Positions 1-64,000 of a stretch of DNA of 64,000 nucleotides are shown here, in pieces; the stretch's first letter is position 1, and each line of letters starts with the position of its first letter. The stretch comes from Granulibacter bethesdensis CGDNIH1. Lineage in GTDB: Bacteria > Pseudomonadota > Alphaproteobacteria > Acetobacterales > Acetobacteraceae. The position numbers and the translations under genes are program-made. The notes under the pieces were generated by a model, which searched no databases, had not been told where the DNA came from, and was given only the letters and a program-made list of their open reading frames with translations. The stretch lies in NCBI RefSeq assembly GCF_000014285.2, contig NC_008343.2, positions 1,452,501 through 1,516,500 on the forward strand. The letters run 5' to 3'.

Positions 1-72
1 CCGTGCAGTCTGCTCGACCACCATCGGCACCAGAGTGTTGCTGTAGACCTCAACGGGATCGCGATCCCTCAT
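1..72 (-). CDS. clpP: ATP-dependent Clp protease proteolytic subunit, N-terminal 24 residues only
   Basis: Reading the minus strand from the ATG at 72 gives a 24-codon open frame that runs off the window and begins MRDRDPVEVYSNTLVPMVVE. This matches the well-conserved N-terminus of alphaproteobacterial ClpP, the serine protease ring that degrades proteins unfolded by ClpX or ClpA. A Shine-Dalgarno AAGGA lies about 8 bases before the ATG. The position directly downstream of trigger factor on the same strand is the classic tig-clpP order, which supports the call. The catalytic residues lie outside the window. Confidence 0.85.
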   Translation of the reverse strand, partial: MRDRDPVEVYSNTLVPMVVEQTAR

Positions 73-326
73 GTTCCGTATCCTTGCATAGACAGAGCCT
101 GCATCCACCGGGGATGTGTTCCGGTTCAAACGCATGACTCCATGGCTGAGCGACACCGCTGCTTCAGTCAAGTTGAACCGATTCTGATGCTGCCGCCAAG
201 ACAGGGGCGCATCATTCAGATCAAAATAAAATATTTTCTTTTAAAATCATATTGATGCGACGCTTTTTCAAGAGCGGTGTCCAGATAGGATAATGGCCAT
301 CTCCGAAACAGTATCCCGGCATCCAC
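73..326. other. tig-clpP intergenic region
   Basis: This spacer carries no convincing coding frame. It should hold the clpP promoter on the minus strand. I searched for the alphaproteobacterial heat-shock pattern (CTTG, 17 bases, CYTATNT) on that strand and found no good match, so the promoter was not located. The part from about 220 to 255 is AT-rich. Confidence 0.4.
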
Positions 327-369
327 AAAAAATGGCGTGGCCGGATTCCACCGGCCACGCCATTTTTTT
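327..369 (-). terminator. bidirectional rho-independent terminator after tig
   Basis: A perfect 12-bp stem (333-344 with 351-362, TGGCGTGGCCGG and its complement) closes a 6-base loop. It is flanked by an A run on the left and a T run on the right, so it can terminate transcription in both directions. It lies about 50 bases past the trigger factor stop codon. Confidence 0.9.
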
Positions 370-419
370 ATTCTTCGATCCCCCTCTGCCATCGGGCAAC
401 GAGGGAATGACGGGATTAA

Positions 420-1754
420 TCAGGCGATCCCGGCAACATCCTCATCTGCATTCAGCTCTTCGATACTGACAAACTTGTCATCGACCTTGGCCGTTTCCAG
501 AACAAAATCAACGACCTTTTCCTCGAAGATCGGGCCGCGCAGGCTGTCGATCGCCTGCGGGTTCTGGCGGAAAAAGTCCAGAACGGCCTGTTCCTGGCCG
601 GGATAACGGCTGGCTTCGGCACGCATAGCGCGGATCAGCTCGTCATTGCCGACCTGAACACCGTTCACGCGACCAATCTCGGCCAGCAGCAGGCCCAGAC
701 GCACACGGCGTTCTGCGATCTTGCGGTAATCGGCCCGCAGCGTGTCCTCATCCTTGCCCTTGTCGTCCTCGTCCAGCCGATCAGCCTTGCGGTCGGCATC
801 GACGCGCTGCCAGATCTGGTTGAATTCGTTTTCCACCAGAGTCGGCGGCACTTCAAAAGCAGCCTGATCCGCCAGAGCATCCAGCAGGGCACGCTTCACG
901 CGCAGACGGCTGACCTGATCATATTCGTTCTGGATCTGCTGGGTGACGATCTCACGCAGCTTTTCCAGACTGTCGAGGCCCAGCTTCGTGGCGAAGGCAT
1001 CATCAATCACCGGAGCAACAGCCTTTTTCAGGGCCTTGGCGGTGATTTCGAACTGGGCGGGCTTACCAGCCAGCTCCGGCACGCCATATTCTTCCGGGAA
1101 GGTCACGTCGATCACGCGGGTTTCACCCACGGACAGGCCTTCCATCTGCTCGGAAAAACCGGGAATAAAGCCGGTTCCTGCGATCTCGACATCCATATCG
1201 GTGCCGGTGCCGCCCTGGAACGCCACACCATCGGTCTTGCCGACGAAATCCACGGTCAGGAAGTCGCCTTTCTGCGCCGGACGCACTTCCTCGACCGGCT
1301 CCAGATTACGCTGGCGCTGAGCGATCTCCTCCAGAGCCTTGTCGACCGCTTCAGCGCTGGGTTCAGCCTTGAGGCGGGTCAGGGACACGGAACCCAGATC
1401 AGGCAACGTAATATCAGGCAGCAATTCCAGCTCGACCTTGAATTCGACATCCTGATCGAGATCGACGCGCACCAGCTCCACCTTCGGCTGAAGGGCGGGG
1501 CGCAGGCCGCGCTCGCTGACCATGGTCTGGGTCGCTTCATTGACGGTTTCTTCCAGCACTTCCGTCTCGACAGAACGGCCATAGCGCTGACGGACCAGCG
1601 TCATCGGAACCTTGCCAGGGCGGAAGCCGGGAAGCTTCAGAGTCTTGGCCAGCTCGGCCAGACGGCGCGTCCGGCGCTCCTCGATATCAGTGGCCGGCAC
1701 CTGAACGGTGAATCCGCGCTTCAAGCCCTCGGAAAGGGTTTCGGTAACCTGCAT
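420..1754 (-). CDS. tig: trigger factor, ribosome-associated chaperone and peptidyl-prolyl isomerase
   Basis: The 444-residue product has the three trigger-factor parts in order. The N-terminal ribosome-binding domain comes first (about residues 1-150) and includes the signature GFRPGKVPMTLVRQRYG near residues 44-60. The FKBP-type PPIase domain follows (about 160-245, with GDFLTVDFVGKTDG and FPEEYGVPELAGK). The long helical C-terminal arm then forms the substrate cradle. The length is typical of the family. The protein binds nascent chains at the ribosome exit tunnel. An AGGA sits about 10 bases before the ATG. clpP follows downstream and tRNA-Leu lies upstream on the same strand. Confidence 0.97.
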   Translation of the reverse strand: MQVTETLSEGLKRGFTVQVPATDIEERRTRRLAELAKTLKLPGFRPGKVPMTLVRQRYGRSVETEVLEETVNEATQTMVSERGLRPALQPKVELVRVDLDQDVEFKVELELLPDITLPDLGSVSLTRLKAEPSAEAVDKALEEIAQRQRNLEPVEEVRPAQKGDFLTVDFVGKTDGVAFQGGTGTDMDVEIAGTGFIPGFSEQMEGLSVGETRVIDVTFPEEYGVPELAGKPAQFEITAKALKKAVAPVIDDAFATKLGLDSLEKLREIVTQQIQNEYDQVSRLRVKRALLDALADQAAFEVPPTLVENEFNQIWQRVDADRKADRLDEDDKGKDEDTLRADYRKIAERRVRLGLLLAEIGRVNGVQVGNDELIRAMRAEASRYPGQEQAVLDFFRQNPQAIDSLRGPIFEEKVVDFVLETAKVDDKFVSIEELNADEDVAGIA

Positions 1755-1822
1755 CGACCGGGAGTCCTACCCTAAAAAATTGACGCCAGCCCGGTATGCA
1801 CCGTTACGTAGCGGTGATCGGC

Positions 1823-1907
<85 letters not shown>

Positions 1908-1969
1908 GCCGTACCCGTACACCGGGTGGCCCGTACACAAAGCAGCATGCGGGCCAAGAAGCGGCGGCT

Positions 1970-3544
1970 TTAGCGCAGGCCGTGCAAACCCGCAATGCCA
2001 TGAGTGGCCGAAAGCGTGCTGAAAGGGTTTTCACCCTTTGATTTTCGTCGAAAACGACGCAACGGATGCTCTATTCCGTTTCTGGCATCGGCTTCAGCGG
2101 TAGCCAGGCACGGGATCAGATCCTCCGCACACATGCCCGGGCCTGCCAGAGCGGCAGCCCGGCCATGCAGAAAAACGGCGGCACAGGCAGCCTCCCATCG
2201 CTCCATGCCCTGCGCCAGCAGAGCCGCCACGATACCGGACAACACATCCCCGGCGCCCGCCGTACCCAGCCAGGGCGGGGCAGACGCATTAATGGCGGTC
2301 CTCCCATCCGGGGCCGCAATGACTGTATCCGAGCCTTTCAGGATGATCACCGCATTGGTCTGCACAGCCGCCTCACGCGCTGCCTTCAGCTTATCGCCGC
2401 CGATCGCACCGAAGACGCGGGTGAACTCGCCTTCATGCGGGGTCAGCACTGCCGTGCCCTTCAGATGCAACGGATGATTGGCCGCCCAGGAAAACACTCC
2501 GGCATCTGCTACGACCTGGCGGCCTGCATCCACCAGCTGGCGCAAGGCTGCTCCGGCAGCTTCCGGCTCCAGCCCCGGCCCGCAGACCCAGACATGACGG
2601 CGGCGATCCTGAAGCAGAGTGGCAATTGCTTCATCCGTCACGATCAGGCCCGGCTCACCGAAGCGGTAGCCCCATGCGGCTTCACGTCCCGTAGCGATGG
2701 AAACCAGGCCGGCTCCCGCCCTGCGCGCGGCGGCACTCGCAAGACGGGCCGCACCCGGCATGGTCGTCCCACCCAGAACGGTGACATGCCCACGTGAATA
2801 TTTGTGCGATTCCGCTGTCACAACCGGCAGGTGCCATAAAGCGGGACTATTCAGCCAGGCATCGGCAGAAATGCCGTTCAACACAGCCGCTGGCATACCG
2901 ATATCGGCCAGAATGACCTCTCCGCACAGCAACTTCCCCGGCATCAGATAATGCCCCGGTTTGCAGCGGACGAAGGTTATGGTCGCCTGAGCCTGAGTGA
3001 CTTTGCCCATCGATTGGCCGGTTGCCCCATCCAGACCACTGGGCACATCAACGGCAATGACCCGCCCGTCTGCCTTCGCCGCTGCATTACCCAGCATCTC
3101 CGACACGAACGAATCGAGCGGTTTCGACAATCCGGCGCCGAACACGGCATCAATGACGAGATCATATTTCCGGATTGCTTCTATGCCCGTCGTGATAACC
3201 GGACCATTCCACCGCGAAGCCGCCCGAGCCGCATCACTGCCGGGTCGTGGAGGCAAAAGAGCCGCGACCGTAACCGGCCACCCAGCCTGTTGAAGCTTTC
3301 GGGCGGCAACATATCCATCGCCGCCATTATTGCCCGGCCCGGCCATGACCAGTACGCGGCAAGGAGAGGACAATCTTCTCACCAGCCGTGCCACCGCGGC
3401 ACCGGCATGCTCCATCAGCCCGGAACCCGGCACATCCATCCGCGTCGCATCCAGAAGGGCCGCCTGCCGATCAGCCAGCGCCATCGAATGAGGCGTCAGC
3501 AGCGCATGGTCAGGCAGGGCAGAGAAACCGTTGACATCTTTCAC
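1970..3544 (-). CDS. nnr: bifunctional NAD(P)H-hydrate epimerase / ADP-dependent NAD(P)HX dehydratase
   Basis: This 524-residue protein repairs hydrated NADH and NADPH. The N-terminal YjeF_N epimerase domain (about residues 20-220) contains the nucleotide loop MAGPGNNGGDGYVAAR and the substrate segment AVDVPSGLDGATG. The C-terminal ribokinase-like dehydratase domain (about 235-490) has HKYSRGHVTVLGG, VCGPGLE, LTPHEGEFTR and GTAGAGDVLSGIVAALLAQG, the last being the ATP/ADP-binding and catalytic loop. Both halves look intact, as in E. coli YjeF. The start at 3544 is the first in-frame ATG and gives about 20 extra residues before the domain, so a slightly later start is possible. Confidence 0.95.
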   Translation of the reverse strand: MKDVNGFSALPDHALLTPHSMALADRQAALLDATRMDVPGSGLMEHAGAAVARLVRRLSSPCRVLVMAGPGNNGGDGYVAARKLQQAGWPVTVAALLPPRPGSDAARAASRWNGPVITTGIEAIRKYDLVIDAVFGAGLSKPLDSFVSEMLGNAAAKADGRVIAVDVPSGLDGATGQSMGKVTQAQATITFVRCKPGHYLMPGKLLCGEVILADIGMPAAVLNGISADAWLNSPALWHLPVVTAESHKYSRGHVTVLGGTTMPGAARLASAAARRAGAGLVSIATGREAAWGYRFGEPGLIVTDEAIATLLQDRRRHVWVCGPGLEPEAAGAALRQLVDAGRQVVADAGVFSWAANHPLHLKGTAVLTPHEGEFTRVFGAIGGDKLKAAREAAVQTNAVIILKGSDTVIAAPDGRTAINASAPPWLGTAGAGDVLSGIVAALLAQGMERWEAACAAVFLHGRAAALAGPGMCAEDLIPCLATAEADARNGIEHPLRRFRRKSKGENPFSTLSATHGIAGLHGLR

Positions 3545-3744
3545 ATCTCGATTTCCTGAACAACAGTACCTTTACAGACACCGGCTACAGATACCGACAG
3601 GGCAGAATTCTGCTGCCATCATCCTGTCAAAAAGACCGGCTATTTTTTCTGAAGAAATCATCGCCGGGAAGAGTGCAATCGGCTACGTCTCGGCTCCATG
3701 GTTTTTGATCCGCTGTGCCGGCTTACATCAAACGGGGTTGCGAC

Positions 3745-4194
3745 ATGTTGAGTTCTGTTCTGCTGGCCGTCCATCTTCTGGGGACCGTGCTGTGGGTGGG
3801 CGGCATGATTTTCGCCCTGTTCGTGCTGCGGCCCAACCTCATTCTCATTCAGCCTGCCGAACGGGTCGCCTTTCATATGGCCGTGCTGGGACGGTTTTTC
3901 GCCATTCTGCGACTGGTCATTCCGGCCATTCTGCTCAGCGGGTTCATCATGAGCTTCAGCCTTTACGGCTCTTTCGCCCGTGCCCCCTGGCAGGTGCATG
4001 TCATGACACTGACCGGCCTGATCATGGCTTGTGTCTACGGTGCCATCCTGAGCGGACCATGGCGGAGCCTTCAGAATGGCGCCATCCCTCCTGTCAGCGC
4101 TTTTGACCGGATCAGGCAACTGGTGCATGTGAATTTCGGCCTGGGTTTCATCACGATCATCATTGCATGCACAATCCGGACCTATATTGGTTGA
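3745..4194 (+). CDS. CopD/HemJ-like four-helix membrane protein
   Basis: The 149-residue protein has four predicted membrane helices. The first contains LLAVHLLGTVLWVGGMIFAL, with a His and the VGG motif typical of the copper resistance protein D (CopD) fold. A second conserved His is in RQLVHVNFGLGF in the last helix. Such proteins sit in the inner membrane and are linked to copper or haem handling, but the exact substrate cannot be read from sequence. The ATG at 3745 is preferred over 3715 because GGGG precedes it and the hydrophobic helix then starts at once. It is not obviously in an operon with the efflux genes that follow 190 bases later. Confidence 0.65.
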   Translation: MLSSVLLAVHLLGTVLWVGGMIFALFVLRPNLILIQPAERVAFHMAVLGRFFAILRLVIPAILLSGFIMSFSLYGSFARAPWQVHVMTLTGLIMACVYGAILSGPWRSLQNGAIPPVSAFDRIRQLVHVNFGLGFITIIIACTIRTYIG

Positions 4195-4383
4195 AAGGGA
4201 TCATGGCGGGATAGACATATTCCCGTTACAATTTCTCTGTTCCCTTACACCCCGTCTCTATTGGCCACTCTCTGGAAACGCGTGCCAAGTATTACGCCTT
4301 CGCCCTCAGCCGAACGGTATTACCCTGTGCTTCGGCATCAGGGATTCCTGTTCCTTGTCCATCAGCCGGAAGCACGATCACGT

Positions 4384-5844
4384 ATGGCGGTAAGAACATG
4401 GGCACTGGGCCCGTTTCTGGCGGCTATTTTGGGGGCCTGTTCGCTCGGGCCCAGCTGGAAATCTCCGGATTTGGATATCCCCGCCGCTTTCCGTGCCACT
4501 CCTGCCAGTGCACAAGCGGCCTGGCCGTCTGCCGAGTGGTGGCGTGACTTCAATCAGCCGGAACTGACGGAGCTGATGGAAGAAGCCAAAGCCCGCAATT
4601 TCGACATCGCCGCCGCCATTGCCCGTGTCCGTCAAGCCGATGCACAGGCACGCGTCTCCGGCGCGCCATTGTTACCCGCCTCATCCCTGTCGGGAGGCCA
4701 TTCATGGAATCAGACAGCACGGACCAAAAACGGGGCATCCGGTGTCTCCGTCGGGGCGGGCAACACCATTCTGACACCTGGCAATCATACCAATGAAGTC
4801 CGGCAATATAACATTTCTGATACAATCAGCTATGAGCTGGATTTCTGGGGCAAAAATCGTGCGACTTTCGAGGCCGCAAAGGAAAGTGCCCAGTATAGCC
4901 GTTTCGATCAGGCCACCGTAGCACTGACGACGACAGCCGCTGTCGCCACCACCTATTTCAATATTCTGGGCTTTCAGGCACGCGTCGCCATTGCCGAGGA
5001 CAATCTGCGGCAAAGTGAGGAAACACTGAAGGTCATCCGTGCCCGTTTCGAGGCAGGAACTGCCTCTTTGCTGGATGTCTCACAGCAGGAAGCGCTGATG
5101 GAGGGATTACGCGCCAACGTCCCGGCACTCCGTTCCCAGCTGGAACAGCAGGTGATCAGCCTCGGTCTCCTGGTCGGTCGGCCGCCGGAAATGGTCTCCG
5201 TCAAAGGAGGATCCCTGGAACAGGCGACCATCCCACAACCAGCCCCCGGTCTGCCCGTTGATCTGGTGGCACGGCGGCCGGATATTGCCGCCGCCGAAGC
5301 TCAGCTTGCCTCCGCCAACGCCAATATCAAGGTTGCACGGGCGAAGTTCTTTCCCTCCTTTACCCTGACGGCAAGCGGGGGATTTCAGGCTTTGACGATG
5401 GCTTACCTGTTTACGCCTCAGGGGCAGATTGCCAGCCTCAGCAGCAGCGTGGCCCAGACGGTTTTCGATAACGGCGTTCTGTTCGGTAATCTCGATATTG
5501 CCAAAGGCCGCTATGAGGAGTTGCTCGCGACCTATCGCAAGGCCGTGGTGCAGGCTTTCACCGATGTGGAAAATGCCATCACCTCCTATCGGTACGCTAC
5601 TGAACAGGAAGCAATGCAGCGCAAGGCTGTGGAGGTCTCACGACGCGCGGCCGATGTCGCGCGCGCCCAGCTTCTGGCCGGGGTGATTGATGTTACTGCC
5701 CTGTTGCAGGCACAACAGACCTTGTTCAGTAATCAGGCCACTCTGGCTCAGGTCAGGTTGTCGCGATTTGAAGCGGTCATCAATCTCTACAAGGCCCTTG
5801 GCGGTGGCTGGACCCGCTTGCCCGCTCCCGGACACAAGATATGA
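4384..5844 (+). CDS. outer-membrane efflux lipoprotein of the RND NodT/OprM family
   Basis: The 486-residue product begins with a short signal peptide ending in a lipobox (LAAILGAC, Cys at about residue 19), so it should be acylated and anchored in the outer membrane. Two repeated outer-membrane-efflux-protein halves follow. They include WWRDFNQPELTELMEEA, the coiled region ISYELDFWGKNRATFEAAKE, the second-half LPVDLVARRPDIAAAEAQLA, and a C-terminal helix ending near ALGGGWT. These are hallmarks of the TolC-like trimer channels that pair with RND pumps. An upstream in-frame ATG at 4261 would bury the signal peptide, so 4384 is chosen. It overlaps the adaptor gene by 4 bases. Confidence 0.92.
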   Translation: MAVRTWALGPFLAAILGACSLGPSWKSPDLDIPAAFRATPASAQAAWPSAEWWRDFNQPELTELMEEAKARNFDIAAAIARVRQADAQARVSGAPLLPASSLSGGHSWNQTARTKNGASGVSVGAGNTILTPGNHTNEVRQYNISDTISYELDFWGKNRATFEAAKESAQYSRFDQATVALTTTAAVATTYFNILGFQARVAIAEDNLRQSEETLKVIRARFEAGTASLLDVSQQEALMEGLRANVPALRSQLEQQVISLGLLVGRPPEMVSVKGGSLEQATIPQPAPGLPVDLVARRPDIAAAEAQLASANANIKVARAKFFPSFTLTASGGFQALTMAYLFTPQGQIASLSSSVAQTVFDNGVLFGNLDIAKGRYEELLATYRKAVVQAFTDVENAITSYRYATEQEAMQRKAVEVSRRAADVARAQLLAGVIDVTALLQAQQTLFSNQATLAQVRLSRFEAVINLYKALGGGWTRLPAPGHKI

Positions 5845-7082
5845 AATTCCGTACTTTTGCGATCTGGCTGCTTCTGGTTGCCACTGCGGGAAGCGGGGTT
5901 TACTGGCTCGTCAACCATACCAAACAATCCCGGCCGCATCACGCTGGTGGAAGGCCCACGCAGGCGGGGGGCAGTCATGCCGTGGTTGTAAGAACCGCGG
6001 ACGTTATAACGCAGGACATTCCGGTTTTTCTGGACGGGCTGGGGACTGTACAAGGTTTTTACACCGTTACGGTGCAGCCGATGGTCAGCGGCCCATTGCT
6101 GGAAGTCCGCTTTACCGAAGGTCAGGACGTCCACCGTGGCGATATTCTGGCACAGATCAATCCCCGTGCTTACAAAGCGACCCTCGACCAGTATATCGCC
6201 AAGAAAGCGCAGGATGAGGCCAATCTCGCCAATGCGAAGCTCGATCTGAAACGCTATGAGCAATTGGGGCGGAACAACTACACCTCGGCCCAGACACTGG
6301 CCACCCAGCGGGCCACGGTGGCGCAGAACGAAGCCCTGGTGAAGCAGGATCAGGCCCTGATTGACGGCGCCCGCACCAATCTGGACTGGACCACCATCCG
6401 CGCCCCGATTGATGGCCGCACCGGATTGAGACAGGTGGATGTCGGCAATCTGATCAGCAGCAGTTCCACCAACGGTCTGGTGGTGATCACACAAATCGAG
6501 CCGATTGCCGTTATCTTCACATTGCCTCAGCAGGTTCTGCCCAGGCTGATACGCGCCATTCAGCACGAAAATGGTACGCCTCTTTCAGTGATTGCCCTGC
6601 CGCAGGGGAATGCAACGGGTGGCGAGCGCCCGGATGATCCGGACGTTCTGGATAAAGGCGCACTGACCGTGCTCAACAATCAGGTGGACAGCACCACCGG
6701 CACAGTCAAGCTGAAAGCCGTGTTCCCGAATAAAAATCACCTTCTCTGGCCTGGCGGTTTCGTGAATGCTCGTCTGCTGGTGGAAACTTTGCATGGTGCC
6801 GTCACAGTACCGCCGCTGGCGATTCAGCACGGACCGGACAGCGCTTTTGTCTGGATCGTCAACAAAGATAAAACCGTTTCAAGGCGTACTGTCACAACCG
6901 GCCAGGAAAACCAGAGTGCGATCGTCATCAAGGACGGTCTGCATCCAGGCGAAACGGTCGTGCTGGATGGTGCATCCCGCCTGACTGACGGCGCGACCGT
7001 CAGTATCGCCACGGATCAGCCACCCGGACAGACACCTCCTCAACAGAAGCCCCATCCGCACGGGAACAGGCCGCACGGATGA
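5841..7082 (+). CDS. mdtA: RND efflux periplasmic adaptor subunit (MdtA-like membrane fusion protein)
   Basis: The 413-residue protein has an N-terminal membrane anchor (about residues 7-25) followed by the HlyD-type lipoyl, coiled-coil hairpin and beta-barrel domains. VQPMVSGPLLEVRFTEGQDV and LDWTTIRAPIDGRTGLRQVD are the two lipoyl half-motifs, with the hairpin between them (about 105-175). The C-terminus is Pro/His rich, as in MdtA. It bridges the inner-membrane pump and the outer-membrane channel. The start overlaps the preceding stop (ATGA), and its own end overlaps the next gene by 4 bases, so the genes are translationally coupled. Confidence 0.93.
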   Translation: MKFRTFAIWLLLVATAGSGVYWLVNHTKQSRPHHAGGRPTQAGGSHAVVVRTADVITQDIPVFLDGLGTVQGFYTVTVQPMVSGPLLEVRFTEGQDVHRGDILAQINPRAYKATLDQYIAKKAQDEANLANAKLDLKRYEQLGRNNYTSAQTLATQRATVAQNEALVKQDQALIDGARTNLDWTTIRAPIDGRTGLRQVDVGNLISSSSTNGLVVITQIEPIAVIFTLPQQVLPRLIRAIQHENGTPLSVIALPQGNATGGERPDDPDVLDKGALTVLNNQVDSTTGTVKLKAVFPNKNHLLWPGGFVNARLLVETLHGAVTVPPLAIQHGPDSAFVWIVNKDKTVSRRTVTTGQENQSAIVIKDGLHPGETVVLDGASRLTDGATVSIATDQPPGQTPPQQKPHPHGNRPHG

Positions 7083-10000
7083 GTATATCCGCGCCCTTTA
7101 TTGCGCGTCCGATCGCAACCTCCCTGCTGGCGATTGCGATGATGCTCGGTGGATTGCTGGGCTATCTATGGCTGCCTGTTTCCTCTCTGCCGGAGGTCGA
7201 TTTTCCGACCATACAGGTGATGACCCGTCTGCCTGGCCTCAGCCCTACCGGCTCCGCCCTGCTGCTGACAGCGCCGCTGGAGCGCCAGTTCGGGCAGATT
7301 CCCGGCTTGACAAGCATGATCTCCACCAGTGCCGATGGCATCAGCCAGATTACGCTGCAATTCGATCTGTCCCGTAACATGGACAGCGCGGCACAGGATG
7401 TTCAGGCTGCCATCAATGCTGCCAACGGAACGCTGCCGGCAAATCTGCCTTATCCGCCGACATATTCAAAAATCAATCCGGCGGATGCACCGATCCTGTC
7501 TCTGGCCCTGACATCGGGGACTGTACCACTGGATGCGATTGCAGATATTACCGATACTGTTCTGCAACCAAAACTATCGCAGCTTCCGGGTGTCGGGCGG
7601 GCCACCATTCAGGGGAGCCTGCGCAAGGCCGTGCGGATCAGGCTGTTGCCGGATCGGCTGGCAGCGTATGGTCTGTCTCTGGAAGATGTCCGCAATGCTG
7701 TTTCCAATGCGAATGTAAACGGAGCGAAAGGCGGCTTCGACGGTGCTGAACGCTCCATCCAGCTAGGCGCCAATGATCAGCTTGTGTCGCCGGATGCCTA
7801 TCGTTCTCTGGTCATCGCATGGCGCAATAACGCACCCGTCCGGCTGTCGAATATTGCCAGCATTGTGAACGGACTCGAAAACAATCATGTCGGGGCATGG
7901 GTTCTTCGCAGCGGAACACAGCAATCAGCCGTCGTACTGGATATCCAGCGCCAGCCCGGAGCCAATATCGTCGCAACCGTCGGCGCAATCAGGGAAGCCC
8001 TGCCGGAATTACAGAACGCTCTTCCGGCGGGAGTACAACTTTCGATCATTGCCGACCGCACCGATACCATCCGTGCCTCTGTCGCCGAGGTCGAGATAAC
8101 ACTCGTTCTGTCGATCCTGCTGGTCGTCGCGGTGATCTACCTGTTTCTGGGTTCCTTACGGGCGACGATCATCCCGGGCATTGCGCTGCCACTCTCCCTG
8201 ATCGGGACGTTTGCGGTGATGTATGAGGCTGGATACAGTCTCGACAATCTTTCCCTGATGGCTTTGACCATCGCGACCGGTTTCGTAGTCGATGACGCCA
8301 TCGTCATGATCGAAAACGTAGTGCGGTATATCGAGCGCGGGGTGCCTCCACTTCAGGCCGCTTATGAAGGGGCACGGCAGATCGGCTTCACCATCATATC
8401 GCTGACAGTCTCGCTGGTGGCCGTGTTCATACCGCTGCTGTTCATGTCCGGTGTGGTAGGGCGGCTGTTCAAGGAATTTGCCATTACGCTCACCGTGGCG
8501 GTGGTTGTCTCCGCAGTGATCTCCCTGACATTGACCCCGATGATGTGTGGCAGATTGCTGCGCCCCCTGCATGAGGAAAGGCCCGGTCTTCTGCCACGTC
8601 TGTTCGAGCGTGGATTTTCCGCCTGTCTGGAGGTCTACCGCCGCACGCTGCATATCGCTCTGGCACACCAGGGCGTGGTACTGCTGGTTGCCTTCTCATC
8701 CCTTGCCATCACCATCCTCCTTTATGTGATGACTCCGAAAGGATTTCTGCCCGCACAGGATACCGGGATCATCACGATCGTCACGGAGGCCGACCAGAGC
8801 GTTTCCATCAAACGCATGGGGACCCTGCAAAACAATGCCGCCCGCCTTTTGGCCAAGGATCCAGCCGTGGCAACGATCACGTCTCTGGTCGGGGTCGGCA
8901 CGACCAATGCCACGCCCAATACAGGCCGCTTGACCGTCGTCCTGAAACCGCCCGCCCTGCGTGATCCGGTGCTGGAAGTAATGGAGCGGTTTCGCATCAT
9001 CTTCGCACATCAACCCGGCCTGACGGCGTATATGCAGGCGCAACAGGATATCCAGATCGGAACCCGTATTACGCGTACCCAGTATCAGTACACCATTATT
9101 GATACGGATGTGAGGGAACTTCAGCAATGGGCACCTCGTCTGCTGCATACGCTGAAAGCATTGCCCATGTTGCAGGATGTTGCTTCTGACCAGCAGGATC
9201 AGGGCAGCGCGATCATGATTACTGTCGACCGCGCCGCCGCCATGCGTCTTGGCATTACCGTACAGGCAATTGAGGATACGCTGTATGATGCTTTCGGGCA
9301 GCGACAGATCTCCACCATCTATGCGCAGTCCAACCAGTATCGCGTGGTGCTGGAATCCGACCCGGCGTGGCAGTCACTCCCGGATGTGCTCAACCGTCTG
9401 CGTGTGCCGGGGCAGAACGACACGCAGGTTCCGCTGGCGGCGGTGGCAACGCTCGCTCCGGTCAGCGCACCGCTCGCCATCACCCATCAGGAACAGTTTC
9501 CCTCGGTCACGTTCAGCTTCAATCTGGCACCGGGGATATCCTTGGAACAGGCCATGAGCAGCATCTCTGCCGCCAGTCTCCAGATCGGGGTGCCGGAAAC
9601 GATTGCCGGTTCCTATGCGGGTGATGCCGCCGAATTCCAGCGTAGTCTGGCCAGCGAGCCATGGCTTATCCTTGCCGCCATCATTGTGATCTACATCGTG
9701 CTGGGCGTGCTGTATGAGAGCACCATCCATCCGGTTACAATCCTCTCCACGCTGCCTTCCGCAGGCATCGGCGCGCTTCTGGCCCTGATGGCGACCGGAA
9801 CCAATCTTTCTCTGGTTGCGCTGATCGGCATCGTGCTGCTGATGGGCATCGTCAAGAAAAATGCGATCATGATGATCGACTTCGCTATCGAGGCGGAGCG
9901 GGATCGTGGGCTTTCCCCCGCGGCAGCGATTGAAGAAGCCTGCCTGCTGCGCTTCCGTCCCATCATCATGACGACAGCGGCCGCCTTGCTGGGGGCACTG

Positions 10001-10192
10001 CCGCTGGCGCTCCAGCATGGAGCCGGATCGGAATTACGCTATCCGCTGGGCATCACCATCATTGGGGGCCTGCTGCTGAGCCAGTTGCTGACCCTTTATA
10101 CCACACCGGTCATCTATCTGATGATGGAGCGTGTGCGCATGCGCCTCAACCATGGCCGCAAGCCCGGTCCGCTGGATCTGCCGGCAGACTGA
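7079..10192 (+). CDS. mdtB: multidrug efflux RND permease subunit (MdtB-like)
   Basis: This 1037-residue inner-membrane pump has the 12-helix RND layout with two large periplasmic loops. Family marks include the N-terminal FIARPIATSLLAIAMMLGG, the proton-relay helix TIATGFVVDDAIVMIENVVR (adjacent Asp pair), the PLALQHGAGSELRYPLGI segment near the C-terminus, and GIVLLMGIVKKNAIMMIDFA. It uses the proton gradient to export drugs or other amphiphiles. It begins inside the adaptor stop codon and is followed 3 bases later by a second, related pump, as in E. coli mdtABC where MdtB and MdtC form a heterotrimer. The substrate is unknown. Confidence 0.93.
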   Translation: MSISAPFIARPIATSLLAIAMMLGGLLGYLWLPVSSLPEVDFPTIQVMTRLPGLSPTGSALLLTAPLERQFGQIPGLTSMISTSADGISQITLQFDLSRNMDSAAQDVQAAINAANGTLPANLPYPPTYSKINPADAPILSLALTSGTVPLDAIADITDTVLQPKLSQLPGVGRATIQGSLRKAVRIRLLPDRLAAYGLSLEDVRNAVSNANVNGAKGGFDGAERSIQLGANDQLVSPDAYRSLVIAWRNNAPVRLSNIASIVNGLENNHVGAWVLRSGTQQSAVVLDIQRQPGANIVATVGAIREALPELQNALPAGVQLSIIADRTDTIRASVAEVEITLVLSILLVVAVIYLFLGSLRATIIPGIALPLSLIGTFAVMYEAGYSLDNLSLMALTIATGFVVDDAIVMIENVVRYIERGVPPLQAAYEGARQIGFTIISLTVSLVAVFIPLLFMSGVVGRLFKEFAITLTVAVVVSAVISLTLTPMMCGRLLRPLHEERPGLLPRLFERGFSACLEVYRRTLHIALAHQGVVLLVAFSSLAITILLYVMTPKGFLPAQDTGIITIVTEADQSVSIKRMGTLQNNAARLLAKDPAVATITSLVGVGTTNATPNTGRLTVVLKPPALRDPVLEVMERFRIIFAHQPGLTAYMQAQQDIQIGTRITRTQYQYTIIDTDVRELQQWAPRLLHTLKALPMLQDVASDQQDQGSAIMITVDRAAAMRLGITVQAIEDTLYDAFGQRQISTIYAQSNQYRVVLESDPAWQSLPDVLNRLRVPGQNDTQVPLAAVATLAPVSAPLAITHQEQFPSVTFSFNLAPGISLEQAMSSISAASLQIGVPETIAGSYAGDAAEFQRSLASEPWLILAAIIVIYIVLGVLYESTIHPVTILSTLPSAGIGALLALMATGTNLSLVALIGIVLLMGIVKKNAIMMIDFAIEAERDRGLSPAAAIEEACLLRFRPIIMTTAAALLGALPLALQHGAGSELRYPLGITIIGGLLLSQLLTLYTTPVIYLMMERVRMRLNHGRKPGPLDLPAD

Positions 10193-10195
10193 GCG

Positions 10196-13100
10196 ATGAA
10201 TGTCTCCATGCCCTTCATCCTGCGTCCGGTGGCAACGATCCTGCTTTCCATCGGTATTCTGCTGACCGGGATCATCGCGTATCGCTTTCTGCCGGTTTCC
10301 GCCTTGCCCAGTGTTGATCTTCCCGCGATCGTGGTGTTCGTCAATCAGCCCGGCGCCGATCCGGAAACCATGGCAAGCTCCATCGCCGCACCGCTGGAGC
10401 GCAGGCTGGGAGAGATTTCCGGTGTCATGGAGTTGATCTCCACCAACTCCGTGGGTGCCAGCAATATCGTCGTGATTTTCGATCTCGACAGAAGCGTCGA
10501 TTCCGCTGCACAGGATGTGCAGGCAGCCATCAATGCCGCCCGCGCCGATCTTCCATCCGATCTTCCGGTCAGCCCCTTCATCCGCAAATTCAATCCTGCT
10601 GAGGCGCCGGTCATGATGATCGCGCTGACCTCCGACAGCCATACCATTCGCGAGCTGTACGATCTGGCAGACAGTATGCTCGGACAGAGACTGGCTCAGG
10701 TGAACGGTGTCAGTCAGGTACAGATCAATGGCGCGGAAAAACCCGCTGTCCGTATCAGCACCGATCCTATGCGTCTGGCAGCGGCCAGCCTGTCCGGACA
10801 GGATCTGTATAATGTTGTTCGCAACACGAATGTCACCCAGCCAACCGGTGTCATCGAAAATGGGGATGTACGCCGCGCCATTCTGATCAACGGCCAGATC
10901 GATGATGCAGAATCCTATCGGAAGGTCGTGCTCAAGGCATCGAATGGCGGCTTTTTACGTCTGGGAGATATCACCGATATCGTAGATGGCGTGGCGAATA
11001 CGCGGCTTTCCGCCACCAGCAATGGAAAGCCTGCGATCCTGCTGCAGATTTCCAAACAATCCGGCGCCAATGTCATCGAGACCGTTGATGGGATAAAAAA
11101 AATCCTGCCCCAGCTTCGCTCCTGGCTTCCCGGTGATATCAACATGGCGATCGTGGTTGATCGCACCGGCACGATCCGCGCAAGCGTCGATGATGTACAG
11201 TTCACATTACTGGTCAGTATAGCGCTGGTGCTGATGGTCGTGTTCGTGTTCATGCGGCGCCTGATGCCGACCATCGCCGCTGCCGTGACTGTACCCCTCT
11301 CCATTTCCGGGACGCTGGGGGCCATGTGGCTTCTGGGCTACTCGCTCGATAATTTCTCTCTGATGGCCATTACCATCGGGGTCGGGTTCGTGGTCGATGA
11401 TGCCATCGTCATGATCGAAAACATCGTCCGTCACATGGAAATGGGCAAAAGCCGTCTTCGCGCCGCCATCGACGGGGCCTCCCAGATCGGTTTCACCGTC
11501 ATTTCCATCACCCTGTCCCTGTTGGCAGTGTTCATCCCGATCATCTTCATGCCGGGCATACAGGGGAGGCTGTTCCACGAATTCGTCATGACGCTGAGTG
11601 TCAGCATTGTCATTTCCGCCGTGGTATCCCTCACCCTGACCCCCATGCTCATGGGGGTGTTTGGACGACAGGTTCATGCGCTGGATAATCCCCTGCTACG
11701 GCGATGGGATGAGCGGGTGGAACACCTGCTGAACGGGATCGAGCGGTTTTACCTTCGAACGCTTGGCTGGGCGCTGAAACATTCCGCTCTTATGCTGCTC
11801 AGCATGGTTCTGACGATTGCCGTCACCGTCACGCTGTACCGCGCTATCCCCAAAAGCTTCCTGCCCATTCAGGATACCGGCCTGTTGCAGGGAAGCACGA
11901 TTGCCAGGCCGGATATTTCCTATGCCGCCATGCGCGATTTACAGCACAGGGCCGAGGCGATCATCCGCGCCGATCCTGCCGTCTTGAATGTGGATGGGCG
12001 TGTCGGCGTCTCGAACGGCTTCAATGCGCTCAATCGAGGCATGATGTATATTCAGCTGAAGCCGCTGGAGAAACGCCATGTTTCGTCAGAACAGGTGATC
12101 GCCAGACTCAGGCCGAAACTCGGCACCATTCTCGGGCTGGAGACATTTCTGCACTCCGCACAGGACCTTCGGATGGGTGGCAGAGAGGATTCCGGACAGT
12201 TTGAATATGTCCTGCAAGCAGATGATATCAGGGAATTGCGCAGCTGGGCACAGCGTTTACAGAAACGCTTGCAGAGCGTGCCTGAGATTGCCGATGTCTC
12301 CTCCGATCAGGATCATGCCGGACCGGAAATTGATATCATGATTGATCGTGATACCGCTTCCCGTCTCGGTACCACTGTCAGCGGGATTGATTCCGCGCTG
12401 AACAATGCTTTTTCACAGCGACAGATTTCACGCATCTATACTGATCGTAACCAGTATCAGGTGGTGCTTCAGGCCCTGCCATCGCTTCAGAGCAGCCCCG
12501 CCGGGCTGAACACGTTGTATGTCCCTGCCACCAACGTCAACGGCACCGCGGCCCCCGCCACAGCCAGCCGCGCCACGCTTCAGAACGCCACAGGGCAGGT
12601 TACGCTGGGCAGTGCAGTCGGCGGCACGCAGATCGGCGGTAATCAGGTGCCGCTGATGGCACTGGCCCTTACCCAATATACGACCGCCCCCCTCTCCATT
12701 GATCATGAGGCCGGTTTTCCCTCAGCATCGCTCAGCTTCAACATCAAGCCCGGCATTCCGGTCAGCACCGCTCAGGACGCCGTTCTGGAAGCTGTGCGTT
12801 CACTCGGGATGCCCGCCAGCATACGCGGAGAGTTCGGCGGTAATCTCGCCCTGTTCAAAAAAGCCGGGCAGGCCATGCCTTTTCTGCTGATCGGCGCACT
12901 GGCAGCCATCTATGTCGTTCTGGGTGTTCTCTATGAAAGCCTCATCCAGCCGCTGACGATCCTCTCCACACTGCCTTCGGCGGGGCTGGGTGCGCTGATC
13001 GCACTGCTACTTGCAGGGGTTGATCTCTCCCTGATCAGTATTATCGGCATCGTGTTACTGATGGGCATCGTCAAGAAAAACGGCATTATGCTGGTGGATT

Positions 13101-13396
13101 TCGCGCTGGAGCAGCAACGGGATGCAGGTCTGGATGCCGCCAGCGCCATTCGCGAAGCCTGTGCCGAACGGTTTCGCCCGATCCTGATGACAACACTCGC
13201 AGCCCTTCTCGGCGCAGTGCCACTGGCATTTTCCTTCGGCACAGGCGCAGAGCTGCGGCAGCCGCTGGGTATTTCAATCATCGGCGGCCTGATCGCCAGT
13301 CAGATACTGACCCTCTATACGACGCCGATCATTTATCTTGCGCTGGAAAAGCTGGCCAGACGAGGCAAAGCGCGCCCGGCCATTAATCCTTCCTGA
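10196..13396 (+). CDS. mdtC: multidrug efflux RND permease subunit (MdtC-like)
   Basis: The 1066-residue second pump of the operon shows the same architecture as its upstream neighbour: an N-terminal helix with FILRPVATILLSIGILLTG, the proton-relay TIGVGFVVDDAIVMIENIVR, and GIVLLMGIVKKNGIMLVDFA. It starts 3 bases after the mdtB-like stop. Compared with that protein it has an extra stretch of about 30 residues rich in Ala, Thr, Gly and Gln at about residues 778-815 in the second periplasmic loop. It probably forms a mixed trimer with the MdtB-like subunit. It ends 22 bases from the convergent GH15 gene with no clear terminator between them. Confidence 0.93.
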   Translation: MNVSMPFILRPVATILLSIGILLTGIIAYRFLPVSALPSVDLPAIVVFVNQPGADPETMASSIAAPLERRLGEISGVMELISTNSVGASNIVVIFDLDRSVDSAAQDVQAAINAARADLPSDLPVSPFIRKFNPAEAPVMMIALTSDSHTIRELYDLADSMLGQRLAQVNGVSQVQINGAEKPAVRISTDPMRLAAASLSGQDLYNVVRNTNVTQPTGVIENGDVRRAILINGQIDDAESYRKVVLKASNGGFLRLGDITDIVDGVANTRLSATSNGKPAILLQISKQSGANVIETVDGIKKILPQLRSWLPGDINMAIVVDRTGTIRASVDDVQFTLLVSIALVLMVVFVFMRRLMPTIAAAVTVPLSISGTLGAMWLLGYSLDNFSLMAITIGVGFVVDDAIVMIENIVRHMEMGKSRLRAAIDGASQIGFTVISITLSLLAVFIPIIFMPGIQGRLFHEFVMTLSVSIVISAVVSLTLTPMLMGVFGRQVHALDNPLLRRWDERVEHLLNGIERFYLRTLGWALKHSALMLLSMVLTIAVTVTLYRAIPKSFLPIQDTGLLQGSTIARPDISYAAMRDLQHRAEAIIRADPAVLNVDGRVGVSNGFNALNRGMMYIQLKPLEKRHVSSEQVIARLRPKLGTILGLETFLHSAQDLRMGGREDSGQFEYVLQADDIRELRSWAQRLQKRLQSVPEIADVSSDQDHAGPEIDIMIDRDTASRLGTTVSGIDSALNNAFSQRQISRIYTDRNQYQVVLQALPSLQSSPAGLNTLYVPATNVNGTAAPATASRATLQNATGQVTLGSAVGGTQIGGNQVPLMALALTQYTTAPLSIDHEAGFPSASLSFNIKPGIPVSTAQDAVLEAVRSLGMPASIRGEFGGNLALFKKAGQAMPFLLIGALAAIYVVLGVLYESLIQPLTILSTLPSAGLGALIALLLAGVDLSLISIIGIVLLMGIVKKNGIMLVDFALEQQRDAGLDAASAIREACAERFRPILMTTLAALLGAVPLAFSFGTGAELRQPLGISIIGGLIASQILTLYTTPIIYLALEKLARRGKARPAINPS

Positions 13397-13418
13397 ACCT
13401 CGTTTTGTCATAAAGGAT

Positions 13419-15236
13419 TTATGAACGCTCCTTACGTTGATAGGCAGGGCCGCCATCAGCAATGTTCAGGATCGTCGCGATCAGACCAACATGCGAGAAA
13501 GCCTGCGGGAAATTACCAACCTGCCGTTTGCGATGGGGGTCGTATTCCTCGGCAAACAATCCGAGATCACTCTGGATGGCCAGCAGGCGTTCCAGCATTC
13601 TGACGGCTTCATCTTGCCGCCCCTGCAAAACGTAATTATCCGCCAACCAGAAAGTGCAGACCAGAAAAGCACCTTCATCGCCCGGCAGGCCATCCGTGCC
13701 CTCCTCCGTGCGATAGCGGTACACGAAACCATCCTTGAGCAGAGTCCGCTCTATCGCCGCCACGGTCCCCACCATACGGGGATCAGTTGCCGGCAGAAAT
13801 CCGATCAGAGGCAGCACCAGCAGGCTCGCATCCAGCGTATCGCCGCCGAAATACTGCACGAAGCTGTTCATCTCCTTGTTGAAGCCCTCGCGGCAGACCC
13901 GCTCATGCACTTCATCACGCAGGGCACGCCAGTGATCGACTGGCCCCTCCAGCCCGAAATGCTCGGCATTCAGAACCATCCGATCGAAAGCCAGCCAGAC
14001 CATCGCCTTGGAGAAGGTGAAATGCTGACGTCCGCCCCGGACCTCCCACAGCCCTTCATCCGGCTCCTGCCATATGGTTTCGAGATATTTGACCAGCGCT
14101 TTTTCCAGACTCCAGGAGGAAGCCGGCACTTGCAGCCCTCTCTCCCGTGCCTGGTACAGCGTGTCGATGACTTCTCCATAGACATCAAGCTGCAACTGCC
14201 CGGCAGCCCCATTGCCGATGCGAACCGGGGAGGAATTTTCATACCCGGGCAGCCATGGCACTGACCATTCATCCAGACGGCGTTCACCGGCCAGCCCGTA
14301 CATGATCTGGATCTGTTCGGCCTTCCCGGCAATGCTCCGATGCAACCAGTCACGCCATTCCTGCGCTTCCTGCCTGTGGCCGCCATGCATCAGGGCGAAC
14401 AGGGTCAGCGTGGAATCCCGCAACCAGCAATAACGGTAATCCCAGTTACGGCTGCCACCGATTTCCTCCGGCAAGGACGTAGTTGCAGCAGCAACAATGC
14501 CACCGGTTGGGGCATAAGTCAGCGCCTTCAACGTGATCAGCGAGCGTTGCATGACATCCCGCCATGGCCCCTCATAGGTGCACTGGCTGCTCCATTCATG
14601 CCACCATGCCTCGGTATGCCGAAGCTCCTCCTCGGCATCCAGCCGAACCGGAGGAGGCAGATGAGACGGGCCGTAGGACAGAACGAACGGAATTTTCCGG
14701 CCCTCTGTCACCGTAAACCGGGCAATGCTGGACAGATTCTCTCCCTCAATCTCCACCGGCGTTCGCAGCACCGTCATGGCAGGGCCGGCAATGGCAGTAA
14801 TCCCTTCCTCGTCATCAAGATGCATGACCCATGGAACGGAAATCCCGTAATCGAACCGCAGCACAAGATGCATCTGCATCTCTACCGAGCCTTTTCTGCC
14901 CTCCACGATACGGATCAGGGAAGAACCATCGTCGTCCGGGTCCGGATGCACCGGCATGAAGTCGATCAACGCGACTTCACCGGTATCGGTCGTGAAAACC
15001 GTCTCCAGTACCAGCGTATCACCCCGATACCGCCTTGTGATGCTCACCTTTTCCGGGGTCTTGCCCAATGCTTCCGGCGCAATGGCCCAACGACCGTGAC
15101 GTGCCTGCCCCAGAAGTGCGGCAAAGCAGGCTGCTCCATCGAATCTGGGCCAGCAGAGCCAGTCAATGGAACCGTGACGGCTGACCAGTGCCGCCGTCCG
15201 GCAATCACCGATCAGACCATAATCCTCGATAGCCAT
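13419..15236 (-). CDS. glycoside hydrolase family 15 protein (glucoamylase or trehalase type)
   Basis: With the ATG at 15236 the product is 605 residues and starts MAIEDYGLIGDCRTAALVSR, followed by GSIDWLCWPRFD, the usual N-terminus of cytoplasmic bacterial GH15 enzymes. The catalytic (alpha/alpha)6 barrel carries GGSRNWDYRYCWLRDS (substrate-binding loop), a GDEGAFLVCTFWLADNY segment and the C-terminal LFAEEYDPHRKRQVGNFPQA. The family hydrolyses alpha-glucosidic bonds in starch-like glucans or trehalose. No signal peptide is seen, so it is intracellular. A GTG at 15257 that overlaps the stop of an 18-codon upstream frame is an alternative start. The farther ATGs at 15329 and 15410 lack family support. 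Confidence 0.88.
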   Translation of the reverse strand: MAIEDYGLIGDCRTAALVSRHGSIDWLCWPRFDGAACFAALLGQARHGRWAIAPEALGKTPEKVSITRRYRGDTLVLETVFTTDTGEVALIDFMPVHPDPDDDGSSLIRIVEGRKGSVEMQMHLVLRFDYGISVPWVMHLDDEEGITAIAGPAMTVLRTPVEIEGENLSSIARFTVTEGRKIPFVLSYGPSHLPPPVRLDAEEELRHTEAWWHEWSSQCTYEGPWRDVMQRSLITLKALTYAPTGGIVAAATTSLPEEIGGSRNWDYRYCWLRDSTLTLFALMHGGHRQEAQEWRDWLHRSIAGKAEQIQIMYGLAGERRLDEWSVPWLPGYENSSPVRIGNGAAGQLQLDVYGEVIDTLYQARERGLQVPASSWSLEKALVKYLETIWQEPDEGLWEVRGGRQHFTFSKAMVWLAFDRMVLNAEHFGLEGPVDHWRALRDEVHERVCREGFNKEMNSFVQYFGGDTLDASLLVLPLIGFLPATDPRMVGTVAAIERTLLKDGFVYRYRTEEGTDGLPGDEGAFLVCTFWLADNYVLQGRQDEAVRMLERLLAIQSDLGLFAEEYDPHRKRQVGNFPQAFSHVGLIATILNIADGGPAYQRKERS

Positions 15237-15253
15237 GGGAAGATCATCGAGCG

Positions 15254-15307
15254 TCACAGCGCACCACCTGCTGAAAACGGCATGAAGGGGGTATTTATCA
15301 GACGCAT
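15254..15307 (-). CDS. possible 17-residue leader peptide before the GH15 gene
   Basis: A short frame on the minus strand (ATG at 15307, TGA at 15254) encodes MRLINTPFMPFSAGGAL. It is preceded by an excellent Shine-Dalgarno, AAGGAG, with 7-base spacing, which is better than anything before the GH15 start. Its TGA overlaps a GTG that is in frame with GH15, and the GH15 ATG follows 17 bases later, so translation could be coupled. It could be a true leader peptide or simply a site that loads ribosomes. There is no homology evidence. Confidence 0.35.
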   Translation of the reverse strand: MRLINTPFMPFSAGGAL

Positions 15308-15584
15308 CTCTGTCTCCTTCTTCTTTCATGCAGCCCTGACCAACGGAGCTATAACACCCGGTTTGCGACAGGAAGCACCTAGCCTGCCTTGATATTTCCT
15401 CTGACGGCAACGCCCCGCACCAGAAAACGGGATACTGGGCGGTCTATCGCAACCTTGACTTTCCGAGGCATTTTCCAGATATGAGCGCATCAATACGCAT
15501 TGTGCGTAATGGCGTTCCCGATCAACGAGACCAATCCCGGCCAAGGCCGGTTTCGGCGGCCGAGAGCGCGCGAAGCAGCATTCA
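15308..15584. other. divergent promoter region between GH15 and the DEAD-box helicase
   Basis: Apart from the short leader frame, this spacer appears non-coding. On the plus strand TTGACT at 15455-15460 followed by GATATG at 15478-15483 (17-base spacing) is a possible promoter for the helicase, giving an untranslated leader of about 95 bases. A perfect inverted repeat TACGCA-TTG-TGCGTA lies at 15494-15508 inside that leader and could be an operator or a small hairpin. Both are weak predictions. Confidence 0.35.
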
Positions 15585-17876
15585 GTGATTGAGATCGCCA
15601 CGTTGAACGAGCAACCAGCCGACAAGGCTGAACCGGCCGACCTTCCCGCCGCAGAACAGGCGGATCAGGACGTCAGCAAAAAGCGCCCCTCCCGCCGGAA
15701 AGCGGCCGCCGCCAAGGCCTCTATCCCAGCCGATAACGAGGCGGAAAAGCCTGTGCGCAGGCGCGCCCCCTCCAAAGCCGTGATGGCTGATGATGTACAG
15801 CCCGAGGCACCGAAGTCACGGGGCCGCCGCACCACGGCCGTCAAAAAAGCCGATCCCGTTCCTGTAGTGGAAGCTGTTGCAGAAACCGCCATAGAAACAA
15901 CGGTGGAAGAATCCGCGCCGCGCGGCAAGCGCCGGGTCTCCCGTGGCAAGGCCGCTCCCTTGACGGCTCAGGAATCAACTGCCGTTGAACCAGTTGAAGA
16001 CACACCCGTTCCGGTTGCGCAACCCGCCCCTGAAACGGCAGCGGCAGTAACGGAGGATACCACTTCCGTCCGGCTTCGGCGCCCGCGTCGTCCAGCCCGC
16101 CATAGTGCCCGTTCTGCAACGGCGCATGCCTCTGTCAGCAACGAGACACAGACCGATTCTTCATTAGTGGAGGAGGCCGCGGAAACCATCCAGCCAGCTC
16201 CGACTGAAGATACTGTCCAGGCAGTCGCACCAGAAGAAGTCGATGATCGCCCGCTTTTCGCCGATCTCGGCCTGTCGGAGCCAGTACAGCGCGCCATTAC
16301 CGAAATGGGCTATCTGCATCCAACCCCGATTCAGGCGCAGGCCATTCCGGTGGTGCTGATGGGCCGTGACGTGCTTGGCTGCGCCCAGACAGGCACCGGC
16401 AAGACCGCCAGCTTCACCCTGCCGATGATGGACATCCTGTCCGACCGCCGTGCCCGTGCCCGGATGCCGCGCAGCCTGATTCTGGAGCCGACCCGAGAAC
16501 TGGCGCTTCAGGTGGCCGAGAATTTCGTCAAATACGGACAATATCTGAAGCTGAACCATGCTTTGTTGATCGGCGGCGAAAGCATGAACGATCAGCGTGA
16601 TGTGTTGAGCAAGGGGGTGGACGTACTGATCGCCACGCCGGGCCGCCTGATCGACCTTTTCGACCGCGGTGGTCTGCTGCTGACCGATACACGCATCCTC
16701 GTCATCGACGAAGCCGACCGTATGCTGGATATGGGCTTTATCCCGGATGTGGAGCGTATTGTCAGCCTGCTGCCACATAACCGGCAAACACTGTTCTTCA
16801 GCGCCACAATGGCGCCGGAAATCCGCCGTCTGGCCGATGCATTCCTTCAGAACCCGAAGGAAATCACGGTTGCCAAGCCTGCCTCCGTCGCCACCACCAT
16901 TACCTCCGGCCTGGCTCTGGTCGGCGAAATGGACAAGCGAAAAGCGCTTCGCCATCTACTACGGCAGGAGAAAGTGCAGAATGCGCTGATCTTCTGTAAC
17001 CGAAAGCGTGATGTCGATATTCTGACGAAATCGCTGGTCAAACACGGGTTTGCAGCCGGCCCGCTGCATGGCGATCTGGCACAGAGCCTGCGTTTCTCCA
17101 CGCTTGAGAAGTTCAAGGCAGGCTCCTTACAGCTTCTGGTCTGCTCCGACGTCGCCGCACGTGGCATTGATATTGGCGGGTTGAGCCATGTATTCAATTT
17201 CGACGTACCGATTCATGCGGAAGATTACGTGCATCGTATCGGCCGCACCGGTCGTGCCGGGCGGGAAGGCGCTGCCTTTACGCTGGCTTCGCCGGATGAC
17301 AAATTTGCCGTCGATGCGATCGAGAAGCTGATCAACGCCCCTATCCCCCGTATCGAGATCGAGGGATTGGAGCGCGCCGAGTGGTCGGAAGAGCCGAATC
17401 GTGGCCGTGGTCGCCGTCATAAAAATGGGAAGGGCGGCAAGGGAAATAACCGCTACGGCAGCCGGGGGCAGGACAACGCAAGGAAAGATCGCGCTTTCAC
17501 CGAAGCCGATGCCAAATCACAGGCTGACATCACGCCTGATCCCGTAGCGGAAGTTGCGACCACACAGCCTGCACCAGCACCAGCCCAGCCAACCCAGTCA
17601 CAGGATCGTCACCATCGCTCCCGCAATGACGAGCATGGCCGGCAGAAGCATTCGGGTGGCCATAACCAGCCGCATGCACCGGGATCAGCATCATCCAATG
17701 CCGCGGTGGAGGATCGTCGTCCGCAATCCGGCCGTGACCGGCGCCGAGATGATGATCTCGGCCCCTCCGTGCGCGGCTTCGGCGATGATGTTCCGGCATT
17801 CATGCTGCTGCCGCGCCGGATTGCCAAAGACATCCGGACTGAAGACACAGCGGACCCTGCCGACGGTCTTTCCTGA
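15585..17876 (+). CDS. DEAD-box ATP-dependent RNA helicase (RhlE-like) with long N-terminal arm
   Basis: The 763-residue protein has three parts. An Ala/Glu/Lys/Arg-rich low-complexity arm fills about residues 1-215. The helicase core (about 220-600) has the Q motif TPIQAQAIP, motif I AQTGTGKT, Ia PTRELALQ, Ib TPGRL, II DEAD in VIDEADRMLDMGF, III SAT and VI HRIGRTGRAG. A basic, Gly/His/Gln-rich tail (about 605-763) then contains GRGRRHKNGKGGKGNN. The core unwinds RNA duplexes with ATP, and the flanking arms probably bind RNA or degradosome partners. RhlE is usually 400-500 residues, so this form is long. The start is a GTG without a strong Shine-Dalgarno, and a TTG at 15603 is an alternative. 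Confidence 0.93.
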   Translation: MIEIATLNEQPADKAEPADLPAAEQADQDVSKKRPSRRKAAAAKASIPADNEAEKPVRRRAPSKAVMADDVQPEAPKSRGRRTTAVKKADPVPVVEAVAETAIETTVEESAPRGKRRVSRGKAAPLTAQESTAVEPVEDTPVPVAQPAPETAAAVTEDTTSVRLRRPRRPARHSARSATAHASVSNETQTDSSLVEEAAETIQPAPTEDTVQAVAPEEVDDRPLFADLGLSEPVQRAITEMGYLHPTPIQAQAIPVVLMGRDVLGCAQTGTGKTASFTLPMMDILSDRRARARMPRSLILEPTRELALQVAENFVKYGQYLKLNHALLIGGESMNDQRDVLSKGVDVLIATPGRLIDLFDRGGLLLTDTRILVIDEADRMLDMGFIPDVERIVSLLPHNRQTLFFSATMAPEIRRLADAFLQNPKEITVAKPASVATTITSGLALVGEMDKRKALRHLLRQEKVQNALIFCNRKRDVDILTKSLVKHGFAAGPLHGDLAQSLRFSTLEKFKAGSLQLLVCSDVAARGIDIGGLSHVFNFDVPIHAEDYVHRIGRTGRAGREGAAFTLASPDDKFAVDAIEKLINAPIPRIEIEGLERAEWSEEPNRGRGRRHKNGKGGKGNNRYGSRGQDNARKDRAFTEADAKSQADITPDPVAEVATTQPAPAPAQPTQSQDRHHRSRNDEHGRQKHSGGHNQPHAPGSASSNAAVEDRRPQSGRDRRRDDDLGPSVRGFGDDVPAFMLLPRRIAKDIRTEDTADPADGLS

Positions 17877-17906
17877 GACCGTCCGGCTGCCCTGCATGAG
17901 GCATTC

Positions 17907-19148
17907 ATGACAATCGCATTGCGGGTCGCTCGTCTCGGCGCGGAGGCTGATGGAGTTTGCCCGGCTGAAGGGGATCATCCGACTATCTACGTTCCGTATG
18001 CCCTGGACGGAGAACTGGTCGAGGTTTCCGAAGCGGGCAAGCGTGGCGATGCGCTGATTGGCCAGATCGAGCGCATTCTGGAACCCAGTCCGCATCGTGT
18101 AGAGCCGGTCTGTCAGCATTTCGGCATTTGCGGCGGATGCGCCATGCAGCATACCGATGATGGCGGCCTTGGCTGGAAAGCTGGACAGGTTGCCTCTGCT
18201 CTCAAAGCAGTGGCACCGGATGTGCTATCTGATGCTTTCAGCACATGGCAAAGCCCACCTGCTGTGCGGCGCAGGATTGATTTCGGGTTGCGCCGTAGCG
18301 GCAAAACCGTTCGGGTCGGGCTGCACCGCGCCCGCTCTGCCGAGATTGTCGACATTCAGCATTGCCCGGTGATTGATCCCTCCCTGATGGAGCTGATTGC
18401 CGCACTGCGTATCGTGCTGCCTACTCTCGCTTTGCTGAAACGTGAAGGCAGCGCTGTCGCCAATATGACGGAAAACGGGATTGATCTGCTGCTGCGCACG
18501 GATCGCCTCCCTTCTGTCGAGGATCGCACCCTGCTGGCGGCTTTCGCCCATCAACACGGGCTGGCCCGCATTTCCTGGGCCGAGGGGGAGCGGGGACGCC
18601 CCGAGGTACTGTGCCAGTTGCGTGACCCCGTTATTACCTTCAGCGGACACAGCATCACGGCCCCTCCGGGCGCCTTTCTTCAGGCCAGCCGCGCCGCAGA
18701 AGATGCCATTATGGCAGCCATCGAAGCCGGACTGCCGAAAAAGCGACGCAAGATCGTCGAATTATTCGCGGGTATCGGTACCTTCACCCTGCGCCTGAAA
18801 CCCGGCATGGCCTATGAAGGCGATGAAGCCGCCGTCGCTGCTGTCAAGCGGGCCGGATTTGGCCAGATCACTCGCAGAGACCTGTTCCGCCAGCCGCTGC
18901 AAGCCGCCGAGCTGCGCGGGGTGGATGTCGTGATTCTCGATCCACCCCATGCCGGTGCGGCGGCACAATGCGCCACGCTGGCACAAGCCAAAGTGCCCCG
19001 GATCATCTATGTCAGCTGCAATCCGCATGCCCTGCGGCGGGATGCCACCCTTCTGGCCGGAGCTGGCTACAGGCTGGTATCGGCCTCAGTGATCGACCAG
19101 TTTCTCTGGTCCACGCAGATTGAAACGGTGGCGGTGTTCAGCCTCTGA
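17907..19148 (+). CDS. class I SAM-dependent rRNA/tRNA uracil-C5 methyltransferase with [4Fe-4S] site (RlmD/TrmA family)
   Basis: The 413-residue protein belongs to the RumA/TrmA family, which methylates C5 of uridine in 23S rRNA or tRNA. A [4Fe-4S] cluster motif is visible as CQHFGICGGCAMQH (about residues 70-83) with the fourth Cys in DIQHCPVID. The SAM-binding region has VELFAGIGTFTLRL. The catalytic motifs are ILDPPHAGA and the nucleophile Cys in RIIYVSCNPHALRRD. Which uridine is modified cannot be decided from sequence alone. It follows the helicase by 30 bases and is likely co-transcribed, giving a small RNA-maturation unit. It needs an Fe-S cluster, and the suf operon lies convergent to it. 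Confidence 0.9.
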   Translation: MTIALRVARLGAEADGVCPAEGDHPTIYVPYALDGELVEVSEAGKRGDALIGQIERILEPSPHRVEPVCQHFGICGGCAMQHTDDGGLGWKAGQVASALKAVAPDVLSDAFSTWQSPPAVRRRIDFGLRRSGKTVRVGLHRARSAEIVDIQHCPVIDPSLMELIAALRIVLPTLALLKREGSAVANMTENGIDLLLRTDRLPSVEDRTLLAAFAHQHGLARISWAEGERGRPEVLCQLRDPVITFSGHSITAPPGAFLQASRAAEDAIMAAIEAGLPKKRRKIVELFAGIGTFTLRLKPGMAYEGDEAAVAAVKRAGFGQITRRDLFRQPLQAAELRGVDVVILDPPHAGAAAQCATLAQAKVPRIIYVSCNPHALRRDATLLAGAGYRLVSASVIDQFLWSTQIETVAVFSL

Positions 19149-19174
19149 TCCGACTGCTCGCGTGCAGGATCAGA
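19144..19174. terminator. hairpin between convergent methyltransferase and suf genes
   Basis: TCTGATCC at 19144-19151 pairs perfectly with GGATCAGA at 19167-19174, with a further TGC/GCA pair possible inside. The hairpin overlaps both stop codons of the convergent genes. There is no U run, so intrinsic termination is uncertain. It may instead block 3' exonucleases. Confidence 0.35.
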
Positions 19175-19562
19175 CGTGGAAGCTTTCCCCGCAGCCACAA
19201 CGGCCTTTTTCATTCGGATTGATAAAGGTGAAACCAGCCTCAAGCTGCTTCACCTGATAATCCATCACCGTGCCGATCAAAAACAGGGTCGCCTTGCGGT
19301 CGATCAGGACGGTGACGCCTTTGTCGATCACCACCTCATCCCCCTCGCCTTTTTCCTCGACCCAGCTCATGTCGTAAGATTTGCCGGAGCATCCCTTGGT
19401 GGATACGGCAATCCGCAACAGCCGTCCCTGCTGGCCGGTCGTATAAAGCTGCTGCAACCGCTCGGCGGCTGCATCGGTCAGTGACATCAACGGTGGCAAA
19501 GCACGACGCGGTGCCGTTCCCGTTGTCTGATTTGTATCGACAGTCATTGCATCATACCCCAT
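19170..19562 (-). CDS. sufA: A-type iron-sulfur carrier protein (HesB/IscA/SufA family)
   Basis: The 130-residue product has the A-type carrier fold with the three cluster-binding cysteines in place: one in STKGCSGKSYDM (about residue 58) and the C-terminal pair in GRCGCGESF (about 123-125). It receives Fe-S clusters from the SufBCD scaffold and passes them to apo-proteins. It is the last gene of the suf operon, 24 bases after sufT. The first 25 residues are an unconserved extension. An ATG five codons in (19547) is an alternative start. Confidence 0.93.
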   Translation of the reverse strand: MGYDAMTVDTNQTTGTAPRRALPPLMSLTDAAAERLQQLYTTGQQGRLLRIAVSTKGCSGKSYDMSWVEEKGEGDEVVIDKGVTVLIDRKATLFLIGTVMDYQVKQLEAGFTFINPNEKGRCGCGESFHV

Positions 19563-19586
19563 GTCAGACCACCCAGTCAGGCCGGC

Positions 19587-19994
19587 CTAAAACATATTCA
19601 GTTGCAGTCTGGCATCTTCGCTCATCCGGCTTGGATCCCATGGCGGATCCCACACCGTTTCGACATGCACGGAGGTCACGCCGGGAACCGCCGCAACAGC
19701 ATGATGCACCTGTTCAGGCAGTTCCTGTGCGCTCGGGCAGGCAGGGGCAGTCAAGGTCATTTCGACTTTCACCTTGCCATCATCATGGATGTCGATAGCG
19801 TAGATCAGGCCAAGCTCGTAGATATTCACCGGTATTTCCGGATCATGTACGCTCGCGACCGCAGCAATCACCGCATCCTCCGTCACGGCGGGGCGCGTCT
19901 CACCATCCGGCGTCCAACTGCCATGGGTCGCTGGAGGGGCCACCGATACGGCAGCGTCATCTGCCGGCGCCATGTCGATCTTCGAATCAGTCAT
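19587..19994 (-). CDS. sufT: SUF system assembly factor SufT (DUF59/MIP18 family)
   Basis: With the ATG at 19994 the protein has 135 residues. The DUF59 domain (about residues 35-130) shows VIAAVASVHDPEIPVNIYEL, LIYAIDIHDDGKVKVEMTLT and the active-site-like ACPSAQELP. The end contains VETVWDPPWDPSRMSEDAR. SufT helps mature Fe-S proteins and is commonly co-transcribed with suf genes. The start is chosen because GAAGGATAG, which also contains the sufU stop, sits 9 bases upstream. Longer versions would run back into sufU. The gap to sufA is 24 bases. Confidence 0.92.
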   Translation of the reverse strand: MTDSKIDMAPADDAAVSVAPPATHGSWTPDGETRPAVTEDAVIAAVASVHDPEIPVNIYELGLIYAIDIHDDGKVKVEMTLTAPACPSAQELPEQVHHAVAAVPGVTSVHVETVWDPPWDPSRMSEDARLQLNMF

Positions 19995-20004
19995 GGTGCG
20001 TATT

Positions 20005-20496
20005 CTATCCTTCATCCAGCTCCAGCGCAGCCGAGAGGGCACGCCAGGGCAGCGTCGCGCATTTGATCCGGGACGGGTACTCATGCACCCCGCCCAAAGG
20101 TTGCAGGCGGCTCAGCGCCGCATGGCAAACCGGGCACTCCAGATCGGGCACCTGCCCGCTCCGGACCAGAGCATGAAACCCCTTCATCACATCGTGCGCC
20201 TGAGCACGATTTAAACCCCTCACCGTCTCTGCCATCAGATCAGCGGAAGCGATGCTGATCGCACAGCCTTTGGCTTCAAAACCGACTGCCTCAACGACCT
20301 CATTCCCATCATCCGGCATTCCGGTGGCGATAAACACCGTCACCTGATCACCGCAGAGCGGGTTATCGGCCTCCCTCGACAGGGAGAAAACAGGCAGTCT
20401 CTGGCCATGCAGGGGCTTTTTGCCATGACGCAGGATCAGGTCATGATAGAGATCCCTGACGTCATCATCAGCCATGCCAGCCTGCACTGCCGTCAT
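20005..20496 (-). CDS. sufU: SufU/NifU-type Fe-S assembly protein
   Basis: The 163-residue protein contains the three conserved Cys regions of the IscU/SufU family: NPLCGDQV (about residue 41), FEAKGCAIS (about 68) and RIKCATLPW. SufU-type extra sequence between the second and third includes PDLECPVCHAA. In Gram-positive bacteria SufU is the zinc-dependent sulfur acceptor of SufS, and a similar role is likely here since no sufE is present in the operon. The ATG at 20496 overlaps the sufS stop codon (ATGA), indicating coupling. An internal ATG at 20475 is also possible. Confidence 0.9.
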   Translation of the reverse strand: MTAVQAGMADDDVRDLYHDLILRHGKKPLHGQRLPVFSLSREADNPLCGDQVTVFIATGMPDDGNEVVEAVGFEAKGCAISIASADLMAETVRGLNRAQAHDVMKGFHALVRSGQVPDLECPVCHAALSRLQPLGGVHEYPSRIKCATLPWRALSAALELDEG

Positions 20497-21776
20497 GCCA
20501 GAAAATCCCTCACTTTCGTAAGAGTGTCGGCAAAGAAGTCGATTTCGTCCTGGGTATTGTACACCCCGAATGTCGCCCGGGCTGTCCCGGAGAGAGACAG
20601 GCGACGCATCAATGGCTCTGCACAATGATGACCGGCCCGCACCGCTATCCCCTGACGATCCAGCAGCGTCGCCACATCATGCGGATGACCATGATCGAGC
20701 ACGAAGCTGATCACACCACCACGATCAGCCGCCTGGCCAATAATACGTAAGCCCTCTATGGCGTTCAGACGCGCCAATGCATGGCGGGTCAGAGCCTGTT
20801 CATGCGCTTCCAGCGCCTCGTAACCGATCGCCTCCACATAAGCGATCGCGGCTTTCAGGCCGATTGCCTCGATGATGGCGGGCGTACCGGCCTCGAATTT
20901 ATGCGGTACCTGCGCCCAGGTGGAGCGCTCGAACGTGACTGAGCCGATCATGTCGCCACCGCCCATGAAAGGCGGCATGGCTTCCAGTAATTCACGTTTC
21001 GCCCAAAGTACACCGATGCCGGTCGGGCCGTAGAGCTTGTGGCCGGTAAAAACGTAGAAATCCGCATCCAGCGCCGTCACATCCACCCGGCGATGCACCA
21101 CAGCCTGCGATCCATCCAGCAGAACTTTCGCACCATGCTTATGTGCGAGGGCAATGACCTCCGCCGCCGGCACATAGGTTCCCAGCACGTTGGACATATG
21201 CGTGATCGCGACAAGGCCGACCTTGCCATCCGACAGCAAATGCGCAAAAGCCGCCATATCAAGCTCGCCAGCATCGGTTACCGGAGCAATACGCAGCTCG
21301 ACACCCGTCTCATCCCGCAGCATTTGCCATGGCACGATATTGGCGTGATGTTCCATTTCCGAAATCAGCACGGCACGACGGTCACTTTTCGCAAGGATGC
21401 CCCGCCCGTAGCTGTGAGCGACGAGGTTGATCGCTTCCGTGCTGTTCCGGGTAAAAACGATCTCCTCCCGTGCAGAAGCCCCCAGCAAACGGGCCACCGC
21501 ATCCCGTGTGGATTCATATTCTTCCGTCGTCCGCTCGCTCATCCAGTGCAGGCCGCGATGCACATTGGCGTATTGCGTACGCATCGCCTCGCTCATCGCC
21601 TCGATCACGCTGACCGGCTTCTGGGCCGAGGCACCGCTATCCAGAAACACCAGCTTTTTGCCACGGATCGTCTGCGACAGGATGGGGAAATCCTGCCTGA
21701 TCCGGGCCACATCGAAACCGGCCGTGCTGTGCTGCGTCTCCCGCAGCGCGATCTCCCTGTCGACGGTCGTATTCAT
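20493..21776 (-). CDS. sufS: SufS-type cysteine desulfurase
   Basis: This 427-residue PLP enzyme takes sulfur from cysteine for Fe-S cluster building. The PLP lysine is in FTGHKLYGPTGIGVLWAK and the persulfide-forming Cys in VRAGHHCAEPLM, in the short loop typical of group II (SufS) enzymes. The N-terminal domain has VFLDSGASAQKP and the cofactor-binding FTRNSTEAINLVAHS. It overlaps sufD by 4 bases upstream and sufU by 4 bases downstream. The length is slightly above the usual 406-415 because of a 20-residue N-terminal extension. Confidence 0.96.
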   Translation of the reverse strand: MNTTVDREIALRETQHSTAGFDVARIRQDFPILSQTIRGKKLVFLDSGASAQKPVSVIEAMSEAMRTQYANVHRGLHWMSERTTEEYESTRDAVARLLGASAREEIVFTRNSTEAINLVAHSYGRGILAKSDRRAVLISEMEHHANIVPWQMLRDETGVELRIAPVTDAGELDMAAFAHLLSDGKVGLVAITHMSNVLGTYVPAAEVIALAHKHGAKVLLDGSQAVVHRRVDVTALDADFYVFTGHKLYGPTGIGVLWAKRELLEAMPPFMGGGDMIGSVTFERSTWAQVPHKFEAGTPAIIEAIGLKAAIAYVEAIGYEALEAHEQALTRHALARLNAIEGLRIIGQAADRGGVISFVLDHGHPHDVATLLDRQGIAVRAGHHCAEPLMRRLSLSGTARATFGVYNTQDEIDFFADTLTKVRDFLA

Positions 21777-23098
21777 GCGGTTTCCGACGCTTCTTCATGC
21801 GTCCACCATGCATTGATCGCGCCGTCCAGAATGGCACGAGCCCCTTCATGCGACACGGTATCGATGGCTTCCGCCAGAAAAGCCCTTACGAGAATGGCAC
21901 GTGCCTGCACTTCCGGAACACCGCGGCTGCGCAGATAGAACATCTGGTCCGCATCCAGTTCGCCAACCGTTGCACCATGGCTGCATTTCACGTCATCCGC
22001 AAAAATTTCCAGCTCCGGCTTGGTATCGATCTCTGCCTCGTCAGACAGCAGTAGCGCGGCATTCATCTGATAGCCGTCTGTTTTCTGCGCCTCCCGCGTG
22101 ACCTCGATCTTGCCCTGAAACACGCCGCGTGAGCGTCCTGCCAGCACATTGCGAACGGCCTGCCGCGATGAACATCCCGGAGCGGTGTGGCGCACGATGC
22201 TGGTGATGTCTCCGACCTGCTGATCCCGCAATAACTGGGCGCCATGCACATGCACCGCTCCGCCCTCCCCATCGAGTCTGGCATGGAATTCGGCACGTGC
22301 CACCCGACCGCCCATGTTCAGCACAAAGGCCTCATATCGTCCCCGTGCCGCGACATCAGCAAAAACGGTAGCAATATGAAACGCGTGCTGATCCTCGTTC
22401 TGCCAACGGATATGCTCCAGCACCGCGTCCTCGGCCACGCTGATCTGCGTCACCGCATTGTGCAGATAGGTACCGCGACCACGACAGATTTCCACCAGAG
22501 TCAGGCTCGCCCCACTGCCGAGACGGATCGTATGGCGCGGATGAAAATCTACCGCCTCCCCCGACATATCAGAAGCCAGATTGACCAGCACGATCGTGCC
22601 GGCAGCAATCCCGGAGGAAATGGTCAATACCATGCCATCTTCGGCCAACATCGTATTGAGTGCCACCAGCGGCACACCATCGCTGCCAGTACGTTCGCCA
22701 AAAGCGGACGAATGTCCGAAATGTTCAAGGTCAATCCCGTCCCGGCTTCCCTCCAGCAGACCGGCGTCAGACAGATCGGGACGAAAACGGCCATCCAGAA
22801 AAACCAGGCGGGGTGCACCCAGATCAGGCACATCACCGAGCTGACGGCTCGCAGACCCATCCGTCTGTGTCAGGGGTTCCCGGAAACGAATATCGGCCAG
22901 CGGGCGCAGGGATGTATACTTCCACGCCTCCACACGCTGGGTAGGGAGGCCCGTCCGATCGAATACCTGGGCAGCCTCAGCCCGGATAGCCCCATCTCCA
23001 GGCATACGATCGCGCAATCCCTGAAACCGGGAGAGAAACGATACACCCAGCGTTTGCAAGGGCTGAAGAGCGACAACAGGCGGCTGAACGGCGTTCAT
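21773..23098 (-). CDS. sufD: Fe-S cluster assembly scaffold subunit SufD
   Basis: The 441-residue protein has the right-handed beta-helix core of the SufB/SufD family and the conserved C-terminal helical segment. That segment includes ELEIFADDVKCSHGATVGEL, whose Cys and His correspond to residues implicated in cluster assembly, and DADQMFYLRSRGVPEVQARA. It forms the SufBC2D complex with SufB and SufC. The gene overlaps sufC by 4 bases and sufS by 4 bases, so stoichiometric translation is likely. Confidence 0.95.
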   Translation of the reverse strand: MNAVQPPVVALQPLQTLGVSFLSRFQGLRDRMPGDGAIRAEAAQVFDRTGLPTQRVEAWKYTSLRPLADIRFREPLTQTDGSASRQLGDVPDLGAPRLVFLDGRFRPDLSDAGLLEGSRDGIDLEHFGHSSAFGERTGSDGVPLVALNTMLAEDGMVLTISSGIAAGTIVLVNLASDMSGEAVDFHPRHTIRLGSGASLTLVEICRGRGTYLHNAVTQISVAEDAVLEHIRWQNEDQHAFHIATVFADVAARGRYEAFVLNMGGRVARAEFHARLDGEGGAVHVHGAQLLRDQQVGDITSIVRHTAPGCSSRQAVRNVLAGRSRGVFQGKIEVTREAQKTDGYQMNAALLLSDEAEIDTKPELEIFADDVKCSHGATVGELDADQMFYLRSRGVPEVQARAILVRAFLAEAIDTVSHEGARAILDGAINAWWTHEEASETA

Positions 23099-23844
23099 GC
23101 GGCCTCCTTGATCACTGCGGCATAGCCTTCACGCTCCAGTTGGCGCGCCAGTTCCGGCCCGCCGGAGCGGATGACCCGGCCCCCGAACAGCACATGCACA
23201 TGATCAGGCACGATATGATCGAGCAGACGCTGATGATGCGTGATGATCAGCGCGGAGAAATTCGGCCCCCGCAGCGCATTCACGCCGTCGCCAACGATTT
23301 TCAGGGCGTCGATATCCAGCCCGCTATCCGTCTCGTCAAGAATGGCAAGGCGCGGGCGCAGAATGGACATCTGCAAAACCTCGTTGCGCTTTTTCTCACC
23401 GCCGGAGAAGCCGACATTGACGTTCCGCTTCAGCATGTCATCCGGCATCGACAGACGCTTTGCCTCGGCGCGGGCGAGTTTCAGGAAAGCGGAGGCATCC
23501 AGTTCCTCCTCTCCGCGCGCACGCCGCACCGCATTCAGCGCGGTACGCAGGAAGTTCATGTTGTTGACGCCCGGCAACTCGATCGGCGACTGGAAAGCAA
23601 GGAACACACCAGCGGCGGCCCGTTCCTCCGGCTCCATTTCCAGCAGTTCACGCCCTTCGAACAGGGCGGAACCGCCCGTTACTTCATAGCCTTCATGCCC
23701 GGCCAGAACATAGGACAAGGTGCTTTTCCCGGACCCGTTCGGACCCATGATTGCATGGACCTCACCTTGCGGCACTTGCAGGTCGATGCCCTTGAGGATC
23801 GGTTTATCCTCGATTTTCGCGTGCAGATTTTCGATCTTGAGCAT
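23095..23844 (-). CDS. sufC: Fe-S cluster assembly ATPase SufC
   Basis: The 249-residue ABC-type ATPase starts MLKIENLHAKIEDKPILKGI. It shows Walker A GPNGSGKST, the ABC signature FSGGEKKRNE and Walker B RLAILDETDSGLD. It has no membrane domain, as expected for SufC, which drives conformational change in SufB-SufD. The start at 23844, four bases after the sufB stop, is chosen over an upstream frame that would overlap sufB by 60 bases and add unconserved residues. Confidence 0.97.
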   Translation of the reverse strand: MLKIENLHAKIEDKPILKGIDLQVPQGEVHAIMGPNGSGKSTLSYVLAGHEGYEVTGGSALFEGRELLEMEPEERAAAGVFLAFQSPIELPGVNNMNFLRTALNAVRRARGEEELDASAFLKLARAEAKRLSMPDDMLKRNVNVGFSGGEKKRNEVLQMSILRPRLAILDETDSGLDIDALKIVGDGVNALRGPNFSALIITHHQRLLDHIVPDHVHVLFGGRVIRSGGPELARQLEREGYAAVIKEAA

Positions 23845-23848
23845 CGTT

Positions 23849-25345
23849 TTAACCCACCGAACCTTCCAGACTGATGGCCAGGAGTTTCTGTGCCTCCACA
23901 GCAAACTCCATCGGCAATTCCTTTAAAACTTCCTTGCAGAAGCCATTGACGATCAGATTGACCGCATCTTCTTCCGACAGGCCCCGGCTGCGGCAATAGA
24001 ACAGCTGATCATCCGCGATTTTCGATGTCGTGGCTTCATGCTCGATCTTGGCGGTCGGATTGCGGCTTTCGATATACGGCACTGTATGCGCACCGCAGAG
24101 ATCGCCGATCAGCAGGCTGTCGCACTGGGTGAAATTACGCGCGTTCTGCGCCTTCGGCATCATCTTGACCAGGCCGCGATAGGTATTGTTCGAATGCCCT
24201 GCGCTGATGCCTTTCGACACGATTGTGCTGGTCGTGTTAGGGCCGATATGGATCATTTTGGTCCCGGTATCGGCCTGCTGGCGATTGGTCGTGACGGCCA
24301 CGGAGTAAAATTCGCCAATGCTGCCCTCACCCAGCAGCAGGCAGGATGGATATTTCCATGTAATGGCCGAACCGGTTTCAACCTGTGTCCAGCTGATCTT
24401 GCTGCGCGCACCACGGCAGGCACCACGCTTGGTCACAAAGTTGTAGATACCGCCACGGCCTTCGGCATCACCCGGATACCAGTTCTGTACAGTACTATAT
24501 TTGATCTGCGCGTCATCAAGGGCCACCAGCTCCACCACCGCGGCATGAAGCTGATTTTCATCACGCTGGGGTGCCGTGCAGCCTTCCAGATAGCTGACAT
24601 AGGCCCCGTCCTCCGCAATGATCAGCGTGCGCTCGAACTGACCGGTGTTTTTCGCATTGATGCGGAAATAGGTGGACAGTTCCATCGGGCAGCGCACCCC
24701 TTTCGGGATGTAGACAAAACTGCCATCAGTAAAGACAGCGCTGTTCAGAGCCGCATAGAAATTGTCGGAGGCCGGCACCACGCTGCCCAGATACTGCTTC
24801 ACCAGTTCCGGATGCTCCCGCACCGCTTCGCTGATTGAGCAGAAGATCACACCGACCTTGGCCAGACTTTCCCGGAAAGTGGTGGCAACCGACACGCTAT
24901 CGAACACCGCATCCACCGCAATACCGGGGGACGCTGAGGCCGGCAGTGCCTCCGCCCCCTCCACACCGGCCAGAAGCGCCTGCTCCTTCAGCGGAATACC
25001 GAGTTTCTCATAGGTTCGCAGCAGCTCGGGATCGACCTCATCCAAGCTTTTGGGGCCGGTTTTTTTCTTCGGAGCGGCGTAGTAATGCAGATCCTGAAAA
25101 TCAATCGGTGCATGTGCGATCCGCGCCCATTCCGGCATCTCCATCGTCTTCCAGGCGGCAAACGCCTTGAGACGCCATTCCAGAAGCCATTCCGGCTCTT
25201 CCTTGCGGCTGGAAATCAGGCGGATCGTATCCTCGGTCAGGCCCTTTGGGGCCATGTCCATTTCGATCTCGGTTTCCCAACCCCATTTATAGCCGGATTC
25301 CGTGACGGATTTGACGGCATCAAGGGTTTCAGCAACGGCTGGCAT
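23849..25345 (-). CDS. sufB: Fe-S cluster assembly scaffold protein SufB
   Basis: The 498-residue product is the main cluster scaffold of the SUF pathway. Recognisable segments include [19 protein letters not shown], the beta-helix with [20 protein letters not shown], and the catalytic-Cys segment [18 protein letters not shown] near residue 430. The C-terminus is [20 protein letters not shown]. The length matches other alphaproteobacterial SufB proteins. It lies 12 bases after the regulator gene, so the two are surely one transcript. Confidence 0.97.
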
Positions 25346-25357
25346 GGCAGGCTCCTG

Positions 25358-25888
25358 TCACTCCGCGACGGACAACACGGCATGCTCATGGCACGCCCGG
25401 GTCTTATAACCGCTTGAAGAGGATTGCGTAGGCTGGGGTGGTAAAACGTTACCGAGAGGGGTACCACCCATCGGCTGCCTTGCCATATCGGCAAGGCTGA
25501 TGGAGGACAAAGCTGTCGCAATCGCGTGGTTGACCATATCCCATCGTCCCCGCATCGGGCAAAGGCAGGCAGCCTCACAATCCGGATGCGCACCCTCAAC
25601 ACAGGCGGTCAGGGCAATCGGTCCTTCCAGAACCCGGATCACATCGGCAATGGAAATCTGATCAAGGAAACGATTCAGGCGATAGCCGCCATGGGCGCCT
25701 CGCTGCGAGACCACTAATCTTCCAACCGATAAAGCCTTGAGTACCTTGGCTACGGTTGGTTCCGGAACACCGGTAGCAGCCGCAATACAAGGCGCCGTCT
25801 GGACCCGCCCTGATGCCTCACCGGACTCTGCGGCCAGACGGATCAGCACCACTACCGCATAGTCTGTCAATTTTGACAGCCTGAACAT
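25358..25888 (-). CDS. sufR: Rrf2-family SUF operon regulator (SufR/IscR-like)
   Basis: The 176-residue protein begins MFRLSKLTDYAVVVLIRLAA and has the winged-helix domain of Rrf2 regulators, with the recognition region GVPEPTVAKVLKAL and wing RGAHGGYRLNR. A cysteine cluster, CVEGAHPDCEAACLC (about residues 90-104), would bind an Fe-S cluster used to sense iron or Fe-S status. It heads the suf operon and probably represses it when clusters are plentiful. A 19-bp palindrome starts 10 bases upstream. The ATG at 25888 has AAGG 8 bases before it, and a GTG three codons earlier is less likely. The C-terminal 50 residues are not conserved. Confidence 0.9.
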   Translation of the reverse strand: MFRLSKLTDYAVVVLIRLAAESGEASGRVQTAPCIAAATGVPEPTVAKVLKALSVGRLVVSQRGAHGGYRLNRFLDQISIADVIRVLEGPIALTACVEGAHPDCEAACLCPMRGRWDMVNHAIATALSSISLADMARQPMGGTPLGNVLPPQPTQSSSSGYKTRACHEHAVLSVAE

Positions 25889-25897
25889 TTGCCACAC

Positions 25898-25916
25898 CTT
25901 AACTGGACCAATTAAG
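25898..25916. promoter_or_regulatory. palindromic operator upstream of the suf operon
   Basis: The sequence fits CTTAAnTGGnCCAnTTAAG, a perfect 19-bp inverted repeat with three unpaired positions. It ends 10 bases before the sufR start codon and overlaps its Shine-Dalgarno AAGG. The placement directly in front of an Rrf2 repressor gene suggests an autoregulatory binding site. The motif is seen directly; the binding protein is inferred. Confidence 0.65.
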
Positions 25917-26101
25917 TCCTGTTTTGTAGAAATGGACTACCCTTATTAAAAGATCAAGAGTGAAAATTTTAGGATTTTAATCCTATAGCAAAAACATTAT
26001 TAAAATATGCGTTATTATAATAATTTATTAGAATTATTAATAAATTAATGAATTTTTCTAAAATGATTTGCCACCAAAATATCTTATTTTGAGATATTTA
26101 G

Positions 26102-26130
26102 TTGACATTAAACAAAAAGAGCTTTTTACG
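26102..26130 (+). promoter_or_regulatory. candidate promoter of the pilus operon
   Basis: A perfect -35 hexamer TTGACA (26102-26107) is followed after 17 bases by the weaker TTTACG (26125-26130). It lies 55 bases before the first pilin start in a very AT-rich spacer (25920-26185), which otherwise shows no coding frame. AT-rich DNA makes chance matches likely. Confidence 0.35.
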
Positions 26131-26185
26131 TTAACAAAATTGTGTTTCTCGCTTTCTTGAAAATTTTTCTATAAGGTTCTAAGGA

Positions 26186-26704
26186 ATGATCCTAAAAATT
26201 TTCAGCTCCAATAAAAATAGCAGAATAGCAGCCATTATTCTGGTTGGAGCGGTTAATTCTCTGATCCCTCTCAAGTCAATCAGTGCGGCAACCACTACAA
26301 CAACCTTTCAGGTCACTGCAACTGTACAAGCCTCCTGCATCATCCAGGCTACAAATCTTTCATTTGGTAACTACAGTGGCTCGCAAACCGATGCGACATC
26401 CACGATCCAGGTGACCTGCACGAATTCGACGCCCTATAATGTTGGACTCAGTGCTGGTACGGGTTCTGGTGCAACAGTATCAAACCGTAAGATGAGCCTG
26501 AACTCAACTTCAGCCCTTCCTTATGCCTTATATTCAGACGCGTCACGCAGCACAAATTGGGGCAACACCCCTAATCAGGATACAGTCAGTGGAACAGGGA
26601 ATGGTTCAGCACAGAGCCTGACCGTCTATGGACGTATTCAAACAGGCAATTACCCTACTCCCGGATCCTATGCAGATACAATCACAGCAACTGTCAATTT
26701 CTAA
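26186..26704 (+). CDS. spore coat U domain (Csu-type) pilin subunit
   Basis: The 172-residue protein has a signal peptide (cleavage probably after ISAA, about residue 35) and one SCPU domain. The domain shows VQASCIIQATNLSFGNYSGS, IQVTCTNSTPYNVGLSAG, LPYALYSDASRSTNWG and the donor-like C-terminus SYADTITATVNF. Such proteins are major subunits of archaic (Csu) chaperone-usher pili used for surface attachment and biofilm. It is the first gene of a four-gene cluster. AAGG about 9 bases before the ATG supports the start. The codons are much richer in A and T than those of the flanking chromosome. Confidence 0.88.
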   Translation: MILKIFSSNKNSRIAAIILVGAVNSLIPLKSISAATTTTTFQVTATVQASCIIQATNLSFGNYSGSQTDATSTIQVTCTNSTPYNVGLSAGTGSGATVSNRKMSLNSTSALPYALYSDASRSTNWGNTPNQDTVSGTGNGSAQSLTVYGRIQTGNYPTPGSYADTITATVNF

Positions 26705-26746
26705 AAATATTATTTTTAGTTTTTGTAGGAGAAATCATCAAAATTT

Positions 26747-27511
26747 GTGGTGATTTTTTGTTTTAACACTGCCAAAATCCCTGAGATATTGATGCTGATA
26801 TTTAATTTTAAACAAACAGCTGCTGTCTTTAGAATATGTCTGACTTTATTTTGTCTATTGACAGTCAGCAGTAAGATTTATGCGCAGGGAATCAGCATTA
26901 CGCCTGTCAGCATATCATTAGCTTCAGGGCAAATGACCTCCATGGTGACATTAACGAATTCAGGAGATGCGGACCTGTCATTTCAAGTCCGTAGCTTTAA
27001 GTGGGATTCGTCCCCAGAAGCCCCCTATCATCTTACACCGACAGATCAACTTTTGGTCAGCCCACCACTTGGCACCATTCCACCGCATAACAGTCAGATA
27101 ATACGTATTGTGTTACGCCGGGCCGCAACCACCACTGAAAACAGCTATCGGATTCTGATTGACCAAATCCCTGCCCCAGGCACAGCCGGTATAGTCAATG
27201 TCGCTATACGTCTGTCTATCCCATTGTTTGCAGCCCCACCATCACCCGTCAGCCCACATCTGCAATGGTCCATTGAACGATCCACTGCAGGAACTTTTCT
27301 CATTGCTTTTAATACAGGAGGAAAACATCTGAAAATTTATGATGTTTCCCTGTCCAATGGCAAAAAAAATATAAAAATCAAAGTAGAAATATCCCCTTAC
27401 ATTCTTCCGCACACAGCACAAAAATGGAAAATACCTGATAATATTGAAAATACTGGGCAAATAATTATTTTAGGAAAATCAAATGAAGGAGATTTCAAAG
27501 AAAAAGTATAA
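26747..27511 (+). CDS. periplasmic pilus assembly chaperone (PapD/CsuC-like)
   Basis: The product is a PapD-like chaperone with a signal peptide ending near SSKIYAQ. The first Ig domain contains SISLASGQMTSMVTLTNSG, FQVRSFKWD and the G1-strand-like NSQIIRIVLRRA, followed by ENSYRILIDQIP, the usual F1-G1 region that caps pilin subunits. A smaller second domain follows. The start is uncertain. The GTG at 26747 gives 254 residues with a poorly spaced AGGAG, while the ATG at 26792 starts right at the signal peptide (239 residues). It overlaps the usher gene by 29 bases. Confidence 0.85.
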   Translation: MVIFCFNTAKIPEILMLIFNFKQTAAVFRICLTLFCLLTVSSKIYAQGISITPVSISLASGQMTSMVTLTNSGDADLSFQVRSFKWDSSPEAPYHLTPTDQLLVSPPLGTIPPHNSQIIRIVLRRAATTTENSYRILIDQIPAPGTAGIVNVAIRLSIPLFAAPPSPVSPHLQWSIERSTAGTFLIAFNTGGKHLKIYDVSLSNGKKNIKIKVEISPYILPHTAQKWKIPDNIENTGQIIILGKSNEGDFKEKV

Positions 27512-29924
27512 TTTTATGTATTGGGTGAATATTATGGGTTTATTTATTTTATCATTTTTAATTTTTACGTTTTCATTTAATACAATTGCATTTTCTGCAG
27601 ACATGCAACTCCTGTTGGATGTTATCATCAATGGCAACAAAATACAAAAAATTGGCGAATTCGTAGAGAAAAATAACACATTATATGCTTCCGGCAAGGA
27701 ATTAACAGAACTGGGGATCAAAATTGGTCCATCTTCCCAAACCGGTAAACTGTTAGCACTTAAAAATCTGGATGGAATAAAGTTCACGCTTAATCAATCT
27801 ACACAGACCATCCATATCATCGCGGAAGAAAATGCATTGCTTCCGGCCTTGCTGACAGCATCTCCTACAGCACGATCCGATATGTATCAGGGAAGCACCG
27901 GTTTTAACCTGTCTTATGATATTCAGGGATCCATGACGGGCAATGTTCCTTACGGGACCGGATCATTCACCGCGCGTGCGTTCTCGCATCACAGTCTCTT
28001 CTCATCATCTCAGACTGTTTACGCTGGCCTTGGGCCTGCGGGCGCAGGATCGGTTTCTGTCATCCGCCAGGACACCACCTATACTTATTCAAATCCACAG
28101 ACGTTAAAGCGATATCGTTTTGGTGATGTTATCGGTGGCAGTTTACTTTGGACACGCCCAATAAAGCTGGGGGGCATTCAAATCGCCACGGATTTCTCCA
28201 TGCGACCTGAAAATCTGCCGTTTCCTGTTCCATCGGTAGCAGGGTTGGCAAATGGCCCATCAAGGATCAACGTATTGATGAATGGGCTACCAATTTTCAA
28301 TCAGCAGATTTCCAGTGGGCCTTTTGAGATTTCTCGCCTTCCGGTCATGACCGGTGCATCAGAACTAACCAGCATCATAACCGGCTTAAACGGCCAGCGG
28401 ACGACGACCACGATACCTTTCTATGCAAGCCCGTTGCTGCTGAAAAAAAACCTGTCTTCGCTATCAGCCGAAGCAGGGTTTCTCAGGCGTTATTGGGGAA
28501 CCTTGTATTCTGAGTATGATAATTTTGCGGGATCTGCGACCTACCGCTACGGTATTTCCTCACGCCTGACATTGGAAGGGCATGTGGAAGCATCTCAAAA
28601 AGTGATCGAGACAGGCATTGGCACTGATTGGAACTGTTTTAACCTTGGTATCGTCAGCATGACAATAGCAGGCAGCAATGCTGGCGGTGGATCAGGCACA
28701 CAGGAATCAATCGGATTTCAAAGAAATGGACGGCACCTTAGTTTTGGATTCTCGGAGCTGATCAGCGATGCGAAATTCCGTGATCTGGCCCGTCTGACGG
28801 GCAGCCCAGTCCCCAAAAAACAGTTGAACGCCTATATCGGATACTCATTTCAAGGATTGGGTTCAATTAATCTTAGTTATAATCAAACCAGCCTCTACAG
28901 CATGCCGATTTCATTAAGTTATTATGTTCCACCAGGAACTTTCAATACCAGCAACATGCCCGTACCTGGTACCACGATAACAACCGCTGATAGTGGATTG
29001 ATAACGTTACAACCAGCACAAAAGACCGAGATTTTGTCGATCAACTATTCTTTACAGCTCGGTAAGGTCTCCCTGTATGCAACAGCCTTCAACGCAATAT
29101 CGGGCGGAGGGGGATATGGAGCTTTCTTTGGCATCAGCATTCCTCTGGGCAATCGATCATCAGCTTCGGTAAACAGTGGAGCAGGCCAAACACGACCTTA
29201 TCAGCAGATCCAGGTTAACCAGACGGCCAATGTACCAGGAGATTTTGGCTACCAGTTGAATATGTCTCATGGCAACCAGAGTATCCAGAACGGCACAGTA
29301 AATTATAAATCCAGAATTGGGACAATCTACGGTGGTATAGATCATATTGGGTCCACCACAACTTATCGCGGGGAAATACAAGGTGCCATTTCTTATATAA
29401 ATGGCGGATTTTTCCTTTCAAATCAAATATTTGATAGCTTTGCTGTCGTGGATACAAGTGGTCTTCCCAATATCCATGTCTACAGTAATAATCGACCGAT
29501 GGGACAAACTGACAGCAACGGCCTGTTGCTGCTGCCTGACTTAAACTCCTTTACCGATAATAAAATTTCTATCGATCCCGGCGACGTGCCTCTCGACGCA
29601 GATCTAGCGAGCATCAATTATACGGTAAGGCCGATGGATCATACTGGTGTGTTGATACCATTCCACATTAAAACAATCACGTCAGCACTCATCCACCTTG
29701 TGACCCCGGATGGTATGCCTTTATCATTGGGAAGCTCCGTACAGTCTACGCCTCCCTCACCTATTGGGTATGATGGAAGTGCCTATTTGACCGGCCTGAA
29801 ACCTGGGACCAACAGGATAAAAATCCTGCTTTCCAATGGCCAAAAATGCTACGCTTCCTTTAATTATGTTTTTGTACCTGCTACGATTCCTACGATTGGT
29901 CCTATCCCCTGCACACAACAGTGA
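27483..29924 (+). CDS. fimbrial outer-membrane usher (CsuD-like)
   Basis: This 813-residue outer-membrane protein assembles and secretes pilin subunits. After a signal peptide (to about ATIAFSA-like residue 40) it has the N-terminal chaperone-binding domain, then a large beta barrel with the plug-flanking RPENLPFPVPSVAGLANG, and SRINVLMNGLPIFNQQISSG. The C-terminal domains include PNIHVYSNNRPMGQTDSNGL and a terminal CYASFNYV sandwich. AGGA 7 bases before the ATG supports the start. At 813 residues it is within the range of Csu-type ushers. Base composition is AT-rich, like the rest of the cluster. Confidence 0.9.
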   Translation: MKEISKKKYNFMYWVNIMGLFILSFLIFTFSFNTIAFSADMQLLLDVIINGNKIQKIGEFVEKNNTLYASGKELTELGIKIGPSSQTGKLLALKNLDGIKFTLNQSTQTIHIIAEENALLPALLTASPTARSDMYQGSTGFNLSYDIQGSMTGNVPYGTGSFTARAFSHHSLFSSSQTVYAGLGPAGAGSVSVIRQDTTYTYSNPQTLKRYRFGDVIGGSLLWTRPIKLGGIQIATDFSMRPENLPFPVPSVAGLANGPSRINVLMNGLPIFNQQISSGPFEISRLPVMTGASELTSIITGLNGQRTTTTIPFYASPLLLKKNLSSLSAEAGFLRRYWGTLYSEYDNFAGSATYRYGISSRLTLEGHVEASQKVIETGIGTDWNCFNLGIVSMTIAGSNAGGGSGTQESIGFQRNGRHLSFGFSELISDAKFRDLARLTGSPVPKKQLNAYIGYSFQGLGSINLSYNQTSLYSMPISLSYYVPPGTFNTSNMPVPGTTITTADSGLITLQPAQKTEILSINYSLQLGKVSLYATAFNAISGGGGYGAFFGISIPLGNRSSASVNSGAGQTRPYQQIQVNQTANVPGDFGYQLNMSHGNQSIQNGTVNYKSRIGTIYGGIDHIGSTTTYRGEIQGAISYINGGFFLSNQIFDSFAVVDTSGLPNIHVYSNNRPMGQTDSNGLLLLPDLNSFTDNKISIDPGDVPLDADLASINYTVRPMDHTGVLIPFHIKTITSALIHLVTPDGMPLSLGSSVQSTPPSPIGYDGSAYLTGLKPGTNRIKILLSNGQKCYASFNYVFVPATIPTIGPIPCTQQ

Positions 29925-29928
29925 TATC

Positions 29929-30402
29929 ATGATAAAGCTACGATATCTTAAGGCAGCTCCATTGATCCTCTTTGCTGTTCTTGCACTCTTTCCAAAATCA
30001 TCGATGGCCCAATGCATAGTATCAGTCAGCAATTTGAATTTCGGAGTTTATGATCCATTCTCTTCAACCCCGGCCAATACATCATCCAATATTAATGTCA
30101 CATCATGCCCTATATTATTTGGATCCTATAGCGTCGGCCTCAATACAGGTCAGAATGCAGGTGGATCATATAATAATAGGTCAATGAGATATAACTCACA
30201 AAGACTTCAATATCAAATATATACTTCAAATGACCGTTCAAATATATGGGGGAATAATAGCCAAGGAACAGTCATGCAATATGGATATTGTTATTTTTTT
30301 GCTTGCAATAATTCTTTTACCATGTATGGCGTTATTCCACGTTACCAAAATGTATCTCCAGGATTCTATTCCGATACCGTTGTTGTGACGATAACTTATT
30401 GA
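29929..30402 (+). CDS. second spore coat U domain protein, possible tip or minor pilin
   Basis: The ATG at 29929, four bases after the usher stop, gives 157 residues. They form a signal peptide ending at SSMAQ and one SCPU domain starting CIVSVSNLNFGVYDPFSS and ending GFYSDTVVVTITY. An in-frame upstream start at 29836 would overlap the usher and hide the signal peptide. Its four-cysteine pattern (CIVS, TSCP, YGYC, FACN) differs from the first pilin, suggesting a minor or tip role. Known Csu tip adhesins have two domains, so this one is short. Confidence 0.8.
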   Translation: MIKLRYLKAAPLILFAVLALFPKSSMAQCIVSVSNLNFGVYDPFSSTPANTSSNINVTSCPILFGSYSVGLNTGQNAGGSYNNRSMRYNSQRLQYQIYTSNDRSNIWGNNSQGTVMQYGYCYFFACNNSFTMYGVIPRYQNVSPGFYSDTVVVTITY

Positions 30403-30438
30403 TTTTTTGAAAAATTAGACGTTGTAGGATATATATTC

Positions 30439-31581
30439 TTGGCAATTAGGATCCACTTCATATCTCAAGTCACTGTTATCCTGGTAGCGAGCATTTTCGG
30501 CTTGGGATACAGCCTGAGCGCAGCTTTAATTGCCCTCCAGCTGGATGAGGCCGGGGCAAGTAGCCTGAGCATTGGTCTGAATGCTGCTATGCATGCCGTC
30601 GGTGTGCTGATCACTGCCATGCTTCTTCCTCGCTTCAGTGCCCGGTTCGGTATGCGCTGTATGCTGCTGCTTTCTCTTCTGGCGACGACGATTATTCTAA
30701 TCCTGTTTCCGCTGATGCCATGGAGCTGGACTTGGTTCCCCCTCCGTCTGGGACTAGGGGTTGCAACCGAGATTCTGTTTGTCCTTTCCGAAACATGGAC
30801 CAACCAGCTTTGCGACGATACCTCCCGCGGGAAGGTCATGGCTTTTTATATGACCGCCATGTCGAGCGGATTTGCAGCCGGTCCCCTGCTGTTGTCCGCT
30901 ACCGGAACACAAGGCTTTGCGCCATGGCTGGCAGGAGGGGCATTGTCACTGCTGGCCGCGGTGCTCCTGATGCTTGGCACGACGACACCACCGCCCGCGC
31001 CACACAATGGACATGGTGGTTTTCTCCATTATCTCCGCCTTGCCCCCGTTGCCCTTTTCAGCACTGCCCTCAATGCAGGGGTGGAGGCCGCCGGGATGTC
31101 GTTCCTTCCTCTCTATGCCATGAGTGCCGGATGGGGCGAAAATGGCGCAACCCAGCTTTTATCGACACTGATGCTCGGCGCGATCGCGCTCCAGCTGCCG
31201 ATCGGATGGCTTGCTGACCGGATGCCACGGGAGAAACTGATTCTTCATCTTGCCCTGATCGCCGGCATCGGTGCCCTTGCCTGGCCGTGGTTAATCAGCC
31301 TTGGTGTAATCGCCTATATCGCCCTGTTTGTATGGGGCGGAGTTTTCGTAGGTATTTACACCGTGACCCTGACCCTGATTGGCAGCCGATTCTCCGGCAG
31401 CGACCTGGTGGGGCTGTATGCGGCAGCGGGGCTCGCCTGGGGCGTGGGAGCACTGCTGGGACCATCGGCAGTCGGGGCCGCCAACATCCTGACAGCCCAA
31501 GGCCTTCCAGTCGTCACTGCGGCCTCCTGCCTGATTTTTGCCGTATTCATACGCCGTTATGTTTACCGACCGGCCTCGTGA
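30439..31581 (+). CDS. MFS transporter, YcaD-like
   Basis: The 380-residue protein has about 11-12 membrane helices of the major facilitator superfamily. The loop between helices 2 and 3 has MLLPRFSARFGMR, and the fourth-fifth helix region has NQLCDDTSRGKVMAFYMTAM with GFAAGPLLL. The helix 8-9 loop has PIGWLADRMPREKLI. This resembles the YcaD group of small-molecule exporters; the substrate is unknown. The start is a TTG at 30439 with AGGAT about 10 bases upstream. Base composition returns to normal GC inside this gene, so it marks the end of the AT-rich island. Confidence 0.8.
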   Translation: MAIRIHFISQVTVILVASIFGLGYSLSAALIALQLDEAGASSLSIGLNAAMHAVGVLITAMLLPRFSARFGMRCMLLLSLLATTIILILFPLMPWSWTWFPLRLGLGVATEILFVLSETWTNQLCDDTSRGKVMAFYMTAMSSGFAAGPLLLSATGTQGFAPWLAGGALSLLAAVLLMLGTTTPPPAPHNGHGGFLHYLRLAPVALFSTALNAGVEAAGMSFLPLYAMSAGWGENGATQLLSTLMLGAIALQLPIGWLADRMPREKLILHLALIAGIGALAWPWLISLGVIAYIALFVWGGVFVGIYTVTLTLIGSRFSGSDLVGLYAAAGLAWGVGALLGPSAVGAANILTAQGLPVVTAASCLIFAVFIRRYVYRPAS

Positions 31582-31808
31582 CCAAATCTCATAACCAGCC
31601 ATCCCTCATTACAAAACCATTATTATAACAAGAAAAGAATGGCAGTTATTGAGCAAACTGAGTCAGGTTGCTAAAAAAACGGATGTTCCTGCTTTTTCAA
31701 GCTGGCAATCTTGCCTCCAGCCTTCATGGCCGGGACCATAATTGACGATATCTGATTGGCTTTATGAATTTGCCCAGTCGCAAGCCAGTTGGATGATAAG
31801 GAACGTTC

Positions 31809-33137
31809 ATGATCAGATTAATATTGCTTTTGCTTGGTGCCGGTATCGTCAAGCGGCGCTGGCGTTTTCTGCTGACATTGGGAATTTTATGGGCCGGTTG
31901 CGGCGTGTTTCTGGCGTTTGATGCGCTGGACGAACATTACGTCATTCCGGTGCGCTATCTCGGTTACGTCATGATCATCGAGGGGCTGGCCACAGCCTCC
32001 TCTGCATCCGCGGCCACTGGCACGGCGCAGCGGTTGAGGTGGTTCAAGGCACTTTCTCTGTTCATGATCGGGGGGCTTGCCGCGCTGAATCACCACCATG
32101 CTAATCTGGTCCTTGCCATTCTACTGGGGCTGTTCATCGCTGTTGATGGCATCATGAAGGTCAGCAGCGCACAAATTGTGAGGTTTCCCGGATGGCGCAC
32201 TGCACGCGCCATCGGAATAGGCGAAATCTTTTTCGCTATTTTTGTTCTCGAACCATATCCAACCTGGTACAAGGCAACAGTCGGCGTCAATATGGGTGCA
32301 TTGATGCTGCTCTCCGGCCTTGGCCTTGTGCGGTTGGGATTGCGGTTAAAGCAGCTGCCTGATGATGCACCGCTTTCGCCCATTCTCCAGCAGGGTCTTT
32401 CCGGATGGACATTCATTCCTGCCTCTGCCAACCAGACAGAGCAAAACACTCAACCTGCACAGATCGGTGAACTGATCGTGCATGTATGGACCCCTACCGG
32501 CCTGTCACCCAGCCAGATCCGGTCCGGCAGGCTTATCGGGCGCTATATCGCTGCTGTCGATCAAAACGGGGTCGTCTCAACCGGGCACGCTGCACTGGAA
32601 ATGGCGCCGGATGTTTACATCAGCCATTATCCGAAAAACGAAATCGACCGGAACCCTGGGGAATTTGGACGTATTCTCCGGGCTACTCACGATAACGATG
32701 TGGAGGGTCGCTTTCTGCCTACCTATCAGGAAGAAGCAGCGGGATGGTGTGAAGCCACGGCCCATGTCCGCTTTGAGCAGTTCGACGCGGCCCGTCTGCG
32801 GGCTTTCTGGAATACCTATCGGCAAGACAATACCTACAATCTGACCAATCGTAACTGTTCCAGTGTCGTCGCGCAGGCTCTGGATGCCGCCCTGGAAGGT
32901 GCCTTGACCGCACGAACTGCACGCCTGCCTCTGTCACGGCTGATGCGGATATTCCTCAGCCCCGAACTCTGGGTTGCCGGATTGCTGCGTCAGCGTGCTG
33001 AATCCATGGCCTGGACGCCTGGTCTGGTTCTGGATTACGCCCGCGCCCTGTCTGCCGTGATTGATCCGCCTGCTATTTCTTGGCTGTCACTTGCGGCCCG
33101 TGCGTGGCGGCGTCAAAAGCGCACGCAGGCATCATGA
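31809..33137 (+). CDS. HdeD-like (DUF308) membrane domain fused to a permuted papain-like domain
   Basis: The 442-residue product has two parts. Residues 1 to about 190 form six or so membrane helices of the HdeD/DUF308 type (GYVMIIEGLATASSA, LLGLFIAVDGIMKVSSAQ). After a linker, residues about 215-400 form a soluble domain with His at about 260 in STGHAALEM and Cys at about 350 in LTNRNCSSVVAQALDAAL. That His-before-Cys order and the NC motif resemble circularly permuted papain-like enzymes such as YiiX and LRAT-like proteins, which are amidases, proteases or acyltransferases. No substrate can be named. The catalytic domain probably faces the cytoplasm or the periplasm next to the membrane. 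A DUF4239 gene follows. Confidence 0.6.
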   Translation: MIRLILLLLGAGIVKRRWRFLLTLGILWAGCGVFLAFDALDEHYVIPVRYLGYVMIIEGLATASSASAATGTAQRLRWFKALSLFMIGGLAALNHHHANLVLAILLGLFIAVDGIMKVSSAQIVRFPGWRTARAIGIGEIFFAIFVLEPYPTWYKATVGVNMGALMLLSGLGLVRLGLRLKQLPDDAPLSPILQQGLSGWTFIPASANQTEQNTQPAQIGELIVHVWTPTGLSPSQIRSGRLIGRYIAAVDQNGVVSTGHAALEMAPDVYISHYPKNEIDRNPGEFGRILRATHDNDVEGRFLPTYQEEAAGWCEATAHVRFEQFDAARLRAFWNTYRQDNTYNLTNRNCSSVVAQALDAALEGALTARTARLPLSRLMRIFLSPELWVAGLLRQRAESMAWTPGLVLDYARALSAVIDPPAISWLSLAARAWRRQKRTQAS

Positions 33138-33213
33138 ACAAGCATGCACCATCAAAACCAAGACTTGGCCCGCTAAAACGCATCCATCATCATTTAGACC
33201 GCTTCTAAAAGAA

Positions 33214-34056
33214 ATGTTAGACTCTTTCATGGAAGCAGCAGACTCTTCCGCCAATATACTCGCTCAATGGCCCAATATTGTCATTATCGGGATATTTTGC
33301 GCGGTTCTGGTTATTGCTCAATATTTGGTACAGTTCCTTGCTAAAAAAACCTTCTCTGTCACCACCCTTGCCGAACATAACCTATCGGCTCTGGATACGT
33401 TTCGGGTTCTTGGCCCCTTGGCAGGGGTATTCATTAGCTTCTCACTGGTGCAGGGGATTGCCGAATATCGTGCAACCGGGCGTCAGATAAGTCTTGAGGC
33501 CACGGATGCCTATCAGCTTGACCGTGCCCTAGCCGGCACAGATCTGGGTGATAAGGCAACCCCGGCCCGGCTTGCCCTGCGTGCGTACATCCAGTCTGTG
33601 GTAACGGATGAATGGAGTGGATTACGGGAGGGAAAAACCGAAGCCCCCGTCACATCGCAGACAATGCAGACCCTGCAGGAGAAGGTTGAATCTTTGGTCA
33701 ATCAGCTGCCCTCCTCCATGCGTGTTGCCAACGATATTGATAAAAATTTGGACGATCTGCAGGATGACCGCGCCAAGCGGTTGGCCGTTGTGCGAGGCGG
33801 GCTTCCTTCCATCATGTGGTGGGTGCTGGGCATGTTAATGCTGCTGCTGCTGATCTGCTCGGCTTTTCTGGCACGTCCGAACAGGATTCACATTCACCCG
33901 CTCCCGACCTTGTTTATGGCCGGGCTGGGGATCATGTCCGGGCTTCTGTTTATTATCGATCGCCCCTATCAGGGGGAGCTTTGCGTCAGCCCCGCCCCGC
34001 TGGTAAAGGTTCTCAAGCAGCTTAATATGCGTCTGCATATTGATCATACAGGCTAG
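33214..34056 (+). CDS. DUF4239-like membrane protein
   Basis: The 280-residue protein has two N-terminal helices (about residues 18-45 and 60-85), a charged soluble middle (about 90-200) and two C-terminal helices (PSIMWWVLGMLMLLLLIC and LFMAGLGIMSGLLFIIDRP). This is the layout of DUF4239/bestrophin-like proteins, whose function is unknown. The C-terminal IDRPYQGELCVSPAPL is the most characteristic segment. A longer frame from 33061 would overlap the preceding gene, so the ATG at 33214 is used; 33229 is an alternative. It lies 76 bases after the HdeD-papain gene, and they may work together at the membrane. Confidence 0.65.
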   Translation: MLDSFMEAADSSANILAQWPNIVIIGIFCAVLVIAQYLVQFLAKKTFSVTTLAEHNLSALDTFRVLGPLAGVFISFSLVQGIAEYRATGRQISLEATDAYQLDRALAGTDLGDKATPARLALRAYIQSVVTDEWSGLREGKTEAPVTSQTMQTLQEKVESLVNQLPSSMRVANDIDKNLDDLQDDRAKRLAVVRGGLPSIMWWVLGMLMLLLLICSAFLARPNRIHIHPLPTLFMAGLGIMSGLLFIIDRPYQGELCVSPAPLVKVLKQLNMRLHIDHTG

Positions 34057-34162
34057 GCCCGATCACCACTCCGTTCTGGTGGCCTACCAAAAAAGACGCT
34101 TTTGTAAGGCTGTCAGGTGCTCGCATATCTGAATGGCGATCCCACGTAGTCACACCATCAAG

Positions 34163-34200
34163 AAAAAGCCGCGATCCCATCTGATCGCGGCTTTCCTGTT
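34163..34200. terminator. bidirectional terminator between DUF4239 gene and ppc
   Basis: AAAGCCGCGATC at 34165-34176 pairs perfectly with 34183-34194 around a 6-base loop. T-rich stretches follow on both strands (TTTTTCTTG on the minus strand). It lies 33 bases past the ppc stop and about 110 bases past the convergent DUF4239 stop. Confidence 0.85.
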
Positions 34201-34226
34201 TTATCGACTGTTTTGAGGGACGCTAT

Positions 34227-37040
34227 TTATCCAAAAGCGCCCACCTCATGGCTAATGGCCGTGCCGATCTCCCGCACCAGATCAAACATATCGCTCATCG
34301 GCTGGAAAATAGTGGCATGCTCATGAGCATAGCTGCTGCCCTGGCGTTCAGTTGATGGTTCGAAATAATCCCGTTCCACCGCCGGGTCTGGCGCAGGCGG
34401 GAATACCTGACTCAGAAGATTGAGGGCGAGAGGAATTTCCAGCCGCAAAATCAGGGCTTCCAGAGCCTGACGGGTTACTCCATGACGAGGCGAGAAATCA
34501 GGAATTTCCGTCTCCAGAAGCCAGATACGATGAATCAACGCCAGCCTCAGCGCATGCAGCAGGCGCTCACGCATGGTCATGCGCGGTGCATCAGACCAGC
34601 CAGCACGCAGTTGCAGGTGATCCACCTGAATGCGCCGGAACATCGCCTGTGTCACCGCCGCCAGCCCCAGCCGCTCCACCGCCTTGGCTACCAGCATCAG
34701 CGCCTTTGTCTTCCGCTGATCGGTTTCTCGCTCATGCGCTGCACGATCCAGCCAGGTGGTGGGGTCGAATGTCGCCACCACGGCACGCAATACGTCCAGA
34801 TCAGAATGGCGCAACGCATGCTCGGCCAGATTCATGGCCCGGCGGAAACGGAAGCTGTTCTGATAAAGATCGTCGAACGTTTCAGGATGACGGATCAAGG
34901 CCGCGCCAATGCCGTGAATGGAATTGGCACACCAGCCCAACTGCTGAAGGATGGCGTTATTGGGGATGGCCCGCAATTCGCGCGGATGGCTAATCTGCGG
35001 ACGCCCCACGGCTCCATCGCTCTGGCGGGCGGCCGGGCGGGAGCCGGTCTTGTCGATCAGAGCCGGGCCGAACGCACCCAACAGAGCGGCATAGCCCGGA
35101 TCTTCCACCAGCTCTTCCATATGCGTACGGATGGTCGTGAAGTAATCCGAGGCAAAATCCTGCTCATCATAAACGGGATCTTTCGGGCCTGACATACGTG
35201 GGAAAGCATGTTCCGCAATCCGGGCAATCGTGGCCGTTGCCAGCGCCGGAGTGCCGAACAACAGATAGCCATCACCGCCTTGAAAAGCACTTTCCTCACG
35301 CACCACAACGCCTGCAGCACGAAGGGCCTTGCGGCTTTTGGTGGGCGAAAGATATTTCAGGCGATCATAGAGCGAGCCGGGATGCGCACCACGTCCGATG
35401 CTTTCGCCATGCGTATCGAACAGAATGACCTCGACACCCTTAACGTCATAACGGGCCAGCAGCTCGGCAATTTTCATACGCAGGCGTTCGATCAGATAGC
35501 TGGCGGCCAGCTGTCCGACATAACGACCGGAATCCGAATAACCGAACTGAAGTGCAAGACGACCGGTCTTTTGCAGATAGGCGCGGTAATGCGGGCTGCG
35601 CAGCGCTTCCTGCAGGATTCGAGCGCCCTGTTCCAACGCATCGGCGGTCTCGAACAGCGGAGAAATCTCGATCCGGTCCTCGATCCCCAGAAGCCTTGCC
35701 AGCCACAGCGCAGTCAACAGCGTGTAACCGCTTTCGGTCTCGGCGATCAGGAATCTGACTGGTGCTGCACTGTCGATGTGTTTGACAACCTGCGCCACCG
35801 TCATCATCAACCGGGCCGCCGAAGCCTGCTCGGCAATCAGCGTACCAAAATCGATATTAACGGGCTGAACAGTATCGAGCGCCTCGTTGATCTTGCTCAG
35901 CAGAATACGACGGCGGGACTGATCTTCCGGCGGATCTGTAATGCCCAGACGCTGCCGGGCAACATTATGCAGCTGGGTCGCATTCAGACGCACATGCGTA
36001 TGAGCCAGAGACATGGAATGCGACACCAGGCCTGCACGGATCACGCACAGTGCCAGTCTCGTCTCCTCATCTGCCGTGCTGATCACCGCATCGAATTGCG
36101 GCAGCAGGGCAGCAGGATCAGTGATCGCTTCCTGCCGACGTGTGATGAGCGCCTGAGCAAAAGCCTGCACGCCATCGGGATCCTGTGTCGTCGGGCAAGA
36201 TTCGATCTGGTTCGAAACGGCCTCAATCGCCTGAGTCACTGTCCGCTGAAGCGCATCGGTTCCCGCGAGCGAGGCCAATTGTGCCAGAACGCGCTCCAGT
36301 TGGAGGCGCTTCATACGCAGCCGCAGGCGTAACGTGTCCCACCAGCCAATATCGGTACGACCATCCGTATCGTAGCCAACCCAGCTGGTCAGAATAACCG
36401 GCCTTGGCGTCAGATCGCTCCAGCGATCCGGCCAGACATCACGGGCGGCCACCAGCAGGTTGCGGTTCAACTGATCGATGGCATCACGGCCATTGATAAT
36501 GGCAGCCACTGCCTGATCGAACTCGTCTTCCAGAGTTACAGAAGGGGGACGATGCGATTCGAAAGAAGATACTTCAGCGCCACCGGCTGCTTCTGCCAGC
36601 GCGTGACCAACCTCAGCTGGCATTGAGAACGTCGGATGAGCCGTAAAGACGGCGGCAAAGCGGGTTCGCTCAACCTCAGGCTGAAAATCGCGGAAAGAAA
36701 TCGGGCTGTCATTGGGATCAGGCCTGACCACACGCCGGGCCACGTGAGCGAGCGCCTCGTCAGCCCCTTCGATGCCACCAACATAATTGGCAAGCCTTCG
36801 TGCGCGGTCGAGATAGGCGGCATCTCTCAGATGCTTTACCAGCGCCACGAGAGAGGCGTGACTTAATGATCCGCTTTCGATTCGGCGCGCAATCGCAAGC
36901 GCCACTGAAAGCATCGGATTGCCGAAGGGATCTTCGGTAGAGCGCTCAACAGAGCGTTCTGTGACCGAAAGCAATTCGGCGGCCAGGTCCGCAGGTGCCT
37001 GCGTGTCGTGCATGTCTGCCATCACCGGAATTTTGTGCAC
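34227..37040 (-). CDS. ppc: phosphoenolpyruvate carboxylase, divergent form
   Basis: The 937-residue product aligns by landmarks with PEP carboxylase, the enzyme that converts PEP and bicarbonate to oxaloacetate. The catalytic His region reads VFTAHPTFSM (His about 135). The glycine-rich segments read GYSDSGRYVG (about 500) and THGESIGRGAHPG (about 550), and QNSFRFRRAMNLAE lies near the C-terminus. Several of these differ from the E. coli forms (TAHPTE, GYSDSNKD-like, HGRGGSIGRGG), with two residues and one Arg apparently missing in the last. Length is close to the usual 880-930. The start may be the GTG at 37040 or the ATG at 37022; neither has a strong Shine-Dalgarno. It is transcribed alone. 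Confidence 0.85.
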   Translation of the reverse strand: MHKIPVMADMHDTQAPADLAAELLSVTERSVERSTEDPFGNPMLSVALAIARRIESGSLSHASLVALVKHLRDAAYLDRARRLANYVGGIEGADEALAHVARRVVRPDPNDSPISFRDFQPEVERTRFAAVFTAHPTFSMPAEVGHALAEAAGGAEVSSFESHRPPSVTLEDEFDQAVAAIINGRDAIDQLNRNLLVAARDVWPDRWSDLTPRPVILTSWVGYDTDGRTDIGWWDTLRLRLRMKRLQLERVLAQLASLAGTDALQRTVTQAIEAVSNQIESCPTTQDPDGVQAFAQALITRRQEAITDPAALLPQFDAVISTADEETRLALCVIRAGLVSHSMSLAHTHVRLNATQLHNVARQRLGITDPPEDQSRRRILLSKINEALDTVQPVNIDFGTLIAEQASAARLMMTVAQVVKHIDSAAPVRFLIAETESGYTLLTALWLARLLGIEDRIEISPLFETADALEQGARILQEALRSPHYRAYLQKTGRLALQFGYSDSGRYVGQLAASYLIERLRMKIAELLARYDVKGVEVILFDTHGESIGRGAHPGSLYDRLKYLSPTKSRKALRAAGVVVREESAFQGGDGYLLFGTPALATATIARIAEHAFPRMSGPKDPVYDEQDFASDYFTTIRTHMEELVEDPGYAALLGAFGPALIDKTGSRPAARQSDGAVGRPQISHPRELRAIPNNAILQQLGWCANSIHGIGAALIRHPETFDDLYQNSFRFRRAMNLAEHALRHSDLDVLRAVVATFDPTTWLDRAAHERETDQRKTKALMLVAKAVERLGLAAVTQAMFRRIQVDHLQLRAGWSDAPRMTMRERLLHALRLALIHRIWLLETEIPDFSPRHGVTRQALEALILRLEIPLALNLLSQVFPPAPDPAVERDYFEPSTERQGSSYAHEHATIFQPMSDMFDLVREIGTAISHEVGAFG

Positions 37041-37343
37041 AGGCTCAAAGAGAACGCAAACCCCTTTCGCATGGTCTTCCTTTCAAACTCTCGTTCTGTC
37101 ATCACATAAGACAAAAGCAATCTTATGATAAAATTAATCTATTATCAGAATTAATAGTAAAATATAACAGCATCTATAGCAATAAAATTATAGCCCTTTT
37201 TGGTCGCAATCCTTACGGAAGGAAACCAGGCAGGATATAAATCTCAATTATTTTAACTTTTTGCCTCTGGACAGGCTACGGAACCCTCGCGCAACCATAT
37301 TGTTACCACCTTGCCTAAAACATGACACAGGAGAGAAATTCTT
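37041..37343. other. AT-rich spacer between ppc and the DUF4142 gene
   Basis: This 303-base divergent region holds no convincing frame. Bases 37100-37200 are very AT-rich. AGGAGAG at about 37329-37335 is the ribosome binding site of the DUF4142 gene. Promoters for both flanking genes must lie here, but none stands out clearly. Confidence 0.4.
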
Positions 37344-37982
37344 ATGGCACGTCGCTTCGGCTGGGCTCTCGGACTGCTGGTTCCGGTCGCCGCTTGCTCC
37401 AACCCGCCTCCGCCGCCCCCAGCCCCGCCGGCCCCGACCGTCAGTGATACGGATCGTAGCTTCGTGACAGCTTTGACCCAGGCCAATCTGGCAGAGGTGC
37501 AGGCTGGTGATCTAGCCTCCAAAACCTCGAACAAAGCCAGCATCCGCAAGCTGGGCAGCCAAATGTCCAATGAACATAGCCAGCTGAACGAAAAGCTCGG
37601 CACACTGGCAAAAGCGAAGGGAATTGATGTCCCTACCCAGCCCAATGAACAGCAACAGGCTGTCTATCAGAAGCTGCAGGGCGAACGCGCCAGCCGATTC
37701 AACAACGATTATGTGGATTCTGAGCTGGACAGTCACAAGGCGCTTGAGCCGGTGTTGAATCTGGAAATCAACCAGGGTTCAGATGCTGATCTGAAGAAAC
37801 TGGCGGGTGATACCCTGCCGGTGATCCAGCTGCATGTAAAAGAGCTGGAAGCCCTGAAAAACGGCAAGACCCCGCGCCGCCTGCGTCATGGTGCTGCAGC
37901 GGCAACCATACCGCCAGTCGTGCAGTCCGCTGCGCCTGCCGCTCTGGCTCCGGCCCCGGCAACTGCCCCCGCTGCGCAGTAA
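37344..37982 (+). CDS. DUF4142 envelope lipoprotein
   Basis: The 212-residue protein starts with a lipoprotein signal peptide (LGLLVPVAAC, Cys about residue 18), then a Pro-rich spacer with six consecutive prolines. A helical DUF4142 domain follows (about 35-175): DRSFVTALTQANLAEVQAGD, MSNEHSQLNEKLGTLAKAKG, DSHKALEPVLNLEIN and TLPVIQLHVKELEAL. The tail is Ala/Pro rich. DUF4142 proteins are periplasmic ferritin-like helical bundles of unknown role, often stress-related. AGGAGAG precedes the ATG at good spacing. A strong terminator follows, so it is monocistronic or shares only readthrough with the next gene. Confidence 0.85.
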   Translation: MARRFGWALGLLVPVAACSNPPPPPPAPPAPTVSDTDRSFVTALTQANLAEVQAGDLASKTSNKASIRKLGSQMSNEHSQLNEKLGTLAKAKGIDVPTQPNEQQQAVYQKLQGERASRFNNDYVDSELDSHKALEPVLNLEINQGSDADLKKLAGDTLPVIQLHVKELEALKNGKTPRRLRHGAAAATIPPVVQSAAPAALAPAPATAPAAQ

Positions 37983-37996
37983 TCAGCGCGGTTCAT

Positions 37997-38028
37997 AAAA
38001 AGGATGCCGTTTCTGCGGCATCCTTTTT
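37997..38028 (+). terminator. rho-independent terminator after the DUF4142 gene
   Basis: AAAAAGGATGCCG (37997-38009) pairs with CGGCATCCTTTTT (38016-38028) around a 6-base loop, ending in a T run. It begins 14 bases after the stop codon. Confidence 0.88.
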
Positions 38029-38029
38029 T

Positions 38030-39394
38030 ATGACTACCAAGGAGGCTGTTTTTCCATACTCTGATCAGGTGCTCAGACCATTGGAACCCTCCCCTCTTTT
38101 TCCACCTCCGCGCATGATGCTCCCGGCGCAGGATAAGCCTGCCCGTGACAGGCTGCGCCGGGCGAAACGCCTCGCCCTTTGTCTGCTTCTGTTTATGGCG
38201 GGTCTCTCACTGCTGGCCCTGTTCATTCCCTCCGATCTCGGGGGGGGATGGGTCAAAGGCATGATCGGTGCAGCCGCCAATGCCGGCCTGATCGGCGGAC
38301 TGGCTGACTGGTTTGCGGTCACCGCCCTGTTCCGCCATCCGCTTGGACTACCGGTTCCGCACACTGCAATTATCCCCGCCCAGAAGCAAAGACTAGGCCA
38401 GGCACTGGGACGTTTTGTTGCTCAGCATGTCTTTACGCCAGAGGAAATATCCCGCGCCGTCAAAACCATTGATATGGCAGGCATTTTTCAACGGCTACTC
38501 AATGATCCTTCTATCTCCCTGCCTACATCGCAGGCGGGTTCGAAACTGGTACCGCGTCTCTTGTCCAGTATGGAGAGCGGCCGGGCGCGTAAACTGGTCA
38601 TCCGCCTGCTGCCACGCCTGATGGGTGGACAAGCTGCCAGCGCGGTGATCGCACGTGCTTTGAATGGTCTCGTCGATGGAGGCAAGCATCAGGATATTTT
38701 TACCCTGCTGCTCAACGCGCTGCGGGATACACTGCATCAGAAAGAATCGCAGCTGCACGAGCTGATTGCCCAGCGCGTCTCCGAGCATGGCGGTCGGCTT
38801 GTCGGCTGGGCCGTCGGTGCACAGATCGCCAGCAAGGTTCTAACCGCGATCAATGTTGAACTCGATAAAATGGGGCCTGATCAATCAGTCCTCCGTCTTG
38901 CCTTCGATGAATGGGTGCGGGTTCAGATTGGTAAATTACAGAACGATCCAGCCCATGCTGCAGAGATTGGAAAAGCCGTCACCAGATTGATGGCAGAACC
39001 TGCCGCGCAGGCCTGGTTGAAAGATATATGGCAGCGCCTGCGCAGTACCATCATCGCTGATGCCAATAAAAGGGATGGCCGAACCGTCCTGATTATTCAA
39101 GGTTTTCTGGGTGAGCTTGGCGCCATGCTCGGCCAAAGTCCGGATATGCGGGACAAATTGAACAATGGGGCAGAGGCCATCATTCTGAACGCGCTTCCTT
39201 CGTTACAGGACTCTTTATCTCAATTCATTGCTTCGGTCGTGGCGGGATGGGATACGCAGACGATTACCGACAGGCTTGAGCTGCGGATCGGACATGACCT
39301 GCAATTCGTGCGCGTAAACGGAACTTTAGTTGGCTTTGTGGCCGGGGGTGCGCTTTATGCAGTGCTGCGGGTCATCTCCAGCCAGATCGGCTGA
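38030..39394 (+). CDS. DUF445 family membrane protein
   Basis: The 454-residue protein has an N-terminal helix (about residues 48-68) and the conserved DUF445 start GMIGAAANAGLIGGLADWFA followed by VTALFRHPLGLPVPHTAIIP. A long helical region then runs through QALGRFVAQHVFTPEEI. A C-terminal helix (LVGFVAGGALYAVLRV) closes it. These are inner-membrane proteins with a large cytoplasmic or periplasmic helical domain and no firm function. The start at 38030 falls on the terminator T run. AAGGAGG at 38039 lies inside this frame, and ATGs at 38111 and 38114 are plausible shorter starts, so the true N-terminus is unsettled. Confidence 0.82.
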   Translation: MTTKEAVFPYSDQVLRPLEPSPLFPPPRMMLPAQDKPARDRLRRAKRLALCLLLFMAGLSLLALFIPSDLGGGWVKGMIGAAANAGLIGGLADWFAVTALFRHPLGLPVPHTAIIPAQKQRLGQALGRFVAQHVFTPEEISRAVKTIDMAGIFQRLLNDPSISLPTSQAGSKLVPRLLSSMESGRARKLVIRLLPRLMGGQAASAVIARALNGLVDGGKHQDIFTLLLNALRDTLHQKESQLHELIAQRVSEHGGRLVGWAVGAQIASKVLTAINVELDKMGPDQSVLRLAFDEWVRVQIGKLQNDPAHAAEIGKAVTRLMAEPAAQAWLKDIWQRLRSTIIADANKRDGRTVLIIQGFLGELGAMLGQSPDMRDKLNNGAEAIILNALPSLQDSLSQFIASVVAGWDTQTITDRLELRIGHDLQFVRVNGTLVGFVAGGALYAVLRVISSQIG

Positions 39395-39410
39395 ACAGGT
39401 CGTTTTTATT

Positions 39411-39680
39411 TCAGAAAAAACTGCTGTGCAGGGCACTGCGAACGCGCAGCACTCGTGCAGCAATATAAGCCACTGCCAGAGCAACCACAGCCACCGGAAT
39501 CATAAGCACAGCCAGCCAGATTGCCAGTGCGGCAGCCGCCAGACCGGTTACGATCATGGCTGCCACCATGGCAGAGACAGCAAAGCGCGCACTGAAGGGC
39601 GGGCGAACCGGGCGGCGGAATTCACCATCCAGCGTCATATCCAGCACAGGGGGAGATGACTTTTTCTGCATATTGTCCAT
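39411..39680 (-). CDS. small two-helix membrane protein, unknown function
   Basis: The 89-residue product has a polar N-terminus of about 30 residues and two adjacent hydrophobic helices (AVSAMVAAMIVTGLAAAALA and WLAVLMIPVAVVALAVAYIA), ending in a short basic tail. AAGGAGG lies about 11 bases before the ATG at 39680, which supports translation. I do not recognise the family. It is convergent with the DUF445 gene, 17 bases apart. Confidence 0.6.
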   Translation of the reverse strand: MDNMQKKSSPPVLDMTLDGEFRRPVRPPFSARFAVSAMVAAMIVTGLAAAALAIWLAVLMIPVAVVALAVAYIAARVLRVRSALHSSFF

Positions 39681-39783
39681 CTTGATCGAGGCCTCCTTGC
39701 ATACAAGGCTGACGAGCGGCTCAAGTTCCTGCCACCATAGGGCTAATAACGCCCTACAGGAATGCCAGGGACATTAAACTTTC

Positions 39784-40587
39784 TCAAATTTCATCTGTGA
39801 CAACACCGAATTCAACCAGATCGCTTTTCCCGAAACTGGTTGAAATCGCTACATCGGTCGCATCCCGTCCACGCGCCATCAGGATACGGCCGATACGCGG
39901 TTTGTTATGACGAGCATCAAATGTATACCAGATACCATCCAGATAGACATCAAACCAGGCGCTGAAATCCATCGGATCAGGCACAGGTGGAATGCCTATA
40001 TCGCCGAGATAACCGGTGCAGTAACGCGCGGGAATATTCATGCAACGGCATAAAGTGACAGCAAGATGCGCAAAGTCACGGCATACCCCGACCTGCTCTT
40101 CATGGGCTTCCCAAGCAGTTCTTGTGGCGCGTGCCATCTGATAATCAAAACGGATACGCTGGTGTACGTAATCAACAATTGCCTGCACGCGGGGCCAACC
40201 TTCCGGCGTCTGACCGAAGAGCTGCCAGGCAAGCGTGGAAAGACGATCCGTCTCGCAATAGCGGCTGCCCATGAGATAGACCAACACATCATCCGGCAGC
40301 ATGGGCACCGGGGTCTGTCGGGCTGACCAGTTCACGACATCCGGCTCACCACTATCCTGAATGGTGAACATCGTCGAAATCGTGATCAGACCGGGAGGCG
40401 CAATCAGGCGTGTGCAGCGGTTGCCAAAGCCATCCGTATAAACCGTCATAGCCGTCGGCGGATCCAGCGTAACAAGACCCGGATCCAACAGATCACCGGC
40501 ACGGGATGGATGTACATGCACCATCAGCAGCATCGGAGTATAATCAATATGCTGATAAGTCAGCCTGTATCCGGCACGAATATGCAA
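39784..40587 (-). CDS. transglutaminase-like cysteine peptidase-fold protein
   Basis: Starting at the TTG at 40587 (AAGGGAG 6 bases upstream), the product has 267 residues and begins with HIRAGYRLTYQH, the N-terminal beta domain of the family. The transglutaminase core has the catalytic Cys in EEQVGVCRDFAHLAVTLCR, the His region after YCTGYLGDIG, and the Asp-containing IWYTFDARHNKPRIGR. Proteins of this type are thought to be cytoplasmic peptidases or amide-forming enzymes; the substrate is unknown. A longer in-frame ORF to 40806 would overlap the fusA terminator and adds unconserved residues, so it is rejected. Confidence 0.82.
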   Translation of the reverse strand: MHIRAGYRLTYQHIDYTPMLLMVHVHPSRAGDLLDPGLVTLDPPTAMTVYTDGFGNRCTRLIAPPGLITISTMFTIQDSGEPDVVNWSARQTPVPMLPDDVLVYLMGSRYCETDRLSTLAWQLFGQTPEGWPRVQAIVDYVHQRIRFDYQMARATRTAWEAHEEQVGVCRDFAHLAVTLCRCMNIPARYCTGYLGDIGIPPVPDPMDFSAWFDVYLDGIWYTFDARHNKPRIGRILMARGRDATDVAISTSFGKSDLVEFGVVTDEI

Positions 40588-40797
40588 TCCTGTCTCCCTT
40601 CGGCATACAGCAGAAACCGGAACCGCCCTCTTCAATGCAGGAAAAGAAAGGTCTCCTCCCTCCACATCGACAGGTCTGCGCTCTGAATAACCTTGAAACG
40701 CCTGTGGAACAGAAGCTGTTCCCCGCAAGCGATGAATAACATCAAGCAAAATTCTGGCCAGACCATGAAAAAAAGTCAGAACAATCTCCTGTGAAGC

Positions 40798-40833
40798 AAA
40801 AAACAAAAAACGGCCCGTGAAAACGGGCCGTTT
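40798..40833 (-). terminator. rho-independent terminator of fusA
   Basis: An 11-bp perfect stem (40808-40818 with 40823-40833, AAACGGCCCGT) closes a 4-base loop. On the minus strand it is followed by TTTGTTTTTTG. It is 50 bases past the fusA stop. A second small hairpin, CCCCGC-CTAA-GCGGGG, lies at 40858-40873 between the two. Confidence 0.88.
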
Positions 40834-40883
40834 CCAGATAGAACAAAGCAGAAATGCTCCCCGCCTAAGCGGGGAAAGCTTTC

Positions 40884-42965
<2,082 letters not shown>

Positions 42966-43255
42966 GGCAGACCTCCAAAACCCAGTAGGGAAAAACCCTG
43001 CGGGGAATGGCCCCAGTCAGGGAGTATCAGCGCAACCCCGGCATGCTGTCCGGCAGATCACACCAAAACAAGTGATACAAACAACAAGGCGGATACCGGA
43101 ACGACGGGAGGATTGCCCCCGGCATTCTTTGCCCGACCCGATTCCGCCGTGATATGCGACACCCTGCCGATTTTTGCAATCGAGCAACCGCAGGGCAGAG
43201 GCGGTTTTATCTCATGGACGCCTTTTAGGGGCCATAAGGGATGGTACTTTAATAT

Positions 43256-44191
43256 ATGTCTGATCAGAATTTCCATCCTGTTCCCGTGATTCTGGACACC
43301 GATCCCGGCACGGATGATGCTCTGGCGATTCTGTTGGCGCTTGCCTCCCCGGAGCTGGAGATAAAGGGGCTGACCGTCGTCGGGGGCAATGTCGGGTTGG
43401 AGCATACACTGCGTAATGCGCTGGCGCTGACAGCGCTGGCAGGTGCCACCACCCCCGTCCATGCCGGAGCAAACCAGCCCTTGCTGGGGCGTCATTATAC
43501 AGGGGCCCCGGAAATTCATGGGGCTGATGGGCTGGCCGGGGTCGATATACCGGCGCCATCCGGTTTGCCGTCCACGCAGCTGGCCGCCGACGTGATCCGT
43601 GCCATCCTGCGCGACAACGAAAAACCGGTCACACTGGTGGGGATCGGTCCGGCGACAAATCTGGCCCTGGCTCTGGCCACCGAGCCTACCCTCTGCACCA
43701 ACATAGATCAGATCGTGCTGATGAGCGGCAGTGCCGGGCGAGGGAATGTGACCCCTTATGCCGAGTTCAATGCCTGGAGCGATCCCGAAGCACTCTCTAT
43801 CCTGATCGGCAGCGGTGTATCGGTCGTGCTGGTGACACTGGATCTGACACGGCAGGCTCGCATCACGCCGGAACGTATCGCGCGCCTGCGGAAATATGGA
43901 ACAGGACGCGCCCTCAACACAGCCTGCGACATTCTCTCCCGCGTTCCGCTGACCGAACAGGGCGGAGAACCGCTGCATGACCCCTGCGCAATCGCATGGC
44001 TGGTTGCACCGCATCTGTTCAGCACGCGTCTGGTTGATGTCTCCGTCATGCTTGGAGCCGGAGAAAGGCGCGGTCAAACCATGCTCAGCCATGCCGGACA
44101 GGCCTCTTCAGGACGGATCACAATGCTGGACACAGTCGATGCAGAAGGTTTTTTCACTCTGCTCGGCAATCGGCTGGCACGGTTGCCATGA
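43256..44191 (+). CDS. inosine/uridine-preferring nucleoside hydrolase
   Basis: The 311-residue enzyme cleaves the N-glycosidic bond of nucleosides to give base and ribose. The calcium-binding signature DTDPGTDDALAILLAL is at residues 14-29, with the further motifs GGNVGLEHT, EIHGADGLAG and the C-terminal His region LHDPCAIAWL. TPYAEFNAWSDPEA is the substrate-binding NxxxDPEA segment. It overlaps the next gene by 4 bases (ATGA). It probably serves nucleoside salvage. Confidence 0.93.
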   Translation: MSDQNFHPVPVILDTDPGTDDALAILLALASPELEIKGLTVVGGNVGLEHTLRNALALTALAGATTPVHAGANQPLLGRHYTGAPEIHGADGLAGVDIPAPSGLPSTQLAADVIRAILRDNEKPVTLVGIGPATNLALALATEPTLCTNIDQIVLMSGSAGRGNVTPYAEFNAWSDPEALSILIGSGVSVVLVTLDLTRQARITPERIARLRKYGTGRALNTACDILSRVPLTEQGGEPLHDPCAIAWLVAPHLFSTRLVDVSVMLGAGERRGQTMLSHAGQASSGRITMLDTVDAEGFFTLLGNRLARLP

Positions 44192-44955
44192 AGATGGAAC
44201 AGCTAATACCAGACCATGCAGCGCCAGACCGGATAATGAGGGATATGACGACAGTGCTCTCCTGTCCGGCACAGACTGAAGAAGCATGCGCACATCTTGC
44301 AAGACAGGATAAGGCGCTCTCAGCCCTCATTACCCGGGTCGGCCCACCCCGCCTGACAATCTCTCTCGAACAAAGCCCCTTTGAAGCTCTGATCCGTGCC
44401 ATTGCCCATCAGCAGCTTCATGCCCGTGCGGCAGAAGCAATCCTCGCCCGATTTCTGGCTCTGTTTCCAGTGAACACAGACTTCCCTTCACCGCTGGAAA
44501 TTATGGCTCTGGATACGGAGACCCTGCGACAATGCGGGTTTTCCGGCACAAAAATAATCGCCCTGCGCGGCGTGTGTGAAGCAGCCCAAGGAGGCATCAT
44601 TCCCGACCGCTCCGGCTGCACCGCTCTGGATGATGAAACACTGATCCAACGGCTGACGACCCTGCGCGGCATAGGGCGCTGGACCGTGGAAATGCTGATG
44701 ATTTTCACGCTCGGCCGCACCGATATCCTTCCGGTGGATGATTTCGGAGTCCGGGAAGGTTGGCGGCTCATCAAGGGTTTGGAGAGCCAGCCCAGGCCGA
44801 AAATACTGGCGGATATCGGGCAATCATGGTCTCCATGGCGCAGTCTGGCAGCATGGTATTTATGGCGGGCAGCAGACGAGGCCAAAAAGATTCCCCGCCC
44901 CCCGCCCTCTGAGCCGGCTACCTCCAGAGAAAGGCTTTTGCGTGCCAAACCATAA
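44188..44955 (+). CDS. DNA-3-methyladenine glycosylase, AlkA-like HhH-GPD
   Basis: The 255-residue protein has the helix-hairpin-helix-GPD fold. It shows SPFEALIRAIAHQQLHARAA at the domain start, the hairpin LTTLRGIGRWTVEMLMIFTL, and the catalytic Asp in DILPVDDFGVREGW. The end carries WSPWRSLAAWYLWRA. It removes alkylated bases from DNA in base excision repair. The start overlaps the nucleoside hydrolase stop. The N-terminal 25 residues look unconserved, so translation could begin at an internal ATG near 44236. Confidence 0.9.
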   Translation: MKMEQLIPDHAAPDRIMRDMTTVLSCPAQTEEACAHLARQDKALSALITRVGPPRLTISLEQSPFEALIRAIAHQQLHARAAEAILARFLALFPVNTDFPSPLEIMALDTETLRQCGFSGTKIIALRGVCEAAQGGIIPDRSGCTALDDETLIQRLTTLRGIGRWTVEMLMIFTLGRTDILPVDDFGVREGWRLIKGLESQPRPKILADIGQSWSPWRSLAAWYLWRAADEAKKIPRPPPSEPATSRERLLRAKP

Positions 44956-44998
44956 CAAATCCTTATGCCTTTCTTCATGGCCCGCCGAGATCCGTTCC

Positions 44999-45403
44999 AT
45001 GTGCGCGATCGGTTCAGGCGGACAGCTCGGCCTGAACGGGAAACTGCCATGGCAGGGTGACCAGCGTCCGGCCTTCCGCGAGGATGTCCGCCGTTTCTGG
45101 GAACGTACGCTCGGACATGTCCTGCTATGCGGACCAGCAACCTATCGTAGCATTCCAGCGACGGCCTTTACCGCAAGGGACATCCTCGAACTCCGCTCCT
45201 CCATGCAGCCAGAGGACGTGTTGAGTCGCTATCCCGGCCGGATCGTATATATCGGTGGCGGTTTAGCCGTCTGGAATACTTATGCCCGCTTCATCCAGCA
45301 CTGGGACATCACCCGACTGCCTTATGACGGACCCGCTGATCGCTATTTCGATCCGGCGTGGCTTGCAACCGGCGCCGGGGCAAGAGAAACTTCACGTCCT
45401 TAA
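44999..45403 (+). CDS. short dihydrofolate reductase-like protein
   Basis: From the ATG at 44999 the product has 134 residues, against about 160 for typical DHFR. It keeps CAIGSGGQLGLNGKLPW (the Met20-loop region), DVRRFWERTLGH with Asp aligned to the catalytic Asp27 of E. coli, LLCGPATYRSIP in place of VIMGRxTWESI, and IVYIGGGLAVW for the NADPH-binding GG motif. The region after that is brief and the C-terminal strand pair appears shortened. It may be a functional, minimal FolA or a divergent reductase. A longer frame from 44738 overlaps the glycosylase and is not supported. Confidence 0.6.
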   Translation: MCAIGSGGQLGLNGKLPWQGDQRPAFREDVRRFWERTLGHVLLCGPATYRSIPATAFTARDILELRSSMQPEDVLSRYPGRIVYIGGGLAVWNTYARFIQHWDITRLPYDGPADRYFDPAWLATGAGARETSRP

Positions 45404-45468
45404 AACAGGGTGATCCGCAGGCCTCGCCCCAACCGACCGCAATCGGCCATCATCACGGAGCTGCCGTC

Positions 45469-46155
45469 ATGCCGTCTCTCCGACGCCTCATTCCTGCCGC
45501 CCGTCCGATACACATCACTCTGCCCGCCCTTCTGGCTACCCTTGGTTGGATGGTGATGTTCGCTCCTGCGCGTGCCCAACCTGCCCCTAACAGGGCCTCA
45601 CAGGCCGGTTTCGCCATCACTTTTGCGGAATTCAAAATCGCATTCAACAATCAGGCGCAGGCCGACCAGCCCGGTCACGCTTCTGCCTCTCCATCCGGTT
45701 CACTCAAGCGGTGCAAGCATATAACGGGTGGCATCAGTTGCCTGATCCGGAATCGCGACGGCGATGCTCCACCACCGCCCATCGAACCGACCAACCGTAT
45801 CAAGCTGCCACCGGGACGAGTTCCGCAGCCACTGCGTCTGGAAGCAAGGCTCAACCCTGATGGCCGCATCGTGACACTGCGCATTCTGGGTGATCGGGCC
45901 GAGCAGGTCGATCACGCCAACTTCGTCGCCGCGGTGGAAAACGCGGCACAGGTCTGGGACCAGCAGGAAGGGCTGCCCCCACAATCCGCCCGTTTCGACG
46001 AAGCGCTCGGCCTTAATCGGACGGATGAAGCCCCCGATATCGGCCAGCCCCGCATCCTGACACGTCCCTACGCGAAGATTACCTGCATCGCCTCAGCGCT
46101 ATCCGCCAATGCAGGCGTGGGCTGCACATTCGATCCTCCAGACCGGTCACCATGA
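45469..46155 (+). CDS. secreted or periplasmic protein of unknown function
   Basis: The 228-residue product starts with a clear signal peptide (ALLATLGWMVMFAPARAQ, cleavage near residue 37). The mature part contains ITFAEFKIAFNNQAQ, a Pro-rich linker (APPPPIEPTN) and a compact domain with HANFVAAVENAAQVWDQQ. Four cysteines (CKHITGGISC, ITCIASAL, GVGCTF) suggest two disulfides. CGGAG precedes the ATG by 8 bases. I do not recognise the family. It overlaps the next gene by 4 bases, so the two probably act together. Confidence 0.6.
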   Translation: MPSLRRLIPAARPIHITLPALLATLGWMVMFAPARAQPAPNRASQAGFAITFAEFKIAFNNQAQADQPGHASASPSGSLKRCKHITGGISCLIRNRDGDAPPPPIEPTNRIKLPPGRVPQPLRLEARLNPDGRIVTLRILGDRAEQVDHANFVAAVENAAQVWDQQEGLPPQSARFDEALGLNRTDEAPDIGQPRILTRPYAKITCIASALSANAGVGCTFDPPDRSP

Positions 46156-46943
46156 ACGAACGCCCCGACTCATCTGAGCGGAAAATTCTGGGCGACATCA
46201 TTGCCCTGGTCCTGGACGAAAATCAGGGACAATCCGAAGCAGCCCTGATCGCCCTGAAGCGCCGTGCAGCCAGAAACAATATCACCGGCGGTCTGCTCAA
46301 AAACCTGCTGCATGAATTACGTGGCCAGCCATCTGCCTTTTTGAATGTTGAAGCGCCCGGTGGAGACTCCATCCGGCAAGCCACGCTGGAACAGCAACTG
46401 ACCCGCGCCATTATGGAACGTGATTCTGCGCGGCTCCAGCTTTCCATTCAGATACAGGCTGCCAATGCCAGACGTGAAACACGGTGGCGGGAAAGAATAG
46501 TGGGAGGCATCTTCACGGCCCTGGCCGTTTCGAGCGCACTGACAGCATACACGCTGCTTTCCCCTGTCGCTCTGGATGAGGAGGGGCAGGAAAAGAACCG
46601 AAATACAGCTGTCATTGCGCCCCTCCCTCCCCCATCAAAGGAGCTCCGTGACTCTCCGGCAACGGTGGAGGAAGCAGAATTCCGTGCCGGTGCCCAGGAT
46701 CATCGTAGAATGCTGGCCTGGCTCCACGCCGCAAGTGCAGAACAACAATCCGGAGCCCAATACTGGCTGAGCCGGCAAAGCTCCAGCGGGAGCCAGTCCT
46801 GCTACATGGTAGGCGGCTCTCTGTCAGCCGGCTGGCTGAACGGATGTCTGATCGCCCAGCGCAGCATGGAGCAGGCAAATCGCAATAGTGCCACCAGCGT
46901 TGCGTACCAGCGCGGCTGGCAAAGCGATGGCAGAAGCAGGTAG
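46152..46943 (+). CDS. single-pass membrane protein of unknown function
   Basis: The 263-residue protein has a cytoplasmic N-terminal helical region (about residues 10-115; DIIALVLDENQGQSEAALIA, then a coiled-coil-like ATLEQQLTRAIMERDSARLQ). One membrane helix follows (IVGGIFTALAVSSALTAYTL), then an outer C-terminal region with AQYWLSRQSSSGSQ and SCYMVGGSLSAGWLNGCL. It is translationally coupled to the secreted-protein gene before it. A terminator follows. A degraded copy of its 3' end lies at 49736-49802. The family is not recognised. Confidence 0.6.
   Translation: MNERPDSSERKILGDIIALVLDENQGQSEAALIALKRRAARNNITGGLLKNLLHELRGQPSAFLNVEAPGGDSIRQATLEQQLTRAIMERDSARLQLSIQIQAANARRETRWRERIVGGIFTALAVSSALTAYTLLSPVALDEEGQEKNRNTAVIAPLPPPSKELRDSPATVEEAEFRAGAQDHRRMLAWLHAASAEQQSGAQYWLSRQSSSGSQSCYMVGGSLSAGWLNGCLIAQRSMEQANRNSATSVAYQRGWQSDGRSR
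46813..46879 (+). repeat. 67-bp direct repeat, copy 1 (coding)
   Basis: This stretch lies inside the 3' part of the membrane-protein gene (encoding GSLSAGWLNGCLIAQ and onward). It matches 49736-49802 at 61 of 67 positions. All six differences are G-to-A or C-to-T in the second copy. It marks the left side of the adhesin pseudogene locus. Confidence 0.85.
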
Positions 46944-46964
46944 CTGATACTCATCCCTATACAC

Positions 46965-46997
46965 AAAAAAGGCAGCCATTATTTGGCAGCCTTTTTC
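46965..46997 (+). terminator. terminator after the secreted/membrane protein pair
   Basis: AAAAAGGC-A-GCC pairs with GGC-A-GCCTTTTT through one A.A mismatch around a loop of 7 bases, ending in a T run. It is about 22 bases past the stop codon. The A run on its left means it could also terminate the minus-strand adhesin locus. Confidence 0.75.
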
Positions 46998-47053
46998 ATC
47001 TGAGAGGATACTGTGCCGGCATCCCCTCCCTTTCCTTGATCAGCACCCACAAT

Positions 47054-49547
47054 TTAGGCCGAGTCTTTTTCCGGCTCTGCCATAAGCTGGGAAACAACCT
47101 GTTCCATCAGAGTCTGCCGGATATTGTCCAGCAGCATGCCATCGACGACACGGCGAGCGCAGTAGCGTGCAACAGCCACACCGTTCCGCTTCCTTCCACG
47201 AGCTTTCACCTTCGCTGCACCTTTTCCAGTATAGGTATGTGCATTGTGGAACATGCTCCGGTTGTTGTCCTCCACATAGCTTTCAGACGCAGCACCCTCG
47301 GCAAACACCACATCATGCGTATCAAGCTCGATATGCACGTAGCTCACTGTCTCCACATGCTGTTCCTGAACGATGGAAACACCGTTCACCAGACGACCGG
47401 CCGGAACCAGAACACCGTCAATGAACATCGCATGGAGTGGGGAGACCAGCAGGTCACGCTTCGGCAACACACCGTCCAAAGCACCCTGACGGATACGAAC
47501 CGGCAGCACATCACGACGGCCCTGGATAAAGCGACCATTGTAGCTCCGACGGCCCAGCCAGCGGATCGGACGAACTGCCTCACCCGCTGTGATCACGTGA
47601 TCACCGATCTGCAGATCTTCAACCGGAACCTCACCACGATCCGTCAGGATCAGGAAGACATTCCCCCCATTACTCACCACATCCACCACGTCGGAAGCCT
47701 GATAGGCCAATCCGGTCAGGGTGATGGATTCACCGTTGCCAAAATCGGAAACGGTTGCAGCCAATGCCGTGCCTGGCGTGCTGATGATAATGTTACCAGA
47801 CCCGACACCCGCAGAACTCGTGCCACCCAACGTAATCGTGTTGGAGGAATCCAGCGCTTGCGAGACCGTCAACGTGCCGGTCGTCTACATCAGGATATTC
47901 GTGTTGGTCAGCGTATCCGCCAACACCCATCCATTACCCTTCACGTTGATCGTCTGGAACCCGGTATATTGGGTCCCAAACCCGCTCAGAGTGGTGCCAG
48001 CACCATCAAGCTCCAGAACGTTGCCGGTGCCGGCAGCCGTAACCTTACCAATAATGACGCTGCCGCCGCTGATGGCCAGACGGCTGTTGCCAGCACCGAA
48101 AGCAATAGCGCTTCTGAATGTGCTTTGGGTCTGGATTGTTCCGCTATTCACAACCGTACCACCACCAGCAAGCATCATTGCCTGTCCCAAGGTACCCGTT
48201 GCACTGATCGTCCCGGAGTTGGTGATAATGGCGCTGCCGCTGACACTGATGCCGGTCGATTGGGTCTGATTAGCACTGATCAGACCACTGTTGACAAGCG
48301 TAGCGGCATTGGCCAGCGCAATCAGCGCTGTTCCAGACGCACTACCCTGAATAATGCCGGCATTCGTTATGGCAATCCCTGTGCCATTGCTAAAAATGAC
48401 TGAAGACAGGCTTCCATTGGAAAGAACCGCCGTAGCTGCATTAGACAATGCAGCGTTCGCAGCCATTGTGACAGCCCCACCGAAGGAACCTATATTCGTC
48501 AGTGTTCCCTGATTGATAAGCGTGGAGCCAGTTGTAATTGTATTATTTCCAGTGGCCACCCATTGCGCACCGGTATCAATCACGGCGTTTTGGAAGCCGA
48601 TATAATTGACACCAAGTCCGCTGACCGTTCCTGCTATCACTCCGGATAACAGCTCCAGCGTGTTGGCCCCGGCAGAATTCGCAACCGCCGTCCCGATAAT
48701 GGTCGAGGTCACACCAAGCTGAAGCAGATTGGCTCCTGTGCCAGCCATATAGATGGCCGCACCGGCACCATTGGTAACATTGGCAGTCCCAGATGCAGAG
48801 ATCGTGCCGTAGTTGATAATAGTGCCAGCCGCATCAACGCGAACCCCGGTTGCCAGACTATTGCTGACACCGATCAAGCCACTGTTAACAATCGTTCCGC
48901 CCAAGCCAAGACGAGCACCAACCAGATAACCAGACGCGGCACCCGTTCCCGTTTCCAGAATAGTGCCAGTGTTATTAACATAGTCAGATGCGTTATTGCC
49001 CAGATAAACACCGGAGGCACCCGCCAGAGCGCCCGCATTATCCGTAATCAGACCCGCATTGATGACAGTGCCTGCAGCAGCGCCACTGTATACGCTGACA
49101 GCATTGAAGCTGCCAGAGATCGTCCCGCCAGAGCGGTTGGTGACAATACCGCCAGCAGACCCCCAAACGGCCTGGCCACCGGAACCCATGACCTGAATGG
49201 TTCCTTGCATTATCAACCGTGAGCAAACCGGCAGCATTGATACCAACCGTACCCCCGCTGATAACGCCACCAGCAAGGTTCGTAACAATCCCGGTGCTGG
49301 CGAAGGAAACGCCGTATACTCCGGAGATAAAGCCAGCATTGTTAATCATACTAGCGCCAGCCAGGCTGACGCCCATCGTAGTGCCTGTAATAGCGCCGCT
49401 GTTTGTAATCGACCATCCGGTGATCAGGCTGCTTTGAAGTCCGATGCCAGCAGTATTTGCAACCGTTGTATCAGCCAGGACAAGAATAGGATTGGAGAAG
49501 ATGGTTGTAAGAGTAATACCCGAGGTGGTGGACGTCAGAGTGGTCAT
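47054..49547 (-). pseudogene. broken repetitive beta-helix adhesin with C-terminal Hint domain
   Basis: From the ATG at 49547 the minus strand encodes Gly/Thr/Asn-rich repeats of beta-helix type (for example SLITGWSITNSGAITGTTMG, and repeated SGLISxN and SGTIxxT units), then a C-terminal Hint_2 module (RGEVPVEDLQIGDHVITAGE, RDLLVSPLHAMFIDGVLVPA). Three lesions are visible. There is an extra base near 49205-49206 (after VDNA the reading continues one frame over as GTIQVMGSGG). An in-frame TAG sits at 47885-47887. The segment that normally carries the Hint catalytic Cys (CFxxGTRI) is absent near 47646-47655. Intact relatives are secreted surface proteins. The two frame lesions could be sequencing errors. 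The missing Cys segment would still leave the Hint domain inactive. Confidence 0.75.
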
Positions 49548-49735
49548 TCTCAAAGCTGTCCAGTGCTAATCAGAAACTCGATTTTTAAAATTTGGAACAT
49601 ACGTAACTAACATATAGCAAAAGCACAAAAATCTGCGCAAAAAAATAATTGCAGTTCTGTAACTTTATGTAACAAACATGATGTAAACAGCACAAGAATA
49701 TATCAAGCCATTATCAACCCAAGGGATAATCATAA
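49548..49735. other. AT-rich upstream region of the adhesin pseudogene
   Basis: No coding frame is supported in this 188-base stretch. It is AT-rich and probably carries the old promoter of the adhesin on the minus strand. It leads into the degraded repeat at 49736. Confidence 0.4.
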
Positions 49736-49802
49736 GCAGCTCTCTATCAGCCGGCTGGCTGAACAGATGTCTGATCGCCCAATGCAGCATGGAGCAGGTA
49801 AA
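49736..49802 (+). repeat. 67-bp direct repeat, copy 2 (degenerate, non-coding)
   Basis: This copy matches 46813-46879 at 61 of 67 bases, in the same orientation, 2923 bases away. A stop codon follows at once (TAA at 49807-49809), so it is not part of a working gene. Further down, GTTGCGTATCA at about 49887-49897 resembles GTTGCGTACCA at 46898-46908 of the intact gene. The whole 49736-49930 stretch may therefore be the decayed 3' end of a paralogue. Confidence 0.8.
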
Positions 49803-49966
49803 CCTCTAATCAGGGCTACAGTACCGCTGTTGGTTATTCCCACAGGATCAAATACGCAAACAGTGGCAGCATGAATTTAGGTACAGTTGCGTATCAATTT
49901 CCGACATCAGGCTGCTACTGCCATTTTTGAGATAACGCCTGGACCTTTGAACATCCGGCATTTTTC

Positions 49967-50770
49967 CTAAGGAGAAAAACCGCCGCCAGCGATAAATGTT
50001 TCAATCGCGGTCACAAACTGGTCCGGCTGATCCGCATGCACCCAGTGTCCGGCCGCAGGAAGAGTGACCAATTGTGCCTGCGGACATAAATCCGTTATCA
50101 GCCTGTGATCTTCAGCCTTTATATAAGGTGATAAAGCGCCCGCCATAAAAAGGGCAGGCCCATTGAAAGAAGCTCCGGGAGGGCTGTCCCAGCCTTCTAT
50201 GTCCGGCAATCCCCGGGCAATATTCGACAGACCAATCCGCCAGCCCAAATGCCGCCCGGATTTATCCTCAACCGCTTCCAACCCCTGCGTCAGGAAAGCG
50301 CGGACGCGAGGATCGGCTTCAACATCGGATAACGCATCGGCTGCCTGGCTGCGTGAAGTTATAGATGACAGATCCAGTCTCAGCATGGCCTGAGCAACGG
50401 GGCGAAAACGCGGTAAATATTGCCTCGGCGCAATATCTACGATGATCAGTCCCGCAACCGTCTCCGGATGGTCCAAAGCCAGTCTCATTGCGACCTTACC
50501 GCCCATGGAATGCCCAAGCAGGATGCAGGGAGAAGCTTTCATGCTGGTCAGGGTCTCGAATACATCCTGTGCCAGCGTGGCATACTCCATGCCGGCCTGA
50601 TGCGGGCTGCAGCCATGATTGCGCAGATCCAGCGCCAGCACGCGACGACCATGCGCAAGGTGCCGTTGAACCAGTCCGAAATTACGCGCCTGCCCTAACA
50701 GCCCATGCAGCAGAACCAGCGGTGGTCCGGATGGATTATCAGGCGCACGTTCAATGGCGTTCAGGATCAT
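49967..50770 (-). CDS. alpha/beta-fold hydrolase, YbfF-like esterase
   Basis: The 267-residue protein shows the alpha/beta hydrolase landmarks: the oxyanion-hole LVLLHGLLGQARNF, DLRNHGCSP, the nucleophile elbow LLGHSMGGKVAM (Ser about 99), and a C-terminal catalytic His in PAAGHWVHADQPDQF. The Asp would lie near GALSPYIKAED. This matches YbfF-type acyl esterases; the substrate is unknown. It begins 9 bases after the quinone oxidoreductase stop, so the two form an operon. Confidence 0.88.
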   Translation of the reverse strand: MILNAIERAPDNPSGPPLVLLHGLLGQARNFGLVQRHLAHGRRVLALDLRNHGCSPHQAGMEYATLAQDVFETLTSMKASPCILLGHSMGGKVAMRLALDHPETVAGLIIVDIAPRQYLPRFRPVAQAMLRLDLSSITSRSQAADALSDVEADPRVRAFLTQGLEAVEDKSGRHLGWRIGLSNIARGLPDIEGWDSPPGASFNGPALFMAGALSPYIKAEDHRLITDLCPQAQLVTLPAAGHWVHADQPDQFVTAIETFIAGGGFSP

Positions 50771-50779
50771 GCCGTCGCC

Positions 50780-51790
50780 TCATCCATCCGTCGTAAGGAT
50801 GATTTTACCAGTATGTGCACCGCTCTCCATCAAGCGATGCGCTTCCTCTGCCTTATGAAGCGGAAAAACCGCATGAACATGCGGCCCGATCCGACCTGCC
50901 GACAATAGCGGCCAGACATGCTCCTTCAATGCCTGGGCGATGGCAGCTTTTTCCTCCTTGCTGCGTGGGCGCAGGGTCGAGCCGGTCAGGGTCAGACGTC
51001 TGGTCATGACGCGGGCCAGATCAGCCTCCCCTTTCGCTCCCCCCTGCAACGCGATCGTCACCAGCCGTCCACCGGCAGCCAGAGAGCGGATATTGGCCGC
51101 CAGATACGATCCGCCGATCATATCCAGAATGACATCCACCCCCTTTTTACCAGTCAATTCCGCCACCGCATCGGCAAAATTCTTTGTCTTGTAATCAATG
51201 CTCTCCACGGCTCCCCATGCCCGGCAGGCTGCGCATTTCTCTGCCCCGCCGGCCGTCGCATACACAGTCGCCCCCATCGTGGATGCAAGCTGGATCGCGC
51301 TACTGCCGATCCCACCCGAGCCGCCATGGACCAGCAATTTCTCTCCTTTCTGCAACCGCCCGAGCATGAATACATTGGCCCAGACAGTGAAAAATGTCTC
51401 CGGCAACGCGGCCGCGCGAATGTCGTCGAAGCCTTCCGGGTAGGGCAGGCACTGCGTAGCAGGAACGGCACAGTATTCTGCATATCCACCGCCATTTGTC
51501 AGGGCGGTGACTTTTTCACCTTGTTGCAGGGTCGTAACACCTGCTCCAAGCGTGGCCACCTCTCCCGCCACCTCCAATCCCAGATGCGGGCTGGCACCCG
51601 GCGGCGGCGGATACAGTCCGCTGCGCTGCATCAGGTCAGGGCGGTTGATACCCGCTGCCCGTACACGAATCATGACCTCCCCCTCTGCCGGCACCGGCAA
51701 GGGGGCGTTTTCATACCTTAATGTTTCCGGTCCGCCCGCGCCATCGACCCGAATCATCGCCATTCTGTCGGGTAGTGTCATCGATTCCAT
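50780..51790 (-). CDS. NAD(P)H-quinone oxidoreductase, zinc-free MDR family (PIG3/QOR-like)
   Basis: The 336-residue medium-chain reductase has the N-terminal GroES-like domain (GEVMIRVRAAGINRPDLMQR, GLYPPPPGASPHLGLEVAGE) and the Rossmann domain with the dinucleotide motif VHGGSGGIGSSAIQLA. It lacks the zinc-binding cysteine set of alcohol dehydrogenases, as expected for quinone reductases. It likely reduces quinones with NADPH. The first ATG at 51790 and one at 51781 are both possible starts. The esterase gene follows in the same operon. Confidence 0.9.
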   Translation of the reverse strand: MESMTLPDRMAMIRVDGAGGPETLRYENAPLPVPAEGEVMIRVRAAGINRPDLMQRSGLYPPPPGASPHLGLEVAGEVATLGAGVTTLQQGEKVTALTNGGGYAEYCAVPATQCLPYPEGFDDIRAAALPETFFTVWANVFMLGRLQKGEKLLVHGGSGGIGSSAIQLASTMGATVYATAGGAEKCAACRAWGAVESIDYKTKNFADAVAELTGKKGVDVILDMIGGSYLAANIRSLAAGGRLVTIALQGGAKGEADLARVMTRRLTLTGSTLRPRSKEEKAAIAQALKEHVWPLLSAGRIGPHVHAVFPLHKAEEAHRLMESGAHTGKIILTTDG

Positions 51791-51925
51791 GTTCCCGGCG
51801 TTATATGGTTCATCGCATGCCTTCCCCTATTCATCTTCCCTATCAGAAACGCGTCTCTATTGCCCTGTCGAAGCCCATGGTATCGCTTGTCCGGCTTCAT
51901 TGCCTAACCGATCAGGAGATCATGC

Positions 51926-52078
51926 ATGATATCGTCCCGTACCGGATTGTTGGCCCTTCTGCTGCTGGCCATGGCCGCATGCGGCGTTACGCCCGAGAAT
52001 ATCAGCGGCCACGCAAGCGGACAGATTACCCCGCCTGCCGATCTGATGCACGCACCGACCGACAGGTCATCCCGTTAA
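51926..52078 (+). CDS. small 50-residue lipoprotein
   Basis: A short frame encodes a lipoprotein signal peptide LLALLLLAMAAC with the acylated Cys at residue 19, and a 31-residue polar tail starting GVTPENISG. AGGAG lies 7 bases before the ATG, the best Shine-Dalgarno in the area. It is read in a different frame from a longer overlapping ORF that lacks support. The CLC channel gene begins 16 bases after its stop, suggesting coexpression. Small lipoproteins like this are common in Acetobacteraceae but of unknown function. Confidence 0.72.
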   Translation: MISSRTGLLALLLLAMAACGVTPENISGHASGQITPPADLMHAPTDRSSR

Positions 52079-52093
52079 GCGTACCCTGAAGGG

Positions 52094-53920
52094 ATGGATA
52101 CTCCATCATCTCATTCCCATCGTCACCGCCAGCTGAGTGAAAAGCTGCTCCATGCACCTTATGTGCTGCGAGCACTGGTGCGGGCCGATGAAATCTGGCT
52201 GACCGTTCTGGCCGCCTTCGTCGGTTGTGTGACGGGGGGATGCGTCAGCTTTATCTATTGGCTGACGCAATGGATGCATGAGGTGATCTACGCCCTGCCC
52301 GCAGGGGGGAAATTATCCGCAGCGCCCTTTCTGGAACCCTCCCGCGCTGTGCTTGGCCCAATCATTGGGGGAGTCGTTGTCGGTCTGGCCTTGCTGATGG
52401 CACGGTATGTTTCCCGACAGGCTACAGTAGATCCGATTGAAGCCAATGCACTGCATGGCGGCCGCATGTCGATGACCACCAGCCTGCACGTCACGCTCCA
52501 GACGATTTTATCCAACGGATTTGGTGCGTCTGTCGGGCTGGAAGCGGGCTATACACAGATTGGCTCCGCCATTGCTTCCCGCCTTGGGCGTTCCTTCCGG
52601 CTCCGTAGAAACGATCTGCGCATTCTCGTCGGATGTGGCGCGGCCGGTGCTATCGGTGCGGCCTTCAATGCTCCGCTGACCGGTGCATTTTATGCGTTCG
52701 AGCTTGTGATCGGTGTTTACTCCCTCGCCACGCTGGCCCCCGTCGTGACGGCATCGATCATGGCGGTGCTGACAGATCGCCTTCTAACAGGTGGAGCACC
52801 TGGATATCATCTGCAAATTCCGCTTTCTATTCCCCCCGCAGACTACCCTCCTCTTCTGGCGCTCAGCCTGCTGGCGGCCCTGGTAGGCATTGCCCTGATG
52901 CGCGGGGTGACGTTGATGGAAGCGTTATTTACCCGCAGCCATATCCCATACTGGGGACGGCCCACCTTGGGTGGAATAGCGCTGGGATTGATGGCCCTGA
53001 TAACACCGCAAGTTCTGTCATCAGGCCATTCAGCCCTGCATATGGGAATTGATGCACCTTACACGCTGTCCAAAATCCTCATGCTGCTGGTTCTGAAAGC
53101 CATTGCCAGCGCCATTTCCATCGGCTCCGGCTTTCGCGGTGGTTTATTCTTTGCCTCCCTGTTTCTGGGGGGAATGCTCGGCAAGGCTTTTGGCGGTCTG
53201 CTACTCGCGGTTTCCATACCATCCACACTCCCATCCACTGTCTTTGCGTTGGTCGGTATGGGTGCACTGGCCGTCGCGGTGGTGGGTGGACCACTGACAA
53301 TGAGTTTCCTGGTGCTGGAAACCACAGGTTCCTTGCCGATAACGGTAGCAGTGCTGGCAGGCACAGTTATTTCCTCCCTGACAGTGCGGCGGCTTTTTGG
53401 ATATTCCTTCACGACGTGGCGCTTTCATCTGCGCGGAGAGGCAATCCGCAGCGCAGTGGATATAGGCTGGATGCGCAATCTGACCGTTGGCCGGATGATG
53501 CGCAAAGACATACGCACTGTCTGCGCCACCATCACACTCGAAAGATTCAGACGTGACTACCCTCTCGGGTCATCACACAGCATGATCGTGGTTGATGAGC
53601 GGAACCGCTATCTTGGCATGATTTTGCTGGCTGAAGCCCATGCCAGTGAAACAGACGCCGCCTGCATCGGTGATCTGCTGCATTTCAAACACACTGTTCT
53701 AACACCGGATATGACGGTGAAAAAGGCGATCGAAACCTTTGAACAGGCCGAAGCGGATAGTCTGGCGGTGGTGGAGCAACAGGCGACACCCGACTGTAAC
53801 CATAACAGCCCCGGCACCGGAACAGTGCTGGGGCTGCTGACAGAGGCCTACGCCTTGCGGCGGTATAGTGAAGAGCTCGATCAAAGACGGCGGGAACTGT
53901 CTGGCGGCATCACGATGTAA
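52094..53920 (+). CDS. CLC-type chloride channel/transporter with C-terminal CBS domains
   Basis: The 608-residue protein has the membrane core of the CLC family (about residues 35-440). It includes NGFGASVGLEAGYTQIGSAI at the position of the usual GREGP motif, CGAAGAIGAAFNAPLTGAFYA, and GSGFRGGLFFASLFLGGMLG for the GxFxP region. A cytoplasmic part (about 455-600) contains two CBS-like halves around VGRMMRKDIRTVC and HTVLTPDMTVKKAIETF. The classical GSGIP motif is not visible, so anion selectivity may differ. It lies just after the small lipoprotein and is convergent with mscL. Confidence 0.88.
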   Translation: MDTPSSHSHRHRQLSEKLLHAPYVLRALVRADEIWLTVLAAFVGCVTGGCVSFIYWLTQWMHEVIYALPAGGKLSAAPFLEPSRAVLGPIIGGVVVGLALLMARYVSRQATVDPIEANALHGGRMSMTTSLHVTLQTILSNGFGASVGLEAGYTQIGSAIASRLGRSFRLRRNDLRILVGCGAAGAIGAAFNAPLTGAFYAFELVIGVYSLATLAPVVTASIMAVLTDRLLTGGAPGYHLQIPLSIPPADYPPLLALSLLAALVGIALMRGVTLMEALFTRSHIPYWGRPTLGGIALGLMALITPQVLSSGHSALHMGIDAPYTLSKILMLLVLKAIASAISIGSGFRGGLFFASLFLGGMLGKAFGGLLLAVSIPSTLPSTVFALVGMGALAVAVVGGPLTMSFLVLETTGSLPITVAVLAGTVISSLTVRRLFGYSFTTWRFHLRGEAIRSAVDIGWMRNLTVGRMMRKDIRTVCATITLERFRRDYPLGSSHSMIVVDERNRYLGMILLAEAHASETDAACIGDLLHFKHTVLTPDMTVKKAIETFEQAEADSLAVVEQQATPDCNHNSPGTGTVLGLLTEAYALRRYSEELDQRRRELSGGITM

Positions 53921-53965
53921 GATACTTCCGCCCTTCCCAAAGCAGGCAAATAAGAAAGTGTGAAA

Positions 53966-54439
53966 TCAGGGATTCTGACGGCGCGCCAGAAGATCACGGA
54001 TTTCAATCAGCAATGCTTCCGTGGGTGTCGGCACAACTTCTGCAGCAGGTTCTGCTGTCTGCTTCGCCTTGAAGCTGGACAGAGCTTTGACCAGCCAAAA
54101 AATCGCGAAACTGACGATCAGGAAATTGATGCAGTAATTCAGGAAGACGCCGACATTCAACGTCACGGCGCCCAGCCTCTGCGCCTCCGCCAGAGTGGCC
54201 GCATGCTCCCCCTTCAGCGTGATGAAGATGTTGCTGAAGTCGATACCGCCCACCAGCAACCCGATCAGAGGCATCAGCATGTCTTTCACAAGACTGTTGA
54301 CGATCCCTGTGAAAGCGGCACCGATAATGATACCGACCGCAAGATCGACAACATTCCCGCGCATAATGAAAGCCTGGAACTCCTCAACCCATGCCGGTTT
54401 TTTGGCCAGACCGGAGGGAAGATTGAGTGGTGATGCCAT
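53966..54439 (-). CDS. mscL: large-conductance mechanosensitive channel
   Basis: The 157-residue protein has the MscL signature FIMRGNVVDLAVGIIIGAAF in the first helix and FLNYCINFLIVSFAIFWLVK in the second. The periplasmic loop and an amphipathic C-terminal helix (EALLIEIRDLLARR) are also present. It opens under membrane tension to release solutes on osmotic downshock. It is a little longer than the E. coli protein (136 residues) because of a C-terminal linker. It probably stands alone. Confidence 0.96.
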   Translation of the reverse strand: MASPLNLPSGLAKKPAWVEEFQAFIMRGNVVDLAVGIIIGAAFTGIVNSLVKDMLMPLIGLLVGGIDFSNIFITLKGEHAATLAEAQRLGAVTLNVGVFLNYCINFLIVSFAIFWLVKALSSFKAKQTAEPAAEVVPTPTEALLIEIRDLLARRQNP

Positions 54440-54578
54440 GCTTGGAACCCCTTCGTTTCTGTATTTGCGTCACCAGGAAAGGTGGAGTGATCAAAGCCGG
54501 TCAGGCAAGCGTTCATGACACACGAAAAGCAATCCTCACGAAAACGCTATCGCTTTGCGTTCCAATGCTCTGCCCGTC

Positions 54579-55013
54579 TTACACCGATCCGGCAACATAG
54601 GCGCGTAAACTGTCGACTTCATGTTCCTGCTGATTGATGCGAGCCGCGACAACGTCGCCGATACTGACAATGCCGATAAGGCGACCTTCTTCCACAACCG
54701 GAAGGTGACGGAACCGGCCTGTCGTCATTGTTTCCATGGCCGCCTCAACGGTCATCTCCGCGGAAGCGGTACGAATACCACGCGTCATCATCTGCTCTGC
54801 GGTCAGTTCCAGCGCTTTGACACCGTAATTGGCCATCGCTCTCACCAGATCGCGTTCGCTGACGATGCCGCGTATCTCTCCCTCCGCGCCCAAAACGGGG
54901 ACGGCACCGATGCGCTTGTCACTCAGCAGGACGGCGATGGCGGCAAATTCTGCCTTTGCCCCGACCGTTTCTACGGCATGTCCCTTATTTTTCAGAATAG
55001 TTCCAATAAGCAT
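54579..55013 (-). CDS. tandem CBS domain protein
   Basis: The 144-residue product consists almost wholly of two CBS motifs (about residues 10-65 and 75-135), with LLSDKRIGAVPVLGAEGEIRG and TTGRFRHLPVVEEGRLIGIV, each followed by a SERDLVRA or SIGDVV end. Such single-module proteins bind adenine nucleotides and act as energy sensors. AAGGGAG precedes the ATG by about 10 bases. Target proteins are unknown. Confidence 0.88.
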   Translation of the reverse strand: MLIGTILKNKGHAVETVGAKAEFAAIAVLLSDKRIGAVPVLGAEGEIRGIVSERDLVRAMANYGVKALELTAEQMMTRGIRTASAEMTVEAAMETMTTGRFRHLPVVEEGRLIGIVSIGDVVAARINQQEHEVDSLRAYVAGSV

Positions 55014-55175
55014 GATAACGTTCTCCCTTGCATGAATGTTGTCTTCATTGCCATTTTCGAACGATCAGATCGGAGGGGATACCTCTTTCCTAATCTTGTT
55101 AAAAAACAATGGCAGATTATGAAACAATAATGCAAATATAAACGACAGGAAGAACGTTTAATACGCCATTCCCCC

Positions 55176-55805
55176 TCAGGATGCAGTGGCGATAAAGCTC
55201 TCCCGGCTGGAAATATGCCTCCACCACTCCCCGATAGGACCGCTGCTGAGAAACTCATCCCGGTGCGGTGATTTCTCGATATAGGCGAGAATCGGGGCCA
55301 GAAATAAGTCGGCCAGACTGACGGATTCACCTGCCAAATACGAGTTGCTGCCCTTGATCCCGGCCAGAACGGAGAGAACCATGTGGCTCTTCTCGATAGC
55401 CTGACGATGCGCCTCATCATTTTTTCCGCCGATCAATTCGGGGAAGAAATAATAACCCGACACGCCCACCAGTGGGTTATAGCCATATGAATCGATAATA
55501 TTGATCACCATGTCCATACGGGCACGGTCTTTCAGATCCTCCGGGATCAGGGATGGACCGGGCAGAATGGCGTTCAGATAGCGTGTGATGGCTGCGGTCT
55601 CGATCACCCGGAACCCATCGATATCAACAACTGGCACCTTGCCGAACGGGTGCCGTTCCAGATGCTCCGGCTGCCTCGGTTCCCATTTCAGGACGTTGAC
55701 CGGCACCTGTTCATAATCGGAGACATTTTTCTCGACGAAAAGCATTTTGACCGTTCGGACATACGTCGAACCGTCAAAACCCCACAGCACTATTTTAGCC
55801 ACCAT
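55176..55805 (-). CDS. glutathione S-transferase family protein
   Basis: The 209-residue protein has the thioredoxin-like N-terminal domain (KIVLWGFDGSTYVRTVKML) with the cis-Pro in HPFGKVPVVDIDGFRVIETA, which binds glutathione. The helical C-terminal domain has the N-capping segment SVSLADLFLAPILAY. The Ser/Tyr of GSTYVRT is a candidate catalytic residue. It resembles phi-like bacterial GSTs. It likely conjugates or isomerises small electrophiles. Confidence 0.88.
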   Translation of the reverse strand: MVAKIVLWGFDGSTYVRTVKMLFVEKNVSDYEQVPVNVLKWEPRQPEHLERHPFGKVPVVDIDGFRVIETAAITRYLNAILPGPSLIPEDLKDRARMDMVINIIDSYGYNPLVGVSGYYFFPELIGGKNDEAHRQAIEKSHMVLSVLAGIKGSNSYLAGESVSLADLFLAPILAYIEKSPHRDEFLSSGPIGEWWRHISSRESFIATAS

Positions 55806-55916
55806 ATGCTTCGTTCCTCGCCTGCCAGAACCCGTATCCGAGATATCAGTCTTTACAAAGTGTCAGACGTATAAAAGATCATGCGGCAGAAAGCTTTTTT
55901 ATCCACACCCATTCTA

Positions 55917-56777
55917 TCAGCATATCTGCGCATAAAAGCATGTTGATGGCGTCAGAAATTCCTGACGGGCAGCCACTGTCAGGATTTCCATGCTCCCTGC
56001 CTCTGCCGTCCGTTTCAGCAGGCCATAAACGGAAGAAGCGGCTTTCTCCAGAGCCTGCCGGGCATCCCCAGTGTCCAGACGATGGAACAGGAACAGGGCC
56101 GCGATCGCATCTCCTGCCCCATTGATGCTGACTGGCAGCAATGGGGTGCGCAACAGGTAAAACCGGCCATTTTCATAGACCAGCATATCCAGCGATCCTG
56201 AGGGTGTTTCCGCCACATGCAGGCTGGTGACCAATATGATGCGCGGCCCCTGCCGGATCATGCTCTCAGCCAGCACCTTCACTGCCGCACGTGCATCAGC
56301 CAGCGTGCGGCAGTGGTGGCCGGTCAGCCATTCCAGCTCGAACTGGTTGGGAGTAAGAATATTGGCCGTCGGAACAGCCCTGTCCCGAAACAGCTCCGGC
56401 AGACCGGGGCGGACGAAAATACCCCGCCCCGTATCGCCGATCACAGGATCACAGCAGTAAAGAGCCTCCGGATTGGCCGCACGGACAGATGCAACCGCAT
56501 CCAGAATGGCACCTCCAATCGCATCGGACCCCATATAGCCGGACAGAACAGCATCACAACGCGGCAACACACCACGATCAGCAATACCCTTCATCAGGGC
56601 GGCAATATCGTCGCCGCCAAAGACCTGTCCCGTCCAGTCGCCATATCCGGTATGGTTGGAGAACTGGACCGTGTTTACCGCCCATACCTCCGCCCCCAGC
56701 AATTGCAACGGAAAAACCGCACTCGCATTCCCGACATGGCCGTAACAAACCCAGGACTGGATCGACAGGATATTCAT
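55917..56777 (-). CDS. pdxY: pyridoxal kinase
   Basis: The 286-residue enzyme phosphorylates pyridoxal in the vitamin B6 salvage pathway. It starts MNILSIQSWVCYGHVGNASA, the usual PdxY N-terminus. The ribokinase-fold motifs are VLSGYMGSDAIGGAILD, YCCDPVIGDTGRGIFV, TPNQFELEWLTG and the anion-hole INGAGDAIAALFLF. An upstream ATG at 56795 adds six residues and has AAGG too close to be convincing. The length matches E. coli PdxY (287). Confidence 0.93.
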   Translation of the reverse strand: MNILSIQSWVCYGHVGNASAVFPLQLLGAEVWAVNTVQFSNHTGYGDWTGQVFGGDDIAALMKGIADRGVLPRCDAVLSGYMGSDAIGGAILDAVASVRAANPEALYCCDPVIGDTGRGIFVRPGLPELFRDRAVPTANILTPNQFELEWLTGHHCRTLADARAAVKVLAESMIRQGPRIILVTSLHVAETPSGSLDMLVYENGRFYLLRTPLLPVSINGAGDAIAALFLFHRLDTGDARQALEKAASSVYGLLKRTAEAGSMEILTVAARQEFLTPSTCFYAQIC

Positions 56778-56947
56778 GCCATCGGTTGTAAACATAACCT
56801 TGGATGAATGTCAGCCTGTGCCGCTTCCGGCGTAATGCCGGGGTACAGCTCCGTCAATCATGGCGCATTCTGCCCTATCCCTGCCCTGTTTTGGCCACAT
56901 CCACCTGATTCGATCGCCCCGCGACAGAATCAGACCTAAGGATTAGG

Positions 56948-57463
56948 ATGATGGATCTTCTGATGACTCGGCGCTCCCGCGCTGCCTGGGGGTTTCTGGG
57001 GATGTTGAGCGCCTCTCCGGCCCTTGTACCACAGGATTCCAGAGCAGACAGTGCTGCCCCGCCTCAGCTGGCCGGGCAGCGGGTAGCTCCACAGCCTCAA
57101 TCTGCAGCAGGACATGCCTCTACCCGCGCAGAACGGCAACTGCAAAGTCTCTATAAGTCTCTTGCCATCACCCCAGCCCAGCAGCAACCGTGGGATAACT
57201 TTGCCCGCGTCCTGAAGGACAATGCCGCAGCAATCGATCAAGCCTATGCCGATGCCGCCAAACCAGAGGTCGGCGCGAATGCGCTGAGCCGCTTTCAGGC
57301 TTACAGACAGGTTCAAACAGTGCAGACAGATAATCTGCGGCGACTGGAACCAGTCTTTACGGCGCTGTATCAGGCGCTGTCTCCTGCCCAGCAGAAAACG
57401 GCTGACCGGCTGTTTGAACAGAGGACCAAAGCCGCCATGCGCTATGTCTCCACCCATCACTGA
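56948..57463 (+). CDS. Spy/CpxP-like LTxxQ periplasmic protein
   Basis: The 171-residue protein has a probable signal peptide (WGFLGMLSASPALVPQDSRA), a Pro/Gln/Ala-rich linker and a helical domain. Two LTxxQ-like motifs are present: LAITPAQQQPWDNFARVL and ALSPAQQKTADRLFEQR. This is the pattern of periplasmic Spy/CpxP-like proteins, which act as chaperones or metal/envelope-stress modulators. AAGGA lies 5 bases before the ATG. It sits upstream of rpmE and the receptor, but no shared control is visible. Confidence 0.78.
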   Translation: MMDLLMTRRSRAAWGFLGMLSASPALVPQDSRADSAAPPQLAGQRVAPQPQSAAGHASTRAERQLQSLYKSLAITPAQQQPWDNFARVLKDNAAAIDQAYADAAKPEVGANALSRFQAYRQVQTVQTDNLRRLEPVFTALYQALSPAQQKTADRLFEQRTKAAMRYVSTHH

Positions 57464-57612
57464 TTTTGCCTGGAAGCTGCATTCCGTCTGTAGCATGGCT
57501 TGAAGCCCGGTCACGTGCGTAACGGTGATTGCATTCAGGTGAATGGGTTTGCTATACGCGCGCCTTCAATGCGCCCGGTCGGCATCGGGCTGCCTCGCAA
57601 GGAGATAACCCG

Positions 57613-57840
57613 ATGAAGAGCGGTATCCACCCGGAATACCATGAGATCAACGTGATCATGACCGATGGCACGGAGTTCAAGACCCGTTCCTGCTATGGCC
57701 AGCCCGGCGAAACGCTGCGTCTGGATATTGATCCGAAATCCCACCCGGCCTGGACCGGCGTTCAGCGTATGCTCGATACCGGGGGACAGGTTGCGAAGTT
57801 CAACAAGAAATTTGCCGGTCTCGGCACGCGCCGCAAATAA
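57613..57840 (+). CDS. rpmE: 50S ribosomal protein L31
   Basis: The 75-residue product begins [20 protein letters not shown] and ends [14 protein letters not shown], both typical of L31. Only one cysteine is left (TRSCYG), so this is the zinc-free form common in alphaproteobacteria. A longer frame from 57529 lacks support, and AAGGAG lies just before the ATG at 57613. A strong terminator follows, followed by the Zur-type boxes of the next gene. Confidence 0.96.
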
Positions 57841-57866
57841 GGGCCGCAAGCTTTCGAATGAAGCAG

Positions 57867-57897
57867 AAAGAGGGGCGCATAGCGCCTCTTTTTTTGT
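57867..57897 (+). terminator. rho-independent terminator after rpmE
   Basis: AAAGAGG(GG)CGC pairs with GCGCCTCTTT around an ATA loop, with two extra G bases on the left arm, and is followed by seven T bases. It begins about 27 bases past the L31 stop. Confidence 0.85.
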
Positions 57898-57906
57898 TGC
57901 GACGGA

Positions 57907-57944
57907 GTTATGTTGTAACATAACATGTCATGTTATAACATAAC
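57907..57944 (+). promoter_or_regulatory. two tandem Zur-type boxes upstream of the TonB receptor
   Basis: Box 1 is GTTATGTTGTAACATAAC (57907-57924), a perfect inverted repeat of GTTATGTT. Box 2 is GTCATGTTATAACATAAC (57927-57944), with one mismatch. The boxes are 20 bp centre to centre, two helical turns apart. The pattern matches known proteobacterial Zur operators (ATGTTATAACAT core). They lie 45 bases before the receptor start, where a repressor would block transcription. Confidence 0.75.
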
Positions 57945-57988
57945 AAAATATGTGCCTTTTGCGCAGCCGTCGAAGGATTACGCTTCCC

Positions 57989-60187
57989 ATGTCCCGCCTC
58001 GCCTTCTCGCCTCGTCTCACCATCCCGCTCAGTTCCCTTCTTCGGGGAGGCTCTGCCACCTTGCTCGGCAGCACGGTACTGGCAGGGGGATTATGCGGAT
58101 TTGTCCACTTTGCCGAAGCGGCTGATCTGTCCTCGGCCGATGTCTCCCTGCCGCCGCTTTCCGTGGTGTCCAATGCGCTGGATCAGGCACGGAGTCAGAT
58201 TCAACCCTCTCTGGGCGCAACAACCTACCATTTCAGCCGGACCGCACTGGAAACCATCCCGCAGGGAGATAATGCCCCGTTGCAGCAGGTGCTGCTGCAA
58301 GCCCCGGGCGTAGCGCAGGACAGTTTCGGCCAGATTCATATCCGCGGCGATCACGGGAATGTCCAGTATCGCCTCAACGGGGTGCAGTTGCCGGAAGGGC
58401 TGTCCGTGTTCGGGCAGGTGCTGGAAACACGCTTTGCGCACAGCCTGTCCCTGATCATGGGCGCTCTGCCGGCGCAATATGGCTTCCGGGAGGCCGGGGT
58501 CGTGGACATCGTGACCAAAAACGGCACCACCGATCCCGGCGGGCAGATCAGCGTTTATGGCGGTGCCCGCGATTATTTCCAGCCCAGCTTCGCTTATGGC
58601 GGTCGTAAAGGGGCCGTCGATTACTTCCTGACTGGTGACTACCTGCTGAACCGGGTGGGGATTGAAAACCCGACCAGTTCCTTCAATGCCATTCATGACC
58701 AGTCCAATCAGTGGCACGGCATGGCGCAGATTTCAGGTATCATCAACGATACCACCCGGATCAGCACGATCGTTGGATCATCCACGCAGCATTTCCAGAT
58801 CCCGAACCGGCCCGGCCTGTTGCCCTCCAACGGATACAGCGTCAACGGAATTGATACCAAGGATAGCGCAACGCTCAATCAGCGTCAGCGCGAAATTACC
58901 AATTTCGCCATTCTGTCGCTGCAAAAACACTATGATACGGTAGACGTGCAAAGCTCCGTCTTCAGCCGTTACAGCAGCCTGTATTATGCGCCTGACCAGA
59001 TTGGTGAATTGCTGTTCAACGGTTTTTCACAGTCGGCGGCGCGCGGTGTCACCTCCACTGGTGCGCAGACCGATGCAAGCTGGAAAGTTTCGGACCATCA
59101 TACAGTGCGCGGCGGCTTTCTGGCGACGATCGAGCGCGCAACCTTCCAGACCAACAGCCAGGTTTTTGCTACGGATGACAGCGGGCAGGTTGCATCCGGT
59201 GCCTCTCCCTACTCCATCTATCAGGGTGGCGGCAGAACTGGGGGCCTGTATGGTATCTATCTACAGGACGAGTGGAAAATTCTGCCACGCGTGACCATCA
59301 ATTATGGCGCCCGTTTCGATGTGGTCGATGAATATACGCACGAAAATCAACTCAGTCCCCGCGTCAACATTGTCTGGATGCCGACGGACCGGACCTCGGT
59401 ACATGCCGGCTACGCCCGCTATTTTACCCCACCGACTTTCGAGTTGCTCAGCACGGCCTCCATTGCCGCATTCCAGAACACCACAGCGGCGGCCCCTGGC
59501 GGCCTGCTCAACAATACGGTCAAGGCCGAGCGTGCCAATTACTTCGATATCGGCATCGACCAACAATTCCTGCCCGGTTGGCGCGGTGGTGTTGACGGTT
59601 ATTACAAGCAGGCCACCAACCTGCTGGATGAGGGCCAGTTCGGAGCACCGATCATCCTGACCTCGTTCAACTATGCGCGTGGCTATGTCGGCGGTGTCCA
59701 GTTCGATACCACCTTCGACCGTGGGCCATGGTCGGTCTACGCCAATGTTGCCTGGTCAAAGGCCATGGGCAAGGACATCGTCTCGGCCCAGTTCAATTTC
59801 GATCCGGAGGAGCTGGAACAAATTAAAAACAGCTATATCCATCTGGATCACGATCAGCGTATCACAGCCTCGGCCGGAGCGGCCTATACGTTCTTCCATG
59901 ACACACATCATCCGCTGCGCATGTCCGGCACGATGCTGTTCGGCAGCGGTTTGCGTTCCGATGGCACAGTACCGAACGGAAGCGCCCTGCCTGCTTACGG
60001 AACATTCAATTTTTCAGCCGTCCAGACGCTCGATCTTGGTTTCGGCAAGAGCACCCAGATAAGGCTTGATGTCATCAACCTGTTCGACAGCACCTACATG
60101 CTGCGTGACGGCACCGGGGTCGGGGTTGGCGCACCACAATACGGGCTGCGCCGAACGATCCTGGCAGGGCTGACACAAAGATTCTGA
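57989..60187 (+). CDS. TonB-dependent outer-membrane receptor, probable zinc uptake
   Basis: From the ATG at 57989 the 732-residue protein has a signal peptide ending near HFAEA, then a plug domain (about residues 75-195; LQQVLLQAPGVAQDSFGQIH, IRGDHGNVQYRLNGVQLPEG, REAGVVDIVTKNGT). A 22-strand barrel follows, with NYGARFDVVDEYTHENQLSP, and the terminal strand ends RRTILAGLTQRF with the usual final Phe. It imports a ligand across the outer membrane using TonB energy. The Zur-type boxes in front point to zinc or a zinc complex (ZnuD-like). Family alone does not give the ligand. An upstream ATG at 57950 has no Shine-Dalgarno. Confidence 0.9.
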   Translation: MSRLAFSPRLTIPLSSLLRGGSATLLGSTVLAGGLCGFVHFAEAADLSSADVSLPPLSVVSNALDQARSQIQPSLGATTYHFSRTALETIPQGDNAPLQQVLLQAPGVAQDSFGQIHIRGDHGNVQYRLNGVQLPEGLSVFGQVLETRFAHSLSLIMGALPAQYGFREAGVVDIVTKNGTTDPGGQISVYGGARDYFQPSFAYGGRKGAVDYFLTGDYLLNRVGIENPTSSFNAIHDQSNQWHGMAQISGIINDTTRISTIVGSSTQHFQIPNRPGLLPSNGYSVNGIDTKDSATLNQRQREITNFAILSLQKHYDTVDVQSSVFSRYSSLYYAPDQIGELLFNGFSQSAARGVTSTGAQTDASWKVSDHHTVRGGFLATIERATFQTNSQVFATDDSGQVASGASPYSIYQGGGRTGGLYGIYLQDEWKILPRVTINYGARFDVVDEYTHENQLSPRVNIVWMPTDRTSVHAGYARYFTPPTFELLSTASIAAFQNTTAAAPGGLLNNTVKAERANYFDIGIDQQFLPGWRGGVDGYYKQATNLLDEGQFGAPIILTSFNYARGYVGGVQFDTTFDRGPWSVYANVAWSKAMGKDIVSAQFNFDPEELEQIKNSYIHLDHDQRITASAGAAYTFFHDTHHPLRMSGTMLFGSGLRSDGTVPNGSALPAYGTFNFSAVQTLDLGFGKSTQIRLDVINLFDSTYMLRDGTGVGVGAPQYGLRRTILAGLTQRF

Positions 60188-60208
60188 TTTACAGACCGGT
60201 TTTTTCCT

Positions 60209-60236
60209 CTTGAAACCGGTTCTGGTCTCGCTATCT
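60209..60236 (+). promoter_or_regulatory. RpoH (sigma-32) heat-shock promoter of hsp20
   Basis: CTTGAAA (from 60209) followed by a 17-base gap after CTTG and GCTATCT (60230-60236) fits the alphaproteobacterial RpoH consensus CTTG-N17-CYTATNT closely. The predicted start near 60243 gives a leader of about 92 bases. Confidence 0.75.
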
Positions 60237-60242
60237 CATAAC

Positions 60243-60334
60243 GCATCGGGATGCCCTTCCGGGGTCTCGATGCCACTCGGGAACCGGCCTTATGGCGGTT
60301 CAGGTCTGTAACCTTGCTTAAGCAGGAGGTTGTT
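60243..60334 (+). promoter_or_regulatory. ROSE-like RNA thermometer in the hsp20 leader
   Basis: The leader folds into several hairpins (for example GCATCGGGATGCCC region with GGGGTCTCGATGC). In the last, ACCTTGCT (60311-60318) pairs with AGCAGGAGGT (60321-60330) and traps the AGGAGG ribosome binding site through TGC/GCA and CC/GG pairs with a bulged base. This TTGCT-versus-AGGAGG arrangement is the hallmark of ROSE elements that melt on heat shock. Confidence 0.72.
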
Positions 60335-60829
60335 ATGAATAGTTTTGATTTTGCTCCGCTGTTCCGCAGTGCGATCGGGTTCGACAGGCTGGCGCATCTT
60401 GCCAATACTGTCTCCGGAAATGCTGATGTTTCGTCCTATCCGCCCTACAATATCGAAAAGTTGAGCGAGGACAGCTATCGCCTCACCATGGCGGTTGCAG
60501 GCTTTGAACCGACGGATCTCGATGTCATCGTGAAGGATAACGCCCTGGTTGTATCAGGCCGTCTTTCCAACGAGCAGAAGGAAAGTGAAGTTCTTTACCG
60601 CGGCATCGCCGGCCGCGCATTCGAGCGCCGGTTTGTACTGGCCGATCACATGGTGGTCGATTCTGCCGATCTAAAGAATGGATTGCTGCATATCGGCCTC
60701 AAAAGGATCGTGCCGGAAAGTGCAAAGCCCAGAAAAATCGAGATCGGAACTTCTAAGGAGCAGCAGGTCCTGACCCAGAGTGTTGCACAGGATAATGCAA
60801 CACAAAATCAGAATGGGCAGGCAGCCTGA
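60335..60829 (+). CDS. small heat shock protein Hsp20 (IbpA-like)
   Basis: The 164-residue protein begins with FDFAPLFRSAIGFDRL, the alphaproteobacterial IbpA-type N-terminus. The alpha-crystallin domain (about residues 38-130) follows with YPPYNIEKLSEDSYRLTMAV, VSGRLSNEQKESEVLYRGIA, RAFERRFVLADHMVV and LLHIGLKRIVPE. It holds unfolding proteins in a refoldable state under heat stress. The start at 60335 is fixed by AGGAGG. An earlier in-frame ATG lies in the thermometer. It is controlled by the RpoH promoter and ROSE-like leader just upstream. Confidence 0.95.
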   Translation: MNSFDFAPLFRSAIGFDRLAHLANTVSGNADVSSYPPYNIEKLSEDSYRLTMAVAGFEPTDLDVIVKDNALVVSGRLSNEQKESEVLYRGIAGRAFERRFVLADHMVVDSADLKNGLLHIGLKRIVPESAKPRKIEIGTSKEQQVLTQSVAQDNATQNQNGQAA

Positions 60830-60873
60830 AGAACCGTTTTGACAAGATAAAAGCACCTTGGTGCCACGGACAG

Positions 60874-60903
60874 AAAGGGGCTGGTATAACCAGCCCCTTT
60901 TTA
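60874..60903. terminator. bidirectional terminator between hsp20 and mgtC-like gene
   Basis: AAAGGGGCTGGT (60874-60885) pairs with ACCAGCCCCTTT (60889-60900) around a 3-base loop, with Ts following on the plus strand. It is 45 bases past the hsp20 stop and 18 bases past the convergent MgtC stop. A second, weaker hairpin (GCACC-TT-GGTGC) precedes it at 60853-60864. Confidence 0.85.
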
Positions 60904-60920
60904 TCGCGCCAGGGTAGATA

Positions 60921-61637
60921 TCAGTCCCGTGTGCTGACTTCCCATCCAGCATGGAGCACCCCTGAACGGGTCAGCAGTTCTTCCATCATCTGATCCATTT
61001 CCTGCGGATTGACTGCAGTACTGACCAATTGCGCGACCAGTTCCCCGGTATCATTCGGCCCTTTCCGCTCGTCAATCGATGCGGCACTGTATTTATGATC
61101 CTCAAGAAATTCAGCCAGCAGGTCGCGCGTTTGTGGAATCTCCGCAGAGGGACAGATCACCCTCACTTCATAATGCGCTTCCGATGCCATTTCATTGAAT
61201 GGAGTACGGTTGATGGCATTGGCCAGAGGACGCAGCAGCGTATTACCGATCATGACGAATAACGTCAGCAGGGCAGCCTCAGCCACCATATCCGCTCCCG
61301 CACAACTACCAACCGCCGCCGAACACCAGAGGGTCGCAGCCGTGTTAAGGCCGCGAACATTCATCCCCTCCTTCATGATCACACCCGCACCCAGAAAGCC
61401 GATACCGGAAACGACATAGGCGATGACACGCACAGCGCCTTCGGAACCTTCAATACGCATGGCCAGATCGACGAAGGTAGCAGCACCGATGGAGACCAGC
61501 ACATTGGTGCGCAGACCGGCGGTCCGCTGCCGGTATTGCCGCTCTGCCCCGATCAATGTCGCAAGCAGAAAGGCGGCTGTCAGGCTGATCGCCGTATCGG
61601 CATAGGATTGGGGATCAAAGGTCTCGATGAAACGCAC
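60921..61637 (-). CDS. MgtC/SapB family membrane protein
   Basis: With the GTG at 61637 (GGAAAGGG about 7 bases upstream) the protein has 238 residues. It has a four-to-five-helix membrane part with the MgtC signature ATLIGAERQYRQRTAGLRTN, YVVSGIGFLGAGVIMKEG, and NVRGLNTAATLWCSAAVGSC, then a C-terminal ACT-like soluble domain (about 150-238). MgtC proteins support growth at low magnesium and in host cells, by modulating ATP synthase in Salmonella. Other members are simple magnesium-related proteins. A longer ORF starts at 61766, with an ATG at 61673 as another choice. Confidence 0.85.
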   Translation of the reverse strand: MRFIETFDPQSYADTAISLTAAFLLATLIGAERQYRQRTAGLRTNVLVSIGAATFVDLAMRIEGSEGAVRVIAYVVSGIGFLGAGVIMKEGMNVRGLNTAATLWCSAAVGSCAGADMVAEAALLTLFVMIGNTLLRPLANAINRTPFNEMASEAHYEVRVICPSAEIPQTRDLLAEFLEDHKYSAASIDERKGPNDTGELVAQLVSTAVNPQEMDQMMEELLTRSGVLHAGWEVSTRD

Positions 61638-61807
61638 GCTCAACCCTTTCCGTCTGATAACCGGGAGATGCATGTCTGAGCATCCCCCGTTCCAAGGCCG
61701 AATTCCTGTGGAATCGGCGCAAGGCGAACCGCGGCTCTGCATGGTGGATGTCAGCCGGTCAAGCACATTTCTGTGACAGAAGCCTTTCCGGTGGGACGCC
61801 CGGCCCG

Positions 61808-62008
61808 CTATGAGCCGTTTGGTCCAAGCCCTTTGAAAATCGCCTCGACACCGCCACGATGGGCTTCTCGACGGGCAATAGCCTGTTCAACCCGCAGAAT
61901 CTCGGCTTTCAAGTGGACGATATAGTCCCGTAATTCATTGATCCCGAGCGGATCGAGTATCAACGGCCATGAACCGGTGGGAGGGCGGGGAAGATCATCA
62001 TCCTGCAT
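61808..62008 (-). CDS. DUF1192 protein
   Basis: The 66-residue product has DLPRPPTGSWPLILDPLGI followed by the DUF1192 core NELRDYIVHLKAEILRVEQA and a basic C-terminal tail. DUF1192 proteins are short helical proteins found almost only in alphaproteobacteria; the function is unknown. The ATG at 62008 starts the conserved part; a longer frame to 62134 is not conserved. Confidence 0.75.
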   Translation of the reverse strand: MQDDDLPRPPTGSWPLILDPLGINELRDYIVHLKAEILRVEQAIARREAHRGGVEAIFKGLGPNGS

Positions 62009-62207
62009 CTGCTTATCCAAGAGCCTGGGGTTTGAACGAAGCACCACGCGCCGGGAGAAATCATATGGAGGGATCAGGTTTATGACACAGCCCGGCAACA
62101 GCAAGTCTTGACCCGGCATGGCGCTCAGGTCCATATGCCCGTCATCCCCTACTCATGAACTTTTTTCTGCCTGGTCACCGCGCGGCCGGGCGAGGTGATG
62201 AAACAGC

Positions 62208-62792
62208 ATGACTCTGCCATTGATGCCGAAAGCCACCGCGGTTTGGCTGATCGAAAAGACGGGTCTGACCTTTACGCAGATCGCCGAATTTTGTGGCATG
62301 CACCCTCTGGAAGTGCAGGCGATTGCCGATGGCGAGGTGGCGCAGGGGATTGTGGGATATGACCCCATCGCCAATGGCCAGCTGACAGCCGCAGACATCA
62401 AGGCGTGCGAGGCTGATACCAACCGCCACCTGAAACTGGCGCCATCCGCCATTACCTTGCAGAAGCGTTCAAAGGGTGCACGCTACACCCCCGTGGCAAA
62501 ACGCAATGACCGCCCGGATGCGATCATTTTCCTGCTGCGCAACTATCCCCAGCTATCCGACGTGCAAATTGGCAAGCTGGTCGGCACCACCAAGGATACC
62601 ATCCAGAAAATCCGTGACCGGACGCACTGGAACAGCGCCAATATCAAGCCGCGCGATCCGGTGATTCTGGGTCTGTGCAGCCAGACCGACCTGAATGCCA
62701 TGGTTCAGCAAGCCAATGAGCGTCTGATGCGGGAAGGACAGGAAGTACCGCAGCCGCTTCAGATCGAAGATGAGGATAATACCCCGGTCTGA
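62208..62792 (+). CDS. trcR: cell-cycle transcriptional regulator TrcR (DUF1013)
   Basis: The 194-residue protein is a well-conserved alphaproteobacterial DUF1013 family member: MTLPLMPKATAVWLIEKTGL and TFTQIAEFCGMHPLEVQAIA at the N-terminus (a helix-turn-helix). A second DNA-binding-like region follows, with LRNYPQLSDVQIGKLVGTTK and DTIQKIRDRTHWNSANIKPR. It is annotated as a cell-cycle transcriptional regulator linked to CtrA. A hairpin terminator follows. Confidence 0.9.
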   Translation: MTLPLMPKATAVWLIEKTGLTFTQIAEFCGMHPLEVQAIADGEVAQGIVGYDPIANGQLTAADIKACEADTNRHLKLAPSAITLQKRSKGARYTPVAKRNDRPDAIIFLLRNYPQLSDVQIGKLVGTTKDTIQKIRDRTHWNSANIKPRDPVILGLCSQTDLNAMVQQANERLMREGQEVPQPLQIEDEDNTPV

Positions 62793-62820
62793 TTGATAAC
62801 CTGCTGAAAAAGACGACAAT

Positions 62821-62851
62821 GCGGGCCGGATCATTCGTGATCCGGCCCGTC
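62821..62851. terminator. hairpin between convergent trcR and ydcH-like gene
   Basis: GCGGGCCGGATCA (62821-62833) pairs with TGATCCGGCCCGT (62838-62850) around a TTCG tetraloop, one end pair being G.T. The U run is short, so termination is likely but not certain. It can serve both convergent genes. Confidence 0.65.
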
Positions 62852-62877
62852 TTATGTGCGGTGTATGGTCCAGGTGG

Positions 62878-63060
62878 TCAGGCCTGCTCTCCGTGATCTT
62901 GCTGAAGCCTGTCCAGCTCCTCCTTCAGCTTCAGCTTTTCCAGCTTGAGGCGTGTCAGAGTATCCTCATCGGGTCTGGGACGGTTATCTTCCTGGGCGAT
63001 CTTGTTTTCCAGGGCAGCATGACGGTCTCTCAGAGACTCAATCCGTCCAGTCAGGGACAT
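62878..63060 (-). CDS. YdcH-like DUF465 short coiled-coil protein
   Basis: The 60-residue protein starts MSLTGRIESLRDRHAALENK and ends with a charged, Lys/Glu-rich helix (RLKLEKLKLKEELDRLQQDH). This matches the YdcH/DUF465 family of small helical proteins with unknown role. GGAGG lies before the ATG at 63060. A second member of the same family lies divergently 215 bases away. Confidence 0.85.
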   Translation of the reverse strand: MSLTGRIESLRDRHAALENKIAQEDNRPRPDEDTLTRLKLEKLKLKEELDRLQQDHGEQA

Positions 63061-63275
63061 CCGCTTCCTCCATTCTGTGCTGTAACAGGCGGGAATTGAG
63101 CAGCCGTTCTGGCGAACCCCGTCCTGCCTCATCCATCAAGCCTAGCCACAGCCCCTCGCCGCTGTCAGCCCCTTTGCCGCTTTTTACGCCCGACATTGCA
63201 TCGGACCATTGCGAAGCAGGCCCAAGCGGGATAGAGGCATTCTCTTCCACTGCCCCGAGAGTGTCATTTCAAGCC

Positions 63276-63479
63276 ATGCTGAAAGACCGTGACGCCCTGC
63301 TTCGACAGCTTCATGAACTGCGTAGTGAGCATCGCGACCTCGATACCGTCATCAGCCGTCTGGCCGATCAGGGCGCACTGGATCAGTTACAGCTTCAGCG
63401 GCTGAAAAAGCGTAAGCTGCTCATCAAGGACGAAGTAAGCCGTCTGGAAAGTAATCTTATCCCGGACAATATCGCCTGA
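63276..63479 (+). CDS. second YdcH-like DUF465 coiled-coil protein
   Basis: The 67-residue product reads [20 protein letters not shown] then [20 protein letters not shown], with [20 protein letters not shown] at the end, the DUF465 pattern. A GTG five codons earlier (63261) could also start it. Its stop is only 4 bases before purE, so it is probably co-transcribed with it. Function unknown. Confidence 0.8.
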
Positions 63480-63483
63480 TCTT

Positions 63484-64000
63484 ATGAACGCCGTGCATAG
63501 TTCCTCCTCCCCGCTGGTCGGGATCATCATGGGCAGCCAGTCCGACTGGCCAACCATGGTGCATGCTGCCGAGACCCTGACCAAACTCGGCATCCCGCAT
63601 GAAAAGCGCATCGTCTCCGCGCATCGGACGCCGGATCGGCTGGCTGATTATGCGCGTACGGCGTCCAGCCGGGGTCTGAAAGTCGTTATCGCCGGGGCTG
63701 GCGGAGCAGCCCATCTGCCCGGCATGTGCGCGGCATGGACGCGCCTGCCCGTTCTGGGCGTTCCGGTGGAATCCCACGCCCTGAAGGGCATGGACAGCCT
63801 GATGTCCATCGTCCAGATGCCCGGCGGCATTCCGGTCGGCACGCTGGCCATCGGCAAGGCCGGTGCCATCAACGCCGCTCTGCTGGCTGCCTCCATCCTC
63901 GCCCTGTCCGACGCCGCCCTGGCGACGCGGCTCGATGAATGGAGGGCTGCCCAGACCGCATCGGTTGCTGAAACAGTAGACGAAACAGCCTCTCTTCCGC
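63484..64000 (+). CDS. purE: 5-(carboxyamino)imidazole ribonucleotide mutase PurE, truncated by the window end
   Basis: The first 172 residues show the class I PurE motifs: [20 protein letters not shown], the catalytic SAHRTPDRL, and [20 protein letters not shown], then the conserved [10 protein letters not shown] and [15 protein letters not shown]. It converts N5-CAIR to CAIR in purine biosynthesis. Nearly the whole domain (usually 160-175 residues) is present, but no stop occurs before 64000. The start at 63484 has a weak Shine-Dalgarno and follows the YdcH-like gene by 4 bases. purK would be expected next. Confidence 0.95.

Follow-up and report, generated by a model that had tools for sequence, protein, structure and literature searches.

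Two 18-bp inverted repeats ahead of a TonB-dependent receptor gene in Granulibacter bethesdensis appear to be operators through which Zur represses the receptor with zinc. On this reading, to which we assign a probability of roughly 0.87, the receptor is made at low zinc together with znuC-B-A, ZigA and a DUF1826 protein, and most likely carries zinc. What can be read directly in the DNA is that the boxes and a zur gene are present, that the regulon is shared and that the receptor's box is conserved. Control of a TonB-dependent receptor by Zur is a known regulatory principle; what is new here is the lineage of the receptor and, in this genus, the doubling of an operator that probably takes two dimers. 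A well-supported role in zinc starvation is thereby given to a group of receptors that occur in acetic acid bacteria and related genera and for which we found no ligand stated.

The repeats lie in the following arrangement within the window, the whole 64-kb stretch of DNA that was analysed:

57613..57840, + strand: rpmE, ribosomal protein L31, the upstream neighbour of both boxes
57865..57895, + strand: probable intrinsic rpmE terminator; hairpin fold of -18.6 kcal/mol, its 3' arm taking in the T-run
57907..57924, no strand assigned: candidate Zur box A, GTTATGTTGTAACATAAC; agrees with the two-dimer skeleton at 8/8 positions
57927..57944, no strand assigned: candidate Zur box B, GTCATGTTATAACATAAC; agrees with the skeleton at 8/8 positions; 20 bp from box A
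57972..57977, + strand: probable ribosome-binding site GAAGGA, read from the sequence
57989..60187, + strand: TonB-dependent receptor, 732 aa; likely start ATG 57989, longest open frame from 57950

An earlier note on this DNA had placed two 18-bp inverted repeats, 20 bp apart, between the rpmE terminator and the receptor gene, and this layout was borne out with one correction: boxes A and B are 20 bp apart from start to start and begin 11 bp past the terminator, and each is an imperfect inverted repeat in which 8 of 9 pairs match. Because GAAGGA stands ahead of it, ATG 57989 is the likelier receptor start, which sets the gap between boxes and gene at 44 bp. The terminator hairpin comes from the fold alone, as a consensus terminator scan of the + strand returned nothing at 57865-57895, and it probably parts rpmE from the receptor promoter. 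Since rpmE is upstream of the boxes, we do not expect it to be controlled by them. Scanning for consensus promoters gave none of the sigma-70 type beneath the boxes, and we counted this against the Zur-operator explanation.

L31 proteins occur in forms with and without a zinc ribbon, which are told apart by their cysteines. The L31 encoded at 57613, whose gene adjoins the probably Zur-controlled receptor gene but lies upstream of the boxes, has a single cysteine and therefore looks like the form without the ribbon.

With up to 3 mismatches to RTTATGTTATAACATAAY allowed, the 64-kb window contains boxes A and B and no other site, whereas its 100 dinucleotide-preserving shuffles gave 0 such sites; allowing 4 mismatches adds one place, at 37093. 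We also searched the whole genome, a single contig of 2,708,434 bases, with a limit of 3 mismatches to GTTATGTTATAACATAAC and the reversed pattern as a control. The control pattern matched 0 times and the motif five times:

Sites 1 and 2, window 57907-57924 and 57927-57944: before the TonB-dependent receptor
Site 3, genome 902163: 40 bp ahead of the DUF1826 gene
Site 4, genome 1344191: ahead of znuC-znuB-znuA, about 1 kb from zur
Site 5, genome 1741217: 34 bp ahead of the gene for a COG0523 protein, ZigA

The repeat had been put forward as something to seek at other zinc genes, and it does recur there, at znuC-B-A, ZigA and DUF1826; at up to 3 mismatches, no further place in the genome has it. 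This recurrence, together with the encoded Zur, supports the zinc role that had been proposed for the receptor. The COG0523 protein passes the NCBIfam cut-off for ZigA, a zinc chaperone (623.6 bits against 600), and the ABC importer encoded by znuC-B-A has the AztABC models as its nearest NCBIfam matches, at scores below their cut-offs. The DUF1826 and ZigA boxes are identical and perfect, and their genes stand apart in this genome; in Pseudomonas aeruginosa, the DUF1826 gene and zigA are described as neighbours and marked as members of the Zur regulon (PMC9431628). Of eight receptor barrels in the genome, the window receptor alone has boxes within 3 mismatches.

The genome encodes two Fur-family proteins, one Fur and one Zur, which answers the question of whether a Zur is present at all. 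The zur gene (1345311) is upstream of the znu box (1344191), with one alpha/beta-hydrolase gene in between; the listed start of that gene (4760-5737 of genome segment 1339500-1349500) overlaps the end of zur. The Zur protein falls in the Fur family (PF01475, 58.4 bits), and among solved structures E. coli Zur is its closest relative (4mtd, E 4.9e-29). Its top NCBIfam match is the Zur model NF008646, at 128.3 bits under a cut-off of 167, which serves annotation and does not define a Zur biologically; all other models score below 44 bits. We counted the shortfall to this cut-off against the Zur-operator explanation. Aligned to E. coli Zur, the protein retains Y45, D49, R52 and R65 as Y54, D58, R61 and R74, the four cysteines of zinc site A (C111, C114, C151, C154) and the site B ligands (H86, C97, H104, E119). 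By analogy with E. coli, Caulobacter and Paracoccus, we infer that this Zur acts as a repressor. Counting mismatches across segment 1339500-1349500, we found no box within 6 mismatches at zur itself, so autoregulation through the same type of box is unsupported.

The match to the Zur operator pattern that the earlier note had recognized holds in detail. In E. coli, RNNNYxxxRNNNY is described as the site of one Zur dimer and the 18-bp skeleton RNNNYRNNRYNNYRNNNY as that of two overlapping dimers, tied by D49-R52 salt bridges (PMC4219657). Both receptor boxes agree with this purine/pyrimidine skeleton at all 8 positions, as is described for the E. coli operators (znuABC and others; PMC4219657), and so does the box shared by DUF1826 and ZigA; the znu box agrees at 7 of 8. 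In each receptor box, two GTTA-N5-TAAC 13-mers overlap at a 5-bp offset; one of them is perfect and the other has 1 mismatch. Given the overlapping 13-mers and the fit to RNNNYRNNRYNNYRNNNY, a two-dimer site is the best reading of the 18-bp box, and each receptor box is probably bound by Zur in this way. The salt-bridge pair D49/R52 that links the dimers in E. coli Zur (PMC4219657) is likewise kept in the Zur of this genome. The tandem is in turn best read as having room for up to four dimers. Unlike the E. coli operators, the boxes here form a tandem at a distance of 20 bp, with a TonB-dependent receptor as their target. It had been suggested that two-turn spacing favours cooperative binding of one dimer per repeat; cooperativity survives, probably built into each box since each 18-mer holds two overlapping elements, and the single dimer per repeat is the less likely reading, as each 18-mer fits the two-dimer skeleton.

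Because the receptor boxes match the sites ahead of zinc-uptake genes, expression of the receptor very probably turns on at zinc shortage. When zinc is ample, we infer, zinc-loaded Zur would occupy the receptor promoter at both 18-bp boxes, each probably bound by two cooperating dimers, and block transcription. When zinc is low, Zur would be released and the receptor expressed alongside the chaperone ZigA, the importer encoded by znuC-B-A and the DUF1826 protein. The receptor would then most likely move zinc, either unbound or with a carrier, over the outer membrane to ZnuA, using TonB energy.

The receptor itself fits the type of a beta-barrel with plug: it carries the barrel domain PF00593 (105.9 bits), and a structure model built from 28 sequences reached a mean pLDDT of 78.6 and a pTM of 0.81. 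The top fold matches listed for this model are all TonB-dependent transporters, but their ligands are diverse, and BtuB, PqqU, FhuA and Cir score practically level. We therefore rejected assignment of a ligand by fold, since these and others score alike, and counted the generic nature of the fold matches against the Zur-operator explanation. Five residues that do not vary across 28 sequences, H117, H122, E136, D620 and H621 (counted from the start at 57989), are tentative candidates for zinc ligands. Sequence comparison with solved structures gave weak matches, the colicin I receptor from the single sequence and, with a family profile, enterobactin, siderophore and PQQ receptors. These sequence matches to solved structures include no characterised zinc transporter, which we counted against the Zur-operator explanation. 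We draw the zinc cargo from regulation, gene neighbourhood and conservation, and not from homology to a proven zinc receptor.

An alternative that keeps the boxes as Zur operators is that the cargo is something other than free zinc, either a zinc carrier, which partly overlaps with our own reading, or something else that is needed at zinc shortage. Other Zur-controlled receptors are described as importing zinc carriers (review, PMC6103462), the nearest solved folds include cobalamin, PQQ and siderophore receptors, and the family profile weakly matches siderophore and PQQ receptors. Nothing speaks directly against this alternative; the common fold and the weak matches name no ligand, and we consider it rather unlikely.

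If the boxes are Zur operators, their association with the receptor might be expected in related bacteria. The receptor is present in 64 of 150 family genomes at E <= 1e-60, and in the 30 best of these loci, our own genome among them, a box with at most 4 mismatches precedes the receptor in 24 (shuffles, 0.05). We also took the best 80 of 537 relatives in a genome collection, among them Acetobacter, Gluconobacter, Komagataeibacter, Gluconacetobacter, Asaia, Bombella, Nitrospirillum, Reyranella, Phenylobacterium, Methylocapsa and others; a box with at most 4 mismatches is upstream of the receptor in 62 of the 80, and the downstream control gave 0/80 and single-base shuffles 0.04 boxes per 80 loci. 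In the Gluconobacter oxydans ortholog (L107), the box has at most 2 mismatches. The named relatives also place the window's genome in Acetobacteraceae. The 80 and 30 loci are not independent cases, as many of the 80 come from close species and some genomes are common to both sets (for example, L015 and L073, each on a contig of 7,098 bases). A site with at most 2 mismatches occurs in 49/150 family genomes, against 2/150 for the reversed control. Counted against the Zur-operator explanation were the loci and genomes in which these limits found nothing: 6 of the 30 loci and 18 of the 80 (one with just 25 bp of upstream DNA) at 4 mismatches, and 101 of the 150 genomes at 2.

Among 30 motif loci cut from the 150 family genomes, one of them our own, 25 encode a receptor relative, Zur, a Znu protein, ZigA or DUF1826 within about 1.5 kb (tblastn, E <= 1e-6). 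A Zur-like gene is within 3 kb of the receptor in 7 of the 80 relatives and a ZnuA-like gene in one more (8/80 together). The tandem is found in fewer places. A second box (at most 5 mismatches, 16-60 bp off) occurs in 3 of the 80 relatives, and the two genomes searched from the genus both have the 20-bp tandem, one box of the second genome having 2 mismatches. Thus the link between receptor and box is conserved and the tandem is not.

These data also bear on whether the repeats might be operators of Fur or another metal regulator, with the receptor serving an iron carrier. The genome does encode a Fur, iron control is common among TonB-dependent receptors, and iron-carrier receptors are among the weak sequence matches. 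However, the same box stands at the znu genes and at those for ZigA and DUF1826, none of the other seven receptor genes has one within 3 mismatches, and the Zur-like genes found beside the relatives' receptors, in the 8/80 set that includes the ZnuA-like neighbour, match this genome's Zur and not its Fur (E <= 1e-6). We rejected a Fur box because the box is shared with zinc genes and the relatives have Zur-like neighbours, and regard this explanation as very improbable. A last alternative, suggested by the position directly after a terminator hairpin, is that no regulator is involved and the repeats merely form an AT-rich hairpin or arose as palindromes by chance. This is hardly credible, since the shuffles and the reversed genome control gave no site and orthologous genes have conserved the box.

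With the boxes read as Zur operators, we compared the receptor with known Zur-controlled systems. As here, the alphaproteobacterium Caulobacter crescentus is described as having a Zur and GTTA-N5-TAAC boxes ahead of TonB-dependent receptors, ZnuK, ZnuL and ZnuM, of which ZnuK and ZnuL are reported to be required under zinc starvation (PMC4176598). We located ZnuK-, ZnuL- and ZnuM-like receptors in a Caulobacter-like genome by the three published boxes and compared them directly with the window receptor. Orthology was rejected for ZnuK (28% over 69 residues, E 0.009), ZnuL (E 1.2) and ZnuM (E 10), and on these values the window receptor, unlike the three, belongs to another lineage. A search of that genome and a second one, run without a positive control, gave no match at E <= 1e-5. 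A ZnuL identity had been hinted at by a Phenylobacterium relative (L135), whose box holds the core of the published ZnuL box, and the direct comparison did not bear it out.

ZnuD of Neisseria and others is also a TonB-dependent outer-membrane receptor, with zinc described as its ligand (PMC4557270, PMC2895646), and Zur-controlled receptors in Neisseria have been listed (PMC6103462). The window receptor's sequence matches to solved structures contain no ZnuD entry, whether by phmmer (E <= 1) or by profile (E <= 0.001), and ZnuD structures are absent from the fold matches listed. In Paracoccus denitrificans, Zur boxes are likewise described ahead of zur/znuA, azt and COG0523 genes, with two in the zur/znuA promoter region; unlike in the window's genome, neither any of the five boxes reported there nor the weak norC box is ahead of a TonB-dependent receptor (PMC5387054).

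We therefore tentatively propose, at somewhat below even odds, a separate lineage of outer-membrane zinc receptors in Acetobacteraceae and other Alphaproteobacteria that is distinct from ZnuK, ZnuL and ZnuM and apparently from ZnuD, and that in this genus is placed under a tandem of two two-dimer boxes with room for up to four dimers. If so, the receptor promoter would be the most tightly zinc-switched of the regulon. In the searchable literature on Zur and zinc in Alphaproteobacteria, Acetobacteraceae and Granulibacter, a scope that leaves most subscription journals and RegPrecise outside, titles and the opening lines of abstracts among the papers listed gave no account of the regulon or of the receptor lineage.

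Granulibacter infects people with chronic granulomatous disease. The five sites define a compact candidate Zur regulon for a probable human opportunist, in which withholding of zinc by the host may matter.

The neighbourhoods of the other boxes contain further features. At 1450-4932 of genome segment 898000-906500, the DUF1826 gene and a metE gene diverge, with the DUF1826 box (4164-4181) between them; metE is headed by a cobalamin riboswitch on the minus strand (3868-4081 of the same segment, 125.7 bits). Because a Zur box and a cobalamin riboswitch share this one intergenic region, it may respond to vitamin B12 as well as to zinc; a zinc-requiring metE is reported to go up when zur is mutated in Caulobacter (PMC4176598). 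In four of the relatives' loci (L043, L048, L049 and L052), a single Zur box is flanked by ZigA and DUF1826 genes. Divergent from the ZigA box, and starting about 210 bp from it, is a gene for a calpain-like cysteine protease (681 aa, PF00648; L010, 4447-6492) with its peptidase domain at 56-249, which matches the calpain-like protein published for Granulibacter bethesdensis, described as having 681 residues and a domain at 49-247 (PMC4631099).
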